From positions 372,001 through 436,000 of the forward strand of contig NZ_VFJE01000055.1 of the NCBI RefSeq assembly GCF_006385255.1: DNA of 64,000 nt. The letters run 5' to 3'. Shown here in pieces: positions 1-64,000 of the stretch. The position numbers and the translations under genes are program-made. The notes beneath the pieces were generated by a model, which saw nothing but the letters and a program-made list of their open reading frames with translations, had not been told where the DNA came from and ran no database searches. This stretch comes from Flavobacterium microcysteis (lineage in GTDB: Bacteria > Bacteroidota > Bacteroidia > Flavobacteriales > Flavobacteriaceae). The number at the start of each line of letters is the position of its first letter. Within the stretch, counting starts at the first letter, position 1.

Positions 1-1370
1 TATTAGGCTTTATTAAAGCAGGAAGTATTTCAAATTATTTCCCGACTAATGTTATTGAAGGTATGCTTGCCGGTATTGGAGTTATTATCATTTTAAAGCA
101 GATTCCGCATGCTGTTGGATACGACAGCGATTTTGAAGGTGATGAAACTTTCGCAGAAAACGGTGGAAATGCTCTGGGATCTTTAATGGATTCGTTAGGA
201 CATCTGCATATTGGAGCGATCCTGATTACCTTGATATCGTTGACAATCTTGATTTCATGGGATAAAATAGCTTTCTTAAAAAGGCTGAAATTGGTTCCAG
301 GAGCTTTAGTAGCTGTTGTAGTGGGAGTAGTACTGAATGAAGTTTTTACCGCTTCGGGCAGCGCATTGGCTATTTCTACAGAGCATTTGGTTTCTTTACC
401 GGTTCCGCAATCTTTTGATGATTTCAAGAATATCATTGTTACTCCTGATTTTTCTGGATTTATGAACCCTAAAGTTTGGGTTGTAGGTGCCACAATTGCA
501 ATCGTAGCTTCTATTGAAACACTTTTATGTATAGAAGCATCAGACAGGATGGATTCCCAAAAACGATATACGGATACGAACGTAGAACTAAAAGCCCAAG
601 GAATTGGAAACATGTTGAGTTCATTCATTGGAGGATTGCCTATGACTTCTGTTGTAGTAAGATCATCTGCAAACGCAAATGCAGGAGCAAAATCCAAAAT
701 GTCAGCTATAATTCATGGTGTTTTGTTGTTAATCAGCGTAGTATCGATTCCGTTTCTTTTGAACAAAATTCCTTTGGCAACATTGGCAGCCGTTCTTTTA
801 ATGGTAGGATACAAATTAGCAAAACCAACAGTAATCATGCATTTCTGGCATAAAGGGAAATATCAGTTTGTTCCTTTTATCGTAACGCTACTTGGAGTTG
901 TTTTCCTTGATTTGTTAAAAGGTGTTGCTTTGGGTATCGCTATCAGTGTTGTCTTTATCTTGAGAGGTAACCTGAAAAGAGCTTATCGTTTTAGAAAAGA
1001 AAAATTTGAAGATGGTGATGTAATCAGAATCGACCTGGCACAAGAAGTATCCTTCCTGAATAAGGCAGCAATAAAGACGACTTTGGCTGAAATACCTGAA
1101 AATTCTAAAGTAGTAATCAATGCATCTGACACGGTTTATATTGCCCATGATGTATTGGATTTGATTCATGAGTTTGCCACTATCAGGGCAGCTGATGAAA
1201 ATATTAAGGTAAAACTGAAAGGCTTTAAAAAGGCATATGAATTAAATGACATTGATGACAAGGCAAACCATGTCTTCTTTGAAAATTATGAAGAAGCCAG
1301 AGCCAGAAAGCAAGCCAAAGCTGATTATGACCGATGCATGGCATTAGTCGGAAAAGAAAAAGAAAATTAA
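1..1370 (+). CDS. SulP-family anion transporter, N-terminus outside window
   Basis: The reading frame is open from the first bases of the window, so the gene begins upstream; about 455 residues are visible. The visible part is a run of hydrophobic transmembrane segments typical of SulP (SLC26-like) transporters, followed by a soluble C-terminal domain of about 110 residues that fits a STAS-like domain. It is followed after 64 bp by a beta-carbonic anhydrase on the same strand. Pairing of SulP permeases with carbonic anhydrase is known for putative bicarbonate transporters, so bicarbonate is a more likely substrate than sulfate. That substrate is inferred from context, not seen in the sequence. 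Confidence 0.88.
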   Translation, partial: LGFIKAGSISNYFPTNVIEGMLAGIGVIIILKQIPHAVGYDSDFEGDETFAENGGNALGSLMDSLGHLHIGAILITLISLTILISWDKIAFLKRLKLVPGALVAVVVGVVLNEVFTASGSALAISTEHLVSLPVPQSFDDFKNIIVTPDFSGFMNPKVWVVGATIAIVASIETLLCIEASDRMDSQKRYTDTNVELKAQGIGNMLSSFIGGLPMTSVVVRSSANANAGAKSKMSAIIHGVLLLISVVSIPFLLNKIPLATLAAVLLMVGYKLAKPTVIMHFWHKGKYQFVPFIVTLLGVVFLDLLKGVALGIAISVVFILRGNLKRAYRFRKEKFEDGDVIRIDLAQEVSFLNKAAIKTTLAEIPENSKVVINASDTVYIAHDVLDLIHEFATIRAADENIKVKLKGFKKAYELNDIDDKANHVFFENYEEARARKQAKADYDRCMALVGKEKEN

Positions 1371-1434
1371 AAAGAAACCAAAAAATGTCAGCTGAGCTGA
1401 CTAAAATTTAAAAACTATTATAATACAAAAAACA

Positions 1435-2070
1435 ATGAGCGATTTTTATAAAAAAATAATTGACGGAAACAAGAAATGGGTAGAATCTAAAATTAACCAA
1501 GACCCAAAATATTTTGAGAAACTAGCAGAAGGCCAATCACCACCTTTATTATGGATTGGATGTTCAGATAGCCGCGTTCCTGCAAACGAAGTTATTGGAG
1601 CACAGCCGGGAGAAGTGTTTGTACACAGAAACATTGCTAATATGGTAGTGCATTCAGATATGAACATGCTTAGCGTTTTGGATTATGCTGTAAACGTTTT
1701 GAAAGTAAAGCATGTTATTGTATGTGGACATTACGGATGTGGAGGCGTTAAAGCTGCTATGGGTAATGATTCTATCGGTTTGATTGATAACTGGATTCGT
1801 CATATCAAGGATGTTTACAGACACCACCATCACTATTTGGATTCAATCCTTGACGAAAAGGAGCGTTTTGATGCTTTTGTAGAATTGAACGTTAAAGAAC
1901 AGGTTTATGATTTGGCTAAGACTTCAATCGTTCAGGGAGCATGGAGAAATGGACAGGATTTATGCCTTCACGGATGGGTTTACAGACTGAACTCCGGAAT
2001 TGTAAAAGACCTGGAAGTAAATCTGTGCGGAAACGAAGATTTGGATCAAGTTTACCAATTGAAATTCTAA
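1435..2070 (+). CDS. beta-class carbonic anhydrase
   Basis: This 211-residue protein interconverts CO2 and bicarbonate in the cytoplasm. The beta-class signature is complete: C43-S-D45-S-R47 supplies one zinc Cys and the Asp/Arg dyad, and H99-x-x-C102 in CGHYGCGG supplies the other zinc ligands. The length is normal for the family. It directly follows the SulP permease gene and precedes a strong terminator, so the two probably form a bicarbonate uptake/hydration pair. The symbol could be can or cynT; the sequence does not decide between them. Confidence 0.95.
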   Translation: MSDFYKKIIDGNKKWVESKINQDPKYFEKLAEGQSPPLLWIGCSDSRVPANEVIGAQPGEVFVHRNIANMVVHSDMNMLSVLDYAVNVLKVKHVIVCGHYGCGGVKAAMGNDSIGLIDNWIRHIKDVYRHHHHYLDSILDEKERFDAFVELNVKEQVYDLAKTSIVQGAWRNGQDLCLHGWVYRLNSGIVKDLEVNLCGNEDLDQVYQLKF

Positions 2071-2072
2071 AT

Positions 2073-2108
2073 AAAAAAGCCTCTTGAAAAAGAGGCTTTT
2101 TTTTTATT
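2073..2108. terminator. bidirectional terminator between carbonic anhydrase and LETM1-like genes
   Basis: A GCCTCTT / AAGAGGC stem with a GAAA loop is flanked by A-run and T-run. It serves both convergent genes and overlaps the end of the minus-strand gene by a few bases. Confidence 0.85.
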
Positions 2109-3306
2109 CTTCAGATTCGAGGTTTTCGTTAAATGTGGAAGGCAGCAGTTGCGGAATAAATTTGATTAATATCGGCAATAACAGGCCACCGCCAGGCAGA
2201 AGGAAAATAGTCAATGACGGAATGGTCTTGCAGATTTCCAAAAGCTGTTTCTTCACCTTTTTCTTTTCTTTAGCATCCAGACTACGATGAGTAGAGTGCG
2301 TAAGCAGAAGCATCAAATCGCCATTGTTAGATAGTTCCTTAGCCAATCGGGTTTTATTTCTTGTAATCAGTATTTTTACATTCTGTGTAGCCTGGTCGTA
2401 AAAATGCTTGACCGGATTGGAATAGTTGAAATATGGAATCTGCTTTTTGTACTTATTGATGAAATTGTCAGTAGAGGTAATGCTTTCAGTGACAAAATTA
2501 TCAGGGACATTCATGATTTTAGCCAGTTCATATAAAAAGTAAGCCTCATTGCTTTCCATTTCCATATCGCTCCAAAGTGCCATTCCTGCCATATCAATCA
2601 GATATAGTTTTTCTAATTTCTGTGTATAAATATCCAGTCCAAGCGCTTCCATGTCCTGCACGTTGACTTTAGAGAATTTGGTGTAACGTACAGATGCTTC
2701 AAACAACTTAATTAGCAAATCGTCATATTTCGATTTCTTTAGCTTGGTATTCAAAGCCAGAGAAATAATACTGATGATGGTTTCTTCCAGCTTTTTTAAA
2801 TAATTATCAGGAATAGAGTGGTTCATCAGGTATTGCTGAAATGCCAGTACATCTACAAACAGCAAAGCATTGGTTAGTATATGCGAAAAGTTTTTGCTGA
2901 TGATATCCTCATTTGTCTGTATTCGTTCTGCTATAATCTTTTCCAGATTATGAGAAGGCGTACTTTCGGGAAGCATCTTGTCCAAAAGATTAAAACCTTT
3001 AGGATGCATTTCCTTATAAAAAGCAATCGTTTTTGCGATAAAGTTTTTTGGATCAGGATCGTGAGTAACCAGACCATATACACGATATAGCGTATTCAGT
3101 AAGGCAACTTTTGAAAACTCTTCAGAAATCCAGCCTTTGGTATCAATAGGCTGCGGTGTATCAAACGAAACCACATGGCCGTAGATAAAACCGGTGTCAC
3201 GAGTGTCTTTATAGAATTCCAACGGATAACCCACAACAGGATATTGCAGGTACTTTTGTTCTGCAAAAAACTTGTCGATCCAGCCGTGTGCCGAAGGGTT
3301 AATCAT
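2104..3306 (-). CDS. LETM1-related (biofilm-associated type) protein
   Basis: A 400-residue soluble-looking protein. Its C-terminal part (about 325-390) has the run LLEICKTIPSLTIFLLPGG followed by PILIKFIPQLLPSTF. This is the hallmark of the LETM1 domain, known from the mitochondrial inner-membrane ion-exchange protein. In flavobacteria such proteins are annotated as LETM1-related biofilm-associated proteins; the biochemical role is not established. The N-terminal 300 residues are helical and family-specific. It is monocistronic, convergent with the carbonic anhydrase gene. A TAAATTTG -7 box lies on the minus strand at 3311-3318, just upstream of the start. Confidence 0.8.
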   Translation of the reverse strand: MINPSAHGWIDKFFAEQKYLQYPVVGYPLEFYKDTRDTGFIYGHVVSFDTPQPIDTKGWISEEFSKVALLNTLYRVYGLVTHDPDPKNFIAKTIAFYKEMHPKGFNLLDKMLPESTPSHNLEKIIAERIQTNEDIISKNFSHILTNALLFVDVLAFQQYLMNHSIPDNYLKKLEETIISIISLALNTKLKKSKYDDLLIKLFEASVRYTKFSKVNVQDMEALGLDIYTQKLEKLYLIDMAGMALWSDMEMESNEAYFLYELAKIMNVPDNFVTESITSTDNFINKYKKQIPYFNYSNPVKHFYDQATQNVKILITRNKTRLAKELSNNGDLMLLLTHSTHRSLDAKEKKKVKKQLLEICKTIPSLTIFLLPGGGLLLPILIKFIPQLLPSTFNENLESEE

Positions 3307-3479
3307 GATTCAAATTTACGATGCAAAGCTATGTTTTTTATTATGAAGTCAAAAAATAATTGACGACTGCTTTTAGTTGTATTTTATATCTGAAAAATGA
3401 GACATAAACTTAAATTACTCATAACAATAAAGGCTTTTAGCTGCTTTATCCTTATTTTTAATAGACTAAAGTACAGTTT

Positions 3480-4682
3480 ATGAACCTAAAATCAGGAATG
3501 CCTTTCTGGCTTATCAAAGATGGATTGCCCTATACTTTTCCAAAATTGGGCAAAGATATCGAGACGGATGTTGTCATCATTGGAGCCGGTATTTCCGGTG
3601 CATTAGTGCGTTATTATTTAATCAATGCAGGAATCCAATGTGTGATGATTGATTCCAGAACAATTGGTTTAGGAAGCACTTCTGCCAGTACTTCGCTTTT
3701 GCAATATGAAATTGATACGCCGCTCCATGTGTTAACCGAAAAGATTGGAAAAGAAAAGGCAGAGAGAGCCTACCATTTATGCGATTATGCTATTGATAAA
3801 TTGGAAGAGATAGCAAAGAAACTCAAGCTTAAAGAATTTGAAAGAAAAAAAAGTCTTTGGTATGCTGCTTATAAAAAAGATGTGTCTTTGTTGGAAAAAG
3901 AATTCCAAGCCAGAAAACAGGCAGGTTTTGATGTCAAACTTCTTGATGAAAAGCAAATTCAGGAACAATTTGGATTTAAGGCTCCATTGGCTATTCTTTC
4001 TGCACAAGCGGCCCAGACCAATGCTTATGCTTTTACCCATAAATTGTTACAAGCCAAAAAAGGCAGCAAGCTTGATATTTATGATCGGAGTCCTATTGTA
4101 AAAATCAATACTAAGAAAAATGGTGCAGTCCTTAAAACCGAATCCGGTTTTACAATCAAAGCAAAAAAAGTAGTGTATGCCACTGGTTATGAAGTTGTAG
4201 AGTTTATTGACAAAAAAATTGTTGACTTGCAATCGACCTATGCTGTGGTAAGCGAACAGTATAACGAAAAGAAGTTTTGGAAAGATGAAGTCCTTATTTG
4301 GAATACTGCTAATCCTTATCTCTATATGCGAACTACGCCGGATGGCAGAGTGCTTGTAGGCGGCAGAGATGAAGAATTCCATAATCCTGATAAAAGAAAT
4401 AAATTGATTTCTAAAAAGACCAAACAGCTAACAAAAGACATCAATACACTGTTCCCGTATTTGGATTTCAAACCTGAGTTTAGCTGGACAGGAACTTTTG
4501 GAGCTACAAAGGACGGACTTCCTTTTATAGGCATTTATGACAGAATGCCTAATAGCTATTTTGCTTTGGGTTTTGGAGGCAACGGGATTACTTTTAGCCT
4601 GATTGCCGCAGAAATCATAACAGACCTTTTATTGGGGAAGAAAAATAAAGATGCGGCTATTTTCTCTTTTGACCGGGTGTAA
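3480..4682 (+). CDS. FAD-dependent oxidoreductase (DAO family)
   Basis: A 400-residue flavoprotein of the D-amino-acid-oxidase/glycerol-3-phosphate-dehydrogenase fold. The N-terminal dinucleotide-binding motif VVIIGAGISG (residues 31-40) is followed by an acidic strand end (MIDSR). The C-terminal FAD-contact region DGLPFIGIYDRMPN and FALGFGGNGITFS also fits the family. There is no Rieske domain and no signal peptide. The substrate (amino acid, amine or other) cannot be read from the sequence. It stands alone between a divergent LETM1-like gene and a DUF4142 lipoprotein gene. Confidence 0.85.
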   Translation: MNLKSGMPFWLIKDGLPYTFPKLGKDIETDVVIIGAGISGALVRYYLINAGIQCVMIDSRTIGLGSTSASTSLLQYEIDTPLHVLTEKIGKEKAERAYHLCDYAIDKLEEIAKKLKLKEFERKKSLWYAAYKKDVSLLEKEFQARKQAGFDVKLLDEKQIQEQFGFKAPLAILSAQAAQTNAYAFTHKLLQAKKGSKLDIYDRSPIVKINTKKNGAVLKTESGFTIKAKKVVYATGYEVVEFIDKKIVDLQSTYAVVSEQYNEKKFWKDEVLIWNTANPYLYMRTTPDGRVLVGGRDEEFHNPDKRNKLISKKTKQLTKDINTLFPYLDFKPEFSWTGTFGATKDGLPFIGIYDRMPNSYFALGFGGNGITFSLIAAEIITDLLLGKKNKDAAIFSFDRV

Positions 4683-4812
4683 TTTCATGCTAAAATTGGA
4701 CTTGTCTGAATCGTATAACATTATAAGTTAATTCTGTAAGTAGGATAATTTTTTTATTGGGTAATTTAGATAATCTAGAAAAAATTACAAACCAACTAAA
4801 AATTTATACCGT

Positions 4813-5406
4813 ATGAAAAAGCCAACAATTTTTGGAAAAGCACTCCTAAGTCTGGGTGTTTTATCTCTGTCTTTAGGAACAATTTCTTGTAAGAATGAAT
4901 CCAAAACAGAAGACCCTAAAGAAGTAGCAGAAGACGAGAACGAAGCCAAATTCGATACTATTAAAGAAGCAGAAAAAGACGCTGAAATTTTGGTTGATGC
5001 TGCGGATTTTGATTTGGAACAAAGAGAACTGGGCAAGTTAGCACAGTCTAAAGGTGTTTCAACTGCCGTTAAAGATTTAGGCAAGATGATGGAAAAACAT
5101 CACAATGAATCTTTTATGAAACTTTCTGCTTTGGCAAAAGAAAAACAAATTTCTATTCCAACAGCAATTACGGAAGATGGGCAGAAAGAATATGATAAGC
5201 TAAGTAAAGCCGATACAAAAAACTTTGACAAGGACTATCTGGATCGTGTTTATAAAGAACATCATGATGCCATAGGAGATTTTACTCAGGATGCTCAAGC
5301 AACAAAGAGCGTTGAAATTAAAGCCTATCTGGAAAGTATGATTGTCACTTTGCAAAACCATCATGATGAAGTAGAAAAATTACAAGCCACACTTGCTAAG
5401 AAATAA
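4813..5406 (+). CDS. DUF4142-domain lipoprotein
   Basis: A 197-residue protein with a lipoprotein signal peptide ending in the lipobox LGTISC at about residue 26, then an acidic linker (KTEDPKEVAEDENEAK). The body is a helical DUF4142 domain with conserved His pairs (KHHNE, EHHD, NHHDE) typical of this ferritin-like predicted fold. It should be anchored in the outer membrane or periplasm. The molecular function of DUF4142 is unknown; genes of this type often lie among envelope-stress genes, which fits the two small membrane proteins that follow. Confidence 0.88.
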   Translation: MKKPTIFGKALLSLGVLSLSLGTISCKNESKTEDPKEVAEDENEAKFDTIKEAEKDAEILVDAADFDLEQRELGKLAQSKGVSTAVKDLGKMMEKHHNESFMKLSALAKEKQISIPTAITEDGQKEYDKLSKADTKNFDKDYLDRVYKEHHDAIGDFTQDAQATKSVEIKAYLESMIVTLQNHHDEVEKLQATLAKK

Positions 5407-5430
5407 TAATCCAACTAAATATATACAGTC

Positions 5431-5592
5431 ATGGGAAATTTACTTTATACAATAGCCGTAATTCTTGTTATTGTCTGGGCCATCGGTTTTTTCGGAGGAA
5501 TGGTTACCAGTAGTCTTATTCACGTTTTGTTGGTGATTGCCATCATTGTCGTACTGTTAAGAGTAATACAAGGAAGAAAGCCTTTAGAATAA
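5431..5592 (+). CDS. small membrane protein (Lmo0937-like), copy 1
   Basis: A 53-residue protein starting MGNLLYTIAVILVIVWA, with two hydrophobic segments separated by a Gly-rich turn and a basic tail ending GRKPLE. It resembles the short Lmo0937-family membrane proteins found widely in Bacteroidota; function is unknown. It lies 24 bp behind the DUF4142 gene and 42 bp before a close paralogue, so the three are probably one operon. Confidence 0.8.
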   Translation: MGNLLYTIAVILVIVWAIGFFGGMVTSSLIHVLLVIAIIVVLLRVIQGRKPLE

Positions 5593-5634
5593 CCTCTTCA
5601 TAAACAAATAGTCTAACCAATAAAAAACACTATC

Positions 5635-5805
5635 ATGGGAAATTTGCTTTATACAATCGCAGTTATTTTGGTAATTATCTGGGCATTAGGATTTTTTGGG
5701 ATTCTTGGAGCAGGAATCGCAACTAATGGCTTGATACATATTTTGTTAGTGATTGCGGTCATTATCGTACTGCTTAGAATTATCCAAGGAAAGAAGCCTC
5801 TATAA
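5635..5805 (+). CDS. small membrane protein (Lmo0937-like), copy 2
   Basis: A 56-residue tandem paralogue of the preceding gene. Start (MGNLLYTIAVILVI) and end (GLIHILLVIAVIIVLLR, QGKKPL) are nearly identical and the turn region is three residues longer. The pair arose by local duplication. A strong terminator follows 20 bp after the stop codon. Confidence 0.8.
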   Translation: MGNLLYTIAVILVIIWALGFFGILGAGIATNGLIHILLVIAVIIVLLRIIQGKKPL

Positions 5806-5828
5806 GTTTTGATCCGCCAAAAACAAAC

Positions 5829-5858
5829 AAAAAGCCCGAGCAAATGCCCGGGCTTTTT
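5829..5858. terminator. terminator after the small membrane protein pair
   Basis: An AAAAAGCCCG / CGGGCTTTTT stem with an 8-nt loop. It can work in both directions and so may also end the minus-strand acyl-CoA dehydrogenase operon. Confidence 0.8.
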
Positions 5859-5883
5859 CCATTTACCAACTATTAAAACGCAA

Positions 5884-7689
5884 TTAAAAGCAATATTGAT
5901 TTTCTTGAATTAATTTGGAAGCGATGGTTTCACGCAAAGCAACCACATTAGGAAGATTGGTATATTTAGTGAAACGTCTTAGTCCCATCAACATCATTCG
6001 TTGTTCATCGCCTTCAGCAAATGAAGCAATGCCTTCTTTTCCTTTAGCATTAACGATGTCAACGGCTTTGTATAGGTATAACTGTGCCATTGCAATTTGC
6101 TCTTTTACATTTTCAGCACCTTTTGCTTTTGCCAGCTTTTCTGTTCTTAAGATGGTTGATTCTGCCATATAGATTTCGATAAGAATATCAGCAGCAGCCA
6201 TTAATAATTGCTGGTGCCCATCCAAATCCGGGCCGTATTTTTGTACAGCACTTCCGGCAACCATAAGGAATGCTTTTTTCAATTTGCCAATCAGTTCTTT
6301 TTCTTCTGCAAACAATTCAGAATAATCAGGCGTGTTAAAATCAGGAATTCCCATTAACTCTTCAGCTACTTTCATAGCAGGACCTAATAAGTCTACGTGA
6401 CCTTTCATGGCTTTTTTAACCAACATTCCAACAGAAAGCATTCTGTTGATTTCGTTTGTTCCTTCATAGATTCTAGCGATTCTAGCATCTCTCCAGGCAC
6501 TTTCCATTGGTGTGTCTTCAGAGAATCCCATACCGCCTAAAATCTGGATTCCTTCATCAGAACAGTTTTGTATGTCTTCAGAAATAGCAACTTTTAGGAT
6601 AGAACATTCTATAGCAAATTCTTCTACACCTTTCAATTCTGCTTCCTGATGTGAAGAGCCTTCTGCTACTCGTGCATTGATTCGGTCTTCAATAGATTTA
6701 GCTGCACGGTAAGAAGCACTTTCTCCTGCATAGCATGAAGTTGCCATTTCAGCAATTTTGGAACGGATAGCACCAAAATTAGCAATAGGCGTATTGAATT
6801 GTATTCTTTCGTTAGCATATTTTATAGCTCCGGAAGAAACTCTTCTTTGCGCATCAAGACAGGCAGCACCTAGTTTGATACGGCCAACGTTAAGAGCGTT
6901 CATAGCAATCTTAAAGCCGTTTCCTCTTTCTGAAAGCATATTTTCAACCGGAACTTTTGTGTCACTGAAAAATACCTGACGGGTAGAGGAGGCACGGATT
7001 CCTAATTTGTGTTCTTCCTCGTTCATTGAAATTCCGTTAGACGGATCGTTTTCAACAATGAACCCTGTGATGTTTTTATCATCTCCAATTCTCGCAAACA
7101 CGATAAAAAGACTGCAGAATCCGGCATTGGAAATCCACATTTTTTGTCCGGTGATTTTATAATGCGTACCGTCATCAGACAATACTGCTTTTGTTTTACC
7201 AGAATTAGCATCAGAACCAGCACCTGGTTCCGTCAAACAGTAAGCCCCAAACCATTCGCCTGAAGCTAATTTTGGAACGTATTTTTTCTTTTGTTCTTCC
7301 GTACCGTATAATGTAATTGGCATAGTCCCGATTCCGGTGTGGGCACCAAAAGCGGTGGAAAATGATCCGGTTGCTCCGGAAATATAGTCACAAACCAGCA
7401 TGGTAGAAACAAATCCCATTCCCAGTCCGCCATATTCTTCAGGAACAGCAACACCTAACAGACCTAATTCTCCTGCTTTACGCATGCATTCTTCTGTAAA
7501 GGCGTAATCCTTATTTTCGAAACGGTTTTTATTCGGCCAGATTTCTTTATCCACGAATTCTTTTACCGTCTGCTTCATCATTAATTGTTCTTCCGAAAAA
7601 TCTTCCGGAGTAAAAATGTCCTCACATTTTGTTTCTTTTACCAAAAACTGCCCGCCGCGGGTAACGTCTTTTTCGATAGTATCTGCCAT
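5884..7689 (-). CDS. fadE: acyl-CoA dehydrogenase (FadE-type, long form)
   Basis: A 601-residue flavoenzyme for the first step of fatty-acid beta-oxidation. The middle domain has the signature CLTEPGAGSDANSG, and the C-terminal catalytic stretch has IYEGTNEINR with the expected Glu. A roughly 150-residue C-terminal extension follows, as in long bacterial FadE-like enzymes. I chose the Met at 7689 (MADTIEKDVT). A longer in-frame start at 7815 would translate the low-complexity spacer between this gene and fadA into an implausible Ser/Tyr/Leu-rich stretch. The gene is last in the order fadN-fadA-fadE, the same order as the Bacillus subtilis fadNAE operon. Confidence 0.9.
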   Translation of the reverse strand: MADTIEKDVTRGGQFLVKETKCEDIFTPEDFSEEQLMMKQTVKEFVDKEIWPNKNRFENKDYAFTEECMRKAGELGLLGVAVPEEYGGLGMGFVSTMLVCDYISGATGSFSTAFGAHTGIGTMPITLYGTEEQKKKYVPKLASGEWFGAYCLTEPGAGSDANSGKTKAVLSDDGTHYKITGQKMWISNAGFCSLFIVFARIGDDKNITGFIVENDPSNGISMNEEEHKLGIRASSTRQVFFSDTKVPVENMLSERGNGFKIAMNALNVGRIKLGAACLDAQRRVSSGAIKYANERIQFNTPIANFGAIRSKIAEMATSCYAGESASYRAAKSIEDRINARVAEGSSHQEAELKGVEEFAIECSILKVAISEDIQNCSDEGIQILGGMGFSEDTPMESAWRDARIARIYEGTNEINRMLSVGMLVKKAMKGHVDLLGPAMKVAEELMGIPDFNTPDYSELFAEEKELIGKLKKAFLMVAGSAVQKYGPDLDGHQQLLMAAADILIEIYMAESTILRTEKLAKAKGAENVKEQIAMAQLYLYKAVDIVNAKGKEGIASFAEGDEQRMMLMGLRRFTKYTNLPNVVALRETIASKLIQENQYCF

Positions 7690-7717
7690 TGTATTTTTTG
7701 TTTTTTTGTTAAACTTT

Positions 7718-7934
7718 TTGAGATAATAGATAATAGAGGATAGTTTATAGTTTATAGAGGATAGTTGAAAGTTGAAAGTTAGAGAATAGGACTGCAAAGA
7801 ATTTTGAAAACTCATAGCTATCCGCTAAATTCTAAACTTTTAAAATGATGTCTCATATCAACTATTCCCTCTCAACTTTCAACTATTTAAAATGATGTCT
7901 CATATCAACTATCCTCTATCAACTTTCAACTATT
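7718..7934. repeat. spacer with a 47-bp tandem duplication and an inverted relative
   Basis: Between fadA and fadE the 47-bp stretch at 7841-7887 is repeated with few changes at 7888-7934; both contain TAAAATGATGTCTCATATCA and end in CAACTTTCAACTATT. The stretch 7718-7790 holds a diverged relative in the opposite orientation (GGATAGTTGAAAGTTGAAAG). The last copy reaches into the fadA stop codon. This looks like simple slippage or REP-like spacer DNA, not coding sequence. Confidence 0.75.
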
Positions 7935-9114
7935 ATAGTATTTCATAAATCCCAGCAGCTCCTTGTCCAGTACCTACACACATAGTTACGATACCGTATT
8001 TGTTGCCTCTGCGTTTCATTTCATCAAATAATTGCACGGAAAGTTTAGCTCCGGTACAACCTAGTGGATGGCCCAATGCAATAGCACCACCGTTTACGTT
8101 TACGATATCAGGATTGATTCCCAATTCACGAATAACGGCTAATGACTGCGATGCGAATGCCTCGTTTAATTCAATCAATTCGATGTCGTTTAATGACATT
8201 CCAGCCTGCTTTAATGCTTTTGGAATAGCCTTAACAGGACCAATTCCCATGATTCTTGGCTCAACTCCAGCTGCAGCATAACTTACCAATCTTGCAATAG
8301 GCTGAAGGTTCAACTCTTTTACAAGCTCTTCGGACATGACCATTACAAAGGCGGCACCATCGCTCATTTGAGAAGAAGTACCGGCTGTAACGCTTCCGTC
8401 AGCTGCAAACACCGGTTTCAATTTGCCTAAAGCTTCCAATGAAGTATCAGCTCTTGGGCCTTCATCTTTAGTAACGGTATAGGATTTAGTCGCTTTCTTT
8501 CCGTTTTCATCAATATAAGTCTGGTCAACAGTAATTGGTACTATCTGTTTGTCGAATTTGCCTTCTGCTTGTGCTTTTAACGCTTTTTGATGTGAATTGT
8601 AACCAAACAAATCCTGATCTTCTCTGGAAACCTTAAACTGTTTTGCAACAGCTTCTGCCGTCAGTCCCATTCCCCAGTAATAATCTTCATGGCCTTCTTT
8701 AGCCACGGCATAATCTGGTGTTGGTTTATAGCCTCCCATCGGAATAAAGCTCATGCTTTCAGCACCACCTGCAATAATACAGTCGGCCATTCCAGATTGG
8801 ATTTTGGCTGTTGCCATTCCAATAGTTTCCAAACCAGAAGCACAGTAACGATTAACGGTTACTCCTGGAACATCGTCTATCTTAAGTCCCATAAGAGAAA
8901 TCAGACGGGCAACATTTAATCCTTGTTCAGCTTCTGGCATGGCATTACCAACCATAACATCATCGATTCTTTTTTTGTCAAAATCAGGCAGCTCATTCAT
9001 CATATACTGAATGGTTTCTGCGGCAAGCTCGTCTGGACGCTTGAATCGGAATACTCCTTTTGGCGCTTTTCCAACGGCTGTGCGGTATGCTTTTACTATA
9101 TATGCTGTTTTCAT
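7933..9114 (-). CDS. fadA: acetyl-CoA C-acyltransferase (3-ketoacyl-CoA thiolase)
   Basis: A 393-residue thiolase that performs the last, thiolytic step of beta-oxidation. The acyl-accepting Cys91 lies in NRYCASGLETIGMA, the active-site His in GHPLGCTGA, and the second Cys in MCVGTGQGAAGI near the C-terminus. Length is normal for the family. It lies 22 bp downstream of fadN on the same strand and should be co-translated with it. Confidence 0.95.
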   Translation of the reverse strand: MKTAYIVKAYRTAVGKAPKGVFRFKRPDELAAETIQYMMNELPDFDKKRIDDVMVGNAMPEAEQGLNVARLISLMGLKIDDVPGVTVNRYCASGLETIGMATAKIQSGMADCIIAGGAESMSFIPMGGYKPTPDYAVAKEGHEDYYWGMGLTAEAVAKQFKVSREDQDLFGYNSHQKALKAQAEGKFDKQIVPITVDQTYIDENGKKATKSYTVTKDEGPRADTSLEALGKLKPVFAADGSVTAGTSSQMSDGAAFVMVMSEELVKELNLQPIARLVSYAAAGVEPRIMGIGPVKAIPKALKQAGMSLNDIELIELNEAFASQSLAVIRELGINPDIVNVNGGAIALGHPLGCTGAKLSVQLFDEMKRRGNKYGIVTMCVGTGQGAAGIYEIL

Positions 9115-9136
9115 TTTCTAGTCTCTTTAATCTCGA

Positions 9137-11527
9137 TTAGTTTCTCAATGGTTTCCCTTTGGTCAGCATGTACTGGATTCTTTCCAAAGTTTTTCTTTCG
9201 GTACATAATGATAAAAAGGCTTCCCTTTCAATATCCAAAAGATATTGTTCAGTAACCAATGTCGGTTCGGACAAATCACCTCCAGCCATAACATAAGCCA
9301 GTTTGTTGGCAATTTTCTTATCGTGTTCAGAAATGTAATGTCCGGCTTCCATACTGTCAGTTCCAACAAGGAACATTCCCAATGCCTGTTTTCCTAGAAC
9401 TTTTACATCTTTGCGTTTTACAGGTTGTGTATAACCGGCTTCTGCCATGATTAAGGCATGTTTCTTAGCTTCTGCAATCTGACGGTCTTTATTTACAACC
9501 ACCACATCTTTTCCGTGTTGTAAGATGCCTAAGTCATACGCTTCATAAGCTGAAGTTGATACTTTAGCCATAGCAACCGTTAGGAAATATTCCTGAAGTA
9601 CATTTAATTCTACATCATTTTTTCGGAAAAGATCAGAAGCTCTCAAAGCCATTTCTTTAGAACCACCTCCGCCAGGAATAACACCAACTCCAAATTCTAC
9701 CAAACCGATATACGTTTCCGCTGCTGCTACAACTTTGTCAGCGTGCATGCTCATTTCGCAACCACCACCCAAAGTCATTCCGTGCGGTGCTACAATTACA
9801 GGAACGCCAGAATAGCGAACACGCATCATAGTGTCTTGGAATAATTTGATGGCCATATTCAGTTCATCATATTCCTGCTCAACTGCCATCATAAAGATCA
9901 TTCCGATATTGGCACCAACAGAGAAATTAGCTCCTTGGTTTCCAATAACCAGTCCGTTGTATTCTTTTTCTGCTAAGTCGATAGCTTTGTTGATTCCTTG
10001 AAGTACATCGCCACCAATAGTATTCATTTTGGATTGGAATTCCAGATTCAGGATTCCATCACCCAAATCATGTATTACGGCTCCGCTGTTGCTCCATACT
10101 TTTTTGCTTTCGCGAATGTTGTTCAATATGATAAAAGCATCTTGTCCCGGAACTTTTTTCTGAGATTTGGAAGCTCTGTCATAAAAATAGCTTGTACCAT
10201 CTTTGATAGTGTAAAACGATTTGTTTCCGGAGGCTAACATATCTGTAACCCAAGCAGCAGGTTCATATCCTTCCGCTTTCATTAATTCGATTCCTTTTTC
10301 AACACCAATAGCGTCCCAGATTTCGAATGGGCCATTTTCCCAACCAAAACCGGCTTTCATAGCGTCGTCTATTTTATAGAAGTCTTCTGTAATTTCTGGA
10401 ACTCTATTGGCTACATAAGCAAACATTCCAGAAAAATTCTTTCTGTAAAATTCTCCTGCCTTGTCTGTTCCTTTTACCAGAACTTTAAAGCGGTCAATTG
10501 GTTTGTCAATTGTTTTTGTGAGTTCTAATGTCGCAAAAGATGCTTTTTTTGGAGCTCTATATTCTAAAGTATCTAAATCAAGCGATAAGATGTCTTTGTC
10601 TACTTTTTTATAAAAACCTTGTCCGGTTTTGCTTCCAAGCCATTTGTTTTCCATCATTTTGCTGATGAATTCCGGTAGCTTGAACAGTTCATGTGCTTCA
10701 TCATTTGGAACACCTTCGTAAAGTCCGTTGGCTACATGCACCAATGTGTCAAGTCCTACAACATCTACTGTTCTGAACGTAGCTGATTTTGGTCGGCCAA
10801 TAACTGGTCCGGTCAACTTGTCTACTTCTTCTATTGTAAGCCCCAGTTCTTTAACCTGGTGGAAAAGGCTCATGATTCCGAAAATTCCAATACGGTTTCC
10901 GATAAAAGCAGGCGTGTCTTTGGCAATGACAGAAGTTTTGCCTAAGAATTGCTGACCATAATTATTTAGGAAATCCAATACTTCTGTTGAAGTTTTTGGA
11001 CCTGGTATGATTTCAAAAAGTTTAAGGTAACGTGCCGGATTAAAGAAGTGTGTTCCGCAGAAATGTTTCTGGAAATCTTCGCTTCTTCCTTCGCTCATAA
11101 AATGAATTGGGATTCCGGAAGTGTTTGAAGTAATTAGAGTGCCCGGTTTTCTGTATTTTTCAATTTGTTCGAAAACCTGCTTTTTGATATCGAGTCGTTC
11201 TACAACTACTTCGATAATCCAGTCAGCGTCTGCTATTTTTGAGAGGTCGTCTGTAGTATTTCCGGTTGTAATCCTGTCGGCAAATTTTATATTGTAGATA
11301 GGCGAGGGCTTCGATTTTAAGGCATTGGCCAAGTGTTCGTTTACTACCCGGTTTCGGACAACCTTGCTTTCAAGAGTTAGTCCTTTTTTTTGTTCTGCCT
11401 CGGTTAACTCTCTAGGAACAATATCAAGCAAAAGTACTTCTACTCCGATATTTGCAAAATGGCAGGCAATGCCCGATCCCATGATTCCTGAACCTATGAC
11501 AGCAACTTTTTTGATCAGTCGTTTCAT
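9137..11527 (-). CDS. fadN: 3-hydroxyacyl-CoA dehydrogenase / enoyl-CoA hydratase, FadN-type
   Basis: A 796-residue bifunctional beta-oxidation enzyme with the dehydrogenase first, the domain order of FadN rather than FadB. The Rossmann motif GSGIMGSGIACHFANIG is at residues 12-28. The catalytic His region is HFFNPARYLKLFEI. A second 3HCDH domain follows at about 345-460, and a crotonase domain with GMTLGGGCEMSMHAD and GVIPGGGGSKE is at about 500-700. It is the first enzyme gene of the operon, 9 bp after the MarR gene. Confidence 0.92.
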   Translation of the reverse strand: MKRLIKKVAVIGSGIMGSGIACHFANIGVEVLLLDIVPRELTEAEQKKGLTLESKVVRNRVVNEHLANALKSKPSPIYNIKFADRITTGNTTDDLSKIADADWIIEVVVERLDIKKQVFEQIEKYRKPGTLITSNTSGIPIHFMSEGRSEDFQKHFCGTHFFNPARYLKLFEIIPGPKTSTEVLDFLNNYGQQFLGKTSVIAKDTPAFIGNRIGIFGIMSLFHQVKELGLTIEEVDKLTGPVIGRPKSATFRTVDVVGLDTLVHVANGLYEGVPNDEAHELFKLPEFISKMMENKWLGSKTGQGFYKKVDKDILSLDLDTLEYRAPKKASFATLELTKTIDKPIDRFKVLVKGTDKAGEFYRKNFSGMFAYVANRVPEITEDFYKIDDAMKAGFGWENGPFEIWDAIGVEKGIELMKAEGYEPAAWVTDMLASGNKSFYTIKDGTSYFYDRASKSQKKVPGQDAFIILNNIRESKKVWSNSGAVIHDLGDGILNLEFQSKMNTIGGDVLQGINKAIDLAEKEYNGLVIGNQGANFSVGANIGMIFMMAVEQEYDELNMAIKLFQDTMMRVRYSGVPVIVAPHGMTLGGGCEMSMHADKVVAAAETYIGLVEFGVGVIPGGGGSKEMALRASDLFRKNDVELNVLQEYFLTVAMAKVSTSAYEAYDLGILQHGKDVVVVNKDRQIAEAKKHALIMAEAGYTQPVKRKDVKVLGKQALGMFLVGTDSMEAGHYISEHDKKIANKLAYVMAGGDLSEPTLVTEQYLLDIEREAFLSLCTERKTLERIQYMLTKGKPLRN

Positions 11528-11536
11528 TCCTTAGTA

Positions 11537-12010
11537 TTATTTGTTTGTTGTTTGCATCTGTTTTTCTTCGGGTATATCTGAGAAGATATTTTTGTCTGCT
11601 ATCAGCATATTGATAGTTTCGGCAACTTCAATAAAATGCAGCAGTTTTTCTTCCGGTATATGTTCCCTGATCTTTTCATTAAATTTAAGTACGGTGTTTT
11701 TAGAAAGTTCTCTTTTTTCTTTTCCAAACTTTGTAAGATGTATCAGTACGCCACGTCCATCAACAGGATTTTTCTTTCGGGTTATAAGTCCTTTTTCTTC
11801 CATTGACTTCAGGGTTCGGGTCAGGCTGGTAGGTTCCATACCCATTTTTGGACCTAAAGTTGTTGATGGCGAACCTTTGTCTCTGTCAAGGCTAAGCAAT
11901 GCGAATCCTGTGGCCATTGTTGCGCCGTATTTTGCGGCTTCTTCATTATACATTCTGGAAACGGCTTGCCAAGTCGCTCTCAGTATATAGTCTATAGTTT
12001 TATCTTTCAT
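11537..12010 (-). CDS. MarR-family regulator of the fad operon
   Basis: A 157-residue winged-helix protein. The recognition-helix region (GMEPTSLTRTLKSMEEKGLI) and the wing (RKKNPVDGRGVLIHLT, with the family's D-x-R) are clear. It is promoter-proximal in the operon fadN-fadA-fadE, so the likely role is acyl-CoA-responsive control of this operon, including itself. The ligand is inferred from the neighbours. A candidate palindromic operator lies just upstream. Confidence 0.88.
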   Translation of the reverse strand: MKDKTIDYILRATWQAVSRMYNEEAAKYGATMATGFALLSLDRDKGSPSTTLGPKMGMEPTSLTRTLKSMEEKGLITRKKNPVDGRGVLIHLTKFGKEKRELSKNTVLKFNEKIREHIPEEKLLHFIEVAETINMLIADKNIFSDIPEEKQMQTTNK

Positions 12011-12028
12011 ATTCGAATTAGGTTATTC

Positions 12029-12061
12029 CAAATATACAAAATAAAATATTATGCACGCATA
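12029..12061 (-). promoter_or_regulatory. promoter and palindromic candidate operator of the marR-fad operon
   Basis: On the minus strand a TATATTTG -7 box lies at 12029-12036. The perfect palindrome TATGCACGCATA at 12050-12061 covers the place where the -33 element should be. A MarR dimer bound there would block RNA polymerase. The assignment of the palindrome to this MarR protein is inferred. Confidence 0.6.
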
Positions 12062-12180
12062 GTAAATGAGTTTATTTTTATTTTTTAACAGAAAAAAAAT
12101 ATTTTTAAAGTTTTTCTAACTTTTTGATAACGGTCTAAAAAATATCTATTAGGTGGATGGTTTAGATAAAAGGAAACCAT

Positions 12181-12214
12181 AAAAAAAGCCAGGTGATAGA
12201 CCTGGCTGATTTTT
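12181..12214. terminator. terminator of the antiporter gene
   Basis: GCCAGGT / ACCTGGC stem with a 5-nt loop, flanked by an A-run and a T-run, just downstream of the minus-strand antiporter gene. Confidence 0.8.
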
Positions 12215-12228
12215 ATAATTCATGAAGA

Positions 12229-13800
12229 TTATTGGAACGACATCTTTTCTTCTTCAATATCTAAGCGACGCAAATGCCTGCGAACGACTTCTTCATTAAC
12301 GCTGTGATCTTGGTTTATGACACGTAACATTTGTCGCTGCTCATCGAGTATGGAAAGATATACCGTTTTACACTCTATTATCATTGAAGCATCATCTGGA
12401 AGATAATTGCTGTCTTCCCATTTCCGAGCCATTTGTTGCAAAACAGCCTGTTCTTCAAGTTCTTTTGAAAAGTTACTTTTTAAATGTTCCAGACTTTTCT
12501 GTGTAAGCTGTTTGTACATTTGGTGATATGACTCTTCATCGCTTAACGGATGGTCGTATTCTGGCAGGTTGAATTTCCTGATAATAAAAGGTAATGTAAG
12601 TCCTTGTAATACTAAGGTAAGCAGGATTACTACAAAGGTGATAAATAAAATAAGGTGACGCTGCGGAAACGGCATGCCATTATCCAAATGAACTGGAATA
12701 GACAAGGCTGCTGCCAATGACACCACGCCTCGCATGCCTGCCCATCCTAAAACGAATGGTCCTTTAATGCCTGGGTTTCTGGTTTCGGCTACGGTAATAA
12801 AATTGCGGGCAATCAATGTGACGATAACAGCACCATAAGCGCAAAGAATCCGCACGACAATCAATACTCCAGTAATCAATACTCCATATCCTATAGCAGT
12901 AGAAAGACCTATAGCACCCAGACCGTCAACAATTTCAGGAAGTTCAAGTCCGATAAACATAAATACCAATCCGTTGAGTACAAAGACCAAGGATTCCCAA
13001 AAGTTTACGGCTCGCAATCGGCTGCTGCTTGATAAAAATTGATGGCTTCTTTTAGATAGGAATAAACCACCGCTAACAACAGATAATACACCGGAACTAT
13101 GCAGTTCTTCAGCAACCATATACATAATATAGGGAGCAACAAGAGTCAGTACTATATCCATATTGACATCAGTTGGCAGAATCTTGTGTGTTTTAAAGAA
13201 CACATAAGCGATGGATACGCCAATAGCGATTCCGCCAAATATCATCCAGCTGAAATTAAGGACTGCTTCTTGCAATACAAACTGTCCTGTTCCGATGGCA
13301 ATTAAGGCGAATCGGAAAACAATCAAGCTGGAAGCATCGTTTAGCAGACTTTCGCCTTCCAGCATAGATGCTAATCGTTTGGGTACTTTTACAAATTTTA
13401 GGATGGCACCTACGCTCACAGCATCTGGAGGCGAAACAATACCGCCTAAAAGGAAACCAAGTGCCAGAGAGAATCCGGGAATAAAATGATTCGAAACAAT
13501 TGCTACAGCTAAGGCCGTAAGAAAAACAATCAGGAAGGCAAAACTGCCAATTATCCTGCGCCATCGCCAAAGCTCTTTCCATGAAGTAGACCATGCTGCT
13601 TCATATAAAAGTGGCGGTAAAAAGATAATAAATATCAATTCGGGATCAATTTTGACTAACGGAATACCCGGAATAAAACTGATAGCCAGACCAGCGAAGA
13701 CCAATAGGATTGGGTAGGCAACCTTGATTTTATTGGCAAGCATTACCAAAAAAATAATTGCCAAGATAACGGCAAGATAAAAAGGAAATTCGTGCAACAT
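12229..13800 (-). CDS. Na+/H+ antiporter, CPA1 (NhaP/NHE) family
   Basis: A 523-residue membrane protein with about twelve hydrophobic segments in the first 400 residues and a charged cytoplasmic tail of about 120 residues. CPA1 hallmarks are FLPPLLYEAAW in the fourth segment region and the ion-binding stretch LEGESLLNDASS. It should exchange cytoplasmic Na+ (or K+) for protons. A minus-strand TATATTTG -7 box at 13817-13824 lies directly upstream of the start. Confidence 0.92.
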   Translation of the reverse strand: MLHEFPFYLAVILAIIFLVMLANKIKVAYPILLVFAGLAISFIPGIPLVKIDPELIFIIFLPPLLYEAAWSTSWKELWRWRRIIGSFAFLIVFLTALAVAIVSNHFIPGFSLALGFLLGGIVSPPDAVSVGAILKFVKVPKRLASMLEGESLLNDASSLIVFRFALIAIGTGQFVLQEAVLNFSWMIFGGIAIGVSIAYVFFKTHKILPTDVNMDIVLTLVAPYIMYMVAEELHSSGVLSVVSGGLFLSKRSHQFLSSSSRLRAVNFWESLVFVLNGLVFMFIGLELPEIVDGLGAIGLSTAIGYGVLITGVLIVVRILCAYGAVIVTLIARNFITVAETRNPGIKGPFVLGWAGMRGVVSLAAALSIPVHLDNGMPFPQRHLILFITFVVILLTLVLQGLTLPFIIRKFNLPEYDHPLSDEESYHQMYKQLTQKSLEHLKSNFSKELEEQAVLQQMARKWEDSNYLPDDASMIIECKTVYLSILDEQRQMLRVINQDHSVNEEVVRRHLRRLDIEEEKMSFQ

Positions 13801-13913
13801 TGAGATTGTTTTGATACAAATATATATAAATTTGAAAGTGTCTTTTGTAAATGTTAAAAAACACTTTATTTATATTTGATTTCATACTATGTATTACAAT
13901 TAAAAATTGAATA

Positions 13914-14495
13914 ATGACCCTACTCAAAGAGAAGAATAATATTTGGAAAGAATTTGCCAAAGAGACTGGCGGTAGTTTTGTGAAAGGCTATTCGTGGCAT
14001 TCCGACCGAACAGAAATTGAGCATAATAAATGGCTAATTGTCTTTGATAATTATACTATATGGTCAGGAAAGTTCAGTACAAAAGTGACAAGAATAATTG
14101 CCCCGATAATTTTGGTAGATAATTTTCAATTTGAAATTTACAGGGCAGATTTTACCAGAAAAATTGAAAAGTTATTTGGTGCTCAGGACGTAGAGATTGG
14201 TTATCCTGAATTTGACAAGGCATTTATTATAAAATCAAATAATGAGTTTAAGACGAAATCTCTTTTACGAAATAAGAAAATACGTGATTCTATTGCATTA
14301 CAAAAAGATGTAAATATCTTGATATCTGATCAAAAAGGAATTTGGGAAGAAAAGCTTCCAGATAATAATTTTGAACTTTCTTTCTTTTTGAACGAAACGG
14401 TAAGGGACATCACTGTCTTGAAATCGTTACAGTACCTTTTTGTTGAAATGTTAGATGAATTAGATCAATTACAATTAATTACTCCTAGACGATAA
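13914..14495 (+). CDS. hypothetical protein, 193 aa
   Basis: I do not recognise the family with confidence. The protein is soluble, charged and rich in Lys/Asp/Phe, with no signal peptide or membrane segment. It starts MTLLKEKNNIWKEFAKETGG and contains a middle part with YRADFTRKIEKLFGAQDVEIG. The size and composition suggest a conserved Bacteroidota cytoplasmic protein. It is divergent from the antiporter gene and ends 27 bp before an AraC-type regulator gene, with which it may be co-transcribed. Confidence 0.7.
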   Translation: MTLLKEKNNIWKEFAKETGGSFVKGYSWHSDRTEIEHNKWLIVFDNYTIWSGKFSTKVTRIIAPIILVDNFQFEIYRADFTRKIEKLFGAQDVEIGYPEFDKAFIIKSNNEFKTKSLLRNKKIRDSIALQKDVNILISDQKGIWEEKLPDNNFELSFFLNETVRDITVLKSLQYLFVEMLDELDQLQLITPRR

Positions 14496-14522
14496 TATGG
14501 CTTCCTACTAAATTTTCTCAAA

Positions 14523-15629
14523 ATGAACCTTGCTCTAATGTATTTTTCTACGGGATCGTGCTTCCTTCTGAGCTTCTTGCTTTTCTTTCATCCATTGAAA
14601 CAAAACAGCAAAGCAAATAGATGGCTTGCCTTTTTTGTATTCCTTATGGGCAGTTCTTTTTTAGGAATCAGTTTTAGAGAAGCAACCGGTCATCTGATTC
14701 TATTTCTAAATGCCATACAATTTCTGATGGCGCCAAGCCTTTTACTGGCAACGCTTTACTTTGTAAATCCCACCAAGACTCTTACACCAAAAGATGGGTT
14801 GCATTTTTTACCTTTTCTATTCTATGTATTTATTGAATGCTTTCTTTTTTCTAGTGATGGAAGCCTAATCAGACAAAAATTGTTTAGCATTGGATATGCT
14901 GATTTCCTGGTCAGGGATTTATTGCCAGTACAGCTGTTGTTATATATTGGCTTGAGTTATTTAGCCTTAGTACGCCATCAAAAGAACCTACGACTGATAA
15001 CTGCATCAGTCAAAGAAATTAATTTGGACTGGCTTCGGTATTTTTTACTGATTCTGGCTCTAGTCCTGATATTCTGGCTCAATGATGCTTTGATAGGAAT
15101 GTCTTTTATGCTAAAAGTAATGCCGATTGTTTATGCTATATCGGCTTTTTTTCTGGCGTATTTTTCGATCAGGCAACGAACTATTTTTGCTTTTGATAAG
15201 AAAAAATTACAGGACATTTCAGAGCTTTTTGGAACACCGCAAAATGACGATTCAAAGAGATCGACACGTTTGGAAAAAAATGAAATTGCAATACTATCGG
15301 AACAACTCGACAGATTAATGACAAACGAAAAGATTTTTTTAGACAATGAATTAAGTCTCCCGATTCTGGCTGAAAAACTCAAAATCAGTATACATGATGC
15401 TTCTTATCTGATTAATGAAGTAACCGGCAATAATTTTTACAACTATATCAATAGCAAAAGAGTAGAAGAGGCAAAACGACTGCTGTTGTCTGACAAGTCG
15501 GAAGAACTGAATATGTTGGGCATTGCCTTTGCTTCGGGTTTTAATTCAAAGACCACTTTTAATACGGCTTTTAAGAAATGGACTGGTTTGTCGCCTACCC
15601 AATATCAAAAGCAAAATAATCAACGATAA
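14523..15629 (+). CDS. membrane-bound AraC-family transcriptional regulator
   Basis: A 368-residue protein with about seven hydrophobic segments in residues 1-220 followed by an AraC-type double HTH at about 265-365 (LSLPILAEKLKISIHDASYLIN, and GIAFASGFNSKTTFNTAFKKWTG split across the second HTH). This arrangement of a seven-helix sensor with a cytoplasmic AraC DNA-binding domain is common in Bacteroidota. The inducing signal is unknown. It is followed by the C45-like hydrolase gene on the same strand, a possible target. Confidence 0.87.
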   Translation: MNLALMYFSTGSCFLLSFLLFFHPLKQNSKANRWLAFFVFLMGSSFLGISFREATGHLILFLNAIQFLMAPSLLLATLYFVNPTKTLTPKDGLHFLPFLFYVFIECFLFSSDGSLIRQKLFSIGYADFLVRDLLPVQLLLYIGLSYLALVRHQKNLRLITASVKEINLDWLRYFLLILALVLIFWLNDALIGMSFMLKVMPIVYAISAFFLAYFSIRQRTIFAFDKKKLQDISELFGTPQNDDSKRSTRLEKNEIAILSEQLDRLMTNEKIFLDNELSLPILAEKLKISIHDASYLINEVTGNNFYNYINSKRVEEAKRLLLSDKSEELNMLGIAFASGFNSKTTFNTAFKKWTGLSPTQYQKQNNQR

Positions 15630-15703
15630 ATCGGTTCGGCTGGATAAACACGAACAGACAGGCATGTTTTTCAGGCTAATTTTGGCCGTTTAAACTGCTA
15701 TTT

Positions 15704-17107
15704 ATGAAATCCACACTCTTTTTTTTAGCATTGATTTTTTTCGGCATAGAATTATCAAATGCCTGTACAATTTTTATGGCCAACGACGGACGAAATGTCT
15801 GGATTGGAAACAATGAAGATGAAGATCCCTCTCTTTCGTATCGGTTATGGTATTTTCCCGCTACGGGGAAATCATGCGGTTATATGATTTGGACGGAACT
15901 GTCGGCTGATGAAAAAATGAACAACCTCATGTATAAAAATCCACAAGGCGGAATGAATGAGTATGGTTTGTTTCTGGATTATACAGCAATTGATGCAGTA
16001 CCTGCTTCCCATGATCCTAAAAAACAGGTTAGAGAAGAAGAAGTAGTTACTTATATCCTGAAAAATTGCAAAACGGTCAAAGAAGCCCTGAAATTCATTT
16101 CAAAATTTAATTTGATCCGATTAACAGGCGCACAGCTTTTCATAGGTGACGCCAGCGGTGATTATGCTACCGTTCACGGAAGTTTTATAGCACGGAAAAC
16201 AACTGACAACTTTACTCTGACTAATTATTGTATAAAAAATGGACATCATGAAGCTTGCTGGCGCAGAGATGCAGCCAATGATTATTTAAAGCAGAATAGT
16301 ACTTATGCTTTGCAAGATATTGTCACTATCCTCCAACGAACAGCTCAAAAGAAACCAAGTAATACCATAACCAATTATTCTATGGCTGTGGAGCTAAAAA
16401 AGAAAAGGGTTCACCTGTACTATAAAAACGATTTTAAAACTCCGATTGTGATTTCATTAGTTGAGGAATTAAAAAAGGGAAAACATTTTCAGGATATGGC
16501 TACCTATTTCCCTAAGAGTATTAGTGAGATTATACTCAATAAGTATAGTACGGATGGCATTGAAGGTGCCATTTCAGCCTATGATTCTTTACGACAATAC
16601 CATCCAAAAGAGTACAATTTTAAAAACCATGACGCCATTGAATTGGGAATACAAGCCATAGCAATTGGTAAGGCAAACGATGGTGTCCGTTTTTTTGAAT
16701 GTCTTAAAAAATACGAACCGGAAAATTTGGAAATTGATACATGGCTTGGTGTTGCTAATAGAAAAGAAGGTCGAGTTGAAGAAAGCAATCACTATTTTAC
16801 CAAAGTATTTGATAAAAATCCAGAAAATTATGTAGCCATATTATTTGGAAAGCAGCAAAATCAAACCGTGACGTTTCAAATGAACGATTTTGAAGGTGCG
16901 GAACAAGTTTTGTTATCTGGTGATTTCTCCGACTGGAAACCAATACCGATGCAACAGATAAACGACCGATGGATTTGTACTGTTACGCTTCAAAAAGGAG
17001 AGTATCGCTATAAATTCATAGTCAATGGAATTTATTTAGCGGATCAGCTGAATTTATTATACACAGGCTCCGGGCCATATATTTACTCTATTCTTTACGT
17101 TTGGTAA
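15704..17107 (+). CDS. secreted Ntn-type amide hydrolase (C45/PVA-like) with TPR-like and CBM48-like domains
   Basis: A 467-residue exported protein. The signal peptide ends at ELSNA, which would make C21 the new N-terminal residue (CTIFMANDGRNVWIGNNEDE-like start). An N-terminal Cys nucleophile followed by an N-N-E-D element is the pattern of linear-amide C-N hydrolases (penicillin V acylase/C45 group). Residues about 270-375 look like TPR-type helices (tetratrico-like ANRKEGRVEESNHYFTKV). The C-terminal 80 residues (VLLSGDFSDWKPIPM, GEYRYKFIVNG) match the AMPK/CBM48 glycogen-binding fold. The substrate is unknown, and the combination is unusual. Confidence 0.75.
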   Translation: MKSTLFFLALIFFGIELSNACTIFMANDGRNVWIGNNEDEDPSLSYRLWYFPATGKSCGYMIWTELSADEKMNNLMYKNPQGGMNEYGLFLDYTAIDAVPASHDPKKQVREEEVVTYILKNCKTVKEALKFISKFNLIRLTGAQLFIGDASGDYATVHGSFIARKTTDNFTLTNYCIKNGHHEACWRRDAANDYLKQNSTYALQDIVTILQRTAQKKPSNTITNYSMAVELKKKRVHLYYKNDFKTPIVISLVEELKKGKHFQDMATYFPKSISEIILNKYSTDGIEGAISAYDSLRQYHPKEYNFKNHDAIELGIQAIAIGKANDGVRFFECLKKYEPENLEIDTWLGVANRKEGRVEESNHYFTKVFDKNPENYVAILFGKQQNQTVTFQMNDFEGAEQVLLSGDFSDWKPIPMQQINDRWICTVTLQKGEYRYKFIVNGIYLADQLNLLYTGSGPYIYSILYVW

Positions 17108-17150
17108 CTCATTTTCAACTGTATTGTCTAAAAAAAAATACTAAAACATT

Positions 17151-17194
17151 TTGCGCAACCAAAAAGTTGCTTATATTTGCAACTGAATGGTTGC
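17151..17194 (+). promoter_or_regulatory. promoter flanked by two GCAAC-N6-GTTGC dyads
   Basis: A -33 TTG (17151-17153) and -7 TATATTTG (17172-17179) are spaced 18 bp. Two identical-form dyads, GCAAC-N6-GTTGC, lie at 17155-17170 and 17179-17194, one between the promoter elements and one at the -7 box. This is the layout of a repressor-controlled promoter of the ArsR type, but no repressor gene lies between it and the SRPBCC gene. Confidence 0.65.
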
Positions 17195-17283
17195 TAATAA
17201 ATAATCGATTAAGCAATTTTCTAAATTTTCACATAAAGTATTTTGCTAACCAGATAATATTGAATAATTTAAATTAAAAAAAA

Positions 17284-17778
17284 ATGGGACACAATCTTTT
17301 AATGAATTTTACTGTTGATAAGGAAAATAAAAAAATCAGAGTAGAAAGAGAATTTGCAGCAACTCGGGACAGAGTATGGGCTGCCTGGACAAAAAGTGAG
17401 CTTTTAGACCAATGGTGGGCACCAAAGCCTTGGAAAGCCAGAACTAAATCTATGGATTTTACAGAAGGAGGATTTTGGCTTTATGCTATGGTCGGACCGG
17501 ATGGTTCGGAACATTGGGCTAGAGCTGACTATCACGCTATTAAAGAAGGTGAAAGTTTTTCTGCACTTGATGCTTTTTGTGATGAAAATGGTGTTTTAAA
17601 TACCGAATTTCCAAGATCATTCTGGACGAATACCTTTAAAGAAAATTCGAAGTCAACTATTGTAAACATCGAAATATCATATAAGGAACTAGAAGACCTT
17701 GAAAAGATAATTGAAATGGGCTTCAAAGAAGGATTTACTGCCGGATTGGAAAATCTGGATGTGCTTTTGGAGTCGTAA
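17284..17778 (+). CDS. SRPBCC-family protein (AHSA1-like)
   Basis: A 164-residue START-like/AHSA1 domain protein. The pattern of an N-terminal strand (IRVEREFAATRDRVWAAWT) followed by DQWWAPKPWKART is typical of the group. Members bind small hydrophobic ligands and are often encoded behind ArsR repressors. Here the ArsR-style promoter is present but the repressor gene is not. A terminator follows. The start at 17284 is preferred; a Met seven codons inside is possible. Confidence 0.85.
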   Translation: MGHNLLMNFTVDKENKKIRVEREFAATRDRVWAAWTKSELLDQWWAPKPWKARTKSMDFTEGGFWLYAMVGPDGSEHWARADYHAIKEGESFSALDAFCDENGVLNTEFPRSFWTNTFKENSKSTIVNIEISYKELEDLEKIIEMGFKEGFTAGLENLDVLLES

Positions 17779-17803
17779 TACGATTTTTTATAAAGGATAT
17801 CAT

Positions 17804-17834
17804 GGGCTGCGAGTACAACTTGGCAGCCTTTTTT
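17804..17834 (+). terminator. terminator after SRPBCC gene
   Basis: GGCTGC / GCAGCC stem followed by a T-run about 26 bp after the stop codon. Confidence 0.7.
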
Positions 17835-17983
17835 ATATATTAGTATGACGTTGGGATTCAAGTATAACCAATAGTTTTTGTTGAGCTTTACAACAAAATA
17901 ATTTGAACCTTCTAACAAAACGATAGTGTTGCTTTGTAGTGAACTTTGCAAGTATAAAAAAGACAATTAAATCTATAATTGAA

Positions 17984-18628
17984 ATGAAAGTAATCATTAC
18001 TGGTGCTACCGGAATGGTAGGTGAAGGCGTTCTGTTAGAATGTCTTGAAAATTCAGCTGTAACCAAAGTGCTGATGGTAAATCGTAAGCCTTCAGTCCTC
18101 AAACATTCTAAATTAGAGGAACTTATCGTACCTGATTTTATGAAATTGGAACAACATGCAGAAGCTCTAAAAGGTTATGATGCTTGTTTTTATTGTGCCG
18201 GAATCAGTTCTGTAGGTAAGAATGAAGCCGATTTTACGCATATTACGTATGATACGACATTGGCTTTTGCCCAAACATTGGCATCCCTCAATCCGAATAT
18301 GGTTTTTACGTATGTATCCGGGAGTCATACAGACAGTTCCGAAAAAGGAAAAATTATGTGGGCAAGGGTAAAAGGCAGGACAGAAAATGCATTGCAAAAG
18401 CTGTCTTTTAAAGCAGAATATAATTTCCGTCCGGGATTTATGAAGCCTTTTAAGGAACAGAAAAACGTAAAGACAATCTTCAAAATTATCATCCCGCTAT
18501 TTCCAATCTTTTTTCCTAAAAGTTCACTGACTATGGAACAGGTGGGCCAGGCTATGATTAATGCAGTGAGAAAAGGGTATCCTAAATCTATTTTGGAAAT
18601 ACAAGACATTAAGGAATTGGCAAAATAG
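17984..18628 (+). CDS. NAD(P)-binding epimerase/SDR-type protein
   Basis: A 214-residue atypical SDR with the N-terminal motif VIITGATGMVGEGVLLECL for the dinucleotide. It resembles short NAD(P)-binding epimerase-like proteins (NmrA/YbjT style). No substrate can be assigned. I start it at the Met in front of KVIITGATG (17984); the 15 residues obtained by starting at 17939 lie outside the Rossmann fold and are probably untranslated. It is followed by the SRPBCC and metallo-beta-lactamase genes on the same strand. Confidence 0.82.
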   Translation: MKVIITGATGMVGEGVLLECLENSAVTKVLMVNRKPSVLKHSKLEELIVPDFMKLEQHAEALKGYDACFYCAGISSVGKNEADFTHITYDTTLAFAQTLASLNPNMVFTYVSGSHTDSSEKGKIMWARVKGRTENALQKLSFKAEYNFRPGFMKPFKEQKNVKTIFKIIIPLFPIFFPKSSLTMEQVGQAMINAVRKGYPKSILEIQDIKELAK

Positions 18629-18649
18629 TATAATCTTTTTGTACTTTTG
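18617..18649 (+). promoter_or_regulatory. candidate promoter for SRPBCC-bla transcript
   Basis: TTG at 18617-18619 and TACTTTTG at 18642-18649, spacing 22 bp, just upstream of the SRPBCC start. It overlaps the end of the preceding gene. Confidence 0.5.
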
Positions 18650-18673
18650 GTACACTATTTAACCAAACGCTTT

Positions 18674-19111
18674 ATGAAATATACTGTAGAAATTGAAATT
18701 GACAAGCCTATTGACAGGGTTATTGAATTGTTTGACAATACTGATACGATGAAACAATGGATGGAAGGCTTACAGAGCGTTGAGCATTTGAGCGGTACTC
18801 CGGGACAGCCTGGTGCTAAGTTAAAACTTAAGTTTAAGATGGGCAGTCGTGAATTCGAAATGATTGAAACCGTTACAGTACGCAATCTGCCAGATGAATT
18901 TACAGGAACTTATGAGGCCAATGGCGTTTTAAATACTGTAAAAAATAGCTTTATCAAACTTTCCGATACGAAGACCAAATATGTTACGGAAAATGAATTT
19001 CAATTAAAAGGTTTTATGAAAGTGATGGCTTTCTTGATGCCCGGTGCTTTCAAAAAACAATCGCTTAAATTTATGAGCGCCTTTAAAAAGTTTGTAGAAA
19101 GCCAAAACTAA
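18674..19111 (+). CDS. SRPBCC-family protein
   Basis: A 145-residue START-like domain protein beginning MKYTVEIEIDKPIDRVIELF, with a C-terminal amphipathic helix (FKKQSLKFMSAFKKFVES). The ligand is unknown. The start chosen at 18674 matches the family start; nine extra upstream residues overlap the promoter region. The stop codon is 4 bp before the metallo-beta-lactamase start, so the two are translationally linked. Confidence 0.83.
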   Translation: MKYTVEIEIDKPIDRVIELFDNTDTMKQWMEGLQSVEHLSGTPGQPGAKLKLKFKMGSREFEMIETVTVRNLPDEFTGTYEANGVLNTVKNSFIKLSDTKTKYVTENEFQLKGFMKVMAFLMPGAFKKQSLKFMSAFKKFVESQN

Positions 19112-19115
19112 AACC

Positions 19116-19868
19116 ATGAAATCAAACGGAATTGCTCAGAATAAGAAAACATTTTTTTTGCCTGTGCTTTTTTTCATGTTGCTTCTTTCTGAAACATTTT
19201 TCGGACAGGCTGCAGTTTCCAAGTTGAAAATTACGCCTCTGGCGGATGATTTTTATATCTATACTACTTACAAAGATTTAGACGGAACAGTATTCCCTTC
19301 TAATAGTATGTATGTGGTGTCAGACAAAGGAGTAATTCTTATCGATACGCCTTGGGATGAATCCGAATTTCAACCTTTGCTTGACAGTATTTACAAACGG
19401 CATAACAAACCCGTAATATTTTGCATTGCCACCCATTTTCATGACGACCGTACTGCAGGATTCGAATATTATAAAAAGAAAGGCATTCCTACCTATTCGT
19501 CCAAATTGACATATGATTTATGCCAGAAAAACGGGAATGTGCAGGCGGAACATTATTTTGAAAAAGATACTGTTTTCAACATCGGAAACAAGAAATTTGA
19601 AACCTATTATGCGGGAGCCGGACATACGCAGGACAATATTGTTATCTGGTTTGGAAAACAAAAAATTCTGTATGGAGGCTGTCTTATAAAAAGCACAGAA
19701 AACGAAAGTTTGGGCAATATAGCCGATGCCGATTTAAATGCCTGGGAAGGTACTATGAGAAAACTTATAAAGAAATATCCGAAACCGCATTATGTCATTC
19801 CAGGACATTTTGGTTGGGAAAGTAACAAGGCGATGCAACATACTCTAAACTTGCTCACAAAGAAATAA
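19116..19868 (+). CDS. subclass B1 metallo-beta-lactamase
   Basis: A 250-residue protein with an N-terminal signal peptide (hydrophobic segment about 13-29, ending FFGQA). All B1 zinc ligands are visible: H107-x-H109-x-D111 in THFHDDRTAG, H170 in GAGHTQDN, C189 in YGGCLIKS and H231 in PGHFGW. The Cys ligand separates B1 from B3 enzymes, and the arrangement matches flavobacterial chromosomal enzymes (JOHN/IND/TUS-like group). It should hydrolyse beta-lactams, probably including carbapenems, in the periplasm; the spectrum cannot be read from the sequence. It lies 4 bp after an SRPBCC gene. Confidence 0.9.
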   Translation: MKSNGIAQNKKTFFLPVLFFMLLLSETFFGQAAVSKLKITPLADDFYIYTTYKDLDGTVFPSNSMYVVSDKGVILIDTPWDESEFQPLLDSIYKRHNKPVIFCIATHFHDDRTAGFEYYKKKGIPTYSSKLTYDLCQKNGNVQAEHYFEKDTVFNIGNKKFETYYAGAGHTQDNIVIWFGKQKILYGGCLIKSTENESLGNIADADLNAWEGTMRKLIKKYPKPHYVIPGHFGWESNKAMQHTLNLLTKK

Positions 19869-19879
19869 ATTCTGGTTTT

Positions 19880-20713
19880 TTATAAAAACAGCCAGTTTAT
19901 TGTAGCATTTTCTTGTAAAGAAACCGACTTGAAAAATGCCTTAGGAGCTAATCCCGTAAATGCTTTAAAATCTTTGATGAGGTGTGATTGGTCATAAAAA
20001 GAACTGTCATAGCTCAACGTACCTTTGCCTTTATCTTTGTTAGCAAGTTTGGTGTTTTTAGCCATCGTTTCTCTGAACCGTTGTATTTTCCTAAACTCAG
20101 AAGGTGTTTTACCAACGTGAATATGGAACTGTCTCGCAATATTTTGCCGGCTCGTATGGTGTTTTACAGCAAGCTTTTCAATAGATGCTTCTTCCGCATT
20201 TTCCGTTAGTTCCAGCAATACATCTTGTATCAGAGGATTTTCAAAACCGATAAGCTTGGACAGCCAATATTTTTCAATCTGGTTTCGCTGCTCTTCCTTA
20301 TTGTTTTCATTCAAAATCGACTTCAAGGTCGTTTCATAATCCTCGAAAGGAGCAAAAGAACTATAAGAATTTTCAAGATAATGCTCTAACGGTTTTGAAA
20401 TAAAAGCATTCAGCCCTAAAGGCTTGAAGTAAAAAGTAACCTCCCTGATCTTGCCTTCATAATGCACTTTAAACGGTTTTTTATAATGGCAGATGAGAGT
20501 GGAAAGAAAAGCAGCCTCTTTTTTTTCTTCTACAAAAGCCCCCTTGTCATCCATGACTATCTGTGCATCTGTAATTACAGACACGATACTGAAATTGTTC
20601 GGGAAAGTAAAATATTCAACAGTAGGCTCATCTCTTTCCTTTTCTAGGAAATAATAACCTTCAAGATATTGGGAAAGGAGTTTATTTTTAGGCCTGAAAT
20701 ACTGTAGCTGCAT
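19880..20713 (-). CDS. AraC-family transcriptional regulator
   Basis: A 277-residue cytoplasmic regulator. The N-terminal 150 residues form a cupin-like sensing domain of the type that starts LQYFRPKNKLLSQYLEGYYF. The C-terminal AraC HTH pair lies at about 165-265 (ASIEKLAVKHHTSRQNIARQF, and FYDQSHLIKDFKAFTGLAPKAF in the second HTH, split here). It lies 47 bp downstream of the WYL-regulator gene on the same strand and may be co-transcribed with it. It is convergent with the metallo-beta-lactamase gene. Confidence 0.87.
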   Translation of the reverse strand: MQLQYFRPKNKLLSQYLEGYYFLEKERDEPTVEYFTFPNNFSIVSVITDAQIVMDDKGAFVEEKKEAAFLSTLICHYKKPFKVHYEGKIREVTFYFKPLGLNAFISKPLEHYLENSYSSFAPFEDYETTLKSILNENNKEEQRNQIEKYWLSKLIGFENPLIQDVLLELTENAEEASIEKLAVKHHTSRQNIARQFHIHVGKTPSEFRKIQRFRETMAKNTKLANKDKGKGTLSYDSSFYDQSHLIKDFKAFTGLAPKAFFKSVSLQENATINWLFL

Positions 20714-20760
20714 GAGGCTAAGTTCTGTTTTTATCTGATACGGACGATAGGTATTGGGAT

Positions 20761-21783
20761 TTATTTAACGGGCTGATCGTATTTTTTTAATGCCTTTTTA
20801 TGCTTTTCGCTGATTCGTTGTCTAAGACTCTCAGGAGCCAGCACTTCAATTCCTTCAGCAAATCCCATAATCAGTCTTTCGAATTCGTAATTGATATTTA
20901 ATTTCAGGCTGATTACAATACTTCCGCCTTCCCGATGTTCTTCAATTTTTTGGGAGTGGTGAAATGGTTTTGTTATTACATAAGGCGCATTATGAGTGTC
21001 TATCCACAAACGGATATTTCTGACTCTTTGGCCTTCGCTAACCGAAACGCCGATCACGTCTTTGTAGAAATCTTCTGCATTGAAATTCTCTTCAGCATAA
21101 GGATGATTAAAATCAAAATCAACTGCTTCGATACGATCTAACGCCAAGTTGACAATTGGTAAAGCTGCTTTTTTCTTACCAACCAAAAACCAGCGGTTAT
21201 TGAATTCTTTTAAAATGAACGGATGAAAGATAAACTGTTGAGGTTCTCTGGATTTAAACGATTTATAAGTAAGCACCACTACAACTTTTTTGATGATGGC
21301 TTGGTATAGTATATCCAGAAAATGCAATCCTTTTAAGTTCTCATTTTTATCCAGATAGATAACAGGTTGGGTATGCGATTTCTCTGCATAAATCTTATCT
21401 TCAAGACGCTGCAATATATCGGATACATCATTGAATAAAGAAAAATCCTTAAACTGCTTGAGCATAGAAACGGTTTCGGTTAGTACATTGATATCCGTTT
21501 CGGTTAGCGGAATATCGGTTATAGTATATTCCTCGTCTTCATATTTGTAGTACTTTTTCTCATAGACCACAATAGGTGCATTATAGCCCAGTTTTTCACT
21601 TCGCATGAGCTGGATGTCAAGCTGTGTGGTTCTTTTGCTTACAGAATTTTCTTTGCCTTCGTATTCAAATAATGCTTCAGAACAAGCTTCCATCAAATCT
21701 TCCAGAGTCCATTTTCTATACTGGTTCTGTAGGCATTTATCAATGGTTTTATAACGGATAAGGGCATTCTTGTTTTGAGACAT
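20761..21783 (-). CDS. WYL-domain transcriptional regulator (candidate controller of the RNA-repair regulon)
   Basis: A 340-residue protein with an N-terminal winged-helix region (about 1-65, YRKWTLEDLMEACSEAL) and a WYL domain at about 165-245 whose core is HPFILKEFNNRWFLVG, followed by a WYL C-terminal extension. WYL domains bind nucleic acid or nucleotide ligands and often sit in regulators of defence and DNA-damage genes. The gene is divergent from a tRNA-like RNA. The dyad between them overlaps the -33 element of this gene's own promoter and recurs at rtcB and the RING/TerD operon. I infer that this protein binds the dyad and autoregulates. Confidence 0.88.
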   Translation of the reverse strand: MSQNKNALIRYKTIDKCLQNQYRKWTLEDLMEACSEALFEYEGKENSVSKRTTQLDIQLMRSEKLGYNAPIVVYEKKYYKYEDEEYTITDIPLTETDINVLTETVSMLKQFKDFSLFNDVSDILQRLEDKIYAEKSHTQPVIYLDKNENLKGLHFLDILYQAIIKKVVVVLTYKSFKSREPQQFIFHPFILKEFNNRWFLVGKKKAALPIVNLALDRIEAVDFDFNHPYAEENFNAEDFYKDVIGVSVSEGQRVRNIRLWIDTHNAPYVITKPFHHSQKIEEHREGGSIVISLKLNINYEFERLIMGFAEGIEVLAPESLRQRISEKHKKALKKYDQPVK

Positions 21784-21832
21784 TTTTTCTGATTTTAGAT
21801 AGAAGAAAGTAAAAAGTATTTGCTCGTTTAGT

Positions 21833-21864
21833 CAAAAATAGAAATTCTTTTTTACTGCGCAAAA
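21833..21864 (-). promoter_or_regulatory. promoter of the WYL regulator, overlapped by the dyad
   Basis: On the minus strand, -33 TTTTG (21860-21864) and -7 TATTTTTG (21833-21840) are spaced exactly 19 bp. The -33 element lies inside the dyad 21855-21875, so a protein bound there would shut off this promoter. Confidence 0.7.
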
Positions 21865-21892
21865 TAATTGCGTAGTAGAGGAATCATCTTTG
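21855..21892 (+). promoter_or_regulatory. regulon dyad and -7 element upstream of the tRNA-like RNA
   Basis: The dyad CTGCGCAA-AATAA-TTGCGTAG (21855-21875) lies 11 nt before TCTTTG (21887-21892) of a CATCTTTG -7 element. There is no -33 TTG at the usual distance, and the dyad occupies that place. This suggests activator-dependent transcription. The same arrangement recurs at 23662 and 31761. Confidence 0.8.
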
Positions 21893-21898
21893 TACCAT

Positions 21899-22148
21899 CA
21901 AAATAATAAGGCCTTGTAGCTTAAAGGGAAAAGCCTGTGGCAAAATTTACTGGCCATTGAGTTTACGGATATTCCGGTTAGACCTGCGCGGACTAATGGG
22001 TAGAATTTACAGAAGCACCGAAATCGTTAGGGAAAGTAGGGAAGCGTATTTGCAGCCGTAATGCCCGAGAGGGAATGTGAGTTCGAATCTCATCAAGGTT
22101 ACAAAAAAAAGAACCTGACTGATTATAAAAATTGGTCGGGTTCTTTTG
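21899..22148 (+). ncRNA. tRNA-like non-coding RNA with ~140-nt internal insertion
   Basis: The expected transcript runs from about 21899 to the terminator ending near 22148. The body 21910-22101 begins and ends like a tRNA. The acceptor stem is GGCCTTG/CAAGGTT (7 bp, two G-U), the D arm is GCTT-N8-AAGC, and the T arm is GTGAG-TTCGAAT-CTCAT. A discriminator A is followed by CA. Instead of a normal anticodon arm, about 140 nt separate D and T arms. These include small hairpins such as CGGA-TAT-TCCG and CCC-GAGA-GGG (GNRA loop). No long open frame lies within. It may be a Y-RNA-like or decoy RNA. Confidence 0.72.
22105..22147. terminator. terminator of the tRNA-like RNA
   Basis: An AAAAGAACC... 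/ ...GGGTTCTTTT hairpin that starts 4 nt after the tRNA-like body. It can also act for the minus-strand sterol-desaturase-like gene. Confidence 0.8.
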
Positions 22149-22173
22149 TATTAGATTTTGATAGTAATGAATA

Positions 22174-22896
22174 CTATTCTTTATGTACATCTTTAAACTT
22201 AAACATGTCAAATAGCCGTTGTTCTTTTTCATTATCAAAACCGCATGTTGATTTAAATTCTTTAGGGTTTTCATAAGTTCCAAACAACATATCCCACCAT
22301 ACAATATCACCATAATTATTAGTGTGTTTGTCATATTCGTGATGAATTCTGTGCATTTCTGGACGCTGAAAAATATAGCCAATCCATTGCGGGGTTTTTA
22401 CGTTGGTATGATAAAAAAATTCTCCAAGAGCTGTAAATAGCGTATATACAGCACCAGCTTCTAAACTCAATCCCAACGTAGTAAAAACCAAAAGGCTTCC
22501 TATAATTGAATTTACAGTCATTTCTAAAGGATGTTTGTAAAAAGAGGTGATTACTTCCAAGCGTTGTGGACTGTGATGAATTTGATGGAAATGTGTCCAT
22601 AAAAAATCAATTTTATGTCTCCATCGATGCCACCAGTAAAAGATAAAAGTAGCTATAAAATATGCGATTAATCCTCCGAAGAAGGAATTCACATAGTCTG
22701 ATAATTTAAACAAGGAAGTCTTAGCCAACCATATTTCCCATGTATATCCTGCCAATATCACTATGCCAAGCTGAATAAAATTTACAGCCAGTACTCTTAT
22801 GGTCCAGGTTGGCACATCAGGTAATTTCCAGCCGGGTGTCAATCGCTCTAATAAAAAGCAAAATCCAAATACGATAAAGATGATAAGTAGTGTCAT
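22174..22896 (-). CDS. sterol desaturase / fatty-acid hydroxylase family protein
   Basis: A 240-residue integral membrane di-iron enzyme. The eight-His pattern of the family is visible: HRWRH in the first cluster, HFHQIHH in the second, HRIHH with a following DKHTNNYGD in the last. Four or five hydrophobic segments surround them. It should hydroxylate or desaturate a lipid; the substrate is unknown. It lies downstream of a Crp/Fnr-type gene on the same strand. It is located between regulon members but has no regulon dyad. Confidence 0.9.
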   Translation of the reverse strand: MTLLIIFIVFGFCFLLERLTPGWKLPDVPTWTIRVLAVNFIQLGIVILAGYTWEIWLAKTSLFKLSDYVNSFFGGLIAYFIATFIFYWWHRWRHKIDFLWTHFHQIHHSPQRLEVITSFYKHPLEMTVNSIIGSLLVFTTLGLSLEAGAVYTLFTALGEFFYHTNVKTPQWIGYIFQRPEMHRIHHEYDKHTNNYGDIVWWDMLFGTYENPKEFKSTCGFDNEKEQRLFDMFKFKDVHKE

Positions 22897-23016
22897 TTTA
22901 ATTTGAGTTTATTGTTGTGCTTTGTAGCGCAACAAGAATTACATTTGTTTTTTAAGGCCTACGAATACAAATGTAATAGTGCTCTTTATTAGAAATGATG
23001 CACCTGAGTTAACAAA

Positions 23017-23595
23017 TTACTGCACTATCCTTTTTCTTATCCTGCTAAGGGATTGTGGTTTTACACCCACAAAAGAAGCAATAAGATATTGGGGAATTCT
23101 TTGTGTGAGATCTTTGTAATGATTTAAGAAATAGCGGTAACGGTCTTCGGGATTATAACGGTGGACAGTCAAAAGTTGGTCGACCATAATGATGAAACGA
23201 TGTTCAATAATAACTCTGCCTAATAAGTTGGCATTTCGGGAGATTTTATACAATTTTTGCAACTCTTCATATTCGATTACCAGTAATTGGCAATCTTCCA
23301 GCGCTTGAATATTTTGAAGTGAAGGCTCCTTGGATATGAAACTGCCATAGTCAGCAATAAACTCGCCCTCTTTGGTAAACTCCAAAGTAGATTCTTCTTC
23401 ATTTTTAAAAACAAAATAGCGAACTAATCCTTTGCATAAAAATCCCAATCTGTGATTGACTTCTGTGGATTGCAAAAAGAATTCATTTTTCTTTAATGAG
23501 TATGGTTTAAATGCTTTTCGAAACATTGTTTCTTCTTCAGAATCAAGTTCCGTGATTTGCTTTAAAGAATTTAAAAGTATATCATAAGAATCCAT
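23017..23595 (-). CDS. Crp/Fnr-family regulator
   Basis: A 192-residue protein with an N-terminal cyclic-nucleotide-binding-type beta barrel (about 25-115, FVFKNEEESTLEFTKEGEFI) and a C-terminal HTH region (about 150-192, IPQYLIASFVGVKPQSLSRIR). It has no FeS Cys cluster. The effector is unknown. It probably regulates the adjacent desaturase-like gene. It is divergent from rtcB, with the regulon dyad in the shared intergenic region. Confidence 0.87.
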   Translation of the reverse strand: MDSYDILLNSLKQITELDSEEETMFRKAFKPYSLKKNEFFLQSTEVNHRLGFLCKGLVRYFVFKNEEESTLEFTKEGEFIADYGSFISKEPSLQNIQALEDCQLLVIEYEELQKLYKISRNANLLGRVIIEHRFIIMVDQLLTVHRYNPEDRYRYFLNHYKDLTQRIPQYLIASFVGVKPQSLSRIRKRIVQ

Positions 23596-23661
23596 TGCAT
23601 GCTATTTATATACAATACTACATAAATTTGCTTAAAGTGTAGATTTTAAAATAAAAAATAA

Positions 23662-23699
23662 CTGCGCAAAATAATTGCGTAGGTGCATGTGCATCTTTG
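23662..23699 (+). promoter_or_regulatory. regulon dyad and -7 element upstream of rtcB
   Basis: CTGCGCAA-AATAA-TTGCGTAG (23662-23682), 11 nt, then TCTTTG (23694-23699). From the -7 element onward the sequence CATCTTTGTACCATCAAAA is identical to that at the tRNA-like RNA, so the two promoters are recent relatives. Confidence 0.82.
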
Positions 23700-23711
23700 T
23701 ACCATCAAAAA

Positions 23712-25142
23712 ATGGAAAACATGAAAACACCAATCAACGGAACCGATTTGCTGGAATTAGGATATCCTCAAGGAAGCGTTATCGGGATTGCCTTAAACGT
23801 AAACAAAAAGAGAACTGGTCATACAAAAGAGCAGATGTTGGATTTGTATAAAAAAGTACTGGAGACACCAGAGAATTATATCGACGATGCGCTTTTTGGA
23901 AAATTAGCCACGGCATTAATCGAAAAGTTTGCAGAAAAACCGGAAGATTTTATTGCCCTGAATCCAAACCCGAAAGCCTTTTCGTCTTATGGATTAAACC
24001 ATATTGAAGCAGGTGCTATTGATCAGATGAAAATTGCCATGCAATTGCCTGTTACGGTTGGTGGTGCCCTGATGCCAGATGCACACCAAGGTTATGGATT
24101 GCCAATTGGAGGCGTATTGGCTACACAAAATGCTATTATTCCTTATGGAGTAGGTGTGGATATCGGTTGTAGAATGGCCCTGTCGGTTTATGATATTCCA
24201 GAAGATTTTTATTATGAGAACGAACATAAATTCAAGAGAGAACTGATTGCTCATTCTAAATTTGGTGCTGGACACGGTTTCCAGGGGCAATACAGAGCAG
24301 ACCATGCCGTACTGGAAAGCCCTGATTTTGAAACTAACCCGTTTGTCAAGAACTTAAAAGATAAGGCCTGGTCACAATTAGGATCTTCTGGTGGAGGAAA
24401 CCATTTCGTAGAATTTGGGATTTTAGAGTTTGAATCGGATGATGCTGTTTTGGGTATTTCCAAAGGAAAATATGTTGCTTTGTTGACACATTCGGGTTCC
24501 AGAGGTTTTGGTGCTACTGTTGCCGGGCATTATACTAAAATTGCAAAAGAGTTATGTCCATTACCAGAAGTGGCAAGAAATCTGGCTTATCTGGATATGA
24601 ATTCAGAGATGGGACAAGAGTATTGGATAGCCATGAATTTGGCAGGAGATTATGCTTCGGCTTGCCATGAAATTATCCATAACAAGATGCAGCAGGCATT
24701 AGGTGCTGAGGTATTAGCGAAAGTGGAAAACCATCATAATTTTGCATGGAAAGAAATCTGGAATGGAGAAGAAGTAATTGTACATAGAAAAGGAGCAACT
24801 CCGGCTGCAAAAGGCGTGATGGGAATCATACCGGGAAGTATGACGGCACCGGGATTTCTGGTAAGAGGAAAAGGAGAAGAGAATGCTATCAATTCGGCTT
24901 CGCATGGTGCCGGACGACAGATGAGCAGAGGTCAGGCCTTTAGGACGATTACCAAAAATGAAATGCAGGCCGTCCTAAACCATCATGGCGTAACGCTGAT
25001 TGGTGCCGGACTGGACGAAGCGCCAATGGCCTATAAAGATATCAACCAAGTCATGGCATCGCAACAGGAACTAGTAGATGTAGTAGCGAAATTTACTCCT
25101 AAAATGGTGCGTATGGCAGATGACGGAAGTAGAGAAGATTAA
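23712..25142 (+). CDS. rtcB: RNA-splicing ligase RtcB
   Basis: A 476-residue Mn/GTP-dependent RNA ligase that joins 2',3'-cyclic phosphate (or 3'-phosphate) ends to 5'-OH ends. Such ends are left by many ribotoxins and anticodon nucleases. Family motifs are all present: PDAHQGYGLPIGGV, GVDIGCRMALSV (metal-binding Cys), GGGNHFVEFG, LTHSGSRGFG and SHGAGRQMSR with the guanylated His. The Met at 23712 lies only about 7 nt after the expected transcription start; 23721 (MKTPINGTDLL) is an equally good start. It is controlled by the shared dyad and followed by a terminator. Confidence 0.95.
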   Translation: MENMKTPINGTDLLELGYPQGSVIGIALNVNKKRTGHTKEQMLDLYKKVLETPENYIDDALFGKLATALIEKFAEKPEDFIALNPNPKAFSSYGLNHIEAGAIDQMKIAMQLPVTVGGALMPDAHQGYGLPIGGVLATQNAIIPYGVGVDIGCRMALSVYDIPEDFYYENEHKFKRELIAHSKFGAGHGFQGQYRADHAVLESPDFETNPFVKNLKDKAWSQLGSSGGGNHFVEFGILEFESDDAVLGISKGKYVALLTHSGSRGFGATVAGHYTKIAKELCPLPEVARNLAYLDMNSEMGQEYWIAMNLAGDYASACHEIIHNKMQQALGAEVLAKVENHHNFAWKEIWNGEEVIVHRKGATPAAKGVMGIIPGSMTAPGFLVRGKGEENAINSASHGAGRQMSRGQAFRTITKNEMQAVLNHHGVTLIGAGLDEAPMAYKDINQVMASQQELVDVVAKFTPKMVRMADDGSRED

Positions 25143-25143
25143 A

Positions 25144-25175
25144 AATAGCAGGCTAAAATTGCCTGCTATTCTTTT
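25144..25175. terminator. bidirectional terminator after rtcB
   Basis: AATAGCAGGC / GCCTGCTATT stem with a 7-nt loop followed by CTTTTAT. It overlaps the last codons of the convergent gene. Confidence 0.75.
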
Positions 25176-27493
25176 ATAAACTTACCGTTCCAATTACCAC
25201 GATCTGTAGAAACAGAAATCTGGTATATTCCCGAAGCGAGTAATGAAACATCTATAGATTTTGAATTTTCTGTAATGGTATAGATTGTCTGTCCCAACAT
25301 ATTGGTAATGGCAATTTTTTGTATTTTTGTATTTTGACTGTCGGTAAATTCTAAATGCAATAGGTTTTTCGTAGGATTTGGATACATTTTTATAGCTAAA
25401 GATTTTGACCTATCCGGAACAGATAATTCAGGCGCTAGCGAACCCTCCTGTGTTTTTGCATACAATCCGATAGTACCTGTTTTGGTTAAGCGAAATTCTA
25501 CAAAAGCGATACCATTTTCTGAGCCTGAATTGAAAGGAATAATCTTTTCTGCATTAGGTAAGGCATAAGTTCCGGCAGACATAGTAGCAATTACTGTTGC
25601 TGCGGTATTATTGCCTGACAAAAACCATCCTGCATCTACGATATCTCCAGCAGGAGGCGCATTTACAACTAGGTTGGTATATTCGGATATGGAATAATAA
25701 ACCCGTACAATAATACCGTCATTCACAGTATGGTTTCCGCTATCGGTAATAGAAACAAGACGATTGCTGACTCTGGTGCTGTTAGTGCCGTTACTGATTT
25801 GGTAATAGCCATCGGTAGAAGTAACTCCATTTGGAAGCGCTCCTATAGTATTGTTATTGATTTGTACGTTGGACGGCGAAAAGTTATTGCCATTCGGATT
25901 GACGGTCAGCATTTTTCTGGCACGATTGGTTGGATTCGACCAATCGTAGTTGCATCCCGAATAGGCTAGTGTTGTGGTTGTACCTGATACTGCCAAAAGC
26001 GGAGTTGAGGCAGCTAACGAAGTGTCGCCGGTAATGTTCCAGCCTTTTCCACCGTTGACAACAGGCAACAGGAGGTTAGCACGGGCCGCTGCTCCATCAT
26101 TACAATAGTAAAGTCCTGCTGCGCCTAAAACCCGGCTCTGAGGGCCATTCGCACTAAACCCAACTAATGTTGCATCATAATTGGCAATACTCATGCCGCA
26201 ATTATCAAGCATGCCACCAAAAAAACCTCCTAAAGAGGAATTTAAATTTAAGCGTGCCCCCCACGGTCCCAGATTTTGGTTAAATGCGGAGGCATCCTTA
26301 AACATGGCTTCCATAGAAATTGCTGAAGAAATATCCCAATTGCTAATATCTTGATTGAAGGAAGTTGCCTGTTGAAACATATTCAGCATATTAACAGCTG
26401 AAGAAACATTCCAGTTACCGATATTCTGATTAAAAGCCGAAGCTCCTTTAAACATGGCATTCATATTAATAACATTACCCATATTCCAATTGCCTATGTT
26501 TTGATTGAAGGCTGTGGCTCCGGAAAACAGGGTTGACATATCTGTAACTGCAGCAGTATTCCAGTTCCCGATATTTTGATTGAAAGCAGTAGCATCGCTA
26601 AACATGCCACTCATTGTAGTAACAGTGCTTGTATTCCAATTTCCGATAGGCTGGTTAAAGGCAGTAGCTGCTGTAAACATGCTTCGTGTAATGGTAACAG
26701 CTCCCATATTCCAATTGTTGATATTTTGGTTAAAGGCAGAAGCTTGAGAAAACATACCGTCTGTATTAGTAAGACTGGTAGTATTCCAATTTCCGATGGG
26801 CTGGTTAAAATTCTTGGCGGCATAAAACATATATTCCATAATAGCCACGGCTCCGGTATTCCAGTTTCCAATATTTTGATTGAAATTAGTAGCATTGGCA
26901 AACATGTTACTCATGGTTGTAACGGCAGCTGTATTCCATGTTCCTATATTCTGATTAAAAATTGTTGCACCGCTAAATAAATTGCTCATATTCGTCACGG
27001 TAGCAGTATTCCAATTTCCAATATTGGTCGGGCCATTTAAAGCGATACAAAACTGAAACATTTGACTCATGTTGGTCACACCGGAAAGTACAGGAACATC
27101 GGTTGCCGTAATGTTCATCGTAGTACAGCCATAGAAAGCACTAGCAAAGTTTGTCCAGGCAATGTTTCCCCATTGCGCTATGTTTTTCAGCTTTACTTTA
27201 TCGCCTGAATTATTGAAATAAATTCTTGGAAAAGTTCCGGTAATTTTAACCTGATAATTAGTATTGATTGCCAAACCGGTAAATTGAGCATTTCCAGTAA
27301 CATTATTCAATGTCGTAATGATGGTTGCTGGTGTATCAAGCCTTGCAATGGTAGCGGTGTAGTTATATCCTGTTCCGGTTGTGGGAACTGTAATTGTAGT
27401 ACTAGCGCCCGTATTCCATTCGGTTATAAACTGCCCAAAACTGGGAAAAGTAGCCATCAGGAAAAATACAAGAAGAAGTAGTTTTATTTTCAT
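25166..27493 (-). CDS. BspA-type (DUF285) repeat surface protein with T9SS sorting domain
   Basis: A 775-residue secreted protein. A signal peptide (about 1-20) is followed by roughly a dozen DUF285/BspA units of the form SxMFxxATxFNQxIGNWNT between residues 120 and 430. Next comes a part with a domain resembling choice-of-anchor regions. The C-terminal T9SS type A sorting domain (MYPNPTKNLLHLEF to FIKE) is typical for gliding flavobacteria. It is probably displayed on the cell surface for adhesion. It lies beside a second T9SS protein on the same strand. Confidence 0.88.
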   Translation of the reverse strand: MKIKLLLLVFFLMATFPSFGQFITEWNTGASTTITVPTTGTGYNYTATIARLDTPATIITTLNNVTGNAQFTGLAINTNYQVKITGTFPRIYFNNSGDKVKLKNIAQWGNIAWTNFASAFYGCTTMNITATDVPVLSGVTNMSQMFQFCIALNGPTNIGNWNTATVTNMSNLFSGATIFNQNIGTWNTAAVTTMSNMFANATNFNQNIGNWNTGAVAIMEYMFYAAKNFNQPIGNWNTTSLTNTDGMFSQASAFNQNINNWNMGAVTITRSMFTAATAFNQPIGNWNTSTVTTMSGMFSDATAFNQNIGNWNTAAVTDMSTLFSGATAFNQNIGNWNMGNVINMNAMFKGASAFNQNIGNWNVSSAVNMLNMFQQATSFNQDISNWDISSAISMEAMFKDASAFNQNLGPWGARLNLNSSLGGFFGGMLDNCGMSIANYDATLVGFSANGPQSRVLGAAGLYYCNDGAAARANLLLPVVNGGKGWNITGDTSLAASTPLLAVSGTTTTLAYSGCNYDWSNPTNRARKMLTVNPNGNNFSPSNVQINNNTIGALPNGVTSTDGYYQISNGTNSTRVSNRLVSITDSGNHTVNDGIIVRVYYSISEYTNLVVNAPPAGDIVDAGWFLSGNNTAATVIATMSAGTYALPNAEKIIPFNSGSENGIAFVEFRLTKTGTIGLYAKTQEGSLAPELSVPDRSKSLAIKMYPNPTKNLLHLEFTDSQNTKIQKIAITNMLGQTIYTITENSKSIDVSLLASGIYQISVSTDRGNWNGKFIKE

Positions 27494-27530
27494 AGGTTGT
27501 TTTGTGGTATAAGTGGGTTTTGTGTAGATA

Positions 27531-29252
27531 TTATTCTTTTATGAATTTGCCTTTCCATTCGCCTTTATCGGTAATGAGATGGAGTTGGTACATTCCGGCT
27601 GCCAAAAAGCTGATTTCGACTGATGGATTTTTATACGTTTCGTTGTAGACAGTCTGTCCCAGCATATTGCTTATTAAAACTTGTTTTATTTCAAGATCAG
27701 GCATATTTGGAAGTTGTATGTTCAGGACATTAGCTGCTGGATTTGGGTAAAGTTTTATAGCATTTTTCCAAATCAATTCATCAGTACCCAGACAGCCATC
27801 AACAGTAAGTTGTAAAGGCATGGTAATGGTAGTGCCGCAGGAATTGGTCATCGTACAAGTGTATATGCCACTGTCTGATACTACAAGATTAGGAATAGAA
27901 AGTATACCGGTAGTTTGAGAAGGCAATACGGTTGAGCCCTTTTTCCATATATAGCTGGTGGCATTAGTATTCTGCACGTCAAATACAAAAGGATTATTCA
28001 CGCAAACGACAAAAGAGGCAGTATCAAAAAAGTGATAAGAAGGCTTGCGGCAGATTTCGATAAGGTCTTTTGGCTCATAGGTATTATTCGCAATTATTTT
28101 TCGGTTGACAGTGTTGGTTGTCAGGTTAAGTTTAAAGTTTCCTTGACCGCTACTGCCATAAATTGCACCATCGCTGGCTTTTAGCAACGTGCCATACGGA
28201 GCCCTGACCATATCATCTGCAACATAAGAAAAAGGATGAAGTATGGACATGGTTCCTGTGGTAACGTCATATTCAAATACTAAACCGTCTGCATTAGGGT
28301 AACTGCTATTGTTATTTCCACCTAAGGTGCCATAAAGTTTGTTGTCGGCACTTTTTATAATAGGACTAGGATTGGCACCATTGACAGCATAGTTGAAATC
28401 AAACTTTTTAACCATCGTATTGGTCGCAATTGTATATTCGAAGAGCGTACCGCTGCCTAATGGAGCTACACCTTGAGGACCTATATTAACACCGCCCAAT
28501 GCCGTACCGTATAATTTTCCAGGCAAGGCTTCCACCAGTTTGGTCTCATAAATAGTATGTATAACATCGGAACCTGAACCGGGTGTACCAAGAACATAAA
28601 CTTTCGTTAGTTGGTTGTTTGAAAGATTCAGCCTATAAATACCACCAGGATAAGGAATATTTTGTGAGGAAGGCGCCATAGAAGTTACACCATATAAATT
28701 TCCGTCGGATGCTTTCATAAGCTCTCCGGTGAATTTAGGGTATTGGTTGCTGTTGTTATAGGAAAATGGAGGAATGGTCGCAACAATGCTCATTTCTTCC
28801 GTATTGATGTTGTATTTAAAGATGGAAGAACCGCTATTGGTAATGCCATACAATATGTTAGGTTGAGGTTCTATAACACCATGCATTGCACCTGTTAATG
28901 TTGTAGAAAGCACTTTATATTGGTCGAGTATAAGGTCATATTCAAATAGTACTCCCAAGGGCACTCCTGGGCCAGGCGTATTGCCATCATAACCAGTCAC
29001 ACCATATAATCTTCCGTTGGAAGCCTGGAATAGTCGGCCTCTTGGAAACTTTCCCAACATACCGTTAGGATCAAATTCATGCATAGTTTCAGGATCCGAA
29101 CTATCACCTGCCAGAGCAGTTTTGATAATAACGCCATTGTTGCTTCCGGGTGTTCCTATTGCGGTCATTCGATAACCCCAAAGTTCTTTTTGGCCGTAGG
29201 CAGAAGAAAAAATAAAAAACAGGCAAGCTGCAAACCGGGTAATTTTTTTCAT
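27531..29252 (-). CDS. T9SS-sorted protein with GloVer-type tandem repeats
   Basis: A 573-residue secreted protein with a signal peptide (ends AYGQ). About eight repeats of the pattern G-x-LYGVT/LYGT...G-x-LFEYD lie between residues 40 and 370. An Ig-like segment is at about 400-480 (SGIYTCTMTNSCGTT), and a T9SS type A sorting domain closes the protein (LYPNPAANVLNIQLP). The repeats match choice-of-anchor tandem-repeat GloVer proteins, which are predicted beta-propeller-like. The ligand is unknown. It is upstream of the BspA-type gene, with 37 bp between them. Confidence 0.85.
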   Translation of the reverse strand: MKKITRFAACLFFIFSSAYGQKELWGYRMTAIGTPGSNNGVIIKTALAGDSSDPETMHEFDPNGMLGKFPRGRLFQASNGRLYGVTGYDGNTPGPGVPLGVLFEYDLILDQYKVLSTTLTGAMHGVIEPQPNILYGITNSGSSIFKYNINTEEMSIVATIPPFSYNNSNQYPKFTGELMKASDGNLYGVTSMAPSSQNIPYPGGIYRLNLSNNQLTKVYVLGTPGSGSDVIHTIYETKLVEALPGKLYGTALGGVNIGPQGVAPLGSGTLFEYTIATNTMVKKFDFNYAVNGANPSPIIKSADNKLYGTLGGNNNSSYPNADGLVFEYDVTTGTMSILHPFSYVADDMVRAPYGTLLKASDGAIYGSSGQGNFKLNLTTNTVNRKIIANNTYEPKDLIEICRKPSYHFFDTASFVVCVNNPFVFDVQNTNATSYIWKKGSTVLPSQTTGILSIPNLVVSDSGIYTCTMTNSCGTTITMPLQLTVDGCLGTDELIWKNAIKLYPNPAANVLNIQLPNMPDLEIKQVLISNMLGQTVYNETYKNPSVEISFLAAGMYQLHLITDKGEWKGKFIKE

Positions 29253-29600
29253 GCGTTCCTCGTTTGGTAGGTTTGTGACTGTGCTAATACTACGGGAAAG
29301 CTATTGTATGGCAGGTTCTTGATTTGTGGGCGTGAACGTAAGGTAGTAGCTTAGTTGTAAGGGTACTAGTGCAAACTTAGGCTAATAAATTAAATTTTAT
29401 GTTTTCTGAAGGATAAATTTTGAAATGAAGTAAATCTCTTTTACGTTTTTAAGATGTATAAATAAGCTGCGTTGTCGCTTTATTTATTGGAGAAATAAAT
29501 TTATTCACTTTTAAAGTAGGGTTTTTTCGAGTTAAACTGTTTTTGTAAAGGCTACTCACGAAATTGTAGCTTAACTATAACTAACTAAAAAACCAAACGT
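29253..29600. other. intergenic region without recognisable gene
   Basis: This 348-bp AT-rich region separates divergent genes. I see no open frame of note, no tRNA and no clear TAnnTTTG promoter. A weak palindrome of A/T bases near 29460-29510 is not informative. Confidence 0.5.
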
Positions 29601-30011
29601 ATGAAAAAGAAGTTTTTTTTGATGATGGCTACAGTTCTCCTAGGACTGGTTTCTATTAGCCTTAGCTCTTGCAGCAGTGATGATAGCAGCCCACCTTCAG
29701 GCTCAAAAACTGTAAAATATGAGGTAACCGGAAATTATTCGGGACAGCTTTTTGTAGTGTTTACGGGGGCAAATGGGCAAAACGTAGAAGAAATTATTAC
29801 AGCGCTACCATGGTCTAAAGAGATTACAGCCCCAAACAGCCTTATAGCGGTTGGATTTGGCGGACAGACTGCCGCTCAGAGTTTTGGTGCTGCCGGACAG
29901 ACGGCTACCGCAAAGATTTATGTTAACAATGTACAGAAACAGACAGGAACTGCAACAGCAGATATTAACGGAGCTATGACGCTGCCTAGTTTGGCAACCC
30001 ATCTTGAATAG
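29601..30011 (+). CDS. lipoprotein with MmpS-like fold
   Basis: A 136-residue lipoprotein with the lipobox SLSSC followed by SSDDSS, a typical surface-export-compatible start in Bacteroidota. The mature part (VKYEVTGNYSG, ITALPWSKEITAP, AKIYVNNVQKQTG) resembles the small beta-sandwich seen in MmpS-like proteins. Function is unknown. No partner gene is evident. Confidence 0.75.
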   Translation: MKKKFFLMMATVLLGLVSISLSSCSSDDSSPPSGSKTVKYEVTGNYSGQLFVVFTGANGQNVEEIITALPWSKEITAPNSLIAVGFGGQTAAQSFGAAGQTATAKIYVNNVQKQTGTATADINGAMTLPSLATHLE

Positions 30012-30080
30012 GTCTGATTTACAAACTGATATTTTTGAAGAAAAATAAGAATACTTTTCTTACTGTTTTAAAAAAACGAT

Positions 30081-30222
30081 TACTTTTGTCCCCGAAATGA
30101 ATACAATATACCAACATAGCGTACCGTCATTTAGACTATTAAACGATCGTATTGGAGCAAAGCTTCTTGCGAAACGTCAAGGATGTGGTATATATTGTAA
30201 AGATTTCAAGTACAATTTGTAA
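30081..30222 (+). CDS. small ORF, 41 aa, with own -7 box (coding status uncertain)
   Basis: A TACTTTTG -7 box (30081-30088) is followed 8 nt later by ATG at 30097 and an open frame to 30222. It encodes a basic 41-residue peptide (starts MNTIYQHSVPSFRLLNDRIG). A terminator hairpin follows at 30244-30274. The unit could be a leader peptide, a small protein or simply a short non-coding RNA. A second unit of the same layout lies about 500 bp downstream, and both peptides share an H-x-x-P/F...RL-x-x-R pattern. Confidence 0.4.
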
Positions 30223-30243
30223 TTGGTAATCCAAAACTATATA

Positions 30244-30274
30244 AAAAGCGTCCTGATTTCAGGGCGCTTTTTTT
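30244..30274 (+). terminator. terminator after the 41-aa small ORF
   Basis: AGCG-T-CCTG / CAGG-G-CGCT stem with ATTT loop and a long T-run. Confidence 0.85.
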
Positions 30275-30572
30275 GTTTTATAGCCATTTTGAAATCAAAT
30301 TAGACATATTAAGCAAGATTTTGGAAAAAGAAATTAAAGAAAAAACAATAGAAATGATATAAAAACAAGTGCCTTAAAAGGGGAATCTAAAAAAAAAGTA
30401 AAAAAATGTTTCATGCCTAGTATAAAAAATAGAAAATAAGAATTGGAAACTAACCAAATGAGAGACAGTCATTTGAATATTTTAAAGACATCTGCTACCT
30501 GGTGGACAGGATTTCTTTTGCTTAAAAATAAATATAACTAATTGATTTTCAGTAAAATAAATTAAAAAATAA

Positions 30573-30815
30573 TTTGGAAGTTTGATTTTTTAGACTTTAT
30601 CTTTGCCGAAGAAAAATGGAAAGAATTTAAGATTTAAGATTTTTGATTTGAGATTTTTGATTTCAGAATTACCAACTAAAAACTATCAACTAACAATTAT
30701 AAACTATAAAGATATGTTTGCTTTTAGATTACATAACATTCATCAAGCTTTCCCGAGACTGGATAGTCGATTTTATAAAACACAGGTGTATGATCATTAC
30801 AGGCTGATAGGATAA
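30573..30815 (+). CDS. small ORF, 33 aa, with promoter (coding status uncertain)
   Basis: A TTTG (30573-30576) and a TATCTTTG -7 box (30598-30605) spaced 21 bp lie in front of a low-complexity leader. An ATG at 30714 then opens a 33-residue basic frame (starts MFAFRLHNIHQAFPRLDSRF) ending at 30815. The end of the frame overlaps the palindrome AGGATAATCTTATCCT, and a terminator follows at 30838. It is upstream of the tRNA-like array and could be its leader region. The coding status is uncertain. Confidence 0.4.
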
Positions 30816-30837
30816 TCTTATCCTGCAGTATGATATG

Positions 30838-30865
30838 AAGCACCTTTAACGAGGTGCTTTTTTTA
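30838..30865 (+). terminator. terminator or attenuator upstream of the tRNA-like array
   Basis: AAGCACCT / AGGTGCTT stem, 6-nt loop, then a T-run. It lies between the 33-aa frame and the tRNA-like array, so read-through here would control the array if it has no promoter of its own. Confidence 0.75.
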
Positions 30866-30918
30866 TGCCCAAAAAGAGAGTAGGCAAATAAAGGTTGTTA
30901 CAACTAGCTCTCCGCAAT

Positions 30919-30992
30919 GACCCTGTAGCTCAATTGAATAGAGCAACTGCTTACGAAGCAGAAGGTTACAGGTTTGAATCCTGTCAGGGTCA
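30919..30992 (+). tRNA. tRNA-Arg(ACG)-like gene
   Basis: A 74-nt cloverleaf with a perfect acceptor stem GACCCTG/CAGGGTC, D arm GCTC/GAGC, anticodon loop TTACGAA (ACG) and T arm ACAGG/CCTGT. Two near-invariant tertiary pairs are altered in a compensated way. C56 is T and G19 is A (A19-U56 in place of G19-C56), while position 15 is A and 48 is T (A15-U48 in place of G15-C48). The first anticodon-stem pair is A-A. This is the first gene of an array of six. Confidence 0.75.
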
Positions 30993-31013
30993 CATAAGTT
31001 CTGGAAAGGAACT

Positions 31014-31086
31014 GGCTCATTGGGGTTACTGGCTAACCTTCCCGACTGTCTCTCGGGAGAAACGAGTTCGATCCTCGTATGAGCCG
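31014..31086 (+). tRNA. tRNA-Asp(GTC)-like gene
   Basis: A 73-nt cloverleaf with acceptor GGCTCAT/ATGAGCC, anticodon stem CCCGA/TCGGG with loop CTGTCTC (anticodon GTC), T arm ACGAG/CTCGT and discriminator G as in tRNA-Asp. Position 37, next to the anticodon, is T although a purine is nearly universal there. The D stem is short (GGGT/ACCT). Confidence 0.7.
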
Positions 31087-31091
31087 CATAT

Positions 31092-31163
31092 GGTGCTTTT
31101 AGTTTATTAGGTAAAACCTCAGATTGTGGTTCTGAAGAACAGGGTTCGATTCCCGAAAGCACC
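31092..31163 (+). tRNA. tRNA-His(GTG)-like gene
   Basis: The anticodon loop is TTGTGGT (GTG) in a TCAGA/TCTGA stem. An encoded G(-1) faces C73, as in tRNA-His. The acceptor is GTGCTTT/AAAGCAC. The T stem is degenerate, with only three G-C pairs around the normal loop TTCGATT, and the gene is about 2 nt shorter than usual. A canonical tRNA-His gene with the same anticodon loop lies at 53839, so this copy is not needed for decoding. Confidence 0.65.
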
Positions 31164-31169
31164 CAAAAA

Positions 31170-31241
31170 CTGGGAAGATAACGGAGGTTGTTTGCCCGCC
31201 TTGGACGCGGGAGGTCGCAGGTTCGAATCCTGCTTCCCAGA
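31170..31241 (+). tRNA. tRNA-Pro(TGG)-like gene
   Basis: A 72-nt cloverleaf with acceptor CTGGGAA/TTCCCAG, anticodon stem CCCGC/GCGGG with loop CTTGGAC (TGG) and T arm GCAGG/CCTGC. The invariant T8 is G, the D stem (TAAC/GTTT) has a mismatch, and A14 is G. These are changes not expected in a normal tRNA core. Confidence 0.65.
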
Positions 31242-31250
31242 CATAGTAAG

Positions 31251-31323
31251 GCAGAAATGGGGGAATGGTATATGCGGCAGATTTAGGATCTGTTTTTTGA
31301 GAGTTCGAGTCTCTCTTTCTGTA
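31251..31323 (+). tRNA. tRNA-Leu(TAG)-like gene lacking the long variable arm
   Basis: A 73-nt cloverleaf with acceptor GCAGAAA/TTTCTGT, anticodon loop TTTAGGA (TAG, Leu) in a GCAGA/TCTGT stem and T arm GAGAG/CTCTC. Bacterial tRNA-Leu is class II with a long variable arm, but here only TTTTT separates anticodon and T stems. The D stem is also broken. It is unlikely to be a normal substrate for leucyl-tRNA synthetase. Confidence 0.65.
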
Positions 31324-31328
31324 CAAAT

Positions 31329-31401
31329 GGAACAGTAGTGTATGTGGTATGCACGTTAGTTTGAAGCACTAAAGGTATTCGTTCAACTCGAATCTGTTCC
31401 A
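31329..31401 (+). tRNA. tRNA-Phe(GAA)-like gene
   Basis: A 73-nt cloverleaf with acceptor GGAACAG/CTGTTCC, D arm GTGT/GCAC, anticodon stem TTAGT/ACTAA with loop TTGAAGC (GAA) and T arm ATTCG/CGAAT. The loop differs from the usual Phe loop at 37-38 (GC instead of AA). It is the last member of the six-gene array, 28 bp before the following reading frame. Confidence 0.68.
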
Positions 31402-31429
31402 CAATGTTTAATTAAAAAGAATACTAATC

Positions 31430-31750
31430 ATGAGACAAGACATCTTAAAAAGGTTTTTGACAAACACGGATGAAACGGGACGTTTTCTGATGAAGTCCAG
31501 GCTAACAGGTATTATTTATTTTGTTGAGCCTATCTATAATGGGAAGACACCCGAATGGGGCGATCTGGATCCGGCTACAAAAAAGCTTACGGGCAATTAT
31601 GGTTCTAAATATACAGGAGCTGTTACAAGGAAAGAGTCGCTCATAACTGAAGAAAATGGGTTTGTAAATATAGGCTATTTCAAAGGAAGTCCCTTTGGAG
31701 CTATTGAACAAAGAGACCGTGAACACCAGAAAAGACTGGGAATTCTATAA
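31430..31750 (+). CDS. hypothetical protein, 106 aa, behind the tRNA-like array
   Basis: I do not recognise the family. It is a soluble protein starting MRQDILKRFLTNTDETGRF, with a Gly/aromatic-rich middle (YNGKTPEWGDLDPATKK, NYGSKYTGAV) and a basic tail (QRDREHQKRLGIL). It has no signal peptide, membrane segment or Cys cluster. It lies 28 bp after the last tRNA-like gene, probably on the same transcript, and ends 11 bp before the regulon dyad at 31761. That context points to a role in the RNA system, but no reaction can be assigned. Confidence 0.7.
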   Translation: MRQDILKRFLTNTDETGRFLMKSRLTGIIYFVEPIYNGKTPEWGDLDPATKKLTGNYGSKYTGAVTRKESLITEENGFVNIGYFKGSPFGAIEQRDREHQKRLGIL

Positions 31751-31760
31751 ATTTAATTCA

Positions 31761-31798
31761 CTGCGCAAAATAATTGCGCAGTGGTTTTGAAATCTTTG
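31761..31798 (+). promoter_or_regulatory. regulon dyad and -7 element of the RING/TerD operon
   Basis: The best dyad of the set: CTGCGCAA-AATAA-TTGCGCAG (31761-31781). It extends by CA/TG on the flanks to a perfect 10-bp inverted repeat, 31759-31783. It is followed after exactly 11 nt by TCTTTG (31793-31798). The transcript should start near 31805 and carry a leader of about 480 nt. Confidence 0.85.
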
Positions 31799-31836
31799 TC
31801 ATGTAATAAAACAACAAGTTCATTGAAATATAAAAT

Positions 31837-31914
31837 AAGTTAGCAAGGTCAAGCGTGAGTTACTTCGAATAACCTTCCAAGATAGCACTTACCCGATTAC
31901 CAGCTAACTTTTTT
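31837..31914 (+). ncRNA. structured leader RNA unit 1 (GGTCAA-N8-TACTTC)
   Basis: The outer stem AAGTTAGC/GCTAACTT (31837-31844 / 31903-31910) is perfect over 8 bp and runs into a T-run. The motif AAGGTCAA-gcgtgagt-TACTTC is at 31845-31866. Its variable part can pair GTGAGT with ACTTAC (31887-31892). This unit could itself be a released RNA or a terminator-like element in the leader. Confidence 0.6.
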
Positions 31915-31922
31915 AAAATTAT

Positions 31923-32041
31923 GGGGCAGTAGCTCAGTAGGTAGAGCAGGTCAGTTTTTGAAATTATCTGAAAAGGTCAACAAAAACTTACTTCTTACAC
32001 TTTTGATGTCCGTGTCGCGGGTTCGAGTCCCGCCTGCTCCA
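31923..32041 (+). ncRNA. tRNA-like RNA with a ~53-nt anticodon-loop replacement (unit 2)
   Basis: A 119-nt RNA with acceptor GGGGCAG/CTGCTCC, D arm GCTC-AGTAGGTA-GAGC, T arm GCGGG-TTCGAGT-CCCGC, discriminator A. A 4-of-5 pair anticodon stem (GGTCA/TGTCC) closes a loop of about 53 nt. The loop holds the motif AAGGTCAA-caaaaact-TACTTC (31973-31994) and a perfect 8-bp helix AGTTTTTG/CAAAAACT. There is no anticodon. It is too short for a group I intron. It may be a decoy, a sensor or a pre-tRNA-like bait. Confidence 0.75.
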
Positions 32042-32047
32042 CAAAGT

Positions 32048-32120
32048 AATGGTCAATAAAAACTTACTTCAGAAAATTGGAATTTCCGGTTCGAATCCGG
32101 CAAGTTTTTAAATCACCATT
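32048..32120 (+). ncRNA. 73-nt mini tRNA-like RNA with T arm only (unit 3)
   Basis: Outer stem AATGGT/ACCATT, inner 9-bp stem TAAAAACTT/AAGTTTTTA, and a canonical T-arm mimic CCGG-TTCGAAT-CCGG at its tip. The motif GGTCAA-taaaaact-TACTTC (32051-32070) occupies the 5' side, and its variable bases form the 5' strand of the 9-bp stem. It has no D or anticodon arm. Confidence 0.68.
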
Positions 32121-32126
32121 AATTTA

Positions 32127-32196
32127 GAAGGTCAAGATTAGCTTACTCCAGGGGAAACCCACCAAATTACATTGATTCAGCTATTCCATTATCTTC
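32127..32196 (+). ncRNA. structured leader RNA unit 4
   Basis: Motif AAGGTCAA-gattagct-TACTCC at 32128-32149, with one change in the last box. GATTAGCT pairs with AGCTATTC (32179-32186) over 7 of 8 positions, and a GGG-GAAA-CCC hairpin follows the motif. A GAAG/CTTC pair can close the unit. Confidence 0.5.
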
Positions 32197-32204
32197 AAGA
32201 ATAA

Positions 32205-32264
32205 AATAAGGTCAAGTGTTTCTTACTTCAAAACTCTTTTAGGTAGAACCAGAAACACAATTAT
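32205..32264 (+). ncRNA. structured leader RNA unit 5
   Basis: Motif AAGGTCAA-gtgtttct-TACTTC at 32208-32229. The variable bases GTGTTTCT pair perfectly with AGAAACAC (32251-32258). The unit ends about 20 nt before the start codon of the RING/TerD gene, so it may also influence translation. Confidence 0.55.
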
Positions 32265-32286
32265 CTAATTTAAAACCAAAAACAAA

Positions 32287-34527
32287 ATGAAAACAAAAGA
32301 ACTATTAAAAATCAGTTTGCGCCAAAATGCAATCTTTATTCCGAATGAATTAATAGCAAACGATAGCAAAATATTGTCTGCTCCAACAGCTGTATTATTA
32401 GCGAATGTTTCGAAACTGGGATTTACTTTTTCAGAAACTTTATTGCATGCTTTGAATAACGTTAATCCAAGCTATAAAATAGAAGTTTTAGAAACTTTAA
32501 AAACAGTTTTAGGTATCGATAAAAATTGGACTCCGTTGGTTAAGGAATGGAATATTCCAACCGGTGAATCTACTTTTGATCATATTGTTACGATGATTGC
32601 TAATGTTTTCAAGACAAACAAAGGAACTGCTTTGCAATGCGGTCATATCATTCCAAAGAATACTTTTCCTTTAGAAAGATATAATGGTTGCCCGTTTTGT
32701 GGTACTCCGTTTGAATTTGGTACTATTGAAAACTTTGGACAAGGGAGCAAATTAAAAGTATTGGAATTGTGGACAGAAAAGCAATTGAATGATTATTTCA
32801 ATTCGTTGTTGCAATCTAAAACGGCTCTTGATGCGACTCAGGTGGGAAGCTTGAAAGTATTATTGCATTATTTGCCTTTGCCAAAAGTAGAAATCGGTAT
32901 GAAAGAAACTTTAGTTTTAGTAATTGATACTTTGATTGAAGAAGATAAAGAAGAAAAAGCAGTTCAATATTTCAAGACTCCAACAGATATCTTACGATAT
33001 TTATGGTTCAAGAAAACGGGCTTGCTACAAATCATAGAGCCAAAAACTATCATAAAAAGAGTTGAAGGAAACGGAAAGCATATTTTTATACCAGCAGATA
33101 ATAGCGCTCAATCTAAATTGATTGCCAAAAATGATTTGAAGCTTAAATACTCTAGAAAAGAATGTCTGATGGTAGCCAATTGGCTAAACAAATTGGATAT
33201 GGATGTGGAGGCAATGTGTGAAATGATGCACCCGAAAAGAGGAATGTGGATTCGCTTTATCAGAGCTTTGCGTTTGGCAGAATACGCTAAAAGAAAAGAC
33301 TTTGAAAAACTAAGCGAATTGTTGGATGTTTTCTATAACCAGGCCTATGATGTTTGGCAGGCAGACGTAAACCGTTACCGTTTAAAAATGGATGCCGAAA
33401 AGACATTTGCTTTGCTAAAGCAGCGTCCGGGTCTATTTGCCCGTTCTTTATTCTCTAACATGCTTTGGTTTGGTTCTGACGAAACAATTGCCCACTTTAC
33501 GGAGATTATCGATAAAATCCCTGCAAGGTTGCTATTCACGCTAAACATGTATGCCCAAAATTATTTTGATAAAAACATACAAAGAAGCGTGAAGCCATTA
33601 GGAGGAACTAATAAGAGAATTGATGCCAATATCTTATTGGGTTTATATGATGAAAAGCAATTAGAGGCGATGAAAAGTCAGATTGAAGATTTGTGTATTC
33701 TGGCAATGAAAAAAAGATTTGCTGCGGTTGCAAATGATAACAAGACAATGTATATCGATCCGCAATTATTCAATATTCCTGTTTCTATTGGAGATAGAAG
33801 TGATACGGTTCAGGATTTGCCAGTTGCTTTGATGGGTGCACGTTTCCCAGTCGAAGGTAATGAAGTGAGACTGTTTATGCAATGGGGTAAAGATTTGCCA
33901 GCCCAGCATTTGGATATGGACTTAAGCTGCCATATTGCTTATGAAAACAAGTTAGATATATGCTCGTTCAGCAGATTAAATACAATCGGTTGTAAGCATA
34001 GTGGTGATATCAGAAGCATACCAAATAAAATTGGTACGGCAGAATATATCAACATCAATATCGATGAGTTGAAAAAGGCGGGTGCAAAGTTTGTGACTTT
34101 TGCGTGTAATGCCTATAGCAATGGAAACATTAGTCCAAACCTTGTTGTAGGATGGATGAATAGTAAACATCCGATGAAAATATCGGAGAAAACAGGCGTA
34201 GCTTATGATCCGTCTTGTGTTGACCATCAGGTAAGAGTAACTCAAAACGTAGCAAAAGGTTTAGTTTTTGGTGTACTCGATGTTGCCAAAAAAGAAATCG
34301 TTTGGTTAGAGATGACTTTTGGAGGTCAGGTTGTTCAAGGTTTGGATTATAAAGGAGTTCAGGCTTTATTATCAAAATTGAGCAGTAAATTGAATATCGG
34401 TAGTCTGCTACAACTTAAAGCAGAAGCTCAAGGTTTGGAGATTATCGAATCCTTAAATGCGGATGAAGTTTATGATGCTCAATGGGCGATAAATGCAGCT
34501 GCTGTAACGCAGTTATTAATAGATTAA
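32287..34527 (+). CDS. RING-like / TerD-like multidomain protein (MXAN_6230/SCO0854-type)
   Basis: A 746-residue cytoplasmic protein. A small zinc-binding, RING-like cluster lies at C118-x-H120...C135-P-F-C138. A long helical middle part spans about 200-500. The C-terminal part (about 520-670, HLDMDLSCHIAYE and AKFVTFACNAYSNG) resembles TerD-family beta-sandwich domains. The architecture recalls proteins annotated as MXAN_6230/SCO0854-family RING proteins, which have been placed near RNA-repair genes; that assignment is from memory. It is the first gene after the dyad promoter and its structured leader. It may be the scaffold that recognises the RNAs. Confidence 0.7.
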   Translation: MKTKELLKISLRQNAIFIPNELIANDSKILSAPTAVLLANVSKLGFTFSETLLHALNNVNPSYKIEVLETLKTVLGIDKNWTPLVKEWNIPTGESTFDHIVTMIANVFKTNKGTALQCGHIIPKNTFPLERYNGCPFCGTPFEFGTIENFGQGSKLKVLELWTEKQLNDYFNSLLQSKTALDATQVGSLKVLLHYLPLPKVEIGMKETLVLVIDTLIEEDKEEKAVQYFKTPTDILRYLWFKKTGLLQIIEPKTIIKRVEGNGKHIFIPADNSAQSKLIAKNDLKLKYSRKECLMVANWLNKLDMDVEAMCEMMHPKRGMWIRFIRALRLAEYAKRKDFEKLSELLDVFYNQAYDVWQADVNRYRLKMDAEKTFALLKQRPGLFARSLFSNMLWFGSDETIAHFTEIIDKIPARLLFTLNMYAQNYFDKNIQRSVKPLGGTNKRIDANILLGLYDEKQLEAMKSQIEDLCILAMKKRFAAVANDNKTMYIDPQLFNIPVSIGDRSDTVQDLPVALMGARFPVEGNEVRLFMQWGKDLPAQHLDMDLSCHIAYENKLDICSFSRLNTIGCKHSGDIRSIPNKIGTAEYININIDELKKAGAKFVTFACNAYSNGNISPNLVVGWMNSKHPMKISEKTGVAYDPSCVDHQVRVTQNVAKGLVFGVLDVAKKEIVWLEMTFGGQVVQGLDYKGVQALLSKLSSKLNIGSLLQLKAEAQGLEIIESLNADEVYDAQWAINAAAVTQLLID

Positions 34528-34531
34528 ATTA

Positions 34532-34566
34532 AAACCACGAATTTGTTTTCAATGAATTCGTGGTTT
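34532..34566 (+). terminator. hairpin between RING/TerD and exonuclease genes
   Basis: AAACCACGAATT / AATTCGTGGTTT, a perfect 12-bp stem, followed only by TATAAAAA. It may reduce expression of the downstream exonuclease or protect the upstream mRNA end. Confidence 0.6.
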
Positions 34567-34583
34567 ATAAAAAGTAAAACAAA

Positions 34584-35132
34584 ATGAAAACAACAGATAA
34601 AATTATAATTATAGACCTTGAAGCTACGTGCTGGAAAGGTCAAATTCCCGAGGGGGAAGTAAATGAAATTATAGAAATAGGCTTGAGCCTGTTAGACACA
34701 GCTACAGGCGAAATTTCTAAAAATCAGGGTATTTTAATCAAGCCGCAACGTTCAACGGTTAGTCCGTTTTGTACGGAACTTACAACTATAACCCAGGATT
34801 TATTGGATAAAGAAGGCGTGTTGTTTGAAGAAGCCATTGAAAAACTTATTGACGAATACAATCCGGATTTATATACCTGGGCGAGTTACGGTCAATACGA
34901 TATAAATATGCTGAAAAGACAATGCATGTCCTTTGGCGTGAACTATCCAATGGGTAACGACCATATTAATGTGAAGGTTTTGTTTGCTGAAACAAAAGGA
35001 TTGTCAAAACCAACAGGTATGAATGGCGCTCTGCATATTCTTGAAATACCACTTGAAGGAACACACCACAGAGGTGTTGATGATGCAAAGAATATTGCTA
35101 AAATATTGCATTGGTGCCTAAAGAACCAATAA
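34584..35132 (+). CDS. ERI1/KapD-like DEDDh 3'-5' exonuclease
   Basis: A 182-residue single-domain exonuclease. DEDDh residues are in place: D11-x-E13 in IIDLEATCW, D106 in YGQYDINML, and H162...D167 in HHRGVDDAKNIAKI. The last motif is very close to the ERI1 form, a family that trims RNA 3' ends. It lies 57 bp after the RING/TerD gene in the dyad-controlled operon and is followed by a strong terminator. I infer that it trims damaged 3' ends or degrades RNAs that RtcB cannot repair. Confidence 0.88.
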   Translation: MKTTDKIIIIDLEATCWKGQIPEGEVNEIIEIGLSLLDTATGEISKNQGILIKPQRSTVSPFCTELTTITQDLLDKEGVLFEEAIEKLIDEYNPDLYTWASYGQYDINMLKRQCMSFGVNYPMGNDHINVKVLFAETKGLSKPTGMNGALHILEIPLEGTHHRGVDDAKNIAKILHWCLKNQ

Positions 35133-35134
35133 CA

Positions 35135-35167
35135 AAAAACCATGAATCATCACGATTCATGGTTTTT
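35135..35167 (+). terminator. terminator of the RING/TerD-exonuclease operon
   Basis: AAAACCATGAATC / GATTCATGGTTTT stem with a 5-nt loop and T-run, immediately after the exonuclease stop codon. Confidence 0.85.
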
Positions 35168-35197
35168 ATAATTTAAACAGGTAAAAAAATAATAGGT

Positions 35198-35650
35198 TTA
35201 TGATTTTTTCAATTCCAGCCATTGATCATAGGATAGTACGCCTAATTCAGGTTGACCATTTCCTTCAAGAAGCGAGATGAATTCCAATTGGTTTCCGTCA
35301 GGATCGTTGAAATAAATAGCCAATGCAGGCATCCAGGCAAATACCATTGGCGCTGATGAACCATTTTTAAGGAAGTTATAAGGCTGTAGTTGGTTGTTTT
35401 TTAAAAAGAGCTCAGAATGCTGTTGTATAAATTCAATATCGCAAGTAAAAGCAAAATGTCGGGTCTGTAAAGATTCCTTTTGTTCCCATAGTCCCAGCAT
35501 GGCCTTTTTTCCTTCGCCAATCCAAAGAAAAGCTATAGGTCTGGTTTCATCATAATGTGCCAATTGTAATCCTAATATTTCGGTATAAAATTGAACTGCT
35601 TTTGTCAGGTCACTGACTTGGATATGGGTTTCGTATAGTCCGGTTATCAT
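35198..35650 (-). CDS. VOC-family (glyoxalase-like) protein
   Basis: A 150-residue protein of the vicinal-oxygen-chelate fold. It starts with the strand ITGLYETHIQVSDLTKAVQFY, containing the first metal-ligand His, and ends with DPDGNQLEFISLLEG, containing the Glu ligand. The family includes glyoxalases, dioxygenases and resistance proteins, and the substrate cannot be assigned. It is monocistronic and convergent with the exonuclease operon. Confidence 0.85.
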   Translation of the reverse strand: MITGLYETHIQVSDLTKAVQFYTEILGLQLAHYDETRPIAFLWIGEGKKAMLGLWEQKESLQTRHFAFTCDIEFIQQHSELFLKNNQLQPYNFLKNGSSAPMVFAWMPALAIYFNDPDGNQLEFISLLEGNGQPELGVLSYDQWLELKKS

Positions 35651-35756
35651 AAGAATAGTAATTTATTGATAACCAAAATTAGTCATTCTTCATATTGCAG
35701 AAAGGGCTTTGTTATAATAAAAGTTTATAGGACTATTGACATTAAAAGAACTATGA

Positions 35757-37148
35757 TTACTGGTTTTGGATTATTTCTAAAGCTTTATCAAGTGCCTTAC
35801 TACTAGGTGTTTTAATATCAGGAATAACGCCATGCCAATCGTTTACTTTAGTTCCTACGTTGTAATATAATTTGCTGGAAATTGTAATAAATAATTTGGT
35901 GTTTGGAAGCTGATGTGATACGATATCACCATAACTCACGACTAGTCCACCGGTTTCTTCACCAATGATTTTTCCTCTTTTGTAATAGCTGAAACATTGG
36001 GCAAAATCTGCTGCAGAAGAAAAGGTTTGGGCACTGGTCAACAGACATACCTTGCCGTTAAATCGCAGCGGATTTTCACGGATTGGGATTTCTTCGTATA
36101 CAATCGTATCGTAAACTCCTTCTGCCTTTTTTAGGGTGGCCAAATCTTTTGATGTAAGGATCTTTCCATTTCTTTCATGTGCCCGAATTCGTTCTTTGAT
36201 TAATCGGCTGTTTTTTCCAATCACGCGATCGTATTGCTTGTAGGGATGGTTCATGAAAAATTGAAACAGTTCGTCGCCTACATCCGAATCGCCTCCAAGA
36301 TTGTTTCGGATATCAATAATCAGGTTTTCAATTTTTTTGTCTTTTATTTCTGTAAAAGCCTGTTTGCAAAATTCTGGAAAACCATCCCAGTCAAAAATCT
36401 GAAAACTGATGATAGCCGTACTTTTTTCGGGAATTAGTTTCAGGGTATAATTTTTACCATTCTGATGATTTTCATTTTCACTATTTTCTTGTTTCAGGTT
36501 TTTAGCCTGCTCTTCATAATCCTGATAGGGAATGCCTTTTACAGTTATTTTCTGTTCTTTTCCATTGAGCTTATAGGCAATGGTATAAGTTCCTTTGGCA
36601 TGATAAAGATAATCGAGATAAAAAAAGAAAGAATTGGCACCGTATTCGGCTTTAAATTCATCACGTTCTCCTGTATTTAAGGCTATAATATCTTTTACGA
36701 TTTTTTCAGATGAAATGTTGTTGATACTGATTATCTCAGAGTCTTTAGGAATTTCATTTTTTATAGAAGTATACGGTTTTCCTGTGATGATATATGGTTT
36801 TTGTGGAGACAGAGTAAATTCATAAAGCAGGAGCGAAGGATTTGTTTTCAGATAGAAATTTAAAGGAATATCGATTCCGGTATGTCCATCATTCAATTTG
36901 GAAATAATTTTAATGAAGGCAAGATAAAAGTCAATTTCGCTTAGATTGGTATTCAGCTCTTTTTTTAGTTGTTGGATGTCTTTTTGGAATTTCTTTTTTG
37001 AATACCTGTAATAAGGATTAGGATGCGTTTCTTCTATATATCGTACCAACGAGTCAATATCGACTTTCATTTCCTGAGGAGAATACTTTTTTTGGCTGTA
37101 AACCGCCAGACCATTCAGTAATAGTATTAGTAATACTAATTTCTTCAT
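35757..37148 (-). CDS. S41-family peptidase (exported)
   Basis: A 463-residue protein with a signal peptide (MKKLVLLILLLNGLAVYSQ). The catalytic domain contains the oxyanion region IDIRNNLGGDSDVGDEL and the nucleophile motif SAQTFSSAADFA. The N-terminal helical part (HPNPYYRYSKKKFQ, LNDGHTGI) is typical of Tsp/C-terminal processing-like peptidases in Bacteroidota. A clear PDZ domain is not evident. It probably acts in the periplasm. Confidence 0.87.
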   Translation of the reverse strand: MKKLVLLILLLNGLAVYSQKKYSPQEMKVDIDSLVRYIEETHPNPYYRYSKKKFQKDIQQLKKELNTNLSEIDFYLAFIKIISKLNDGHTGIDIPLNFYLKTNPSLLLYEFTLSPQKPYIITGKPYTSIKNEIPKDSEIISINNISSEKIVKDIIALNTGERDEFKAEYGANSFFFYLDYLYHAKGTYTIAYKLNGKEQKITVKGIPYQDYEEQAKNLKQENSENENHQNGKNYTLKLIPEKSTAIISFQIFDWDGFPEFCKQAFTEIKDKKIENLIIDIRNNLGGDSDVGDELFQFFMNHPYKQYDRVIGKNSRLIKERIRAHERNGKILTSKDLATLKKAEGVYDTIVYEEIPIRENPLRFNGKVCLLTSAQTFSSAADFAQCFSYYKRGKIIGEETGGLVVSYGDIVSHQLPNTKLFITISSKLYYNVGTKVNDWHGVIPDIKTPSSKALDKALEIIQNQ

Positions 37149-37232
37149 TTTTCCTTATAATAAAAAGATTTGGGCATGACTAAGCAGATGTAGAGACGCT
37201 GCCATTAGCTAAGATAAATTATTTAAACAAAA

Positions 37233-37257
37233 AACCGCAAATTCGAAATTTGCGGTT
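37233..37257 (-). terminator. terminator of the acyl-CoA ligase gene
   Basis: ACCGCAAATT / AATTTGCGGT perfect stem with a 3-nt loop. Read on the minus strand it is followed by a T-run. Confidence 0.8.
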
Positions 37258-37266
37258 GTATTATTT

Positions 37267-39045
37267 TTAAGCTTCTTTATATATTTTGTCGTATAGGTCT
37301 TGGTATTTCTCCTTAACGTTCTTACGTTTTAATTTTAAAGTAGGAGTAAGTTCCCCGCCGTCAATTGACCAGACTTCCGGCGTCAATTCAAAACGTTTGA
37401 TCATTTCCCAATGCCCGAATTTTTTGTTGATGTCATCAACTTCTTCCTGGAAGCGTTTTTTTACATCTTCGTTGGCAACGATTTCTTTGTTTGTGGAACC
37501 AATGGATAATCCTTTTTTCGAAGCCCATTGTTTTACAAAATCAAAATCAGGTTGTATAAAAGCACCCGGCATTTTTTCACCATCGCCAATTACCATAATC
37601 TCGCCAATAAAACGCGATTGTTTCATGGCATTTTCTATCAATTGTGGTGCAATATATTTTCCGCCAGATGTCTTGAACATTTCTTTTTTCCTGTCGGTAA
37701 TTTTCAAGAAACCATCTTTGTCAATCAAACCGATATCGCCTGTATAGAAGTAGCCGTCTTTCACAGCTTCCGCTGTTTTTTCAGGATCTTTATAATAACC
37801 CATCATGATGTTTGGGCCTTTGCAAAGAATCTCGCCATCTTCAGCAATCTTTACTTCAACATTATCAATTACTTTACCTACGGTTCCTATTCTGAAACCA
37901 TGGTTACGCATATCGTTTACAGCAATTACAGGAGAAGTTTCTGTTAAGCCATAACCTTCCATTACCGGAATCTGTGCAGCAGCAAATACTCTTGCCAATC
38001 TTGGCTGTAAGGCAGCACTTCCGGAAACCATCAATTCAAGATTATTACCCAAACCTTCTTTCCATTTGCTAAAAATCAGCTTTCGGGCAATTCCCAATTG
38101 GAATTCATACCACCAACCATTTTTTCCGTAAGGTTCAAATTTAAGTCCAAGCTCGATAGCCCAGAAAAACAGTTTTTTCTTGATTCCGGTTAGTTCAGCA
38201 CCTTTAGCATAAATCTTATCGTATACTTTTTCTAAAAGCCTTGGAACTGCCGTCATAACGTGCGGTTTGGTTTCTTTCAGGTTGTCACTTAGTTTGTCAA
38301 TCGACTCGGCAAAATAAATTCCAACACCATAATATTGGTAGAGGTACACCACCATTCTTTCAAAAATATGGCAGATAGGAAGGAAACTCAATGCTTTACT
38401 TTTTCCGGCTAGAAACGGAATTCTCTTTTCGCTTCCCAACACGTTAGAAACGATGTTTTTATGAGAAAGCATTACGCCTTTTGGCCTTCCGGTAGTTCCA
38501 GAAGTATAGATGATTGTGGCTAAATCTTCAGTAGTTACACTTTCTTTTCTGGCTTCGACTTCACTCTGATTGCTTTCGTCTTTACCTAAGTCCAGCAATT
38601 CCATCCAATTTTTGCATCCAGAAATGGTATTAAAGCAAAACACATCTTTTAGGTTCGGAACATTATTTTTGATTGCGTTTACTTTTTTCAGAACTTCTTC
38701 ATCAGAAACTAAGCAGTAAATAGCACCCGAGTGGTTCAGGATATATTCATAATCTTCCTCAGAAATAGTAGGGTATATAGGAACGTTTTGTGCTCCTGTT
38801 TGCAGAATCCCAATGTCAACAATATGCCACTCGGTTCTATTGTTTGATGAAATGACCGCAATCTTATCATCTTTTTGTATTCCCATTCTCAAAAGTGCTC
38901 TTGAAATAGCATTGGCTTTTGAAATATATTCGTCAGTAGAAGTCTTGATCCATTCTCCATTATACTTTGTAACCAACGAATCGGGAATGCTGTATTTTTC
39001 CTGTTGATGATAAGGAAAATCAAACAAGCGTGTTATTTTGTTCAT
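37267..39045 (-). CDS. long-chain fatty acid--CoA ligase (AMP-forming)
   Basis: A 592-residue acyl-adenylate-forming enzyme that activates fatty acids to acyl-CoA for the beta-oxidation genes elsewhere in the window. The AMP-binding P-loop TIIYTSGTTGRPKGVMLSH and the later motifs GYGLTETSPV, YYTGDIGLIDKDG (as YFYTGDIG) and ITDRKKEMFKTSGGK are all visible. I start it at 39045 (MNKITRLFDF); the seven extra residues upstream lack support. It is a single-gene transcript. Confidence 0.92.
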   Translation of the reverse strand: MNKITRLFDFPYHQQEKYSIPDSLVTKYNGEWIKTSTDEYISKANAISRALLRMGIQKDDKIAVISSNNRTEWHIVDIGILQTGAQNVPIYPTISEEDYEYILNHSGAIYCLVSDEEVLKKVNAIKNNVPNLKDVFCFNTISGCKNWMELLDLGKDESNQSEVEARKESVTTEDLATIIYTSGTTGRPKGVMLSHKNIVSNVLGSEKRIPFLAGKSKALSFLPICHIFERMVVYLYQYYGVGIYFAESIDKLSDNLKETKPHVMTAVPRLLEKVYDKIYAKGAELTGIKKKLFFWAIELGLKFEPYGKNGWWYEFQLGIARKLIFSKWKEGLGNNLELMVSGSAALQPRLARVFAAAQIPVMEGYGLTETSPVIAVNDMRNHGFRIGTVGKVIDNVEVKIAEDGEILCKGPNIMMGYYKDPEKTAEAVKDGYFYTGDIGLIDKDGFLKITDRKKEMFKTSGGKYIAPQLIENAMKQSRFIGEIMVIGDGEKMPGAFIQPDFDFVKQWASKKGLSIGSTNKEIVANEDVKKRFQEEVDDINKKFGHWEMIKRFELTPEVWSIDGGELTPTLKLKRKNVKEKYQDLYDKIYKEA

Positions 39046-39267
39046 TGAGGTAAATTTTATCTGCAAATTATAAAAAATATATTAAGAATGCCAATATTTT
39101 CAAACAGTGATGCACTATTTTAATATAAGTTTAGTAATACGTCTTTATAAAGCATGTTATTTAGTTATTTTCTTCTTAAAATTAGAATTGTGCTATTTTT
39201 TGATAGAATAATGCTATAATTCGTAATTAGTAATACTCAAATTTGATAAAACTAAAAATATTAAATT
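39046..39267. other. AT-rich divergent intergenic region
   Basis: Contains the promoters of the divergent acyl-CoA ligase and aldehyde dehydrogenase genes. I see no perfect TAnnTTTG box and no clear AraC operator pair by eye. Confidence 0.4.
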
Positions 39268-40773
39268 ATGAGCGATATTCTAAAAAGACCCCAGTTTAAA
39301 GAAAGATATGATAATTATATCGGAGGAAAATTTGTGCCTCCGGTGAATGGAAAATACTTCGACAATGTTTCTCCAATAGATGGAAAAGTATTTGCCCAGG
39401 CTGCCCGATCCAGTAAAGAAGATGTTGAATTGGCACTGGACGCGGCACACGAAGCTTTTAAATCGTGGAGCAAGACTTCGCCTACCTACAGAAGCAATCT
39501 GCTTTTGAAAATTGCCCAGGTCATCGAAGACAATTTAGAATATCTGGCTATTGTTGAAACCATTGATAACGGAAAAGCTGTCAGAGAAACATTGGCGGCA
39601 GATTTGCCTTTAGTTGTTGACCATTTCAGGTATTTTGCAGGCGTAATTAGGGGAGATGAAGGCACTATTGCAGAACATGACGAAAATACTGTCAGCATTG
39701 TCCTGCACGAACCTATTGGTGTTGTCGGGCAGATTATTCCGTGGAACTTTCCTCTTTTAATGGCAACCTGGAAAATAGCTCCGGCTCTTGCTGCCGGTTG
39801 TTGTACGGTAGTAAAACCGGCAGAACAGACTCCGGTTTCGATTATGGTTTTGATGGAACTGATAGGAGACATACTGCCACCGGGTGTCCTAAATATTGTT
39901 AACGGCTACGGAATTGAAGTTGGAAAACCATTGGCGACGTCTTCAAGGATTTCTAAAGTAGCCTTTACTGGAAGTACCACTTCAGGTAGGCTGATTATGC
40001 AATATGCGGCCGAAAACATTATTCCTTCGACCATGGAATTAGGAGGGAAATCACCTAATATCTTCTTTAAATCGGTAGCCGATGCCGATGATGAATTTTT
40101 TGACAAAGCAATTGAAGGTGCTGTTTTGTTTGCCTTAAACCAAGGTGAAGTATGTACCTGTCCGTCACGAATACTGGTTCATGAAGATATTTATGACAAA
40201 TTCATCGCTAAGGTAATCGAACGCACTAAAGCCATCAAGACATTACATCCTTTGGATAAGACAAGCATGATGGGAGCACAGACTTCAAACGAGCAATACC
40301 AGAAAATACAATCTTACCTAAAAATAGGAAAAGAAGAAGGAGCAGAAGTGCTATTAGGAGGTGAAGTCAACCATTTAGATGGTGATTTGGATGGCGGTTT
40401 TTATATTGAGCCTACGATTTTCAAAGGACATAACAAGATGCGCATCTTTCAAGAAGAAATCTTTGGCCCTGTGGTTTGCGTGACAACTTTTAAAACAGTT
40501 GAAGAAGCAATTGAAATCGCAAACGATACCTTATACGGATTAGGAGCCGGAGTTTGGACTCGTGATGCCCACGAATTGTACCAAGTTCCAAGAGCTATCC
40601 AGGCTGGGCGTGTATGGGTAAACCAGTATCATTCCTATCCGGCTCATGCCCCATTTGGAGGATATAAAAAATCAGGTTTCGGACGTGAAAACCATAAAAT
40701 GATGCTGGATCATTACAGAAGCACTAAAAACATGCTGATTTCTTATGATAAAAAGAAATTAGGATTCTTTTAA
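39268..40773 (+). CDS. NAD(P)-dependent aldehyde dehydrogenase (ExaC/AldA-like)
   Basis: A 501-residue aldehyde dehydrogenase. Motifs: [30 protein letters not shown] for the cofactor, [12 protein letters not shown] with the general-base Glu, and [11 protein letters not shown] with the catalytic Cys. Length and motifs fit acetaldehyde/short-chain enzymes. The downstream DUF779 gene and AraC regulator are known companions of such enzymes, so oxidation of acetaldehyde or an aldehyde made by the next gene's product is likely. Confidence 0.93.
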
Positions 40774-40851
40774 TTATTTAATTGTTGGCACCGCATTTAA
40801 AGATGCGGTGTTTTTATTCTCCAAAAAAAATACAAATAAAATTAGCATATC

Positions 40852-41913
40852 ATGACAAATATGAAAGCAGCCCGCTGGCATGCGGCAAAAGATATCCGGG
40901 TAGAAGAAACAACAGTACCGTCGCCCGGAAAGAATCAGGTACAGATAGAAGTACAATTTGCAGGAATTTGTGGTTCCGACCTTCATGAATACACACACGG
41001 ACCAATGCTGATTCCTTTTGATAAGCCTTATCCGCTTAACGGACATAAAGGAGTGACGACATTGGGACATGAGTTTGCGGGAATCGTAAACGAAGTAGGC
41101 GAAAATGTAAAGAATATAAAGAAAGGCGACAGGGTTGTCGTTGAGCCTATTTTCAAAAACCCGGAGAGTCCTTTTATAGCAAACGGACAATATAATCTTT
41201 CAGAACCTCTTGGTTTTGTTGGATTAACCTCAAATGGAGGTTTTGCAAAATATACAGTTGTTGAAGATTACATGGTACATAAAATTCCAGACTCCATGAG
41301 TTTTGAGCAAGGCGCGTTAGTAGAACCTGCAGCAGTAGCTGTTTATGCGGTTTTGCAAAGCGGTCTTAAAATAGGACAATCGTGTGTTATTTTTGGAGCC
41401 GGGCCTATCGGGCTTTTATGTGTGCAGGCAGCTATTGCGGCCGGAGCGACCACCGTAGTAGTGGTTGATGTGGCCGAAAAGCGTTTGGAAAAAGCACTTT
41501 CTATTGGAGCCAGTTATGTAATCAACGGAAAAAGCGAAAATATTCCGCAACAAGTAAGAGACTTGACAAATGGCGGTGCTGATATTTTTCTGGATGCAGC
41601 TGGAGTACAGGCAACATTTGATGGCGGATTGGCCAGCTTAAAAAATGGAGGAACGGCTGTGCTTGTCGCTTTGTTTGGAAAACCGGTAAGCCATGATGCT
41701 TTTACACAGGTTGTCCGTGAAATTACTATCAGAGGAATTATCGCCTACAGAAATATTTTCCCAGAAGTTATCAATCTTATTGCCACAGGAAGAATGCCGG
41801 TTGAAAAATTAGTGACCAGCAAAATAAAACTCGACAATATAGTGAGAGATGGTTTTGAAGCTCTTGTGAGCAATCCGTCAGAAGTAAAAATATTAGTCGA
41901 CATTAACAATTAA
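40852..41913 (+). CDS. 2,3-butanediol dehydrogenase-type zinc alcohol dehydrogenase
   Basis: A 353-residue medium-chain dehydrogenase. The catalytic zinc and substrate region is GICGSDLHEYTHGPM, with the GHEFAG motif, and the Rossmann motif is FGAGPIGLLCVQAA. The long insert before GHE and the HEYTHGP pattern are those of (R,R)-butanediol dehydrogenases. There is no structural-zinc Cys cluster. A start three codons inside (MKAARWHAAK at 40861) is possible. It is in an apparent operon with the aldehyde dehydrogenase and DUF779 genes. Confidence 0.87.
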   Translation: MTNMKAARWHAAKDIRVEETTVPSPGKNQVQIEVQFAGICGSDLHEYTHGPMLIPFDKPYPLNGHKGVTTLGHEFAGIVNEVGENVKNIKKGDRVVVEPIFKNPESPFIANGQYNLSEPLGFVGLTSNGGFAKYTVVEDYMVHKIPDSMSFEQGALVEPAAVAVYAVLQSGLKIGQSCVIFGAGPIGLLCVQAAIAAGATTVVVVDVAEKRLEKALSIGASYVINGKSENIPQQVRDLTNGGADIFLDAAGVQATFDGGLASLKNGGTAVLVALFGKPVSHDAFTQVVREITIRGIIAYRNIFPEVINLIATGRMPVEKLVTSKIKLDNIVRDGFEALVSNPSEVKILVDINN

Positions 41914-41929
41914 CCCGGAAAATGAGCTT

Positions 41930-41961
41930 TCCTGAATTGGAAAGCTCATTTCTTAATCAAT
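41930..41961 (+). terminator. hairpin between butanediol dehydrogenase and DUF779 genes
   Basis: AAATGAGCTTTCC / GGAAAGCTCATTT, a 13-bp stem ending two bases before the DUF779 start codon. It may be a terminator or attenuator. Confidence 0.65.
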
Positions 41962-41962
41962 T

Positions 41963-42337
41963 ATGGCTACAAAAAGAGTACTGGCTACCGAAAAAGCCAA
42001 AGAAGTAATTGCAAAGCTAAAAGCAGAATATGGCGAATTGATGTTTCACCAAAGCGGAGGCTGTTGCGAAGGATCCTATCCGCATTGTTTTGAAAAAGGT
42101 GGTTTTTTGATCGGTTCAAACGATGTTTGCATCGGAGAAGTTGAAGGCTGTAAGTTTTATATGGCTGGCGACCAGTTTGAATATTGGAAGCATACCCAAC
42201 TCACTCTGGATGCTATGGAAGGGAGGGCTGCAAGTTTTTCGCTTGAATCCGTTTTGGATGTTGGCTTTTTTATCCATTCCCGATTGTATTCGGAAGAAGA
42301 AGCCAAAGATTTAGAACCCGTAGAACGGTTTAATTGA
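41963..42337 (+). CDS. DUF779-family protein
   Basis: A 124-residue soluble protein with the conserved core MFHQSGGCCEGSYPHCF and a later CKFYMAGDQFEYW. DUF779 genes occur almost always next to acetaldehyde-type aldehyde dehydrogenases, as here, but their function is unknown; the Cys pair suggests metal or aldehyde binding. The 3' end overlaps the convergent AraC gene by 8 bp. Confidence 0.88.
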   Translation: MATKRVLATEKAKEVIAKLKAEYGELMFHQSGGCCEGSYPHCFEKGGFLIGSNDVCIGEVEGCKFYMAGDQFEYWKHTQLTLDAMEGRAASFSLESVLDVGFFIHSRLYSEEEAKDLEPVERFN

Positions 42338-43253
42338 TAGTGAGTTTCTGATATTGCTTAGGTGTAATACCTTCGTGTTTTTTGAACAGGCGTATGAAAT
42401 AATTGCTATCCTCGAAACCCAGTTCATAAGATACTTCATTCACGTGGATGTTCTGTCCGCTCAAAAGGGATTTTGCCATCCTGATTTTTTCCTGCACAAT
42501 GAATTCAACAGGAGTGATTCCTAATTCTCTTTTGAAAAAACGGTGAAAGGCAGTCGTACTCATACAAGCCACATCCGATAGTTTTTTCATGTTAATATTG
42601 TTATTGATATTCGCTTTGATATAGGCTATAATCGGAGAAAGTGTTGGGTTGGAATCTACAAGTGTGTTATCCAGAGCGCCTTTTTGAGTTTGGAGCTGTA
42701 TGATTTGAATCAGCATTTCCTGTAAGGTCAAATCGGCAATAATGTCTTTAGTTACAGAATTGCTCAGACATACTTTAATCAACTTTTGTATGGAGGCAGC
42801 CAATTCTATATTGTTGTAAAAAAAGTAATTATTGGCATTCAGCTGCCAGGAATCATCGGAACCTTTAGGATATTTTTCATTCAACAGATTTAATATCTCA
42901 CTGATTTTAGAATGATCCAATGCCAAGGCAAGACATTGGGTTGGATTTTGTTTTGAAGCTTCAGGAAAATCAATCTTCATTTCTACATTGGAAGGAACAA
43001 TAACAGTTTCACCCGGTAGATAATCAAAACCTTCCTTATCAAAAAGATGCATTACTTTTTTGCCTCTCAACATGCTGGTGACAACCAGATCATTAAATTT
43101 TAATGGAACCAACTGTGCTTCCTGATAGGTTTCAAAAAGATTTAACTCACAATGATTTAAGGTATGTATCGTTCGATTTTCGACCAGAGTCTTTAACGAA
43201 TTCTCTTTGGAAAGATCAGGAGCATCGAGAATTATTCCATTTTTTAAAGCCAT
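42330..43253 (-). CDS. AraC-family regulator of the aldehyde/alcohol dehydrogenase cluster
   Basis: A 307-residue regulator with an N-terminal AraC-binding-type sensing domain (residues about 1-190) and a C-terminal double HTH (MKKLSDVACMSTTAFHRFFKRE, and VNEVSYELGFEDSNYFIRLFKK split across the second). Its position beside DUF779 and the aldehyde dehydrogenase gene is the usual arrangement, so it probably activates that cluster. A Met three codons upstream (43262) could also be used. Confidence 0.88.
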   Translation of the reverse strand: MALKNGIILDAPDLSKENSLKTLVENRTIHTLNHCELNLFETYQEAQLVPLKFNDLVVTSMLRGKKVMHLFDKEGFDYLPGETVIVPSNVEMKIDFPEASKQNPTQCLALALDHSKISEILNLLNEKYPKGSDDSWQLNANNYFFYNNIELAASIQKLIKVCLSNSVTKDIIADLTLQEMLIQIIQLQTQKGALDNTLVDSNPTLSPIIAYIKANINNNINMKKLSDVACMSTTAFHRFFKRELGITPVEFIVQEKIRMAKSLLSGQNIHVNEVSYELGFEDSNYFIRLFKKHEGITPKQYQKLTIN

Positions 43254-43355
43254 AACAATCAAAGTTTTTTAGGGGTAATGACTTTCTTTTTAGAAGAAAA
43301 GCCATTCCTATAAAAGTAACGCTTTTTTTCCTGAAGACAATGAACATTAACTTTT

Positions 43356-43733
43356 TTACAGACTGTCAGTCGGCTTCTTTAGAAAGCTTTCGATTATAAA
43401 AACAATCCCTATTCCAAAAGTATAGGCAACAATATCACTCCACAGAAAACCTTGCCCTAAAATAAGATGTCCTATAGTAGTAGAGCGGATGTTTACAATC
43501 CAATGGGCTTGATATAGCTGTAGTATTTCTATCGCATAGCAGGCTAAAAGCGAAACAAGCGCTATTGTTCTGGTTTTGGCTTTTGGAAAAAGAAAATGCA
43601 CCATAAAGTAAATCATTACTGCATACAGCATGTCGCCAATAAATAATGGAATATCTTTTATAGTCCGGGATAATAAGCCTAAAGCTATTGTTCCTAAGAA
43701 AAATAAAAAATAGCAGAGTCTTGTCTTTTTCAT
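43356..43733 (-). CDS. DUF2809-family membrane protein
   Basis: A 125-residue protein with four hydrophobic segments and the family pattern RTIKDIPLFIGDMLYAVMIYF, IEILQLYQAHW and RSTTIGHLILG. DUF2809 is VanZ-like in arrangement; no function is known. It is a single gene. Confidence 0.85.
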   Translation of the reverse strand: MKKTRLCYFLFFLGTIALGLLSRTIKDIPLFIGDMLYAVMIYFMVHFLFPKAKTRTIALVSLLACYAIEILQLYQAHWIVNIRSTTIGHLILGQGFLWSDIVAYTFGIGIVFIIESFLKKPTDSL

Positions 43734-43889
43734 AGTATGAATTCTGCCCTCTAAAATACAGTGTTTTTACTTATTAAAAACAGGGAATAGCCTGATAATC
43801 ATTAAAATAACTGTTTCTACATTTGATTATGATTAATGCGTAAGCCGAAAAGCAAAAATAGAGTAGGCATCATATAAAACATAATTAGT

Positions 43890-44177
43890 ATGGGAATGTT
43901 ATTTTACTTAGCAATGGGCTGGTGTGGTACAAAGTTTCCGGGTTGGTGGCGTTTTCCAGTGCCTCCGCATCCAGATCCAGAACCATGGAGAGATTTTTCT
44001 ATTTTGTCAGTAATTGGAATGATTGCCGGCGTAGGAGGAGGAACATTATTTAATAATGCAATTTCACAAAATGCCCTATTTGTAGGTCAGGAAATGATCA
44101 CTTCAGGAATGTTTGCCTTTGCCGCTTCGGGTATAGTTACCGGTATCGGATCAGTAATGATGAAAGGAAAACGATAA
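43890..44177 (+). CDS. small membrane protein, 95 aa
   Basis: It starts MGMLFYLAMGWCGTKFPGWW, has a Pro/Trp-rich turn (FPVPPHPDPEPWRDF) and two Gly-rich hydrophobic segments, and ends KGKR. The family is not recognised; it looks like a small inner-membrane protein of Bacteroidota. A terminator follows. Confidence 0.65.
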   Translation: MGMLFYLAMGWCGTKFPGWWRFPVPPHPDPEPWRDFSILSVIGMIAGVGGGTLFNNAISQNALFVGQEMITSGMFAFAASGIVTGIGSVMMKGKR

Positions 44178-44180
44178 AAA

Positions 44181-44220
44181 AACAAAGAATCCTTTCTGTT
44201 TATGAAAGGATTCTTTTGTT
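44181..44220. terminator. terminator after small membrane protein
   Basis: AACAAAGAATCCTTTC / GAAAGGATTCTTTTGTT stem, convergent position, usable in both directions. Confidence 0.8.
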
Positions 44221-44242
44221 TTAAATGCATTACAAATAAAAT

Positions 44243-45208
44243 TTATTGAAGTATATCTACAATAATTGCATTAGTGCCTACAATATCATGATTCAGTTCT
44301 ACAAATTGAGCTTGATTCGTTTCATAGTTGATTTTTGAGATTCCGAATTTGCTCCCTGCAGTGAAAATTAAATTCAGATATTGGCCATTATGAAACACAG
44401 ATGCTCCTGAAGGATGTCCTACACTACTTACGTTTCCTGCTTCTTTTTCAATCAAAGTATTGTTGGTCAGATTGTATTCGAAAGGCTTAACACCGTTTAC
44501 AACTCCCGGAACGAATCGCATCAGAGCTAGTTTTGTATTGCTGATTTTAGCCAGACGAGTTGCAGCTATTTGTGTACCGTTTGCTTGAAGCTCCCTTACT
44601 GTTTTAGTCGTCAGATTTATCTCCAATAAACCTTCTCGGGTAGATACATAAAGATTATTATTGATAAGTTCTGTTGACGTCATGGACAATTGAAAGATAT
44701 CTATTTCTAAATCAGTTGTCTGATAGTTTTGAAGATTAATAGAGATAATTTTATTTGAACTAGCATTAGTAGGCATATTTTCTCCAACTATAGCTATAAG
44801 CTCAGAACCATTATATTTCAGACTTGCAATAAGAGGTTCTCTCATTGTGGATGATATAGAAGCTGGTAACGTGATTTGCTGGGTTGTTGTTGTCTTGGTT
44901 ATTTTATCATATATAACAAGAATATTTGGTTCCGCAGCGGAAGCTTCCATAGTGTAAATCTTTGAACCGATATTGCACATGGTTGGCAACATTAACAAAT
45001 TGTGTTGACTAGTAATTTGCCCAATGGATTCAGTATGTCCTGTATTATTACCAATTTCAAAAATTTTGCCCTCAGAAGTAACAGAAAGGAATTTAAAATC
45101 GTCTGTAACTTCTGGTTCTGGTGTTACTGGAGTAGAGCCAGAATCGTCTGAACTGCATGAAAAGTTAAATAGTGAAAAGGCTAAAAGTAATAATGATATT
45201 TTTTTCAT
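44243..45208 (-). CDS. lipoprotein, beta-propeller-like hypothetical
   Basis: A 321-residue lipoprotein with lipobox FNFSC followed by SSDDSG. The mature part has repeated beta-strand patterns (FKFLSVTSEGKIFEIG, LYVSTREGLLEINLTTK) as in small beta-propeller proteins. The function and ligand are unknown. It lies 9 bp downstream of purL on the same strand, which may be accidental. Confidence 0.7.
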   Translation of the reverse strand: MKKISLLLLAFSLFNFSCSSDDSGSTPVTPEPEVTDDFKFLSVTSEGKIFEIGNNTGHTESIGQITSQHNLLMLPTMCNIGSKIYTMEASAAEPNILVIYDKITKTTTTQQITLPASISSTMREPLIASLKYNGSELIAIVGENMPTNASSNKIISINLQNYQTTDLEIDIFQLSMTSTELINNNLYVSTREGLLEINLTTKTVRELQANGTQIAATRLAKISNTKLALMRFVPGVVNGVKPFEYNLTNNTLIEKEAGNVSSVGHPSGASVFHNGQYLNLIFTAGSKFGISKINYETNQAQFVELNHDIVGTNAIIVDILQ

Positions 45209-45217
45209 CTTCTATGT

Positions 45218-48200
45218 CTAATTGTTTTTGTCTTCAATCCATTTTCTTGCATTTACAAACGCTTCATGCCAAGGAGAAACTTCATCGTTTCTGCCTTCCG
45301 GATAATTCGCCCAGTTCCATTGGAAAGTAGAACGTTCGATATGCGGCATCATTGCCAAATGTCTTCCGGTTTTGTCACATAACATGGCAATATTAAAGAA
45401 AGAACCGTTAGGGTTGGCAGGATAATTTTCATAACCGTATTTTCCAACCACATGGTATTTATCTTCGGTATAAGGCAAATCAAATTTTCCTTCTCCATGC
45501 GAAATCCAAACACCTAAGGTACTTCCTGCTAATGTACTTAGCATTACAGAATTATTTTCTAAAACGCTCACAGACGTAAAGGCGCTTTCGTGTTTGTGAG
45601 AGTCGTTATGTCTTAATTTTCCGTGTACTTCATGTTCTGGATTGATTAATTCCAGCTCCATGAACAATTGTGCTCCGTTGCATATTCCAACGGACAGCGT
45701 ATCTTCTCTTTTAAAGAAATTATCCAGAGCTGTTTTTGCTTTTTCATTGTATAAAAAGGCACCAGCCCAACCTTTAGCAGATCCTAAAACATCAGAGTTA
45801 GAAAAACCTCCAACTGCACCGATAAATTGGATGTCCTCTAAAGTTTCACGACCTGAAATTAAGTCGGTCATGTGGACATCTTTTACATCAAAACCGGCCA
45901 GGTACATAGCGTTTGCCATTTCACGTTCAGAATTACTTCCTTTTTCACGTATAATGGCAGCTTTTGGTCTTGGTCTTGAAGCATCAATTACCGGTTTTTT
46001 TCCTGTGAAATGATTAGGAAACGCAAACTGTAACGGCTGTTTTTTGTAGTTTTCAAAACGTTCTTTTGCCTTTAGTTCTCCAGACTGTTTTTTATCCAAT
46101 AGATAAGAAGTCATATACCAGGTATCTCGTGCTTCAGTTACGTCAACAGAAAGATTTTGGCTTCCGTTTTTGATGGTTACGGTATTGCCTTCTTTTACTT
46201 TTCCGATAGGGAAGAAAGCAATATTGTTTTGAGCCAGGACAGCTTCTACAGAAGCATCTGCCTGGAAAACAATTCCAATATTTTCAGCGAATACTATTTT
46301 TATTGTATCACTTTCATTCAGATTGCTCAAGTCAAAATCAGCTGCCAGATTCACATCTGCAAAACACATTTCAAGCAAAGTAGTAATCAATCCACCACTT
46401 CCGATGTCGTGTCCGGCTTGTATTTTTTCAGCTTTAATAAGGTCTTGCAAGACATTAAAAGTCGTTTTGAAATTTGCTGCATTTTTGATTGTTGGAGCGT
46501 CGTTACCGACCTTGTTTAAAACCTGCGCAAAAGAAGAACCTCCTAATTTGAAATTATCTTCTGAAAGGTTGATATAATAGATATTTCCTCCGTCTTTTTT
46601 CAATACAGGCTCAACCACTTTTCTAATATCGGTACAATTACCTGCCGCAGAAATAATTACCGTTCCGGGAGCAATAACATCTCCGTCAGGATATTTCTGT
46701 TTCATCGAAAGTGAATCTTTACCTGTCGGAATGTTTATTCCTAGTTCTATAGCGAAATCAGAACAGCTTTGTACGGCTTCATATAATCGGGCATCTTCTC
46801 CTTCATTTTTACAAGCCCACATCCAGTTAGCAGAGAGTGAAACTCCTTTTAAACCGTCTTTTATAGGAGCCCAAATAATATTGGATAAGGCTTCTGCAAT
46901 TGCCGTACGGCTTCCTGCTGTTGGGTCAATTAAGGATGCAATAGGGGAATGACCTACAGTTGTCGCTATTCCTTCTTTTCCTAAATAATCCAAAGCCATA
47001 ACACCAACGTTGTTCAATGGCAATTGCAATGGTCCGGCACATTGCTGTTTGGCAACTTTACCACCCACACAACGGTCTACTTTATTGGTAAGCCAGTCTT
47101 TACAAGCCACAGCTTCCAATTGCAAAACCTGATTCAGGTAATTTTTGAAATTTTCCTGAGTATAATCTAATTCAGTATAGTTTCTATTTACAGTAGTATC
47201 AGTCATCACCACTTTTGGCGAACTTCCAAACATATCTTCCAAAGCAAAATCCATTGGTTTTGCTCCGGTTGTTTTTGACTCAAAAGTGAATCTATGATTT
47301 CCGGTTACATCGCCTACTTGGTACATAGGGGAACGCTCACGGTCTGCAATTCTTTGTAAGGTATCGATGTCTTTTTGGCCAATAACCAATCCCATTCTTT
47401 CCTGAGATTCGTTTCCGATAATTTCTTTGGCAGAAAGAGTAGGGTCACCTACTGGCAATTTGTCCAAATCAATCAAACCTCCTGTTTCTTCAACTAATTC
47501 AGAAAGACAGTTCAAATGTCCTCCAGCTCCATGATCGTGGATAGAAACAATAGGATTTGTATCGCTTTCTACGAGGCCACGAATAGCATTTGCAGCACGT
47601 TTTTGCATTTCCGGATTGGAACGCTGTATGGCATTCAGCTCAATTCCCGAACTGAAAGCACCGGTATCAGCAGAAGAAACTGCAGCACCACCCATCCCAA
47701 TTCTGTAATTCTCACCACCAAGGATGACGATTTTATCACCAGTTTTTGGCTTTTGCTTGATAGCCTGGTCTTGTTTTCCGTAACCAATTCCTCCGGCTAG
47801 CATGATGACTTTGTCGTAACCAAGTTTATCAACCCTGCCAGAGTTCAAAACTCTGGCAGGGTTATTTTCTTCCTCGTGTTCAAATGTCAAAACAGAACCC
47901 GTAATTAACGGCTGTCCGAATTTATTTCCAAAATCAGAAGCTCCGTTTGAAGCCTTGATTAGGATATCCATTGGAGTTTGGTACAACCATTTTCTTTCTC
48001 CCATCGCTTTTTCCCATGGACGGTTTTCTTCCAAACGGGAATACGCTGTCATGTATACAGCAGTTCCTGCCAAAGGCAATGAACCTTGTCCGCCAGCCAA
48101 ACGATCTCGGATTTCTCCTCCTGAACCGGTTGCCGCTCCGTTGAAAGGTTCAACGGTTGTAGGGAAGTTATGTGTTTCTGCTTTAATCGAAATAACAGAA

Positions 48201-48916
48201 TCAAAGTCTTTTGTTTCGTAAAAATCAGGTTTGTCCGCTGATTTAGGTGCGAATTGCTGAACTTTTGGTCCTTTTAAGAAAGCCACATTATCTTTATAAG
48301 CCGAAACGATATCGTTCGGATTTTCTGATGATGTTTTCTTAATCAGTTTGAATAGGGAAGATGGTTTTTCTTCTCCATCGATGATAAAGGTTCCGTTGAA
48401 AATTTTATGACGGCAATGTTCTGAATTGACTTGTGAAAATCCAAATACTTCAGAATCGGTTAGTTTTCTACCTAGTTTTTTAGATAAATTTTCCAAATAA
48501 CCAACTTCTTCATTGCTCAATGCCAGTCCTTCTTTTGTATTGAAGCTTGCAATATCTTCAATTTCAATGATAGGTTCCGGCTGTATATTTATGCTATATA
48601 TTTCTTGTCCTAATTCGAAATATTTCTGAGAAAGCATCGGATCAAAATCAGAAAAATCAGCAGTGACTTTTTTAAATTCCTCAATACGGATAATGCCTTC
48701 AATACCCATATTTTGAGTAATCTCTACGGCATTCGTACTCCATGGGGTAATCATTGCAGCTCGTGGACCAACAAAAAAATCCGCTAGCACGGATTTTTCT
48801 ATTTTATGTGTATTGCCAAAAAGCCAGTTTAACTTTGAAATGTCTTGAGCAGAAAGCTCGTTTTGCGTCTGAACGGCAAAAACGGTATTGCTTTCGTTTC
48901 CGAAGAAATGAATCAT
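45218..48916 (-). CDS. purL: phosphoribosylformylglycinamidine synthase
   Basis: A 1232-residue single-chain PurL that makes FGAM in purine synthesis. The synthase half contains SVIS-type loops (ETHNFPTTVEPFNGAATGSGG, IHDHGAGGH) and ATP site motifs. The C-terminal glutaminase domain has SVGICNGAQLFMEL (Cys nucleophile) and HGEGKFDLPY. It has one odd feature: a 33-bp perfect palindrome at 47831-47863 encodes an extra stretch (NPARVLNSGRV) at about residues 351-362, in frame, so the enzyme carries an inserted loop. Confidence 0.96.
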   Translation of the reverse strand: MIHFFGNESNTVFAVQTQNELSAQDISKLNWLFGNTHKIEKSVLADFFVGPRAAMITPWSTNAVEITQNMGIEGIIRIEEFKKVTADFSDFDPMLSQKYFELGQEIYSINIQPEPIIEIEDIASFNTKEGLALSNEEVGYLENLSKKLGRKLTDSEVFGFSQVNSEHCRHKIFNGTFIIDGEEKPSSLFKLIKKTSSENPNDIVSAYKDNVAFLKGPKVQQFAPKSADKPDFYETKDFDSVISIKAETHNFPTTVEPFNGAATGSGGEIRDRLAGGQGSLPLAGTAVYMTAYSRLEENRPWEKAMGERKWLYQTPMDILIKASNGASDFGNKFGQPLITGSVLTFEHEEENNPARVLNSGRVDKLGYDKVIMLAGGIGYGKQDQAIKQKPKTGDKIVILGGENYRIGMGGAAVSSADTGAFSSGIELNAIQRSNPEMQKRAANAIRGLVESDTNPIVSIHDHGAGGHLNCLSELVEETGGLIDLDKLPVGDPTLSAKEIIGNESQERMGLVIGQKDIDTLQRIADRERSPMYQVGDVTGNHRFTFESKTTGAKPMDFALEDMFGSSPKVVMTDTTVNRNYTELDYTQENFKNYLNQVLQLEAVACKDWLTNKVDRCVGGKVAKQQCAGPLQLPLNNVGVMALDYLGKEGIATTVGHSPIASLIDPTAGSRTAIAEALSNIIWAPIKDGLKGVSLSANWMWACKNEGEDARLYEAVQSCSDFAIELGINIPTGKDSLSMKQKYPDGDVIAPGTVIISAAGNCTDIRKVVEPVLKKDGGNIYYINLSEDNFKLGGSSFAQVLNKVGNDAPTIKNAANFKTTFNVLQDLIKAEKIQAGHDIGSGGLITTLLEMCFADVNLAADFDLSNLNESDTIKIVFAENIGIVFQADASVEAVLAQNNIAFFPIGKVKEGNTVTIKNGSQNLSVDVTEARDTWYMTSYLLDKKQSGELKAKERFENYKKQPLQFAFPNHFTGKKPVIDASRPRPKAAIIREKGSNSEREMANAMYLAGFDVKDVHMTDLISGRETLEDIQFIGAVGGFSNSDVLGSAKGWAGAFLYNEKAKTALDNFFKREDTLSVGICNGAQLFMELELINPEHEVHGKLRHNDSHKHESAFTSVSVLENNSVMLSTLAGSTLGVWISHGEGKFDLPYTEDKYHVVGKYGYENYPANPNGSFFNIAMLCDKTGRHLAMMPHIERSTFQWNWANYPEGRNDEVSPWHEAFVNARKWIEDKNN
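47831..47863. repeat. palindromic element inserted in frame in purL
   Basis: Left arm AACCCTGCCAGAGTT, 3-nt spacer, right arm AACTCTGGCAGGGTT, all 15 pairs perfect. It lies within the reading frame and adds about 11 codons without a stop. Palindromes of this composition look like dispersed REP/MITE-like elements. Confidence 0.75.
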
Positions 48917-48946
48917 TAGTTCTTATATTTAGTTGTTGTTGTGGCG

Positions 48947-48978
48947 CAAATTTAGTTCAAAAAGTCCTAAAGTCAAAA
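48947..48978 (-). promoter_or_regulatory. purL promoter
   Basis: On the minus strand, -7 TAAATTTG (48947-48954) and -33 TTTTG (48974-48978) are spaced 19 bp. Confidence 0.7.
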
Positions 48979-49013
48979 GCCTTACGTTAAAAGTTAGCAA
49001 ACATTCTCTGTAA

Positions 49014-49043
49014 ATAAAAAAGACTGTCCGAAGACAGCCTTTT
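49014..49043 (-). terminator. terminator of the DUF1579 lipoprotein gene
   Basis: On the minus strand GGCTGTC-ttcg-GACAGTC followed by a T-run. Confidence 0.75.
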
Positions 49044-49061
49044 CCGCATTGTTTTTAGGTG

Positions 49062-49709
49062 TTATTTCTTTCTTTTGAGCATGATTTCCATACTTTTAAA
49101 TTCTTTTCCGTCAGGAGTCATGTCATACATTTCCATCTTTTGGGTATTTGGGTCGACAACGGTAATGACTTCACGAATTTTTTTGGTTTTTTTCGTCATT
49201 GGATCCGTAACTTCTCCTTCCATTTTAATCGTTTTTGAAGCTTCGTCATAATTTCCTTTCATGACCATAATTCCCGTTCCCATATTGTCAATCCATGTAG
49301 AAACGTATTGTTTGGCAGCATTATCATAAGCCAAAGTACTGCGTCCTTCAAAAGGTTGTCCCATCATGTTTCCGGTATGTACTGATTCCTGATAAAGACC
49401 GTTTAATATCATTTTTGTATTGGCAGTAGCATTGCTTTTGTGTGGCAACCTATCGTCAGGTCCCATCCAGAAAGTAAGTTCTTCGTCCCAGGTTCCTACG
49501 TCAGCAGCCATTTTTTTGTGCATTTCGCCCGGCGTCATGTATTCCTGCCAGGCTTTTTGCATGGCAATCGAATCCATTGGTTCTGATTTTACTGTTTCTG
49601 CTGGAACAGAATCTTTTGCGACAGTTTTTGTTTCTTCAACCTTGACTTCTTTTTTACAAGCCGTCAGGCATAGAAGCAGTGCTCCTAGATAGATGTAGTT
49701 TGCTTTCAT
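49062..49709 (-). CDS. DUF1579-domain lipoprotein
   Basis: A 215-residue protein with lipobox LCLTAC followed by KKEVK. The domain has YMTPGEMHKKMAADVGTWDEELTFWMGPDD and ends VDPNTQKMEMYDMTPDG, as in DUF1579, a lipocalin-like family of unknown function. It is monocistronic. Confidence 0.87.
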   Translation of the reverse strand: MKANYIYLGALLLCLTACKKEVKVEETKTVAKDSVPAETVKSEPMDSIAMQKAWQEYMTPGEMHKKMAADVGTWDEELTFWMGPDDRLPHKSNATANTKMILNGLYQESVHTGNMMGQPFEGRSTLAYDNAAKQYVSTWIDNMGTGIMVMKGNYDEASKTIKMEGEVTDPMTKKTKKIREVITVVDPNTQKMEMYDMTPDGKEFKSMEIMLKRKK

Positions 49710-49794
49710 AATTACGTTGATTTTGTTTGATTCGTATAAAATTATGAAAAAAATACATTTAATCTTATTTTTAGCGATATGTTTTTAAGAATAA

Positions 49795-51339
49795 TTATCT
49801 TTCTTCAAAAGTTATAGACTCATAAGCGCCTAAATCAGGGGCAGCAGTATTTCTTGCCGTTCCTTTGATATCGTTAGGAACCTCGGCTGCAACGCTTGGG
49901 TCTCCAAAACCATTTGCAGCAGATTCTTCACCAATCATCAGCTTATTTTTGTTAATGTCCAGGAAGTTTGGATTTTTATTTCGGATAATGTTTGATTCAT
50001 CATTCACAAAAGAATAGATGTTATTAGTTGTATTAATAGAATTGCTAAGCTTGATTTGACACTTCGTAAATACAGCATTGAAATTATCGGTACCTTCTTT
50101 TTTGTTCAGTAACAATCCGGATTGGTTAGAGCTGAAAATAATACAGTTTTTAAAACTCGCATCCAGCGGCTGTACTTCAGGTGTTGCGCCTTGTATGTAA
50201 TTGTCAAGTGCAACAGCATATTTTCTGGAACCTGACCAGTTGTTGTTGAATGTACTGTGTTTGAAGTCGTATTTTCCGCCATAACTGCCTACAAAGCTGG
50301 AAGAGCCACCCCAGTTGATAACCACGTTTTCACCCTGAATATAACCTGTTTGGGCTAATATTCCAGCATTAGATGAATTGTATATCTGTACATTTTTTAA
50401 TTTTAAGTCAGGAGCAGGATTGGTTATTCCTGAATTTCCGGAAACCAAAACTCCTACGGTTGCATTTTTGATAGTAAGGTTGGTAAATTCATGTCCGGTA
50501 CTTCCTTGGGTAAGCCAGATGGCTAGCCATTGTCCGGGTGAGTCAGAAAATGCCGGTTCTAATCGGTCACCTTCAAAAATAACTTCGTTTTCTAATTGGT
50601 CTGTAAACGATTGACTTCCATTTATTTTGATTGAACTACCGTTATACGCAATCAAGGCTGAGCCGGAGTGGAAATGCACTCGTGTACCCGCATCGATTGT
50701 GAGCGTTTCATTGGCTGGAACACCGGCATAACCATAAATAACATAAGGTTTGTCCTTAGTCCAGTGCCTTTCTGTGTCATCAAGGAAAAAGCCTCGTCCT
50801 GTTATCGGATTTCCTTCTTCGTCAACTCCAATCGGAATTTGCTCGTAATTACCTTCATTATCACGGGTAGGATAGAGGAATACGGCATCTTTTACCAACG
50901 TGACTAATTGGACCTTTTGCTGTTTTGTTCCGTTATCGAATAAAATCTGGTCTGTATAAAGATATTCGGCCTCAGGATTAGCAAAATCATTATAATCGAT
51001 AGTCGTTTCAATAAAAATAAACAAGCTGTCTTTAGCCAGAAGCTCTACATTATTAAAAATTTTACCTTCTGTTCCCTGCATTCCGTCTACCATCATTCGG
51101 TATTTTGAATTCATTCCTTTTGCAAGCTGTATTGTTGGGATGCTGATGTCCTTATCGCTACGGTTGTATACTTTTAAGGTATACGTACTGGAACCAATGT
51201 TAGTAAAAACAGTATCGAGATAAACCGTATCTTTTGAAAATCCAAGATTACCGCTACTAGGCTCAAAATCAAAATCTTTTCGACAAGAAGTCAGTGAAAT
51301 AACAGCAACTATGAATAAAAATATAAAGGAATTACGCAT
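49795..51339 (-). CDS. lipoprotein with parallel beta-helix
   Basis: A 514-residue lipoprotein with lipobox ISLTSC followed by RKDFDFEP. An N-terminal Ig-like domain (YTLKVYNRSDKDISIPTI) precedes a right-handed beta-helix region at about 210-450 (FTNLTIKNATVGVLVSGNSG, KNVQIYNSSNAGILAQTG). The C-terminus ends PDLGAYESITFEER, the choice-of-anchor Q-type ending. It is a likely surface or periplasmic binding protein; the ligand is unknown. It is divergent from the menaquinone genes. Confidence 0.8.
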   Translation of the reverse strand: MRNSFIFLFIVAVISLTSCRKDFDFEPSSGNLGFSKDTVYLDTVFTNIGSSTYTLKVYNRSDKDISIPTIQLAKGMNSKYRMMVDGMQGTEGKIFNNVELLAKDSLFIFIETTIDYNDFANPEAEYLYTDQILFDNGTKQQKVQLVTLVKDAVFLYPTRDNEGNYEQIPIGVDEEGNPITGRGFFLDDTERHWTKDKPYVIYGYAGVPANETLTIDAGTRVHFHSGSALIAYNGSSIKINGSQSFTDQLENEVIFEGDRLEPAFSDSPGQWLAIWLTQGSTGHEFTNLTIKNATVGVLVSGNSGITNPAPDLKLKNVQIYNSSNAGILAQTGYIQGENVVINWGGSSSFVGSYGGKYDFKHSTFNNNWSGSRKYAVALDNYIQGATPEVQPLDASFKNCIIFSSNQSGLLLNKKEGTDNFNAVFTKCQIKLSNSINTTNNIYSFVNDESNIIRNKNPNFLDINKNKLMIGEESAANGFGDPSVAAEVPNDIKGTARNTAAPDLGAYESITFEER

Positions 51340-51529
51340 CGGTTTGAATTTTGGTAAAAATAGTAAAAATCTTATTTGTCGGACAGGTTAATTTTTAAAA
51401 TTGAGCCATGTCCTGCATCAGTAAACTCAAAAATGTTAAAATTAGTATGTGTCTTTTAACTTTTCTACGCTTAATCTGCTGTCATGTTCCGTATTAATTT
51501 CCTTAATTTTGGAAAAACAAATTTTAATA

Positions 51530-51958
51530 ATGGCTTTCGATAAAAATACAATGCTTGAAAACTGCAAAAAATGGTGTGAAAATACCCTGATGCAGACTTT
51601 AGAAATAGAATTTATTGACGCCGGAGAAGGTTTCTTAAAAGCCCAAATGCCGGTTAATCCAAGAGTCCACCAGCCAATGGGATTGCTTCATGGTGGAGCT
51701 TCTGTTGCTCTTGCTGAGAGTGTAGGAAGTGCGGCCTCACTAATGTTTATCAATCCGGAAACTCACGAAGTGCGTGGAATCGAAATTTCGGCAAACCATG
51801 TCAAAAGCAAACGTGCAGGTATGGTTTACGGAACTGCAAAAATTATCCACAAAGGGCGTATGGTACATCTTTGGGAAATCAGGATAACCGATGAAAACGA
51901 TATGCTGATATCGTTATGTAAGATTACCAATATTGTTTTGGAAAGGGCTAAAAAATGA
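51530..51958 (+). CDS. PaaI-family hotdog thioesterase (probable DHNA-CoA hydrolase)
   Basis: A 142-residue hotdog thioesterase. The core motif is VHQPMGLLHGGASVALAESVGSAAS, with the active-site region HGG and Glu, and the end is KGRMVHLWEIRITDEND. It overlaps the isochorismate synthase gene by 4 bp (ATGA), so 1,4-dihydroxy-2-naphthoyl-CoA is the likely substrate (menaquinone pathway). I start at 51530; a longer frame to 51449 would cover the promoter (TAATTTTG at 51504-51511). Confidence 0.87.
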   Translation: MAFDKNTMLENCKKWCENTLMQTLEIEFIDAGEGFLKAQMPVNPRVHQPMGLLHGGASVALAESVGSAASLMFINPETHEVRGIEISANHVKSKRAGMVYGTAKIIHKGRMVHLWEIRITDENDMLISLCKITNIVLERAKK

Positions 51959-53019
51959 TGTCCGGATTTTATCAAAAAGCAGAAGAACAGCTCAAAAACA
52001 GGCTTCCTTTTGTAGTATATTCAAAACCTGGAGAAACTGTTGCTGTTGGGATTTTCCAAAAGGATGCGTCATTGCATTTTACAACCAATTTTAAAGAAGA
52101 AGGTTTTGTATTTGCTCCTTTTTCAGGAGGACAATTTGTACTGTTACCTAATGAAATATCCGATGTCCTTACAGAAGACTATACCCGAATTGCAATTGAA
52201 AATAGTAATAAAAGCTCCGAATTTGATGATACAGCCAAAGCAAATTTTGAACGGTTGGTGCAAAACGGCGTAGATGCAATTTGCAAAGGTGATTTTAAAA
52301 AAGTTGTCCTATCTCGTAAAGAAGCTGTTTCTTTAGAAAAACCTTCTCCTTTTGCATTATTTAAAAAATTGCTTTCGGCATATCCAACAGCTTTCAAATA
52401 CTGCTTTTTCCATCCAGAAACAGGAATGTGGTTAGGTGCCACTCCAGAGCAATTATTAAAGGCTTCAGGAGACCGTATTAAAACGGTAGCACTAGCCGGA
52501 ACGCAAGTGTATCATGAAGGAGAGATAAAATGGGAAAATAAAGAACAGGAAGAACAGGAATTTGTCACAGAATTTATTCTTGACGGACTTGAAGATTATA
52601 CAGCCGAAAAGAATAGCTCCAAACCTTATACTTTCAGAGCAGGAAATATTGTGCATATCAAGACGGATATTGAAGCCCGTTTGCACAACAAGCAAGATTT
52701 AGGAAAAATAATAAAAATGTTACATCCAACTCCGGCAGTATGCGGACTTCCAAAAGAAGCCTCCAGAGAATTTATTCTTGAAAATGAAGGTTATGATCGG
52801 GAGTACTACTCCGGATTTTTAGGAGAACTAAATCGGGATTTTGCAAAAGACATGCAGCATAATTCGGATTTGTTTGTAAACCTCCGTTGTATGAAGCTGC
52901 AGGATGCTACAGCCAATTTATTCATAGGTTGTGGTATTACAAAAGACAGCGTTCCTGAGAAAGAATTTTTCGAAACCGTGAATAAATCATTAACACTGAA
53001 AAATATCCTTGGAGAATAA
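51955..53019 (+). CDS. menF: isochorismate synthase
   Basis: A 354-residue chorismate-binding enzyme that makes isochorismate for menaquinone (or siderophore) synthesis. Motifs of the family: CKGDFKKVVLSRKEAV, WLGATPEQLLKASGDRIKTVALAGT, LHPTPAVCGLPKE and YSGFLGEL. It starts in the ATGA overlap with the thioesterase gene; two consecutive Met codons make 51955 or 51958 possible. There is no separate menD visible nearby. Confidence 0.9.
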   Translation: MMSGFYQKAEEQLKNRLPFVVYSKPGETVAVGIFQKDASLHFTTNFKEEGFVFAPFSGGQFVLLPNEISDVLTEDYTRIAIENSNKSSEFDDTAKANFERLVQNGVDAICKGDFKKVVLSRKEAVSLEKPSPFALFKKLLSAYPTAFKYCFFHPETGMWLGATPEQLLKASGDRIKTVALAGTQVYHEGEIKWENKEQEEQEFVTEFILDGLEDYTAEKNSSKPYTFRAGNIVHIKTDIEARLHNKQDLGKIIKMLHPTPAVCGLPKEASREFILENEGYDREYYSGFLGELNRDFAKDMQHNSDLFVNLRCMKLQDATANLFIGCGITKDSVPEKEFFETVNKSLTLKNILGE

Positions 53020-53058
53020 TTATTCTTCGTATTTTTAAAAAACAAACAAACACAAACA

Positions 53059-53775
53059 ATGAAATTAGATATACTTTTTTTTGGCGCACATCCTGATGAT
53101 GTTGAATTGGGTTGCGGCGCTACGGTAGCCAAAGAGGTTTCGTTAGGGAAGAAGGTGGGTATAATTGACCTGACAAGAGGTGAATTGGGAACCCGTGGAA
53201 CTGCAGAAATTCGTGATGAAGAAGCAAAAAATGCAGCTGCTGTTTTAGGAGTAGAAATTCGGGAAAACCTGAACATGCGAGATGGTTTTTTTATCAACGA
53301 TGAAACACATCAGATGGAAGTCATCAAAATGATTCGAAAATATAGGCCTGAAATTGTGATCTGTAATGCTATCGATGACAGGCATATTGATCATGGCAAA
53401 GGCAGTAAGTTGGTTTCTGATGCCTGCTTTTTGTCTGGATTGATTAAGATTGAAACCGAAATTGACGGTATAGTTCAGGCAGCCTGGAGACCTAAGTTGG
53501 TGTATCATTATATCCAATGGAAAGACCTTAAACCGGATTTTGTAGTAGATGTTAGTGGCTTTATGGATAAGAAAGTGGCTTCTCTCATGGAATACAAATC
53601 ACAGTTTTATGACCCAAATTCTAATGAACCAAGTACGCCTATAGCTACAAAAAACTTTAAAGATAGTATTATATACCGTGCTCAGGATTTAGGAAGATTA
53701 ATAAACTCCGAATATGCCGAAGGATTTACAGTGGAAAGATATTTGGCTGTCAATAGCTTAGGGGATTTGGTGTAA
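53059..53775 (+). CDS. bshB1: bacillithiol biosynthesis deacetylase
   Basis: A 238-residue LmbE-family zinc deacetylase that converts GlcNAc-malate to GlcN-malate. The metal-binding motif AHPDDVELGCGA is at residues 10-21, and later DRHIDHGKGSKLVSDACFLSG supplies further ligands. The pattern DLTRGELGTRGTAE is typical of BshB1. Bacillithiol is widespread in Bacteroidota. It lies 39 bp after menF. Confidence 0.93.
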   Translation: MKLDILFFGAHPDDVELGCGATVAKEVSLGKKVGIIDLTRGELGTRGTAEIRDEEAKNAAAVLGVEIRENLNMRDGFFINDETHQMEVIKMIRKYRPEIVICNAIDDRHIDHGKGSKLVSDACFLSGLIKIETEIDGIVQAAWRPKLVYHYIQWKDLKPDFVVDVSGFMDKKVASLMEYKSQFYDPNSNEPSTPIATKNFKDSIIYRAQDLGRLINSEYAEGFTVERYLAVNSLGDLV

Positions 53776-53791
53776 TTTTTTGAATTTTTTG

Positions 53792-53822
53792 TTTGCAGGA
53801 ATCAACTTTTGCAGTATATTTG
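53792..53822 (+). promoter_or_regulatory. promoter of tRNA-His
   Basis: TTTG (53792-53795) and TATATTTG (53815-53822) spaced 19 bp, a textbook Bacteroidota promoter just upstream of the tRNA. Confidence 0.8.
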
Positions 53823-53838
53823 CACTCGTTAAACAAAT

Positions 53839-53913
53839 GGTGGTTGTAGCTCAGCTGGTTAGAGTATCGGTTTGTGGTGCCGAGGGTCGCCGGTTCGAAC
53901 CCGGTCTGCCACC
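53839..53913 (+). tRNA. tRNA-His(GTG)
   Basis: A 75-nt canonical cloverleaf. Encoded G(-1) faces C73, anticodon loop TTGTGGT in stem TCGGT/GCCGA, D arm with GG, T arm GCCGG/CCGGT. One mismatch lies in the acceptor stem. CCA is not encoded, but the bases after C73 are CA. It has its own promoter and a terminator. Confidence 0.92.
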
Positions 53914-53921
53914 CATTTTTA

Positions 53922-53950
53922 AAGCCTTGGATTTTTCCAGGGCTTTTTTT
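53922..53950 (+). terminator. terminator of tRNA-His
   Basis: AAAGCCTTGG / CCAGGGCTTT stem with one G-U and a long T-run. Confidence 0.8.
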
Positions 53951-54029
53951 ATTTCTTCTCTTTGCTAATTAAAACTTAAATTGGCTGTGCCTGTGGGCAT
54001 TATTTTCTAAATTAGAGAGAAAAAGAGCC

Positions 54030-54293
54030 ATGTCACAGCAAATAGTTATAGGAAATCCGATTTCCTTCAAGTCCATCCGGGATTATATTTTTAATCATAA
54101 AGTCAATAAAGGCGATTGTATTATCTTAAATCCTTTAAACTATAAAAGTTTGATTGAAGAGATAAAACATTCCCGTGAAGAAACAATTGAAATTCCAATC
54201 AATGTTTTTGGAGTACTACTTGTTCAGGATGAAACGGACAGTGTTGAATTAGGGAAAATCCAGATTGTAAAAAATGAGAATCTCAATTCATGA
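54030..54293 (+). CDS. hypothetical protein, 87 aa
   Basis: A soluble protein starting MSQQIVIGNPISFKSIRDYIF, with a strand-helix-strand pattern and an acidic C-terminal half. The family is not recognised, though short proteins of this size are common in flavobacteria. It has no signal peptide or membrane segment. It stands alone before the YegP-type gene. Confidence 0.65.
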   Translation: MSQQIVIGNPISFKSIRDYIFNHKVNKGDCIILNPLNYKSLIEEIKHSREETIEIPINVFGVLLVQDETDSVELGKIQIVKNENLNS

Positions 54294-54414
54294 TTGTTTT
54301 AAGAAAAAATAATCCTAAATCGTTATAAAATTTGATAAAAATGTTATATTTTGGCTTATATTATTCTTTTGAATTGCATAAACTAAAATTAGTATAACTT
54401 TTAAATTAAATTTT

Positions 54415-54744
54415 ATGGGGACATTCTTGATTTCAAAAAGAAAAAATGACGAATTTCAATTCGTATTAAAGGCCGGAAACGGAGAAGTTATTTTGACCAG
54501 CGAAGGCTATTCAAGCAAAGCTGGATGTACGAATGGTATTGAATCAGTACGAAAAAATTCTCAGGACGATTCGAAATTCGATAAAAAAGAAGCTACTAAC
54601 GGCAAATTATATTTTAACCTAAAAGCAACAAATGGACAGATTATTGGATCAAGCCAGATGTATGCTTCTGCTTCAGGGCGTGATAACGGAATTGAATCTG
54701 TAAAAAAGAATGCGCCAGATGCAGATGTAAAAGAAGATTTATAG
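54415..54744 (+). CDS. YegP/DUF1508-family protein (two repeats)
   Basis: A 109-residue protein built from two DUF1508 repeats: FQFVLKAGNGEVILTSEGYSS...GIESVRKN and LYFNLKATNGQIIGSSQMYAS...GIESVKKN. The fold is a small beta-beta-alpha dimer; function is unknown, sometimes stress-related. A terminator follows directly. Confidence 0.9.
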   Translation: MGTFLISKRKNDEFQFVLKAGNGEVILTSEGYSSKAGCTNGIESVRKNSQDDSKFDKKEATNGKLYFNLKATNGQIIGSSQMYASASGRDNGIESVKKNAPDADVKEDL

Positions 54745-54761
54745 TCCAAAAACTTAATAAT

Positions 54762-54794
54762 AAAAAAAGCTCCGATTTCGGAGCTTTTTTTATT
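54762..54794. terminator. bidirectional terminator
   Basis: AAAAAAAGCTCCGA / TCGGAGCTTTTTTT with a 2-nt loop, between the convergent DUF1508 and M28 genes. Confidence 0.85.
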
Positions 54795-55796
54795 TTATTT
54801 TCCATCCCTGTCAATAACAGGTCTTTCTTTACGATTTGCTAATTCCCATGCCGTAACGAAAACGAGTTGTGCTCTTTTTTGCAGTAGGTCGTATTCGATT
54901 TTATCCGGTGTATCGGTTGCTTTATGATAATCTTCGTGAACTCCATTGAAATAGAATAGCGACGGAATTCCATTCTTAGCGAAGTTATAATGATCAGAAC
55001 GGTAATAAATTCGTTCCGGATCGTTCCTGTCGTTGTATTTATAATCTAATAGCAACTTAGTATATTCTGCATTTGCGTTTTCAGATATTTTATGCAAGTC
55101 TGTACTCAGACGGTCTGAACCTATCAGATATACATAATTGCCGTTGTTTTTGTGTTTGTCATCACGACGACCTATCATATCGATATTCAAATCGGCAATT
55201 GTATTTTTTAATGGGAATAACGGATGCTCTGCATAATATCTTGAACCGTGCAGTCCATGTTCTTCTCCGGTTACATGAAGAAATAAGATAGAACGTTTTG
55301 GTCCGTGTCCGTCTTTTTTGGCCAGCATAAATGCTTTGGCGATTTCCAGCAATGCAACAGTTCCGGAACCGTCATCATCAGCACCATTAAATACCTGTCC
55401 GTTTTTCATGCCAACATGGTCGTAATGCGCAGAAATAACCAGAATTTCATCTGGCTTTTCAGAACCTTCAATAAAAGCCCAGATATTTTCAGAATCGTTT
55501 AGTTTAGGACTGAATGCTCTAGACATAAATTCTGCAGGAACCTTTTGATAAAAGTCAGTGGCTCCTTTAGGAAAGGAAACGCCAATTTTTTCATACTGAG
55601 AAATCAGGTATTTTCCAGCCTTTTTTTGACCGGGTTCGCCAGTATTTCGGCCTTCCATTTCATCTCCTGCAATCACATAGAGATTTGTTTTTAAGTCAGC
55701 AGCAGATATGGCTTCCATATATTTTGTAGGCTTGACTGAAGAACAGCTAACCATAAATAATGAAAGCAGAAAACCGGAAATAAGCATTTTTTTCAT
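54795..55796 (-). CDS. M28-family peptidase lipoprotein
   Basis: A 333-residue lipoprotein (lipobox FMVSC then SSVKPTK) with the M28 zinc-peptidase domain. Visible ligand motifs are SAHYDHVG, NGADDDGSGTVALLEIA, HVTGEEHGLHGS and NIDMIGR; a final His lies in YRSDHYNFAKNGIP. It probably acts as an aminopeptidase outside the cytoplasmic membrane. I start at 55796 (MKKMLISGF), since a longer frame overlaps the upstream gene. Confidence 0.9.
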   Translation of the reverse strand: MKKMLISGFLLSLFMVSCSSVKPTKYMEAISAADLKTNLYVIAGDEMEGRNTGEPGQKKAGKYLISQYEKIGVSFPKGATDFYQKVPAEFMSRAFSPKLNDSENIWAFIEGSEKPDEILVISAHYDHVGMKNGQVFNGADDDGSGTVALLEIAKAFMLAKKDGHGPKRSILFLHVTGEEHGLHGSRYYAEHPLFPLKNTIADLNIDMIGRRDDKHKNNGNYVYLIGSDRLSTDLHKISENANAEYTKLLLDYKYNDRNDPERIYYRSDHYNFAKNGIPSLFYFNGVHEDYHKATDTPDKIEYDLLQKRAQLVFVTAWELANRKERPVIDRDGK

Positions 55797-55822
55797 CTTC
55801 AAATTTTTATAAAAATACAATT

Positions 55823-56797
55823 TTATTTTACACACCATAAACTGTAGGCAAATAGCGCCACAGAAAAGATAGATATAAGAAACATATTTATGAAAAACAG
55901 CACGAAACCCTTTAATCTTGAAATGGCTTTATCTTCCCCAAAAAAGTTACTGTGGGCCCTGAAAAAATAAAAGAAAACATAGAATAAAGCGACGATATCA
56001 TAAAAAGTAGAAAAGATGCCTAAAAGCGGTAATAGGTTCATAAGCCAGTTAAAAATCATTCCGATAGCAATGACAAGCAGAAGAAATGAAAAATAATGGA
56101 GTGTGAACACGCCGCTGTCGAAATAATACCATTTTTTCTTGTCATGCATTAGCCATAAGAAAAAGGCAAAAACCGGCATATATAAAAACAGGACTTTTGG
56201 GAGTGTATGTACAGCGGATTCAAAAGCCTTTTTTAAAAGTTCTTTTCCGGTTTCTTCTTTTTTGACTTTAAATACTTTTTCATAAGCACCATATTCCAAA
56301 TAGGAAAACTTCTCGTCCTCTGGTAATACATTCTGAAGAGAATCTAATTCCTTTAGGCTTTTTATTTTTATTCCATCTCGGACTTCTATTCCGGAAAATT
56401 CTTTTTTCTTTTCCTTTTCAGGATTTTTTTCTTGGGTTACAGTTTTTTCAGTCTTTCCTTCTTTGAACTCCAACAATGAGGTTTCAGGCAAAAGTGACGG
56501 AAGCAAGAATGTAACGAAACTGATAAAAATATAAAGCTTAACCGGAGGTACAAACTTTTTTCTTTTGCCTTCCAAATAGGTTTTTGTCAGGTGGCCTGGC
56601 TTAAACAACAAGCCTTTTATTGTTTTCCAGAAGCTGCCGTCATAATGCGTAAGATCTTCTACAAAATGTGTAAACAGATAGTGAAAAGACTGTCTTGTTT
56701 CTGTATTTTCCTGGCCGCAATTGGGGCAGAATTTATTTTCGACTACATAGTTGCAGTTCAGACAAGTTTTGTTTTCTCGTATTTTTTGGTGTCCCAT
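55823..56797 (-). CDS. DUF3667-domain membrane protein
   Basis: A 324-residue protein with an N-terminal zinc ribbon (CLNCNYVVENKFCPNCG), the DUF3667 sequence FHYLFTHFVEDLTHYDGSFWKTI and LFKPGHLTKTYLEGKRKKFVPP, and about five membrane segments. A charged, probably cytoplasmic or periplasmic loop lies in the middle. Function is unknown. It ends 26 bp before the M28 gene. Confidence 0.87.
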   Translation of the reverse strand: MGHQKIRENKTCLNCNYVVENKFCPNCGQENTETRQSFHYLFTHFVEDLTHYDGSFWKTIKGLLFKPGHLTKTYLEGKRKKFVPPVKLYIFISFVTFLLPSLLPETSLLEFKEGKTEKTVTQEKNPEKEKKKEFSGIEVRDGIKIKSLKELDSLQNVLPEDEKFSYLEYGAYEKVFKVKKEETGKELLKKAFESAVHTLPKVLFLYMPVFAFFLWLMHDKKKWYYFDSGVFTLHYFSFLLLVIAIGMIFNWLMNLLPLLGIFSTFYDIVALFYVFFYFFRAHSNFFGEDKAISRLKGFVLFFINMFLISIFSVALFAYSLWCVK

Positions 56798-57148
56798 TTT
56801 TAAGATGAATGCTTCTGTGTTTTGTGGAAGCTAAAACTATAAAAAAAACCAAAACATTTGGGAAAGATTTTAAGAAACTTCAAAAAAAAGCAAGGCTTCA
56901 ACATCTTCTCAATGCTAAAGCCTTGCACATGAATTACAAGCTACTCTAAATTAACGTGATTGCAATTCGTGTTATTTTCTATCACAATATAAGGATAGCC
57001 AATTCTGAACTATATTTATTCTGATGAATTGGACTATAAAATTACGTTATAATTCAATTTTTTCAGTAGCATAAAGTATTAAATTTCTCTTAAAAATTCG
57101 CAATGTGCGTAGTATAATTAGTAAATTCAAATAAAAAAGGGCTCTAAA
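56798..57148. other. AT-rich intergenic region with a terminator-like hairpin
   Basis: GCAAGGCTT / AAGCCTTGC (within 56890-56935) with a 20-nt loop lies next to an A-run, so it reads as a terminator only on the minus strand. No gene is visible on that strand immediately upstream. A short RNA from 56936-57148 on the minus strand is possible but not shown. The remainder is AT-rich without recognisable features. Confidence 0.4.
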
Positions 57149-57841
57149 ATGTATACTGCTTTTGAATGGGAAAGACTGCTTACTAATAATCATCCTTTCG
57201 AATTTCTTTTTGAAGTAGTTTTCAGGTCAGTAATTATGTTTATTGTCCTGTTGATTACATTGCGTTTCACCGGAAAAAGAGGAGTGAAGCAGCTTTCTAT
57301 TTTTGAGACTGTCATTATTATTGCTTTGGGTTCAGCTGCTGGCGACCCGATGTTTTATGAAGATGTAGGATTGATACCCGCCATTACGGTTTTTATCGTT
57401 ATCATTTTGTTGTACCGATTCGTGACAATGCTTACAGGAAGATTCAAATGGTTTGAAAATTTGGTTGAGGGAAAAACAGAATGTCTGATTGAAGAAGGTA
57501 AATTTTCTATAGCGAGTTTTGAAAGGGAAGGATTGGCGCAAGATGAGTTTTTTTCTGAATTACGACTGCGTTCTATTGAACATTTGGGACAGGTCAAAAA
57601 TGCTTATTTGGAAACATCTGGAGAGGTCAGTATTTTTTTCTATGAAGACAAGGATGTAAAATATGGATTGCCTATCTTGCCACAATTATTTGAAAAAAAG
57701 AGCCAGGCCATTCCTAAAGCAGGTTTTTATTCATGTACTTTCTGTGGGCATACGCAAAAAGTCGAAGCAGGAAAAGCGCATTGTGAAATTTGCAATAAAA
57801 CCGAATGGGTCGAGGCAATAAAAACTTTACGAAAAGCATAA
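57149..57841 (+). CDS. DUF421-family membrane protein (YetF-like)
   Basis: A 230-residue protein with three N-terminal membrane segments. The conserved stretch LITLRFTGKRGVKQLSIFE comes first, followed by the DUF421 domain (ECLIEEGKFSIASFEREGL, DEFFSELRLRSI). The C-terminal 35 residues contain two CxxC pairs (CTFCGH, CEICNK), a likely zinc ribbon not usual in the family. Function is unknown. Confidence 0.87.
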   Translation: MYTAFEWERLLTNNHPFEFLFEVVFRSVIMFIVLLITLRFTGKRGVKQLSIFETVIIIALGSAAGDPMFYEDVGLIPAITVFIVIILLYRFVTMLTGRFKWFENLVEGKTECLIEEGKFSIASFEREGLAQDEFFSELRLRSIEHLGQVKNAYLETSGEVSIFFYEDKDVKYGLPILPQLFEKKSQAIPKAGFYSCTFCGHTQKVEAGKAHCEICNKTEWVEAIKTLRKA

Positions 57842-57847
57842 AAATAA

Positions 57848-58339
57848 ATGATTACGATTACCAAAACTACCGATTACAATACCGTACGAAAAATTGCTGA
57901 GCAAACCTGGCCAAAAACTTACGGGCATATCCTTTCACCTGAGCAGATTGACTATATGTTTGACATGATGTATAATATCAATGCTTTAAAAGAACAGGCT
58001 GATTTAAAAGGACATCATTTTATTTTGGCTGAAGAAGAAGGAATTCCATTGGGTTTTGCTTCCTATGAGTTCAATTATGGAGGAGAGCCAAAGACCAAAA
58101 TCCATAAAATTTATATCCTTCCGGAAACACAAGGAAAAGGAATCGGCAAAAAGCAGTTAGATTATATTGCAGAAGAAGCAGCAAAAAATAAAAACACCAT
58201 TCTTTCATTAAATGTAAACCGTTACAATACGGCCTATGAATTTTATATCAAAATCGGATTTGAGAAGAAAGGAGAAGAAGACATAAACATAGGAAATGGC
58301 TATCTGATGGAAGATTATATAATGGAAAAGCAGCTATAG
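57848..58339 (+). CDS. GNAT-family N-acetyltransferase
   Basis: A 163-residue acetyl-CoA-dependent acyltransferase. The acetyl-CoA-binding motif is IYILPETQGKGIGKKQLDYI, with a typical final strand (FYIKIGFEKKGEEDINIGNG). The acceptor is unknown. It lies 6 bp after the DUF421 gene and should be co-transcribed with it. Confidence 0.88.
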   Translation: MITITKTTDYNTVRKIAEQTWPKTYGHILSPEQIDYMFDMMYNINALKEQADLKGHHFILAEEEGIPLGFASYEFNYGGEPKTKIHKIYILPETQGKGIGKKQLDYIAEEAAKNKNTILSLNVNRYNTAYEFYIKIGFEKKGEEDINIGNGYLMEDYIMEKQL

Positions 58340-58439
58340 TTATTTAGGATTTTGTTGGCAAACATTATGAAATCAATAACATAGCGCCCATTTTATAAGG
58401 CGTAACTTTGAGTATAACCCCTACCAAATACTCAATGTT

Positions 58440-58817
58440 ATGATAGAACAGATCTACAATCTGCCAGACAATATGGTAGGTTTTCGCTCCAGTGGCGAAG
58501 TTACACCACATGATTTTAAGCTTGTCAATATAAAAGTTTCTGAGCTTGTCAATACAACAGGCAAGCTCAATTATTTACTCTTTTTAGACAATTCTCCAAC
58601 CGATTTCACCTTTGGAGCCTGGATACAGGATGCCTTGCTTGGAATCAAAAACATCACAAAATGGAACCGGGCCGCAATCATTTCAGATTCAGAAACGGTA
58701 GACAAATTCACTTCTTTTTTTAGTAAAATCATGCCCGGAGAATTTAAAGTTTTTCGCAAGGATGACATGTCCCGTGCTGTTGACTGGACTTCAGAAAAGA
58801 TAGATATAGAAGAATAA
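58440..58817 (+). CDS. SpoIIAA-like (STAS-fold) protein
   Basis: A 125-residue protein starting MIEQIYNLPDNMVGFRSSGEV, with the pattern of a single SpoIIAA-like domain (PF11964 type): NYLLFLDNSP, FTFGAWIQDALLG, WNRAAIISDSETV. Function is unknown; such genes often lie near stress proteins, as here. Confidence 0.8.
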   Translation: MIEQIYNLPDNMVGFRSSGEVTPHDFKLVNIKVSELVNTTGKLNYLLFLDNSPTDFTFGAWIQDALLGIKNITKWNRAAIISDSETVDKFTSFFSKIMPGEFKVFRKDDMSRAVDWTSEKIDIEE

Positions 58818-58836
58818 CCAACTAAAAAATAATGCC

Positions 58837-59343
58837 ATGGGAGATTATAAAAATTTAAGCAGTGAAGATGCTGTTTCGAAATTGAAAAAACTGGCAGAAG
58901 ATATCAGAGTCTGCATGTTTTGTACCGATTTGACACATACGCCGTTTTCAACACGGCCAATGAGCGTTCAGGAAGTAGATGAATCAGGAAATATATGGTT
59001 TCTAAGCGGTGCGGACAGCGATAAGAATTTTGAAATAAAGCAAGATGAAAATGTGCAATTGCTTTTTGCAAAAAACTCAAGCTCAGAATACCTCAATGTA
59101 TATGGGAAAGCATTCATATACAAAGATAAATCTACGATTGAAGACAAATGGAGTCCTGTTGCAAAAGCCTGGTTTTCGAAAGGAAAAGACGATCCTAACG
59201 TTACTGTAATCCGTGTTCAACCGGAATATGTTTATTATTGGGATACTAAAAGTGGTAAGATGGTATCGTTGCTCAAAATAGCAGTAGGTGCGATTATCGG
59301 AAAACCGTTGGATGATGGTATAGAAGGAAAGCTTTCCGTATAA
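58837..59343 (+). CDS. pyridoxamine 5'-phosphate oxidase-like general stress protein
   Basis: A 168-residue FMN-binding split-barrel protein resembling general stress protein 26. Visible elements are RVCMFCTDLTHTPFSTRPMSVQ, GNIWFLSGADSDKN and EYVYYWDTKSGKM. It lies 19 bp after the SpoIIAA-like gene and is probably in its operon. Confidence 0.88.
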   Translation: MGDYKNLSSEDAVSKLKKLAEDIRVCMFCTDLTHTPFSTRPMSVQEVDESGNIWFLSGADSDKNFEIKQDENVQLLFAKNSSSEYLNVYGKAFIYKDKSTIEDKWSPVAKAWFSKGKDDPNVTVIRVQPEYVYYWDTKSGKMVSLLKIAVGAIIGKPLDDGIEGKLSV

Positions 59344-59373
59344 TTGTACGGAATATATTTAAATATTTCAATG

Positions 59374-59433
59374 CTTTGCGGCTCTGCGCCTTTGCGAGAA
59401 AATAATTGCACGCAAAGGCGCAGAGCCGCAAAG
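59374..59433. repeat. 23-bp-arm inverted repeat (REP/MITE-like)
   Basis: Arms CTTTGCGGCTCTGCGCCTTT... at 59374-59396 and 59411-59433 are perfect over 23 bp, with a 14-nt spacer (AGAAAATAATTGCA). GC-rich arms contrast with AT-rich surroundings. A degenerate relative lies at 62084-62134. Confidence 0.85.
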
Positions 59434-59463
59434 TTTCTGACATTTATCTTGTTAGAAAAAAGC

Positions 59464-59495
59464 AAAAGCTTCCATTCCCGGAAGCTTTTTTTATT
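59464..59495. terminator. terminator
   Basis: AAAAGCTTCC / GGAAGCTTTTTTT stem with a 6-nt loop, after the stress-protein operon and repeat. Confidence 0.75.
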
Positions 59496-59563
59496 TTTAT
59501 ACCAATCTTCAATGATTTATTGTAAATTTAGGTGGTACTGCCTGCCAATAGTAATAATAGTCT

Positions 59564-62068
59564 ATGCAAATAAAAGCTACACTTTCCAGATTCCTTGAAA
59601 AAAGAAGTGGCCTGCCTCGTTGGGTTAGAATTTCGCTTAGGGTTTTATCAGGAATTTTTTTGCTAATCGTCATTACGTATTTGGGACTCGCTTTTTATGT
59701 CAATACTCATAAAGAAGAAATTTTAGCATCTGTCAATAAAAAAATCAACGAAAACATCAATGGTAAATTTACAGCAGAAAGTATAGAGCCTACATTTCTG
59801 CAAGGATTTCCACGGGTTTCTCTAAGAATAAAAAATGTGACTTTAAAGGATAGCCTTTGGGATTCTCACAAAAATACGTTGCTGGAAGCTGAAGATTTTA
59901 ATATTTCGATTAATATATTGGCTTTTCTCAGAGGAACACTGGAGGTTAAAAAAATAGATATCAATGATGCGAAGATTCATTTATTTATTGCCGAAAATGG
60001 CTATAGTAATACAGCTATTTTTAAACCAAAACAAGAAAAGGAGACCACAGGTGAAAGCAGTTCTTTCGCAGAAATAAAGGCGTTTAATCTGCACAATGTT
60101 ATTTTTATCTCAGAGAATCTTAAAGGAAAAAAACTGTTTGAATTTTCAATCAATGAGCTGAAAGGTAGGCTCGATTATAACTCAAAAGGATGGGAAGCAG
60201 CGGTAAATTTAGATGCTTCTGCTCAAAGTCTCGCTTTTAATACCGTACACGGAAGTTTTATCAAAGACAAGACACTCAATGGCAAACTTGATATTGTGTA
60301 TGATGAGAAAGCTGAAACTATTGTTTTTGAACCCAATGATTTGGAAATAGGCAGCGACAACTTCAATATTGGAGGGAAGTTCAGTATAGGCAAAACCAAA
60401 TCGGATTTTTCGCTACATATCAAAGCCGATAATATTTTATGGAAAAATGCTTCCAATCTGCTTTCAAATAATATCAGCCGACAGCTCAACCGCTTTGATC
60501 TGGAAAAACCCATTGATGTCAACTGTGATATTATTGGTGATTTGAATGCAGAAGGCGATCCGTTATTTCTGGTAAAAGCAGTTGTCAAAAACAACCGACT
60601 TCATATTCCTGATGGAATAATAGACAATTGTAGCTTTAACGGAATGTATACTAATGAATTGGTTAAAGGCAAAGGATTTGACGATCCCAATTCTGTAGTA
60701 AAACTTATGAATTTCAAAGGCGCTTATAAAGAAATTCCTTTTGTAATGGATTCTGCGATAATTAATGATTTCAGCAAGCCCATTGTCTCAGGTGTTTTTA
60801 AAGCCAATTTTCCATTGGAAAAATTGAACAATTGCGTTGATAAAGACCTGATGGCATTTTCTAAAGGCAATGCCAATGTTGAACTTCACTTCAAAGCCGA
60901 TGTTGTCGACTTCGAAATTACCAAACCGTTTGTTTCGGGATTGGTCAAGATAGATAATGGAGACATGCGCTATGTGCCAAGAAACCTGGTATTCAAAAAC
61001 ACGAATGTAGCTTTGAATTTTACGGATAAGGATTTATTCATTAGCAATATCAGGCTACAAAGTGGCAAAAGTATCGTAAACATGGAAGGAAGCATTCAAA
61101 ATTTCCTAAACCTGTATTATACAGAACCTGAAAAGCTAGTGCTCAACTGGAAAGTAACAAGCCCTCAATTGTATTTGGGAGAATTTCTCGGGTTTTTAGA
61201 AAATCGTAAAACTGTGAAGCATGCACCTGTAAAAACAAAAAAGGGAAATGGTAACGATAAACTGGACTTTCTTTTTGAAAAGAGCAATGTCGCCCTGAGC
61301 GTTCAGATTGATAAATTTTACTATAATAAATTTACGGCTACCAATACAAAAGCTGACCTTTTATTATCAGATTCAGGAATCACAATACGAAACGCAGTAG
61401 TGAATCATGCAGGCGGACAAGTAAAACTTAATGGTTCAGTACAGCAAGGGAAAACAAAAAATCATTTTTCGATAAAGGCAAACGTATCCAATGTGGCGAT
61501 AGAAAAGTTTTTCTATGCGTTCAATGATTTTGATATGGAGTCTCTGAAGTCGAAAAATCTGAAGGGCTATCTTACAACGGCTGCTGCCATTTCCGGAGCG
61601 ATTTCAAATGAAGGTAAATTAATACCCAAATCAATGGACGGAATGGTAGGTTTCACGCTTAAAAATGGTGCACTGCTTAAGTTTGAACCCATTAAAAGTG
61701 CCGGAAAATTTGCTTTTCCTTTCCGGGATTTGGATACTATTACATTCAGCAACCTGAAAGGCAATTTAGATATAAGCGGAGAAAAGATAACCATCCATCC
61801 AATGCAGATTAATTCCAGCGTATTGAATATGGATGTAGCTGGAATCTATTCTTTTGGAAAAGGGACAAACATAGCACTTGATGTACCGCTCCGAAATCCT
61901 AAAAACGACAAAGGCATAACTGATAAAGAAAAACTGGAAGAGAGAAGAAATAGGGGAATAGTACTGCATCTCCTGGCATCTGACGGCGATGACGGAAAAA
62001 TAAAAATCAGGCTTGTTAGTAAGAAAACAAGAAATGAGGAAGTGGATTTAAAAAGCAATAAGCAATAA
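59564..62068 (+). CDS. AsmA-family protein
   Basis: An 834-residue protein with one N-terminal membrane anchor (about 28-50, LSGIFLLIVITYLGLAFYV) and a long beta-strand-rich body as in AsmA/TamB-like bridge proteins. The AsmA N-terminal pattern is clear (INENINGKFTAESIEPTFLQGFP), and the C-terminal part has LKNGALLKFEPIKSAGKFAF and NSSVLNMDVAGIYSFG. Such proteins are thought to carry lipids to the outer membrane. The last codons run into a 7-bp repeat (AGCAATA) that creates the stop. It is convergent with a BamA/TamA-like gene. Confidence 0.85.
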   Translation: MQIKATLSRFLEKRSGLPRWVRISLRVLSGIFLLIVITYLGLAFYVNTHKEEILASVNKKINENINGKFTAESIEPTFLQGFPRVSLRIKNVTLKDSLWDSHKNTLLEAEDFNISINILAFLRGTLEVKKIDINDAKIHLFIAENGYSNTAIFKPKQEKETTGESSSFAEIKAFNLHNVIFISENLKGKKLFEFSINELKGRLDYNSKGWEAAVNLDASAQSLAFNTVHGSFIKDKTLNGKLDIVYDEKAETIVFEPNDLEIGSDNFNIGGKFSIGKTKSDFSLHIKADNILWKNASNLLSNNISRQLNRFDLEKPIDVNCDIIGDLNAEGDPLFLVKAVVKNNRLHIPDGIIDNCSFNGMYTNELVKGKGFDDPNSVVKLMNFKGAYKEIPFVMDSAIINDFSKPIVSGVFKANFPLEKLNNCVDKDLMAFSKGNANVELHFKADVVDFEITKPFVSGLVKIDNGDMRYVPRNLVFKNTNVALNFTDKDLFISNIRLQSGKSIVNMEGSIQNFLNLYYTEPEKLVLNWKVTSPQLYLGEFLGFLENRKTVKHAPVKTKKGNGNDKLDFLFEKSNVALSVQIDKFYYNKFTATNTKADLLLSDSGITIRNAVVNHAGGQVKLNGSVQQGKTKNHFSIKANVSNVAIEKFFYAFNDFDMESLKSKNLKGYLTTAAAISGAISNEGKLIPKSMDGMVGFTLKNGALLKFEPIKSAGKFAFPFRDLDTITFSNLKGNLDISGEKITIHPMQINSSVLNMDVAGIYSFGKGTNIALDVPLRNPKNDKGITDKEKLEERRNRGIVLHLLASDGDDGKIKIRLVSKKTRNEEVDLKSNKQ

Positions 62069-62134
62069 GCAATAGGCAATAAGCTTTGCGTCTTTGCGAG
62101 CAATTATTTCACGTAAAGACGCAGAGACACAAAG
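62052..62134. repeat. 7-bp tandem repeat and degenerate inverted repeat
   Basis: About four AGCAATA/GGCAATA units (62054-62082) are followed by CTTTGCGTCTTTGCG (62084-62098) and, after a spacer, CGTAAAGACGCAGAGACACA. This is a damaged version of the 59374 element in which the left arm lacks about 8 nt. Confidence 0.65.
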
Positions 62135-62141
62135 TACAGTA

Positions 62142-64000
62142 CTAGAAAGGATAACCAATTGCTAGGTTAAAAACCAGATTTTCTTTTCTCCAATCTGGAT
62201 CTCCAAATCGGACTTTATCGATTACCCAACGGTCTCCTTCTGGTAGATAAGGTTTGCGTAATGGGAAAGCCAGATCCAATCGCAAGACTAAAAAGGAAAG
62301 GTCAAATCGCAGACCGGCACCGGCACCAACCGCAAGTTCATCAATAAATTTACTCGAAAAACGGGCACCCGCTTTATTTTCATTATCATTCATCAACCAG
62401 ATATTTCCGGCATCTACAAAAAGAGCGCCATGTACGATGCTAAACAATTTGGCACGGTATTCTGTATTTAGTTCCAATTTTAAATCTCCGGATTGGTCGG
62501 GTAGGAAGGAACTTTCTTCTACATTCGGGTTATAGGTTCCAGGGCCAATAGAACGTGCCCTGAATGCCCTGATACTGTTTGTTCCGCCTATAAAGAATTG
62601 CTTGATAAAAGGTAGCTCTTTCGAGTTTCCATAAGGAATTCCTACTCCAACAATAATTCTGCTGGCCAGTTGCGAATCGTTTCCAAGTTTTAAATAATGG
62701 CGGAACTCATTTTCTAATTTTACAAATTGGCTGAACGGGACACCTAAGATTTGTTTTGGGTTATCTGAATTGCCTCCCATAATCAATCCCGTTGCCGTAG
62801 CAGAAAGGTCAATACTGCCTTTGTAATAAAAAGTATTGGTACGCCTTCTACGCATTGTGTTGGTATACGTATACGAATAGGTAGGGCCAAAAATCAGCTG
62901 TTTTTCAATGACACGGGCTAACGAAGGATTTCCTGGCGTTTCATCTGTTCCTTCAATTTGTGCCCTGTATTCGGCTGAAACGTTGCCGGAACTTACATAA
63001 GTGATTTCCGTGAGATTCAGCTGGTGCTCCTTACGTGCATTTTCTTTCCATAAATAGCCAAAAGAACCTTTAAAAGTATTCAGCGTATAAAGTCGCTGGC
63101 GTTCCTGATGTTCGTAGCCAATCAACGCTCTGGTTTTTGGTACAAATCCGCTACCGGATTGAAATTGGAAAGGCGCAATAAAGCGGGGCCATATTAAGCT
63201 GGTTTCACCTCCAAAACGGAAAACATTATAGCCTTTGTTTTGTCCTGATACTTGCACTTCCATACCACCAAAGGCAGTAATCGTGAGCAGCTCAGCTCCT
63301 TTAAAAGTATTCCTGTTCAGCCAGTTGACATTGAGTTCTGTTCCGGTGTAATTGGCAGAGTTTGTCTTGCCGAGTACTTCTACACGGATTGATTTTTTAG
63401 GAAGTGGTGTGAGGTAATAATAGGCATCGAGCGCATCATCTATGGAATCTGAAACCCTAAACTCATTTTTTACGAACTTAAAGGTTCCGAGATTGACAAG
63501 ACGATTGAGCGAAAGATTGTGGTCGGTTCTGTTATAAACATCACCTTTTTTGAAATACAGTGTCCTGTCGTAAATACGAGGATTAAACGTTTTTATCGTA
63601 TCGATAATGGTAAGGTCTTTGTATTTTTCAGCATAGGATTTATCTATAACAACACTATCAGTAGTGATGGAATAATTTGGGTAGATATAGGTTTCGTTAA
63701 TCTTATAAATTTTTTTGGAGCGTTCCGGAGTCTCACTTTTTACCTTAACGATCAAATCTACTTCTTGTTTTCCTACAGTACTATCGACTTGTACCAATAT
63801 AAAATCGGGACTGAAATAATAGTAGCCTTTTTCTTTTAAACGAGTATCGATACGTTCTCTTTCATCTTTGATATTGTCCAGGCTATAAGCATCACCCACT
63901 TTTAATCGGCTACGGCGTTGCAGTTGGGCGATATTTTTTGATAAGACTGAAGAGTCAGATGGAAACTTTACGCTTTTGATTTTGTATTGTTTGCCCGGAC
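62142..64000 (-). CDS. BamA/TamA-family outer-membrane protein, N-terminus outside window
   Basis: The frame is open to the window edge (continuing ...NIAQLQRRSRLKVGDAYSLDNI through a GTG at 63899), so the gene starts beyond 64000; about 619 residues are visible. A POTRA-like part (GYYYFSPDFILVQVDST, and LNRLVNLGTFKFV) precedes a 16-strand-type barrel with the Omp85 signature at the end (IGPGTYNPN, LDLAFPLRKPYLPEGDRW, GYPF). It inserts or exports outer-membrane proteins or lipids. It may be the TamL-like Bacteroidota paralogue. It is convergent with the AsmA-like gene. Confidence 0.85.
   Translation of the reverse strand, partial: PGKQYKIKSVKFPSDSSVLSKNIAQLQRRSRLKVGDAYSLDNIKDERERIDTRLKEKGYYYFSPDFILVQVDSTVGKQEVDLIVKVKSETPERSKKIYKINETYIYPNYSITTDSVVIDKSYAEKYKDLTIIDTIKTFNPRIYDRTLYFKKGDVYNRTDHNLSLNRLVNLGTFKFVKNEFRVSDSIDDALDAYYYLTPLPKKSIRVEVLGKTNSANYTGTELNVNWLNRNTFKGAELLTITAFGGMEVQVSGQNKGYNVFRFGGETSLIWPRFIAPFQFQSGSGFVPKTRALIGYEHQERQRLYTLNTFKGSFGYLWKENARKEHQLNLTEITYVSSGNVSAEYRAQIEGTDETPGNPSLARVIEKQLIFGPTYSYTYTNTMRRRRTNTFYYKGSIDLSATATGLIMGGNSDNPKQILGVPFSQFVKLENEFRHYLKLGNDSQLASRIIVGVGIPYGNSKELPFIKQFFIGGTNSIRAFRARSIGPGTYNPNVEESSFLPDQSGDLKLELNTEYRAKLFSIVHGALFVDAGNIWLMNDNENKAGARFSSKFIDELAVGAGAGLRFDLSFLVLRLDLAFPLRKPYLPEGDRWVIDKVRFGDPDWRKENLVFNLAIGYPF

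What the first reader, a model, noticed from the sequence alone, without database searches (positions are those of the whole stretch)
31837..32264. Array of five RNA units with an apparently undescribed motif GGTCAA-N8-TACTTC in the leader of the RING/TerD gene
Five copies at 31845, 31973, 32049, 32128 and 32208 keep both boxes and the 8-nt gap (one change in copy 4, one flanking change in copy 3). In copies 2, 3 and 5 the variable 8 nt form a perfect helix with a local complement (AGTTTTTG; AAGTTTTTA; AGAAACAC); copies 1 and 4 have weaker partners. Conserved boxes framing a helix whose sequence varies but whose pairing is kept point to a selected RNA family. The last copies are spaced 76-80 nt, like a tandem array of RNAs of tRNA size. 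I know of no described RNA family with this pattern.
Basis: partly seen in the sequence, partly recalled or inferred. Interest (0 to 1): 0.95.

Follow-up and report, generated by a model that had tools for sequence, protein, structure and literature searches.

The report
Y-RNA-like tRNA-mimic array beside Ro60-like protein
A row of small structured RNAs, one of them built into a tRNA body, sits next to a gene for a protein whose core is predicted to fold like the human Ro60 autoantigen, and the pair turns up in many bacteria and some phages beside RNA-repair genes, so it looks like a widespread and largely undescribed RNA-protein machine.

Summary
Five GGTCAA-N8-TACTTC units lead the RING/TerD gene, and each N8 pairs locally (7-8 of 8 pairs). 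The array precedes this gene in 39 of 39 fetched same-genus loci holding it, and in 30 of 30 Bacteroidota loci scanned with a covariance model (7 outside its training set). In 296 sampled genomes RNA and protein occur in the same 8. Covariation is very strong: lower stem, CAA/NAUU loop, 8-bp stem, UACUUC. Unit 2 is the module circularly permuted inside a tRNA body. Rfam 15 matches only tRNA/tmRNA models there. The protein's middle domain, modelled alone, has Ro60/Rsr structures as its six best PDB alignments, but at moderate Z and without sequence similarity. Neighbouring genes include WYL, RtcB, RNA ligases, PNKP, RlaP and exonuclease; a palindrome present three times in this genome precedes the array and RtcB. 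Distant homologues (about 25% identity) in Vibrio, Variovorax, Streptomyces, Niallia and three phages have similar UMCUUC hairpins; 5 of 14 such loci do not. Best reading: a divergent Ro60/Y-RNA-like RNP of RNA-repair islands. There are no expression or binding data, and a 2016 review that may describe part of it could not be read.

The parts
31761..31781 (.). Palindrome CTGCGCAAAATAATTGCGCAG, likely operator of the array promoter; near-identical copies at 21855-21875 and 23662-23682
   Evidence: Only 3 matches (up to 3 mismatches) in the 4.06-Mb genome, all in this window; 0 for the reversed control pattern. A looser palindrome lies within 250 nt upstream of the first unit in 68 of 77 loci; in the window 5 of 255 bins of 250 nt have one, these three included.
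31837..31910 (+). RNA unit 1 (forward type): lower stem AAGTTAGC/GCTAACTT, GGTCAA, N8, TACTTC, partner, GATTACC
   Evidence: z -3.5; R1 45.7 bits; unit is in the training set
31923..32041 (+). RNA unit 2: tRNA body (acceptor, D and T arms) whose anticodon region holds the permuted module 31953-31994 (AGTTTTTG-AAATTATC-loop-GGTCAA-CAAAAACT-TACTTC)
   Evidence: Rfam tRNA 47 bits; fold z -2.9; ARAGORN makes no tRNA call here; letters checked
32041..32125 (+). RNA unit 3 (forward type) with a T-arm-like stretch (GGTTCGAATCC) in the apical part
   Evidence: z -3.3; 55.2 bits; in the training set
32120..32201 (+). RNA unit 4 (forward type), one change in the second box; weakest copy here
   Evidence: (z -1.4); found by R1 (47.4 bits) but not listed; in the training set
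32200..32273 (+). RNA unit 5 (forward type), ends 13 nt before the start codon
   Evidence: R1 75 bits (in the training set); fold z -1.7
32287..34527 (+). RING-like / Ro60-like helical domain / TerD protein, 746 aa
   Evidence: NF041916 partial; TerD Z 12-15; residues 157-485, six Ro60/Rsr rows on top
23697..25142 (+). RtcB RNA ligase, with the same palindrome just upstream
   Evidence: Pfam RtcB 3.7e-82; palindrome 23662-23682
20761..21783 (-). WYL/WCX regulator, divergent from the first palindrome; candidate regulator
   Evidence: a WYL-type gene lies upstream in 19 of 39 loci compared
34584..35132 (+). RNase_T/DEDDh 3'-5' exonuclease
   Evidence: relatives in 7 of 39 loci compared
30919..31402 (+). 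Cluster of six tRNA genes (Arg, Asp, His, Pro, Leu, Phe) upstream of the array

Best explanation
The units are small noncoding RNAs of one family, transcribed from the palindrome-controlled promoter ahead of unit 1 and processed from the leader of the protein's transcript. The conserved module (GGU lower stem, CAA/NAUU internal loop, 8-bp stem, UUACUUC) is a protein-binding handle. It is bound by the protein encoded next door, whose middle domain is a Ro60-like helical ring. The rest of each RNA is variable and often mimics tRNA: a tRNA body carrying the handle in place of the anticodon arm, or a T arm in the apical loop. The particle works like a Ro60-Y RNA particle inside an RNA-repair regulon: the tRNA-like parts either bring tRNA-acting enzymes (RtcB, ligases, exonuclease) to the ring or act as decoys for tRNA-cutting nucleases. 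Shown here by computation: the RNA family, its structure, its linkage to the protein, the repair-gene context and the shared palindrome. Inferred: transcription and processing into separate RNAs, binding, the ring function, and the tether or decoy role.
For: RNA family: covariation; 171 of 186 units in 40 loci (39 and the window) have at least 7 of 8 pairs (partners were picked as the best pairing beside an ATTAYC-like box); partner-swap control on the units, forward 537 of 584 pairs against 302.6 (maximum 348) and permuted 143 of 160 against 111.6 (maximum 126) (same caveat). Linkage: 39 of 39 loci with the gene; the same 8 of 296 genomes for protein and RNA, while 10 other genomes of the genus in the sample have neither; 87 of 87 model hits sense and upstream in 30 of 30 loci, 7 of those loci outside the training set. 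Ro60-like domain: model pLDDT 89; six best aligned rows Ro60/Rsr, Z 7.5-8.2, 246-257 residues of 329; the next, unrelated row has Z 7.1 over 95 residues. Context: WYL, RtcB, RNase_T, T4-type RNA ligase, PNKP ligase and kinase/phosphatase, RlaP, Rnl2; RtcB in 18 of 39 loci. Regulon: palindrome. Cross-phylum: R1, trained on Bacteroidota only, finds three units beside the homologue in Rhodococcus phage Weasels2 (E 6e-7, 8e-5, 0.002), which also has RtcB and tRNAs nearby.
Against: No sequence similarity to TROVE: no Pfam TROVE match, hhalign probability 0.1-0.7%. Foldseek alone listed no Ro60 in its best 50 for the whole protein or the domain. The protein has TerD, not vWA, at its end. No expression, processing or binding data. 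Four of 14 distant-homologue loci show no flanking box (L233, L237, L238, L239), one (L240) has only unconvincing ones, and only 13 of 24 flanking sites have a run of 7 or more pairs. R1 finds nothing near 13 true TROVE genes. All 8 genomes of the co-occurrence sample are of one genus.
Confidence: 0.65

Rival explanations
1. The array is a cis-acting mRNA leader: the protein binds the hairpins in its own message and controls its own synthesis, and no separate RNAs exist.
For: The last unit of the window scores best with R1 and ends 13 nt before the start codon; all model hits in Bacteroidota are sense and upstream.
Against: Units lie downstream of the gene in Vibrio, Variovorax, Niallia and phage Weasels2; several units carry whole tRNA bodies; in L151 and L154 the last unit found ends about 140 and 105 nt before the gene match. 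An autoregulatory role beside a free-RNA role is not excluded.
Confidence: 0.15
2. The units are sponges or decoys for tRNA-cutting nucleases; the protein only stores or shields them, with no Ro60-like ring function.
For: tRNA bodies whose anticodon arm is replaced, neighbouring tRNA gene clusters and ligases. A passage of PMC7790460 suggests a decoy role for YrlA.
Against: Most units have no complete tRNA body; the conserved part is the handle, not the tRNA part.
Confidence: 0.15
3. DNA-level repeats: binding or recombination sites that happen to form hairpins.
For: Spacing of 76-80 nt between the last four units; a tRNA cluster nearby.
Against: Both-side changes that keep pairs, permuted copies that keep the pairing, and sense orientation only.
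Confidence: 0.02

Closest known systems
Ro60 (Rsr) with Y RNA / YrlA
   Same: RNA with a basal stem in two parts separated by a conserved unpaired element, a variable effector part that can mimic tRNA (D, T and acceptor arms), encoded next to a protein with a Ro60-like helical domain, often near RtcB (passages of PMC8394870; PMC4030889; PMC7790460).
   Different: Different conserved letters and no Rfam match; arrays of 2-7 units in the 39 loci; tRNA bodies with the handle as a permuted insert; protein without TROVE sequence signal or vWA, with RING-like and TerD parts.
MXAN_6230/SCO0854 family RING domain protein (NF041916)
   Same: Same protein superfamily by sequence: NCBIfam partial hit 4.5e-36, tblastn hits, and UMCUUC hairpins beside the Streptomyces and Kitasatospora members.
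   Different: The window protein scores 124 bits against a cut-off of 600; the model's name says nothing of RNA.
RNA repair systems with SPFH/Band-7 and a 'novel tRNA-like molecule' (Burroughs and Aravind 2016; abstract recalled, paper not readable)
   Same: Band-7 genes just upstream of the array in L047 and L050, the two loci tested; RtcB, RlaP and ligases nearby.
   Different: Whether their tRNA-like RNA is unit 2 could not be checked; the array of handle units and the Ro60-like domain are not known to me from it.

Membership tests
Ro60/TROVE protein family | Matches the TROVE sequence profile | tested here: not met
   No PF05731 hit; hhalign against seven Bacteroidota TROVE proteins, probability 0.1-0.7%
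Ro60/TROVE protein family | HEAT-like helical ring fold | tested here: inconclusive
   Six best aligned rows are Ro60/Rsr, Z 7.5-8.2, 246-257 of 329 residues; Z is in the range where helical repeats can match by arrangement; no Foldseek match with E up to 0.001
Ro60/TROVE protein family | C-terminal vWA domain (recalled) | tested here: not met
   C-terminal part aligns with TerD structures, Z 12-15; no vWA match in Pfam
Y RNA / YrlA | Matches an Rfam model of the family | tested here: not met
   Rfam 15 at gathering thresholds: only tRNA, tRNA-Sec, tmRNA and permuted tmRNA in the array and in the relatives' loci scanned; nothing of the kind to E 10 on 30700-32300
Y RNA / YrlA | Basal stem in two parts with a conserved unpaired element between them | tested here: met
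   Lower stem, CAA/NAUU loop, upper stem. The conserved letters differ; whether a base plays the part of the bulged C9 named in PMC4030889 was not tested.
Y RNA / YrlA | tRNA-like module with D, T and acceptor arms | tested here: met
   Met for unit 2 and for nine long tRNA bodies in 5 of 10 relatives' loci; phage Weasels2 unit at 5274-5405 folds with T arm, closed acceptor stem and D arm inside the basal stem. Not met for units 1, 4 and 5; unit 3 has only a T-arm-like stretch.
Y RNA / YrlA | Bound by the Ro60-type protein | not testable with these tools
   Only co-occurrence and adjacency
tRNA | Complete cloverleaf with a usable anticodon | tested here: not met
   Unit 2 holds an insert in the anticodon region and is not called by ARAGORN
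Bacterial RNA-repair system | Linked RNA ligase with end-healing or regulatory genes | tested here: met
   RtcB and WYL in the window; RtcB, Rnl1/Rnl2-type ligases, PNKP, RlaP and WYL by Pfam in other loci of the system

The most novel reading that the evidence does not exclude
An unrecognised family of Ro60/Y-RNA-like particles spans at least Bacteroidota, Pseudomonadota, Actinomycetota, Bacillota and several phages. One RNA handle (stem, internal loop, stem, UMCUUC) is recognised whichever way it is connected, including as a circularly permuted insert in the anticodon region of tRNA bodies, and a RING/Ro60-like/TerD protein uses these RNAs as interchangeable tRNA-mimic adaptors in RNA repair or in phage-host conflict over tRNA.
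Probability: 0.55. Interest if true: 0.93.

Novelty: new variant of a known kind. Interest (0 to 1): 0.88.

Why it matters
Ro60 and Y RNAs are long-known small RNPs, yet what they do is still debated. A second, far diverged version with several RNAs per locus, tied to RNA ligases and carried by phages, would give a comparative handle on which features matter, and genetically tractable bacteria to test them in. It would also put a large family of proteins named only MXAN_6230/SCO0854 RING domain-containing into a testable role, and add an RNA family to Rfam that links tRNA mimicry with RNA repair.

Tried and rejected
Single-sequence z-scores were weak for units 4 and 5, so the case rests on covariation, not on folding energy. 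The loose motif search with two mismatches was near chance. Sequence homology with TROVE was sought three times by hhalign and by Pfam and not found; Foldseek with the whole protein and with the domain listed no Ro60 in its best 50; Ro60 rows appeared only in the second look by VIA-align. R1 near 13 TROVE genes found nothing, so these are not evidently the Y RNAs of the ordinary Ro60 of the phylum. The IMG/VR scan for the protein found none, although GenBank phages have distant homologues. PADLOC gave no match for the protein. A tRNA-like stretch at 21910-22104 shows no fold signal (z -0.1).

Weak points of the distant units: MAFFT alignment A6 misregisters the 3' strands and was not used for counts. 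In one search, 13 of 24 flanking sites have a run of 7 or more pairs, and single-site shuffles were often not significant (for example Variovorax 495 and 462 of 500, Streptomyces halstedii 107 of 500). The count used 17 of the 24 sites (seven left out: three of L240, one of L230, three of L232, all with runs of 4-6 pairs), chose the partner by pairing and includes one column that is unpaired in most rows, so it is not an independent test. The distant units rest on repetition, the shared box, lower stems and the R1 hits in Weasels2. R1 did not find the Weasels2 unit that holds the permuted tRNA, nor any unit in Variovorax, Vibrio, Streptomyces or Niallia. In one search a few partners assigned at long distance (for example L067 -441, L070 -317) are probably wrong. 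R1 matches its training units by construction; only loci outside A3 count as tests, and the seven are Flavobacterium loci, as are some training loci.

Papers: searches (lists capped: 20 of 109 papers shown, 12 of 15, 12 of 27) showed no paper on this RNA; the names MXAN_6230 and SCO0854 gave none. Seen: listings and starts of abstracts; passages of PMC7790460, PMC7824862, PMC7159879, PMC4030889 and PMC8394870. Absence from print is claimed only for those searches of that open-licence library.

Full report
WHAT IS THERE. The window lies in a 4.06-Mb genome of genus Flavobacterium: a same-genus contig has the length of a named Flavobacterium contig (G566:C8 and NZ_FRBX01000003.1, 714,232 bases). 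Between a 106-aa gene (31430-31750) and the RING/TerD gene (32287-34527) lie five units, each with GGTCAA, eight variable bases and TACTTC or TACTCC. In units 1, 3, 4 and 5 the eight bases pair with a stretch that begins 26-38 nt downstream of them, which is followed by a second box (ATTAYC, in unit 3 ATCACC) and by the 3' half of a lower stem. The GGT of the first box pairs with the last three bases of the second. The resulting hairpin is lower stem, internal loop CAA/NATT, upper stem of 8 bp, then UACUUC at the foot of the apical loop.

UNIT 2 IS PERMUTED. In unit 2 the partner lies upstream. Its order is tRNA acceptor strand, D arm, AGTTTTTG-AAATTATC, a short loop, GGTCAA-CAAAAACT-TACTTC, then the rest of the anticodon region, T arm and acceptor strand (31923-32041; letters checked). 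Rfam's tRNA model scores it at 47 bits; ARAGORN does not call it. The same handle is thus closed at its other end and plugged into a tRNA. In ten relatives' loci the tRNA model finds nine comparable long tRNA bodies of 115-137 nt, in L104, L152, L161 (two), L162 and L164 (four); in the other five (L144, L147, L148, L155, L157) it finds no such body above threshold. The L164 example folds unaided as a cloverleaf with the handle between the D and T arms (z -3.95).

CONSERVATION. In 398 genomes of the genus 59 have a protein match; one of these, at 29% over 111 residues, is probably another TerD protein. Of 40 loci fetched with flanks, 39 hold the gene, and all 39 have 2-7 units within about 760 nt upstream. 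In GTDB genomes 415 stretches encode relatives, of which the best 80 were kept. The 20 of these outside genus Flavobacterium (Aquimarina, Tenacibaculum, Emticicia, Cytophaga, Saprospiraceae, Taibaiella, Dysgonomonas, Microscilla and others) were read by eye and all 20 carry units; the other 335 were not seen. Fifty-three forward units from 26 sources were aligned. RNAalifold chose the same two helices. Counting 17 pairs gave 85.7% standard pairs against 60.2% shuffled, 233 both-side cells against 86.3, and covariation 0.637 against 0.190, with every slide far below; the number of pairs with any both-side change (13) does not exceed the shuffles (12.9). The upper stem is paired in 94% of cells, the lower in 78%.

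LINKAGE. Model R1 over 30 loci gave 87 hits, all on the sense strand and all upstream of the gene, in 30 of 30 loci. Twenty-three of these loci contributed training units, so the clean test is 7 of 7, all Flavobacterium. In 296 genomes sampled across the phylum R1 hits 8 genomes, exactly the 8 that have the protein in the sample; all 8 are of the window's genus, and 10 others of that genus have neither. At least two of the eight, the window's genome and G285 (contig of L104), contributed training units. No R1 hit lies near 13 true TROVE genes of the phylum.

THE PROTEIN. It has a RING-like Zn motif below Pfam's cut-off, a helical middle and a TerD-like end. The whole-protein model is fair (pLDDT 74); its C-terminal part aligns with TerD structures at Z 12-15, and weak Ro60 rows appear for the middle. 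The middle domain alone (residues 157-485, 29-sequence alignment) models well (pLDDT 89, pTM 0.75). Against this: Foldseek alone does not list Ro60 in its best 50, hhalign sees nothing, and Z near 8 can arise from a common helical arrangement. I treat 'Ro60-like fold' as likely, not shown.

CONTEXT AND CONTROL. In 39 loci compared for shared genes (20 outside Flavobacterium, 19 within) a WYL-type regulator is upstream in 19, RtcB is near in 12 and an RNase_T exonuclease in 7; RNA ligases of three types, PNKP kinase/phosphatase and RlaP occur in 3-6 each. RtcB lies in 18 of the 39 gene-bearing loci, another set. Band-7 genes lie just upstream of the array in L047 and L050, the two tested. Several loci have tRNA gene clusters. 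A 21-bp palindrome occurs three times in the whole genome, all in this window: beside the WYL gene (21855), before RtcB (23662) and before the array (31761), with none for the control pattern. A looser form lies within 250 nt before the first unit in 68 of 77 loci, against 5 of 255 bins of the window, these three included. The same element precedes RtcB in several other loci (assigned by position and first codons) and the T4-type ligase gene of L146. This looks like a regulon, with WYL as the obvious candidate regulator (inference).

OTHER PHYLA. Homologues of about 25% identity are on plasmids and in phages. R1, built from Bacteroidota only, finds three units downstream of the homologue in Rhodococcus phage Weasels2 (E 6e-7, 8e-5, 0.002), in a region with tRNAs and RtcB. 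A fourth Weasels2 unit, not found by R1, folds with a T arm, an acceptor stem closed by a loop and a D arm inside the basal stem, which resembles the layout described for YrlA (YrlA from passages). In Vibrio, Variovorax, Streptomyces, Kitasatospora, Niallia, Lactobacillus phage LpeD and a fecal phage the box reads UMCUUC, and lower stem, internal loop and upper stem recur; R1 does not find those of Vibrio, Variovorax, Streptomyces and Niallia, and Kitasatospora, LpeD and the fecal phage were not given to R1. In 14 such loci 24 sites of the short pattern fall in 17,360 nt of flank and 28 in 73,535 nt elsewhere; 13 of the 24 have a run of 7 or more pairs. Seventeen chosen units give 114 of 136 upper-stem pairs against 66.8 when partners are swapped (maximum 86 in 2000; partners were chosen by pairing). 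Misses: L233, L237, L238 and L239 have no site, and L240 none convincing.

READING. The defining property is a handle whose sequence is kept in the loops and whose stems vary freely, attached to variable, often tRNA-like cargo, and found next to one protein in the loci seen. That is how Ro60 and Y RNAs are built. The likely role is an RNP of RNA-repair islands that handles broken or misfolded tRNA-like RNA, by tethering repair enzymes or by decoying nucleases. My odds: the RNA family about 0.97, linkage to the protein about 0.85, Ro60-like ring about 0.7, the precise mechanism about 0.4.

NOVELTY. No Rfam family matches apart from tRNA and tmRNA models, and no paper in the open library came up (lists partly capped). 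The main risk is the 2016 review that I could not open. By its abstract, as I recall it, it reports Y RNAs with TROVE proteins and a novel tRNA-like molecule with Band-7 proteins; unit 2 beside Band-7 genes could be that molecule. I therefore call this a new variant of a known kind, not categorically new.

Noticed in passing
21910-22104: A tRNA-like stretch (matching acceptor ends, D-arm-like and T-arm-like parts, by eye) with an insert of about 120 nt, directly after the first palindrome. Fold z is -0.1 and Rfam gives no match above threshold.
   Followed up: partly
43835-43869: DUF805b RNA by Rfam.
   Followed up: no
31430-31750: A 106-aa protein without Pfam or NCBIfam match lies between the tRNA cluster and the array; relatives lie within the flanks of 3 of 39 loci.
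   Followed up: no
L173 (G057): One genome of the same genus has a true TROVE (Ro60) gene and neither the protein nor an R1 hit. In another genome of the class (L175) an RtcB-like ORF (recognised by eye only) sits right before the TROVE gene.
   Followed up: partly
L232 (phage record MT835874): tmRNA and permuted-tmRNA model hits and several tRNAs upstream of the homologue in a fecal phage record.
   Followed up: no
25166-27493: Large protein on the minus strand with many repeats of the form MFxxAxxFNQxIGNWNT between RtcB and the array.
   Followed up: no
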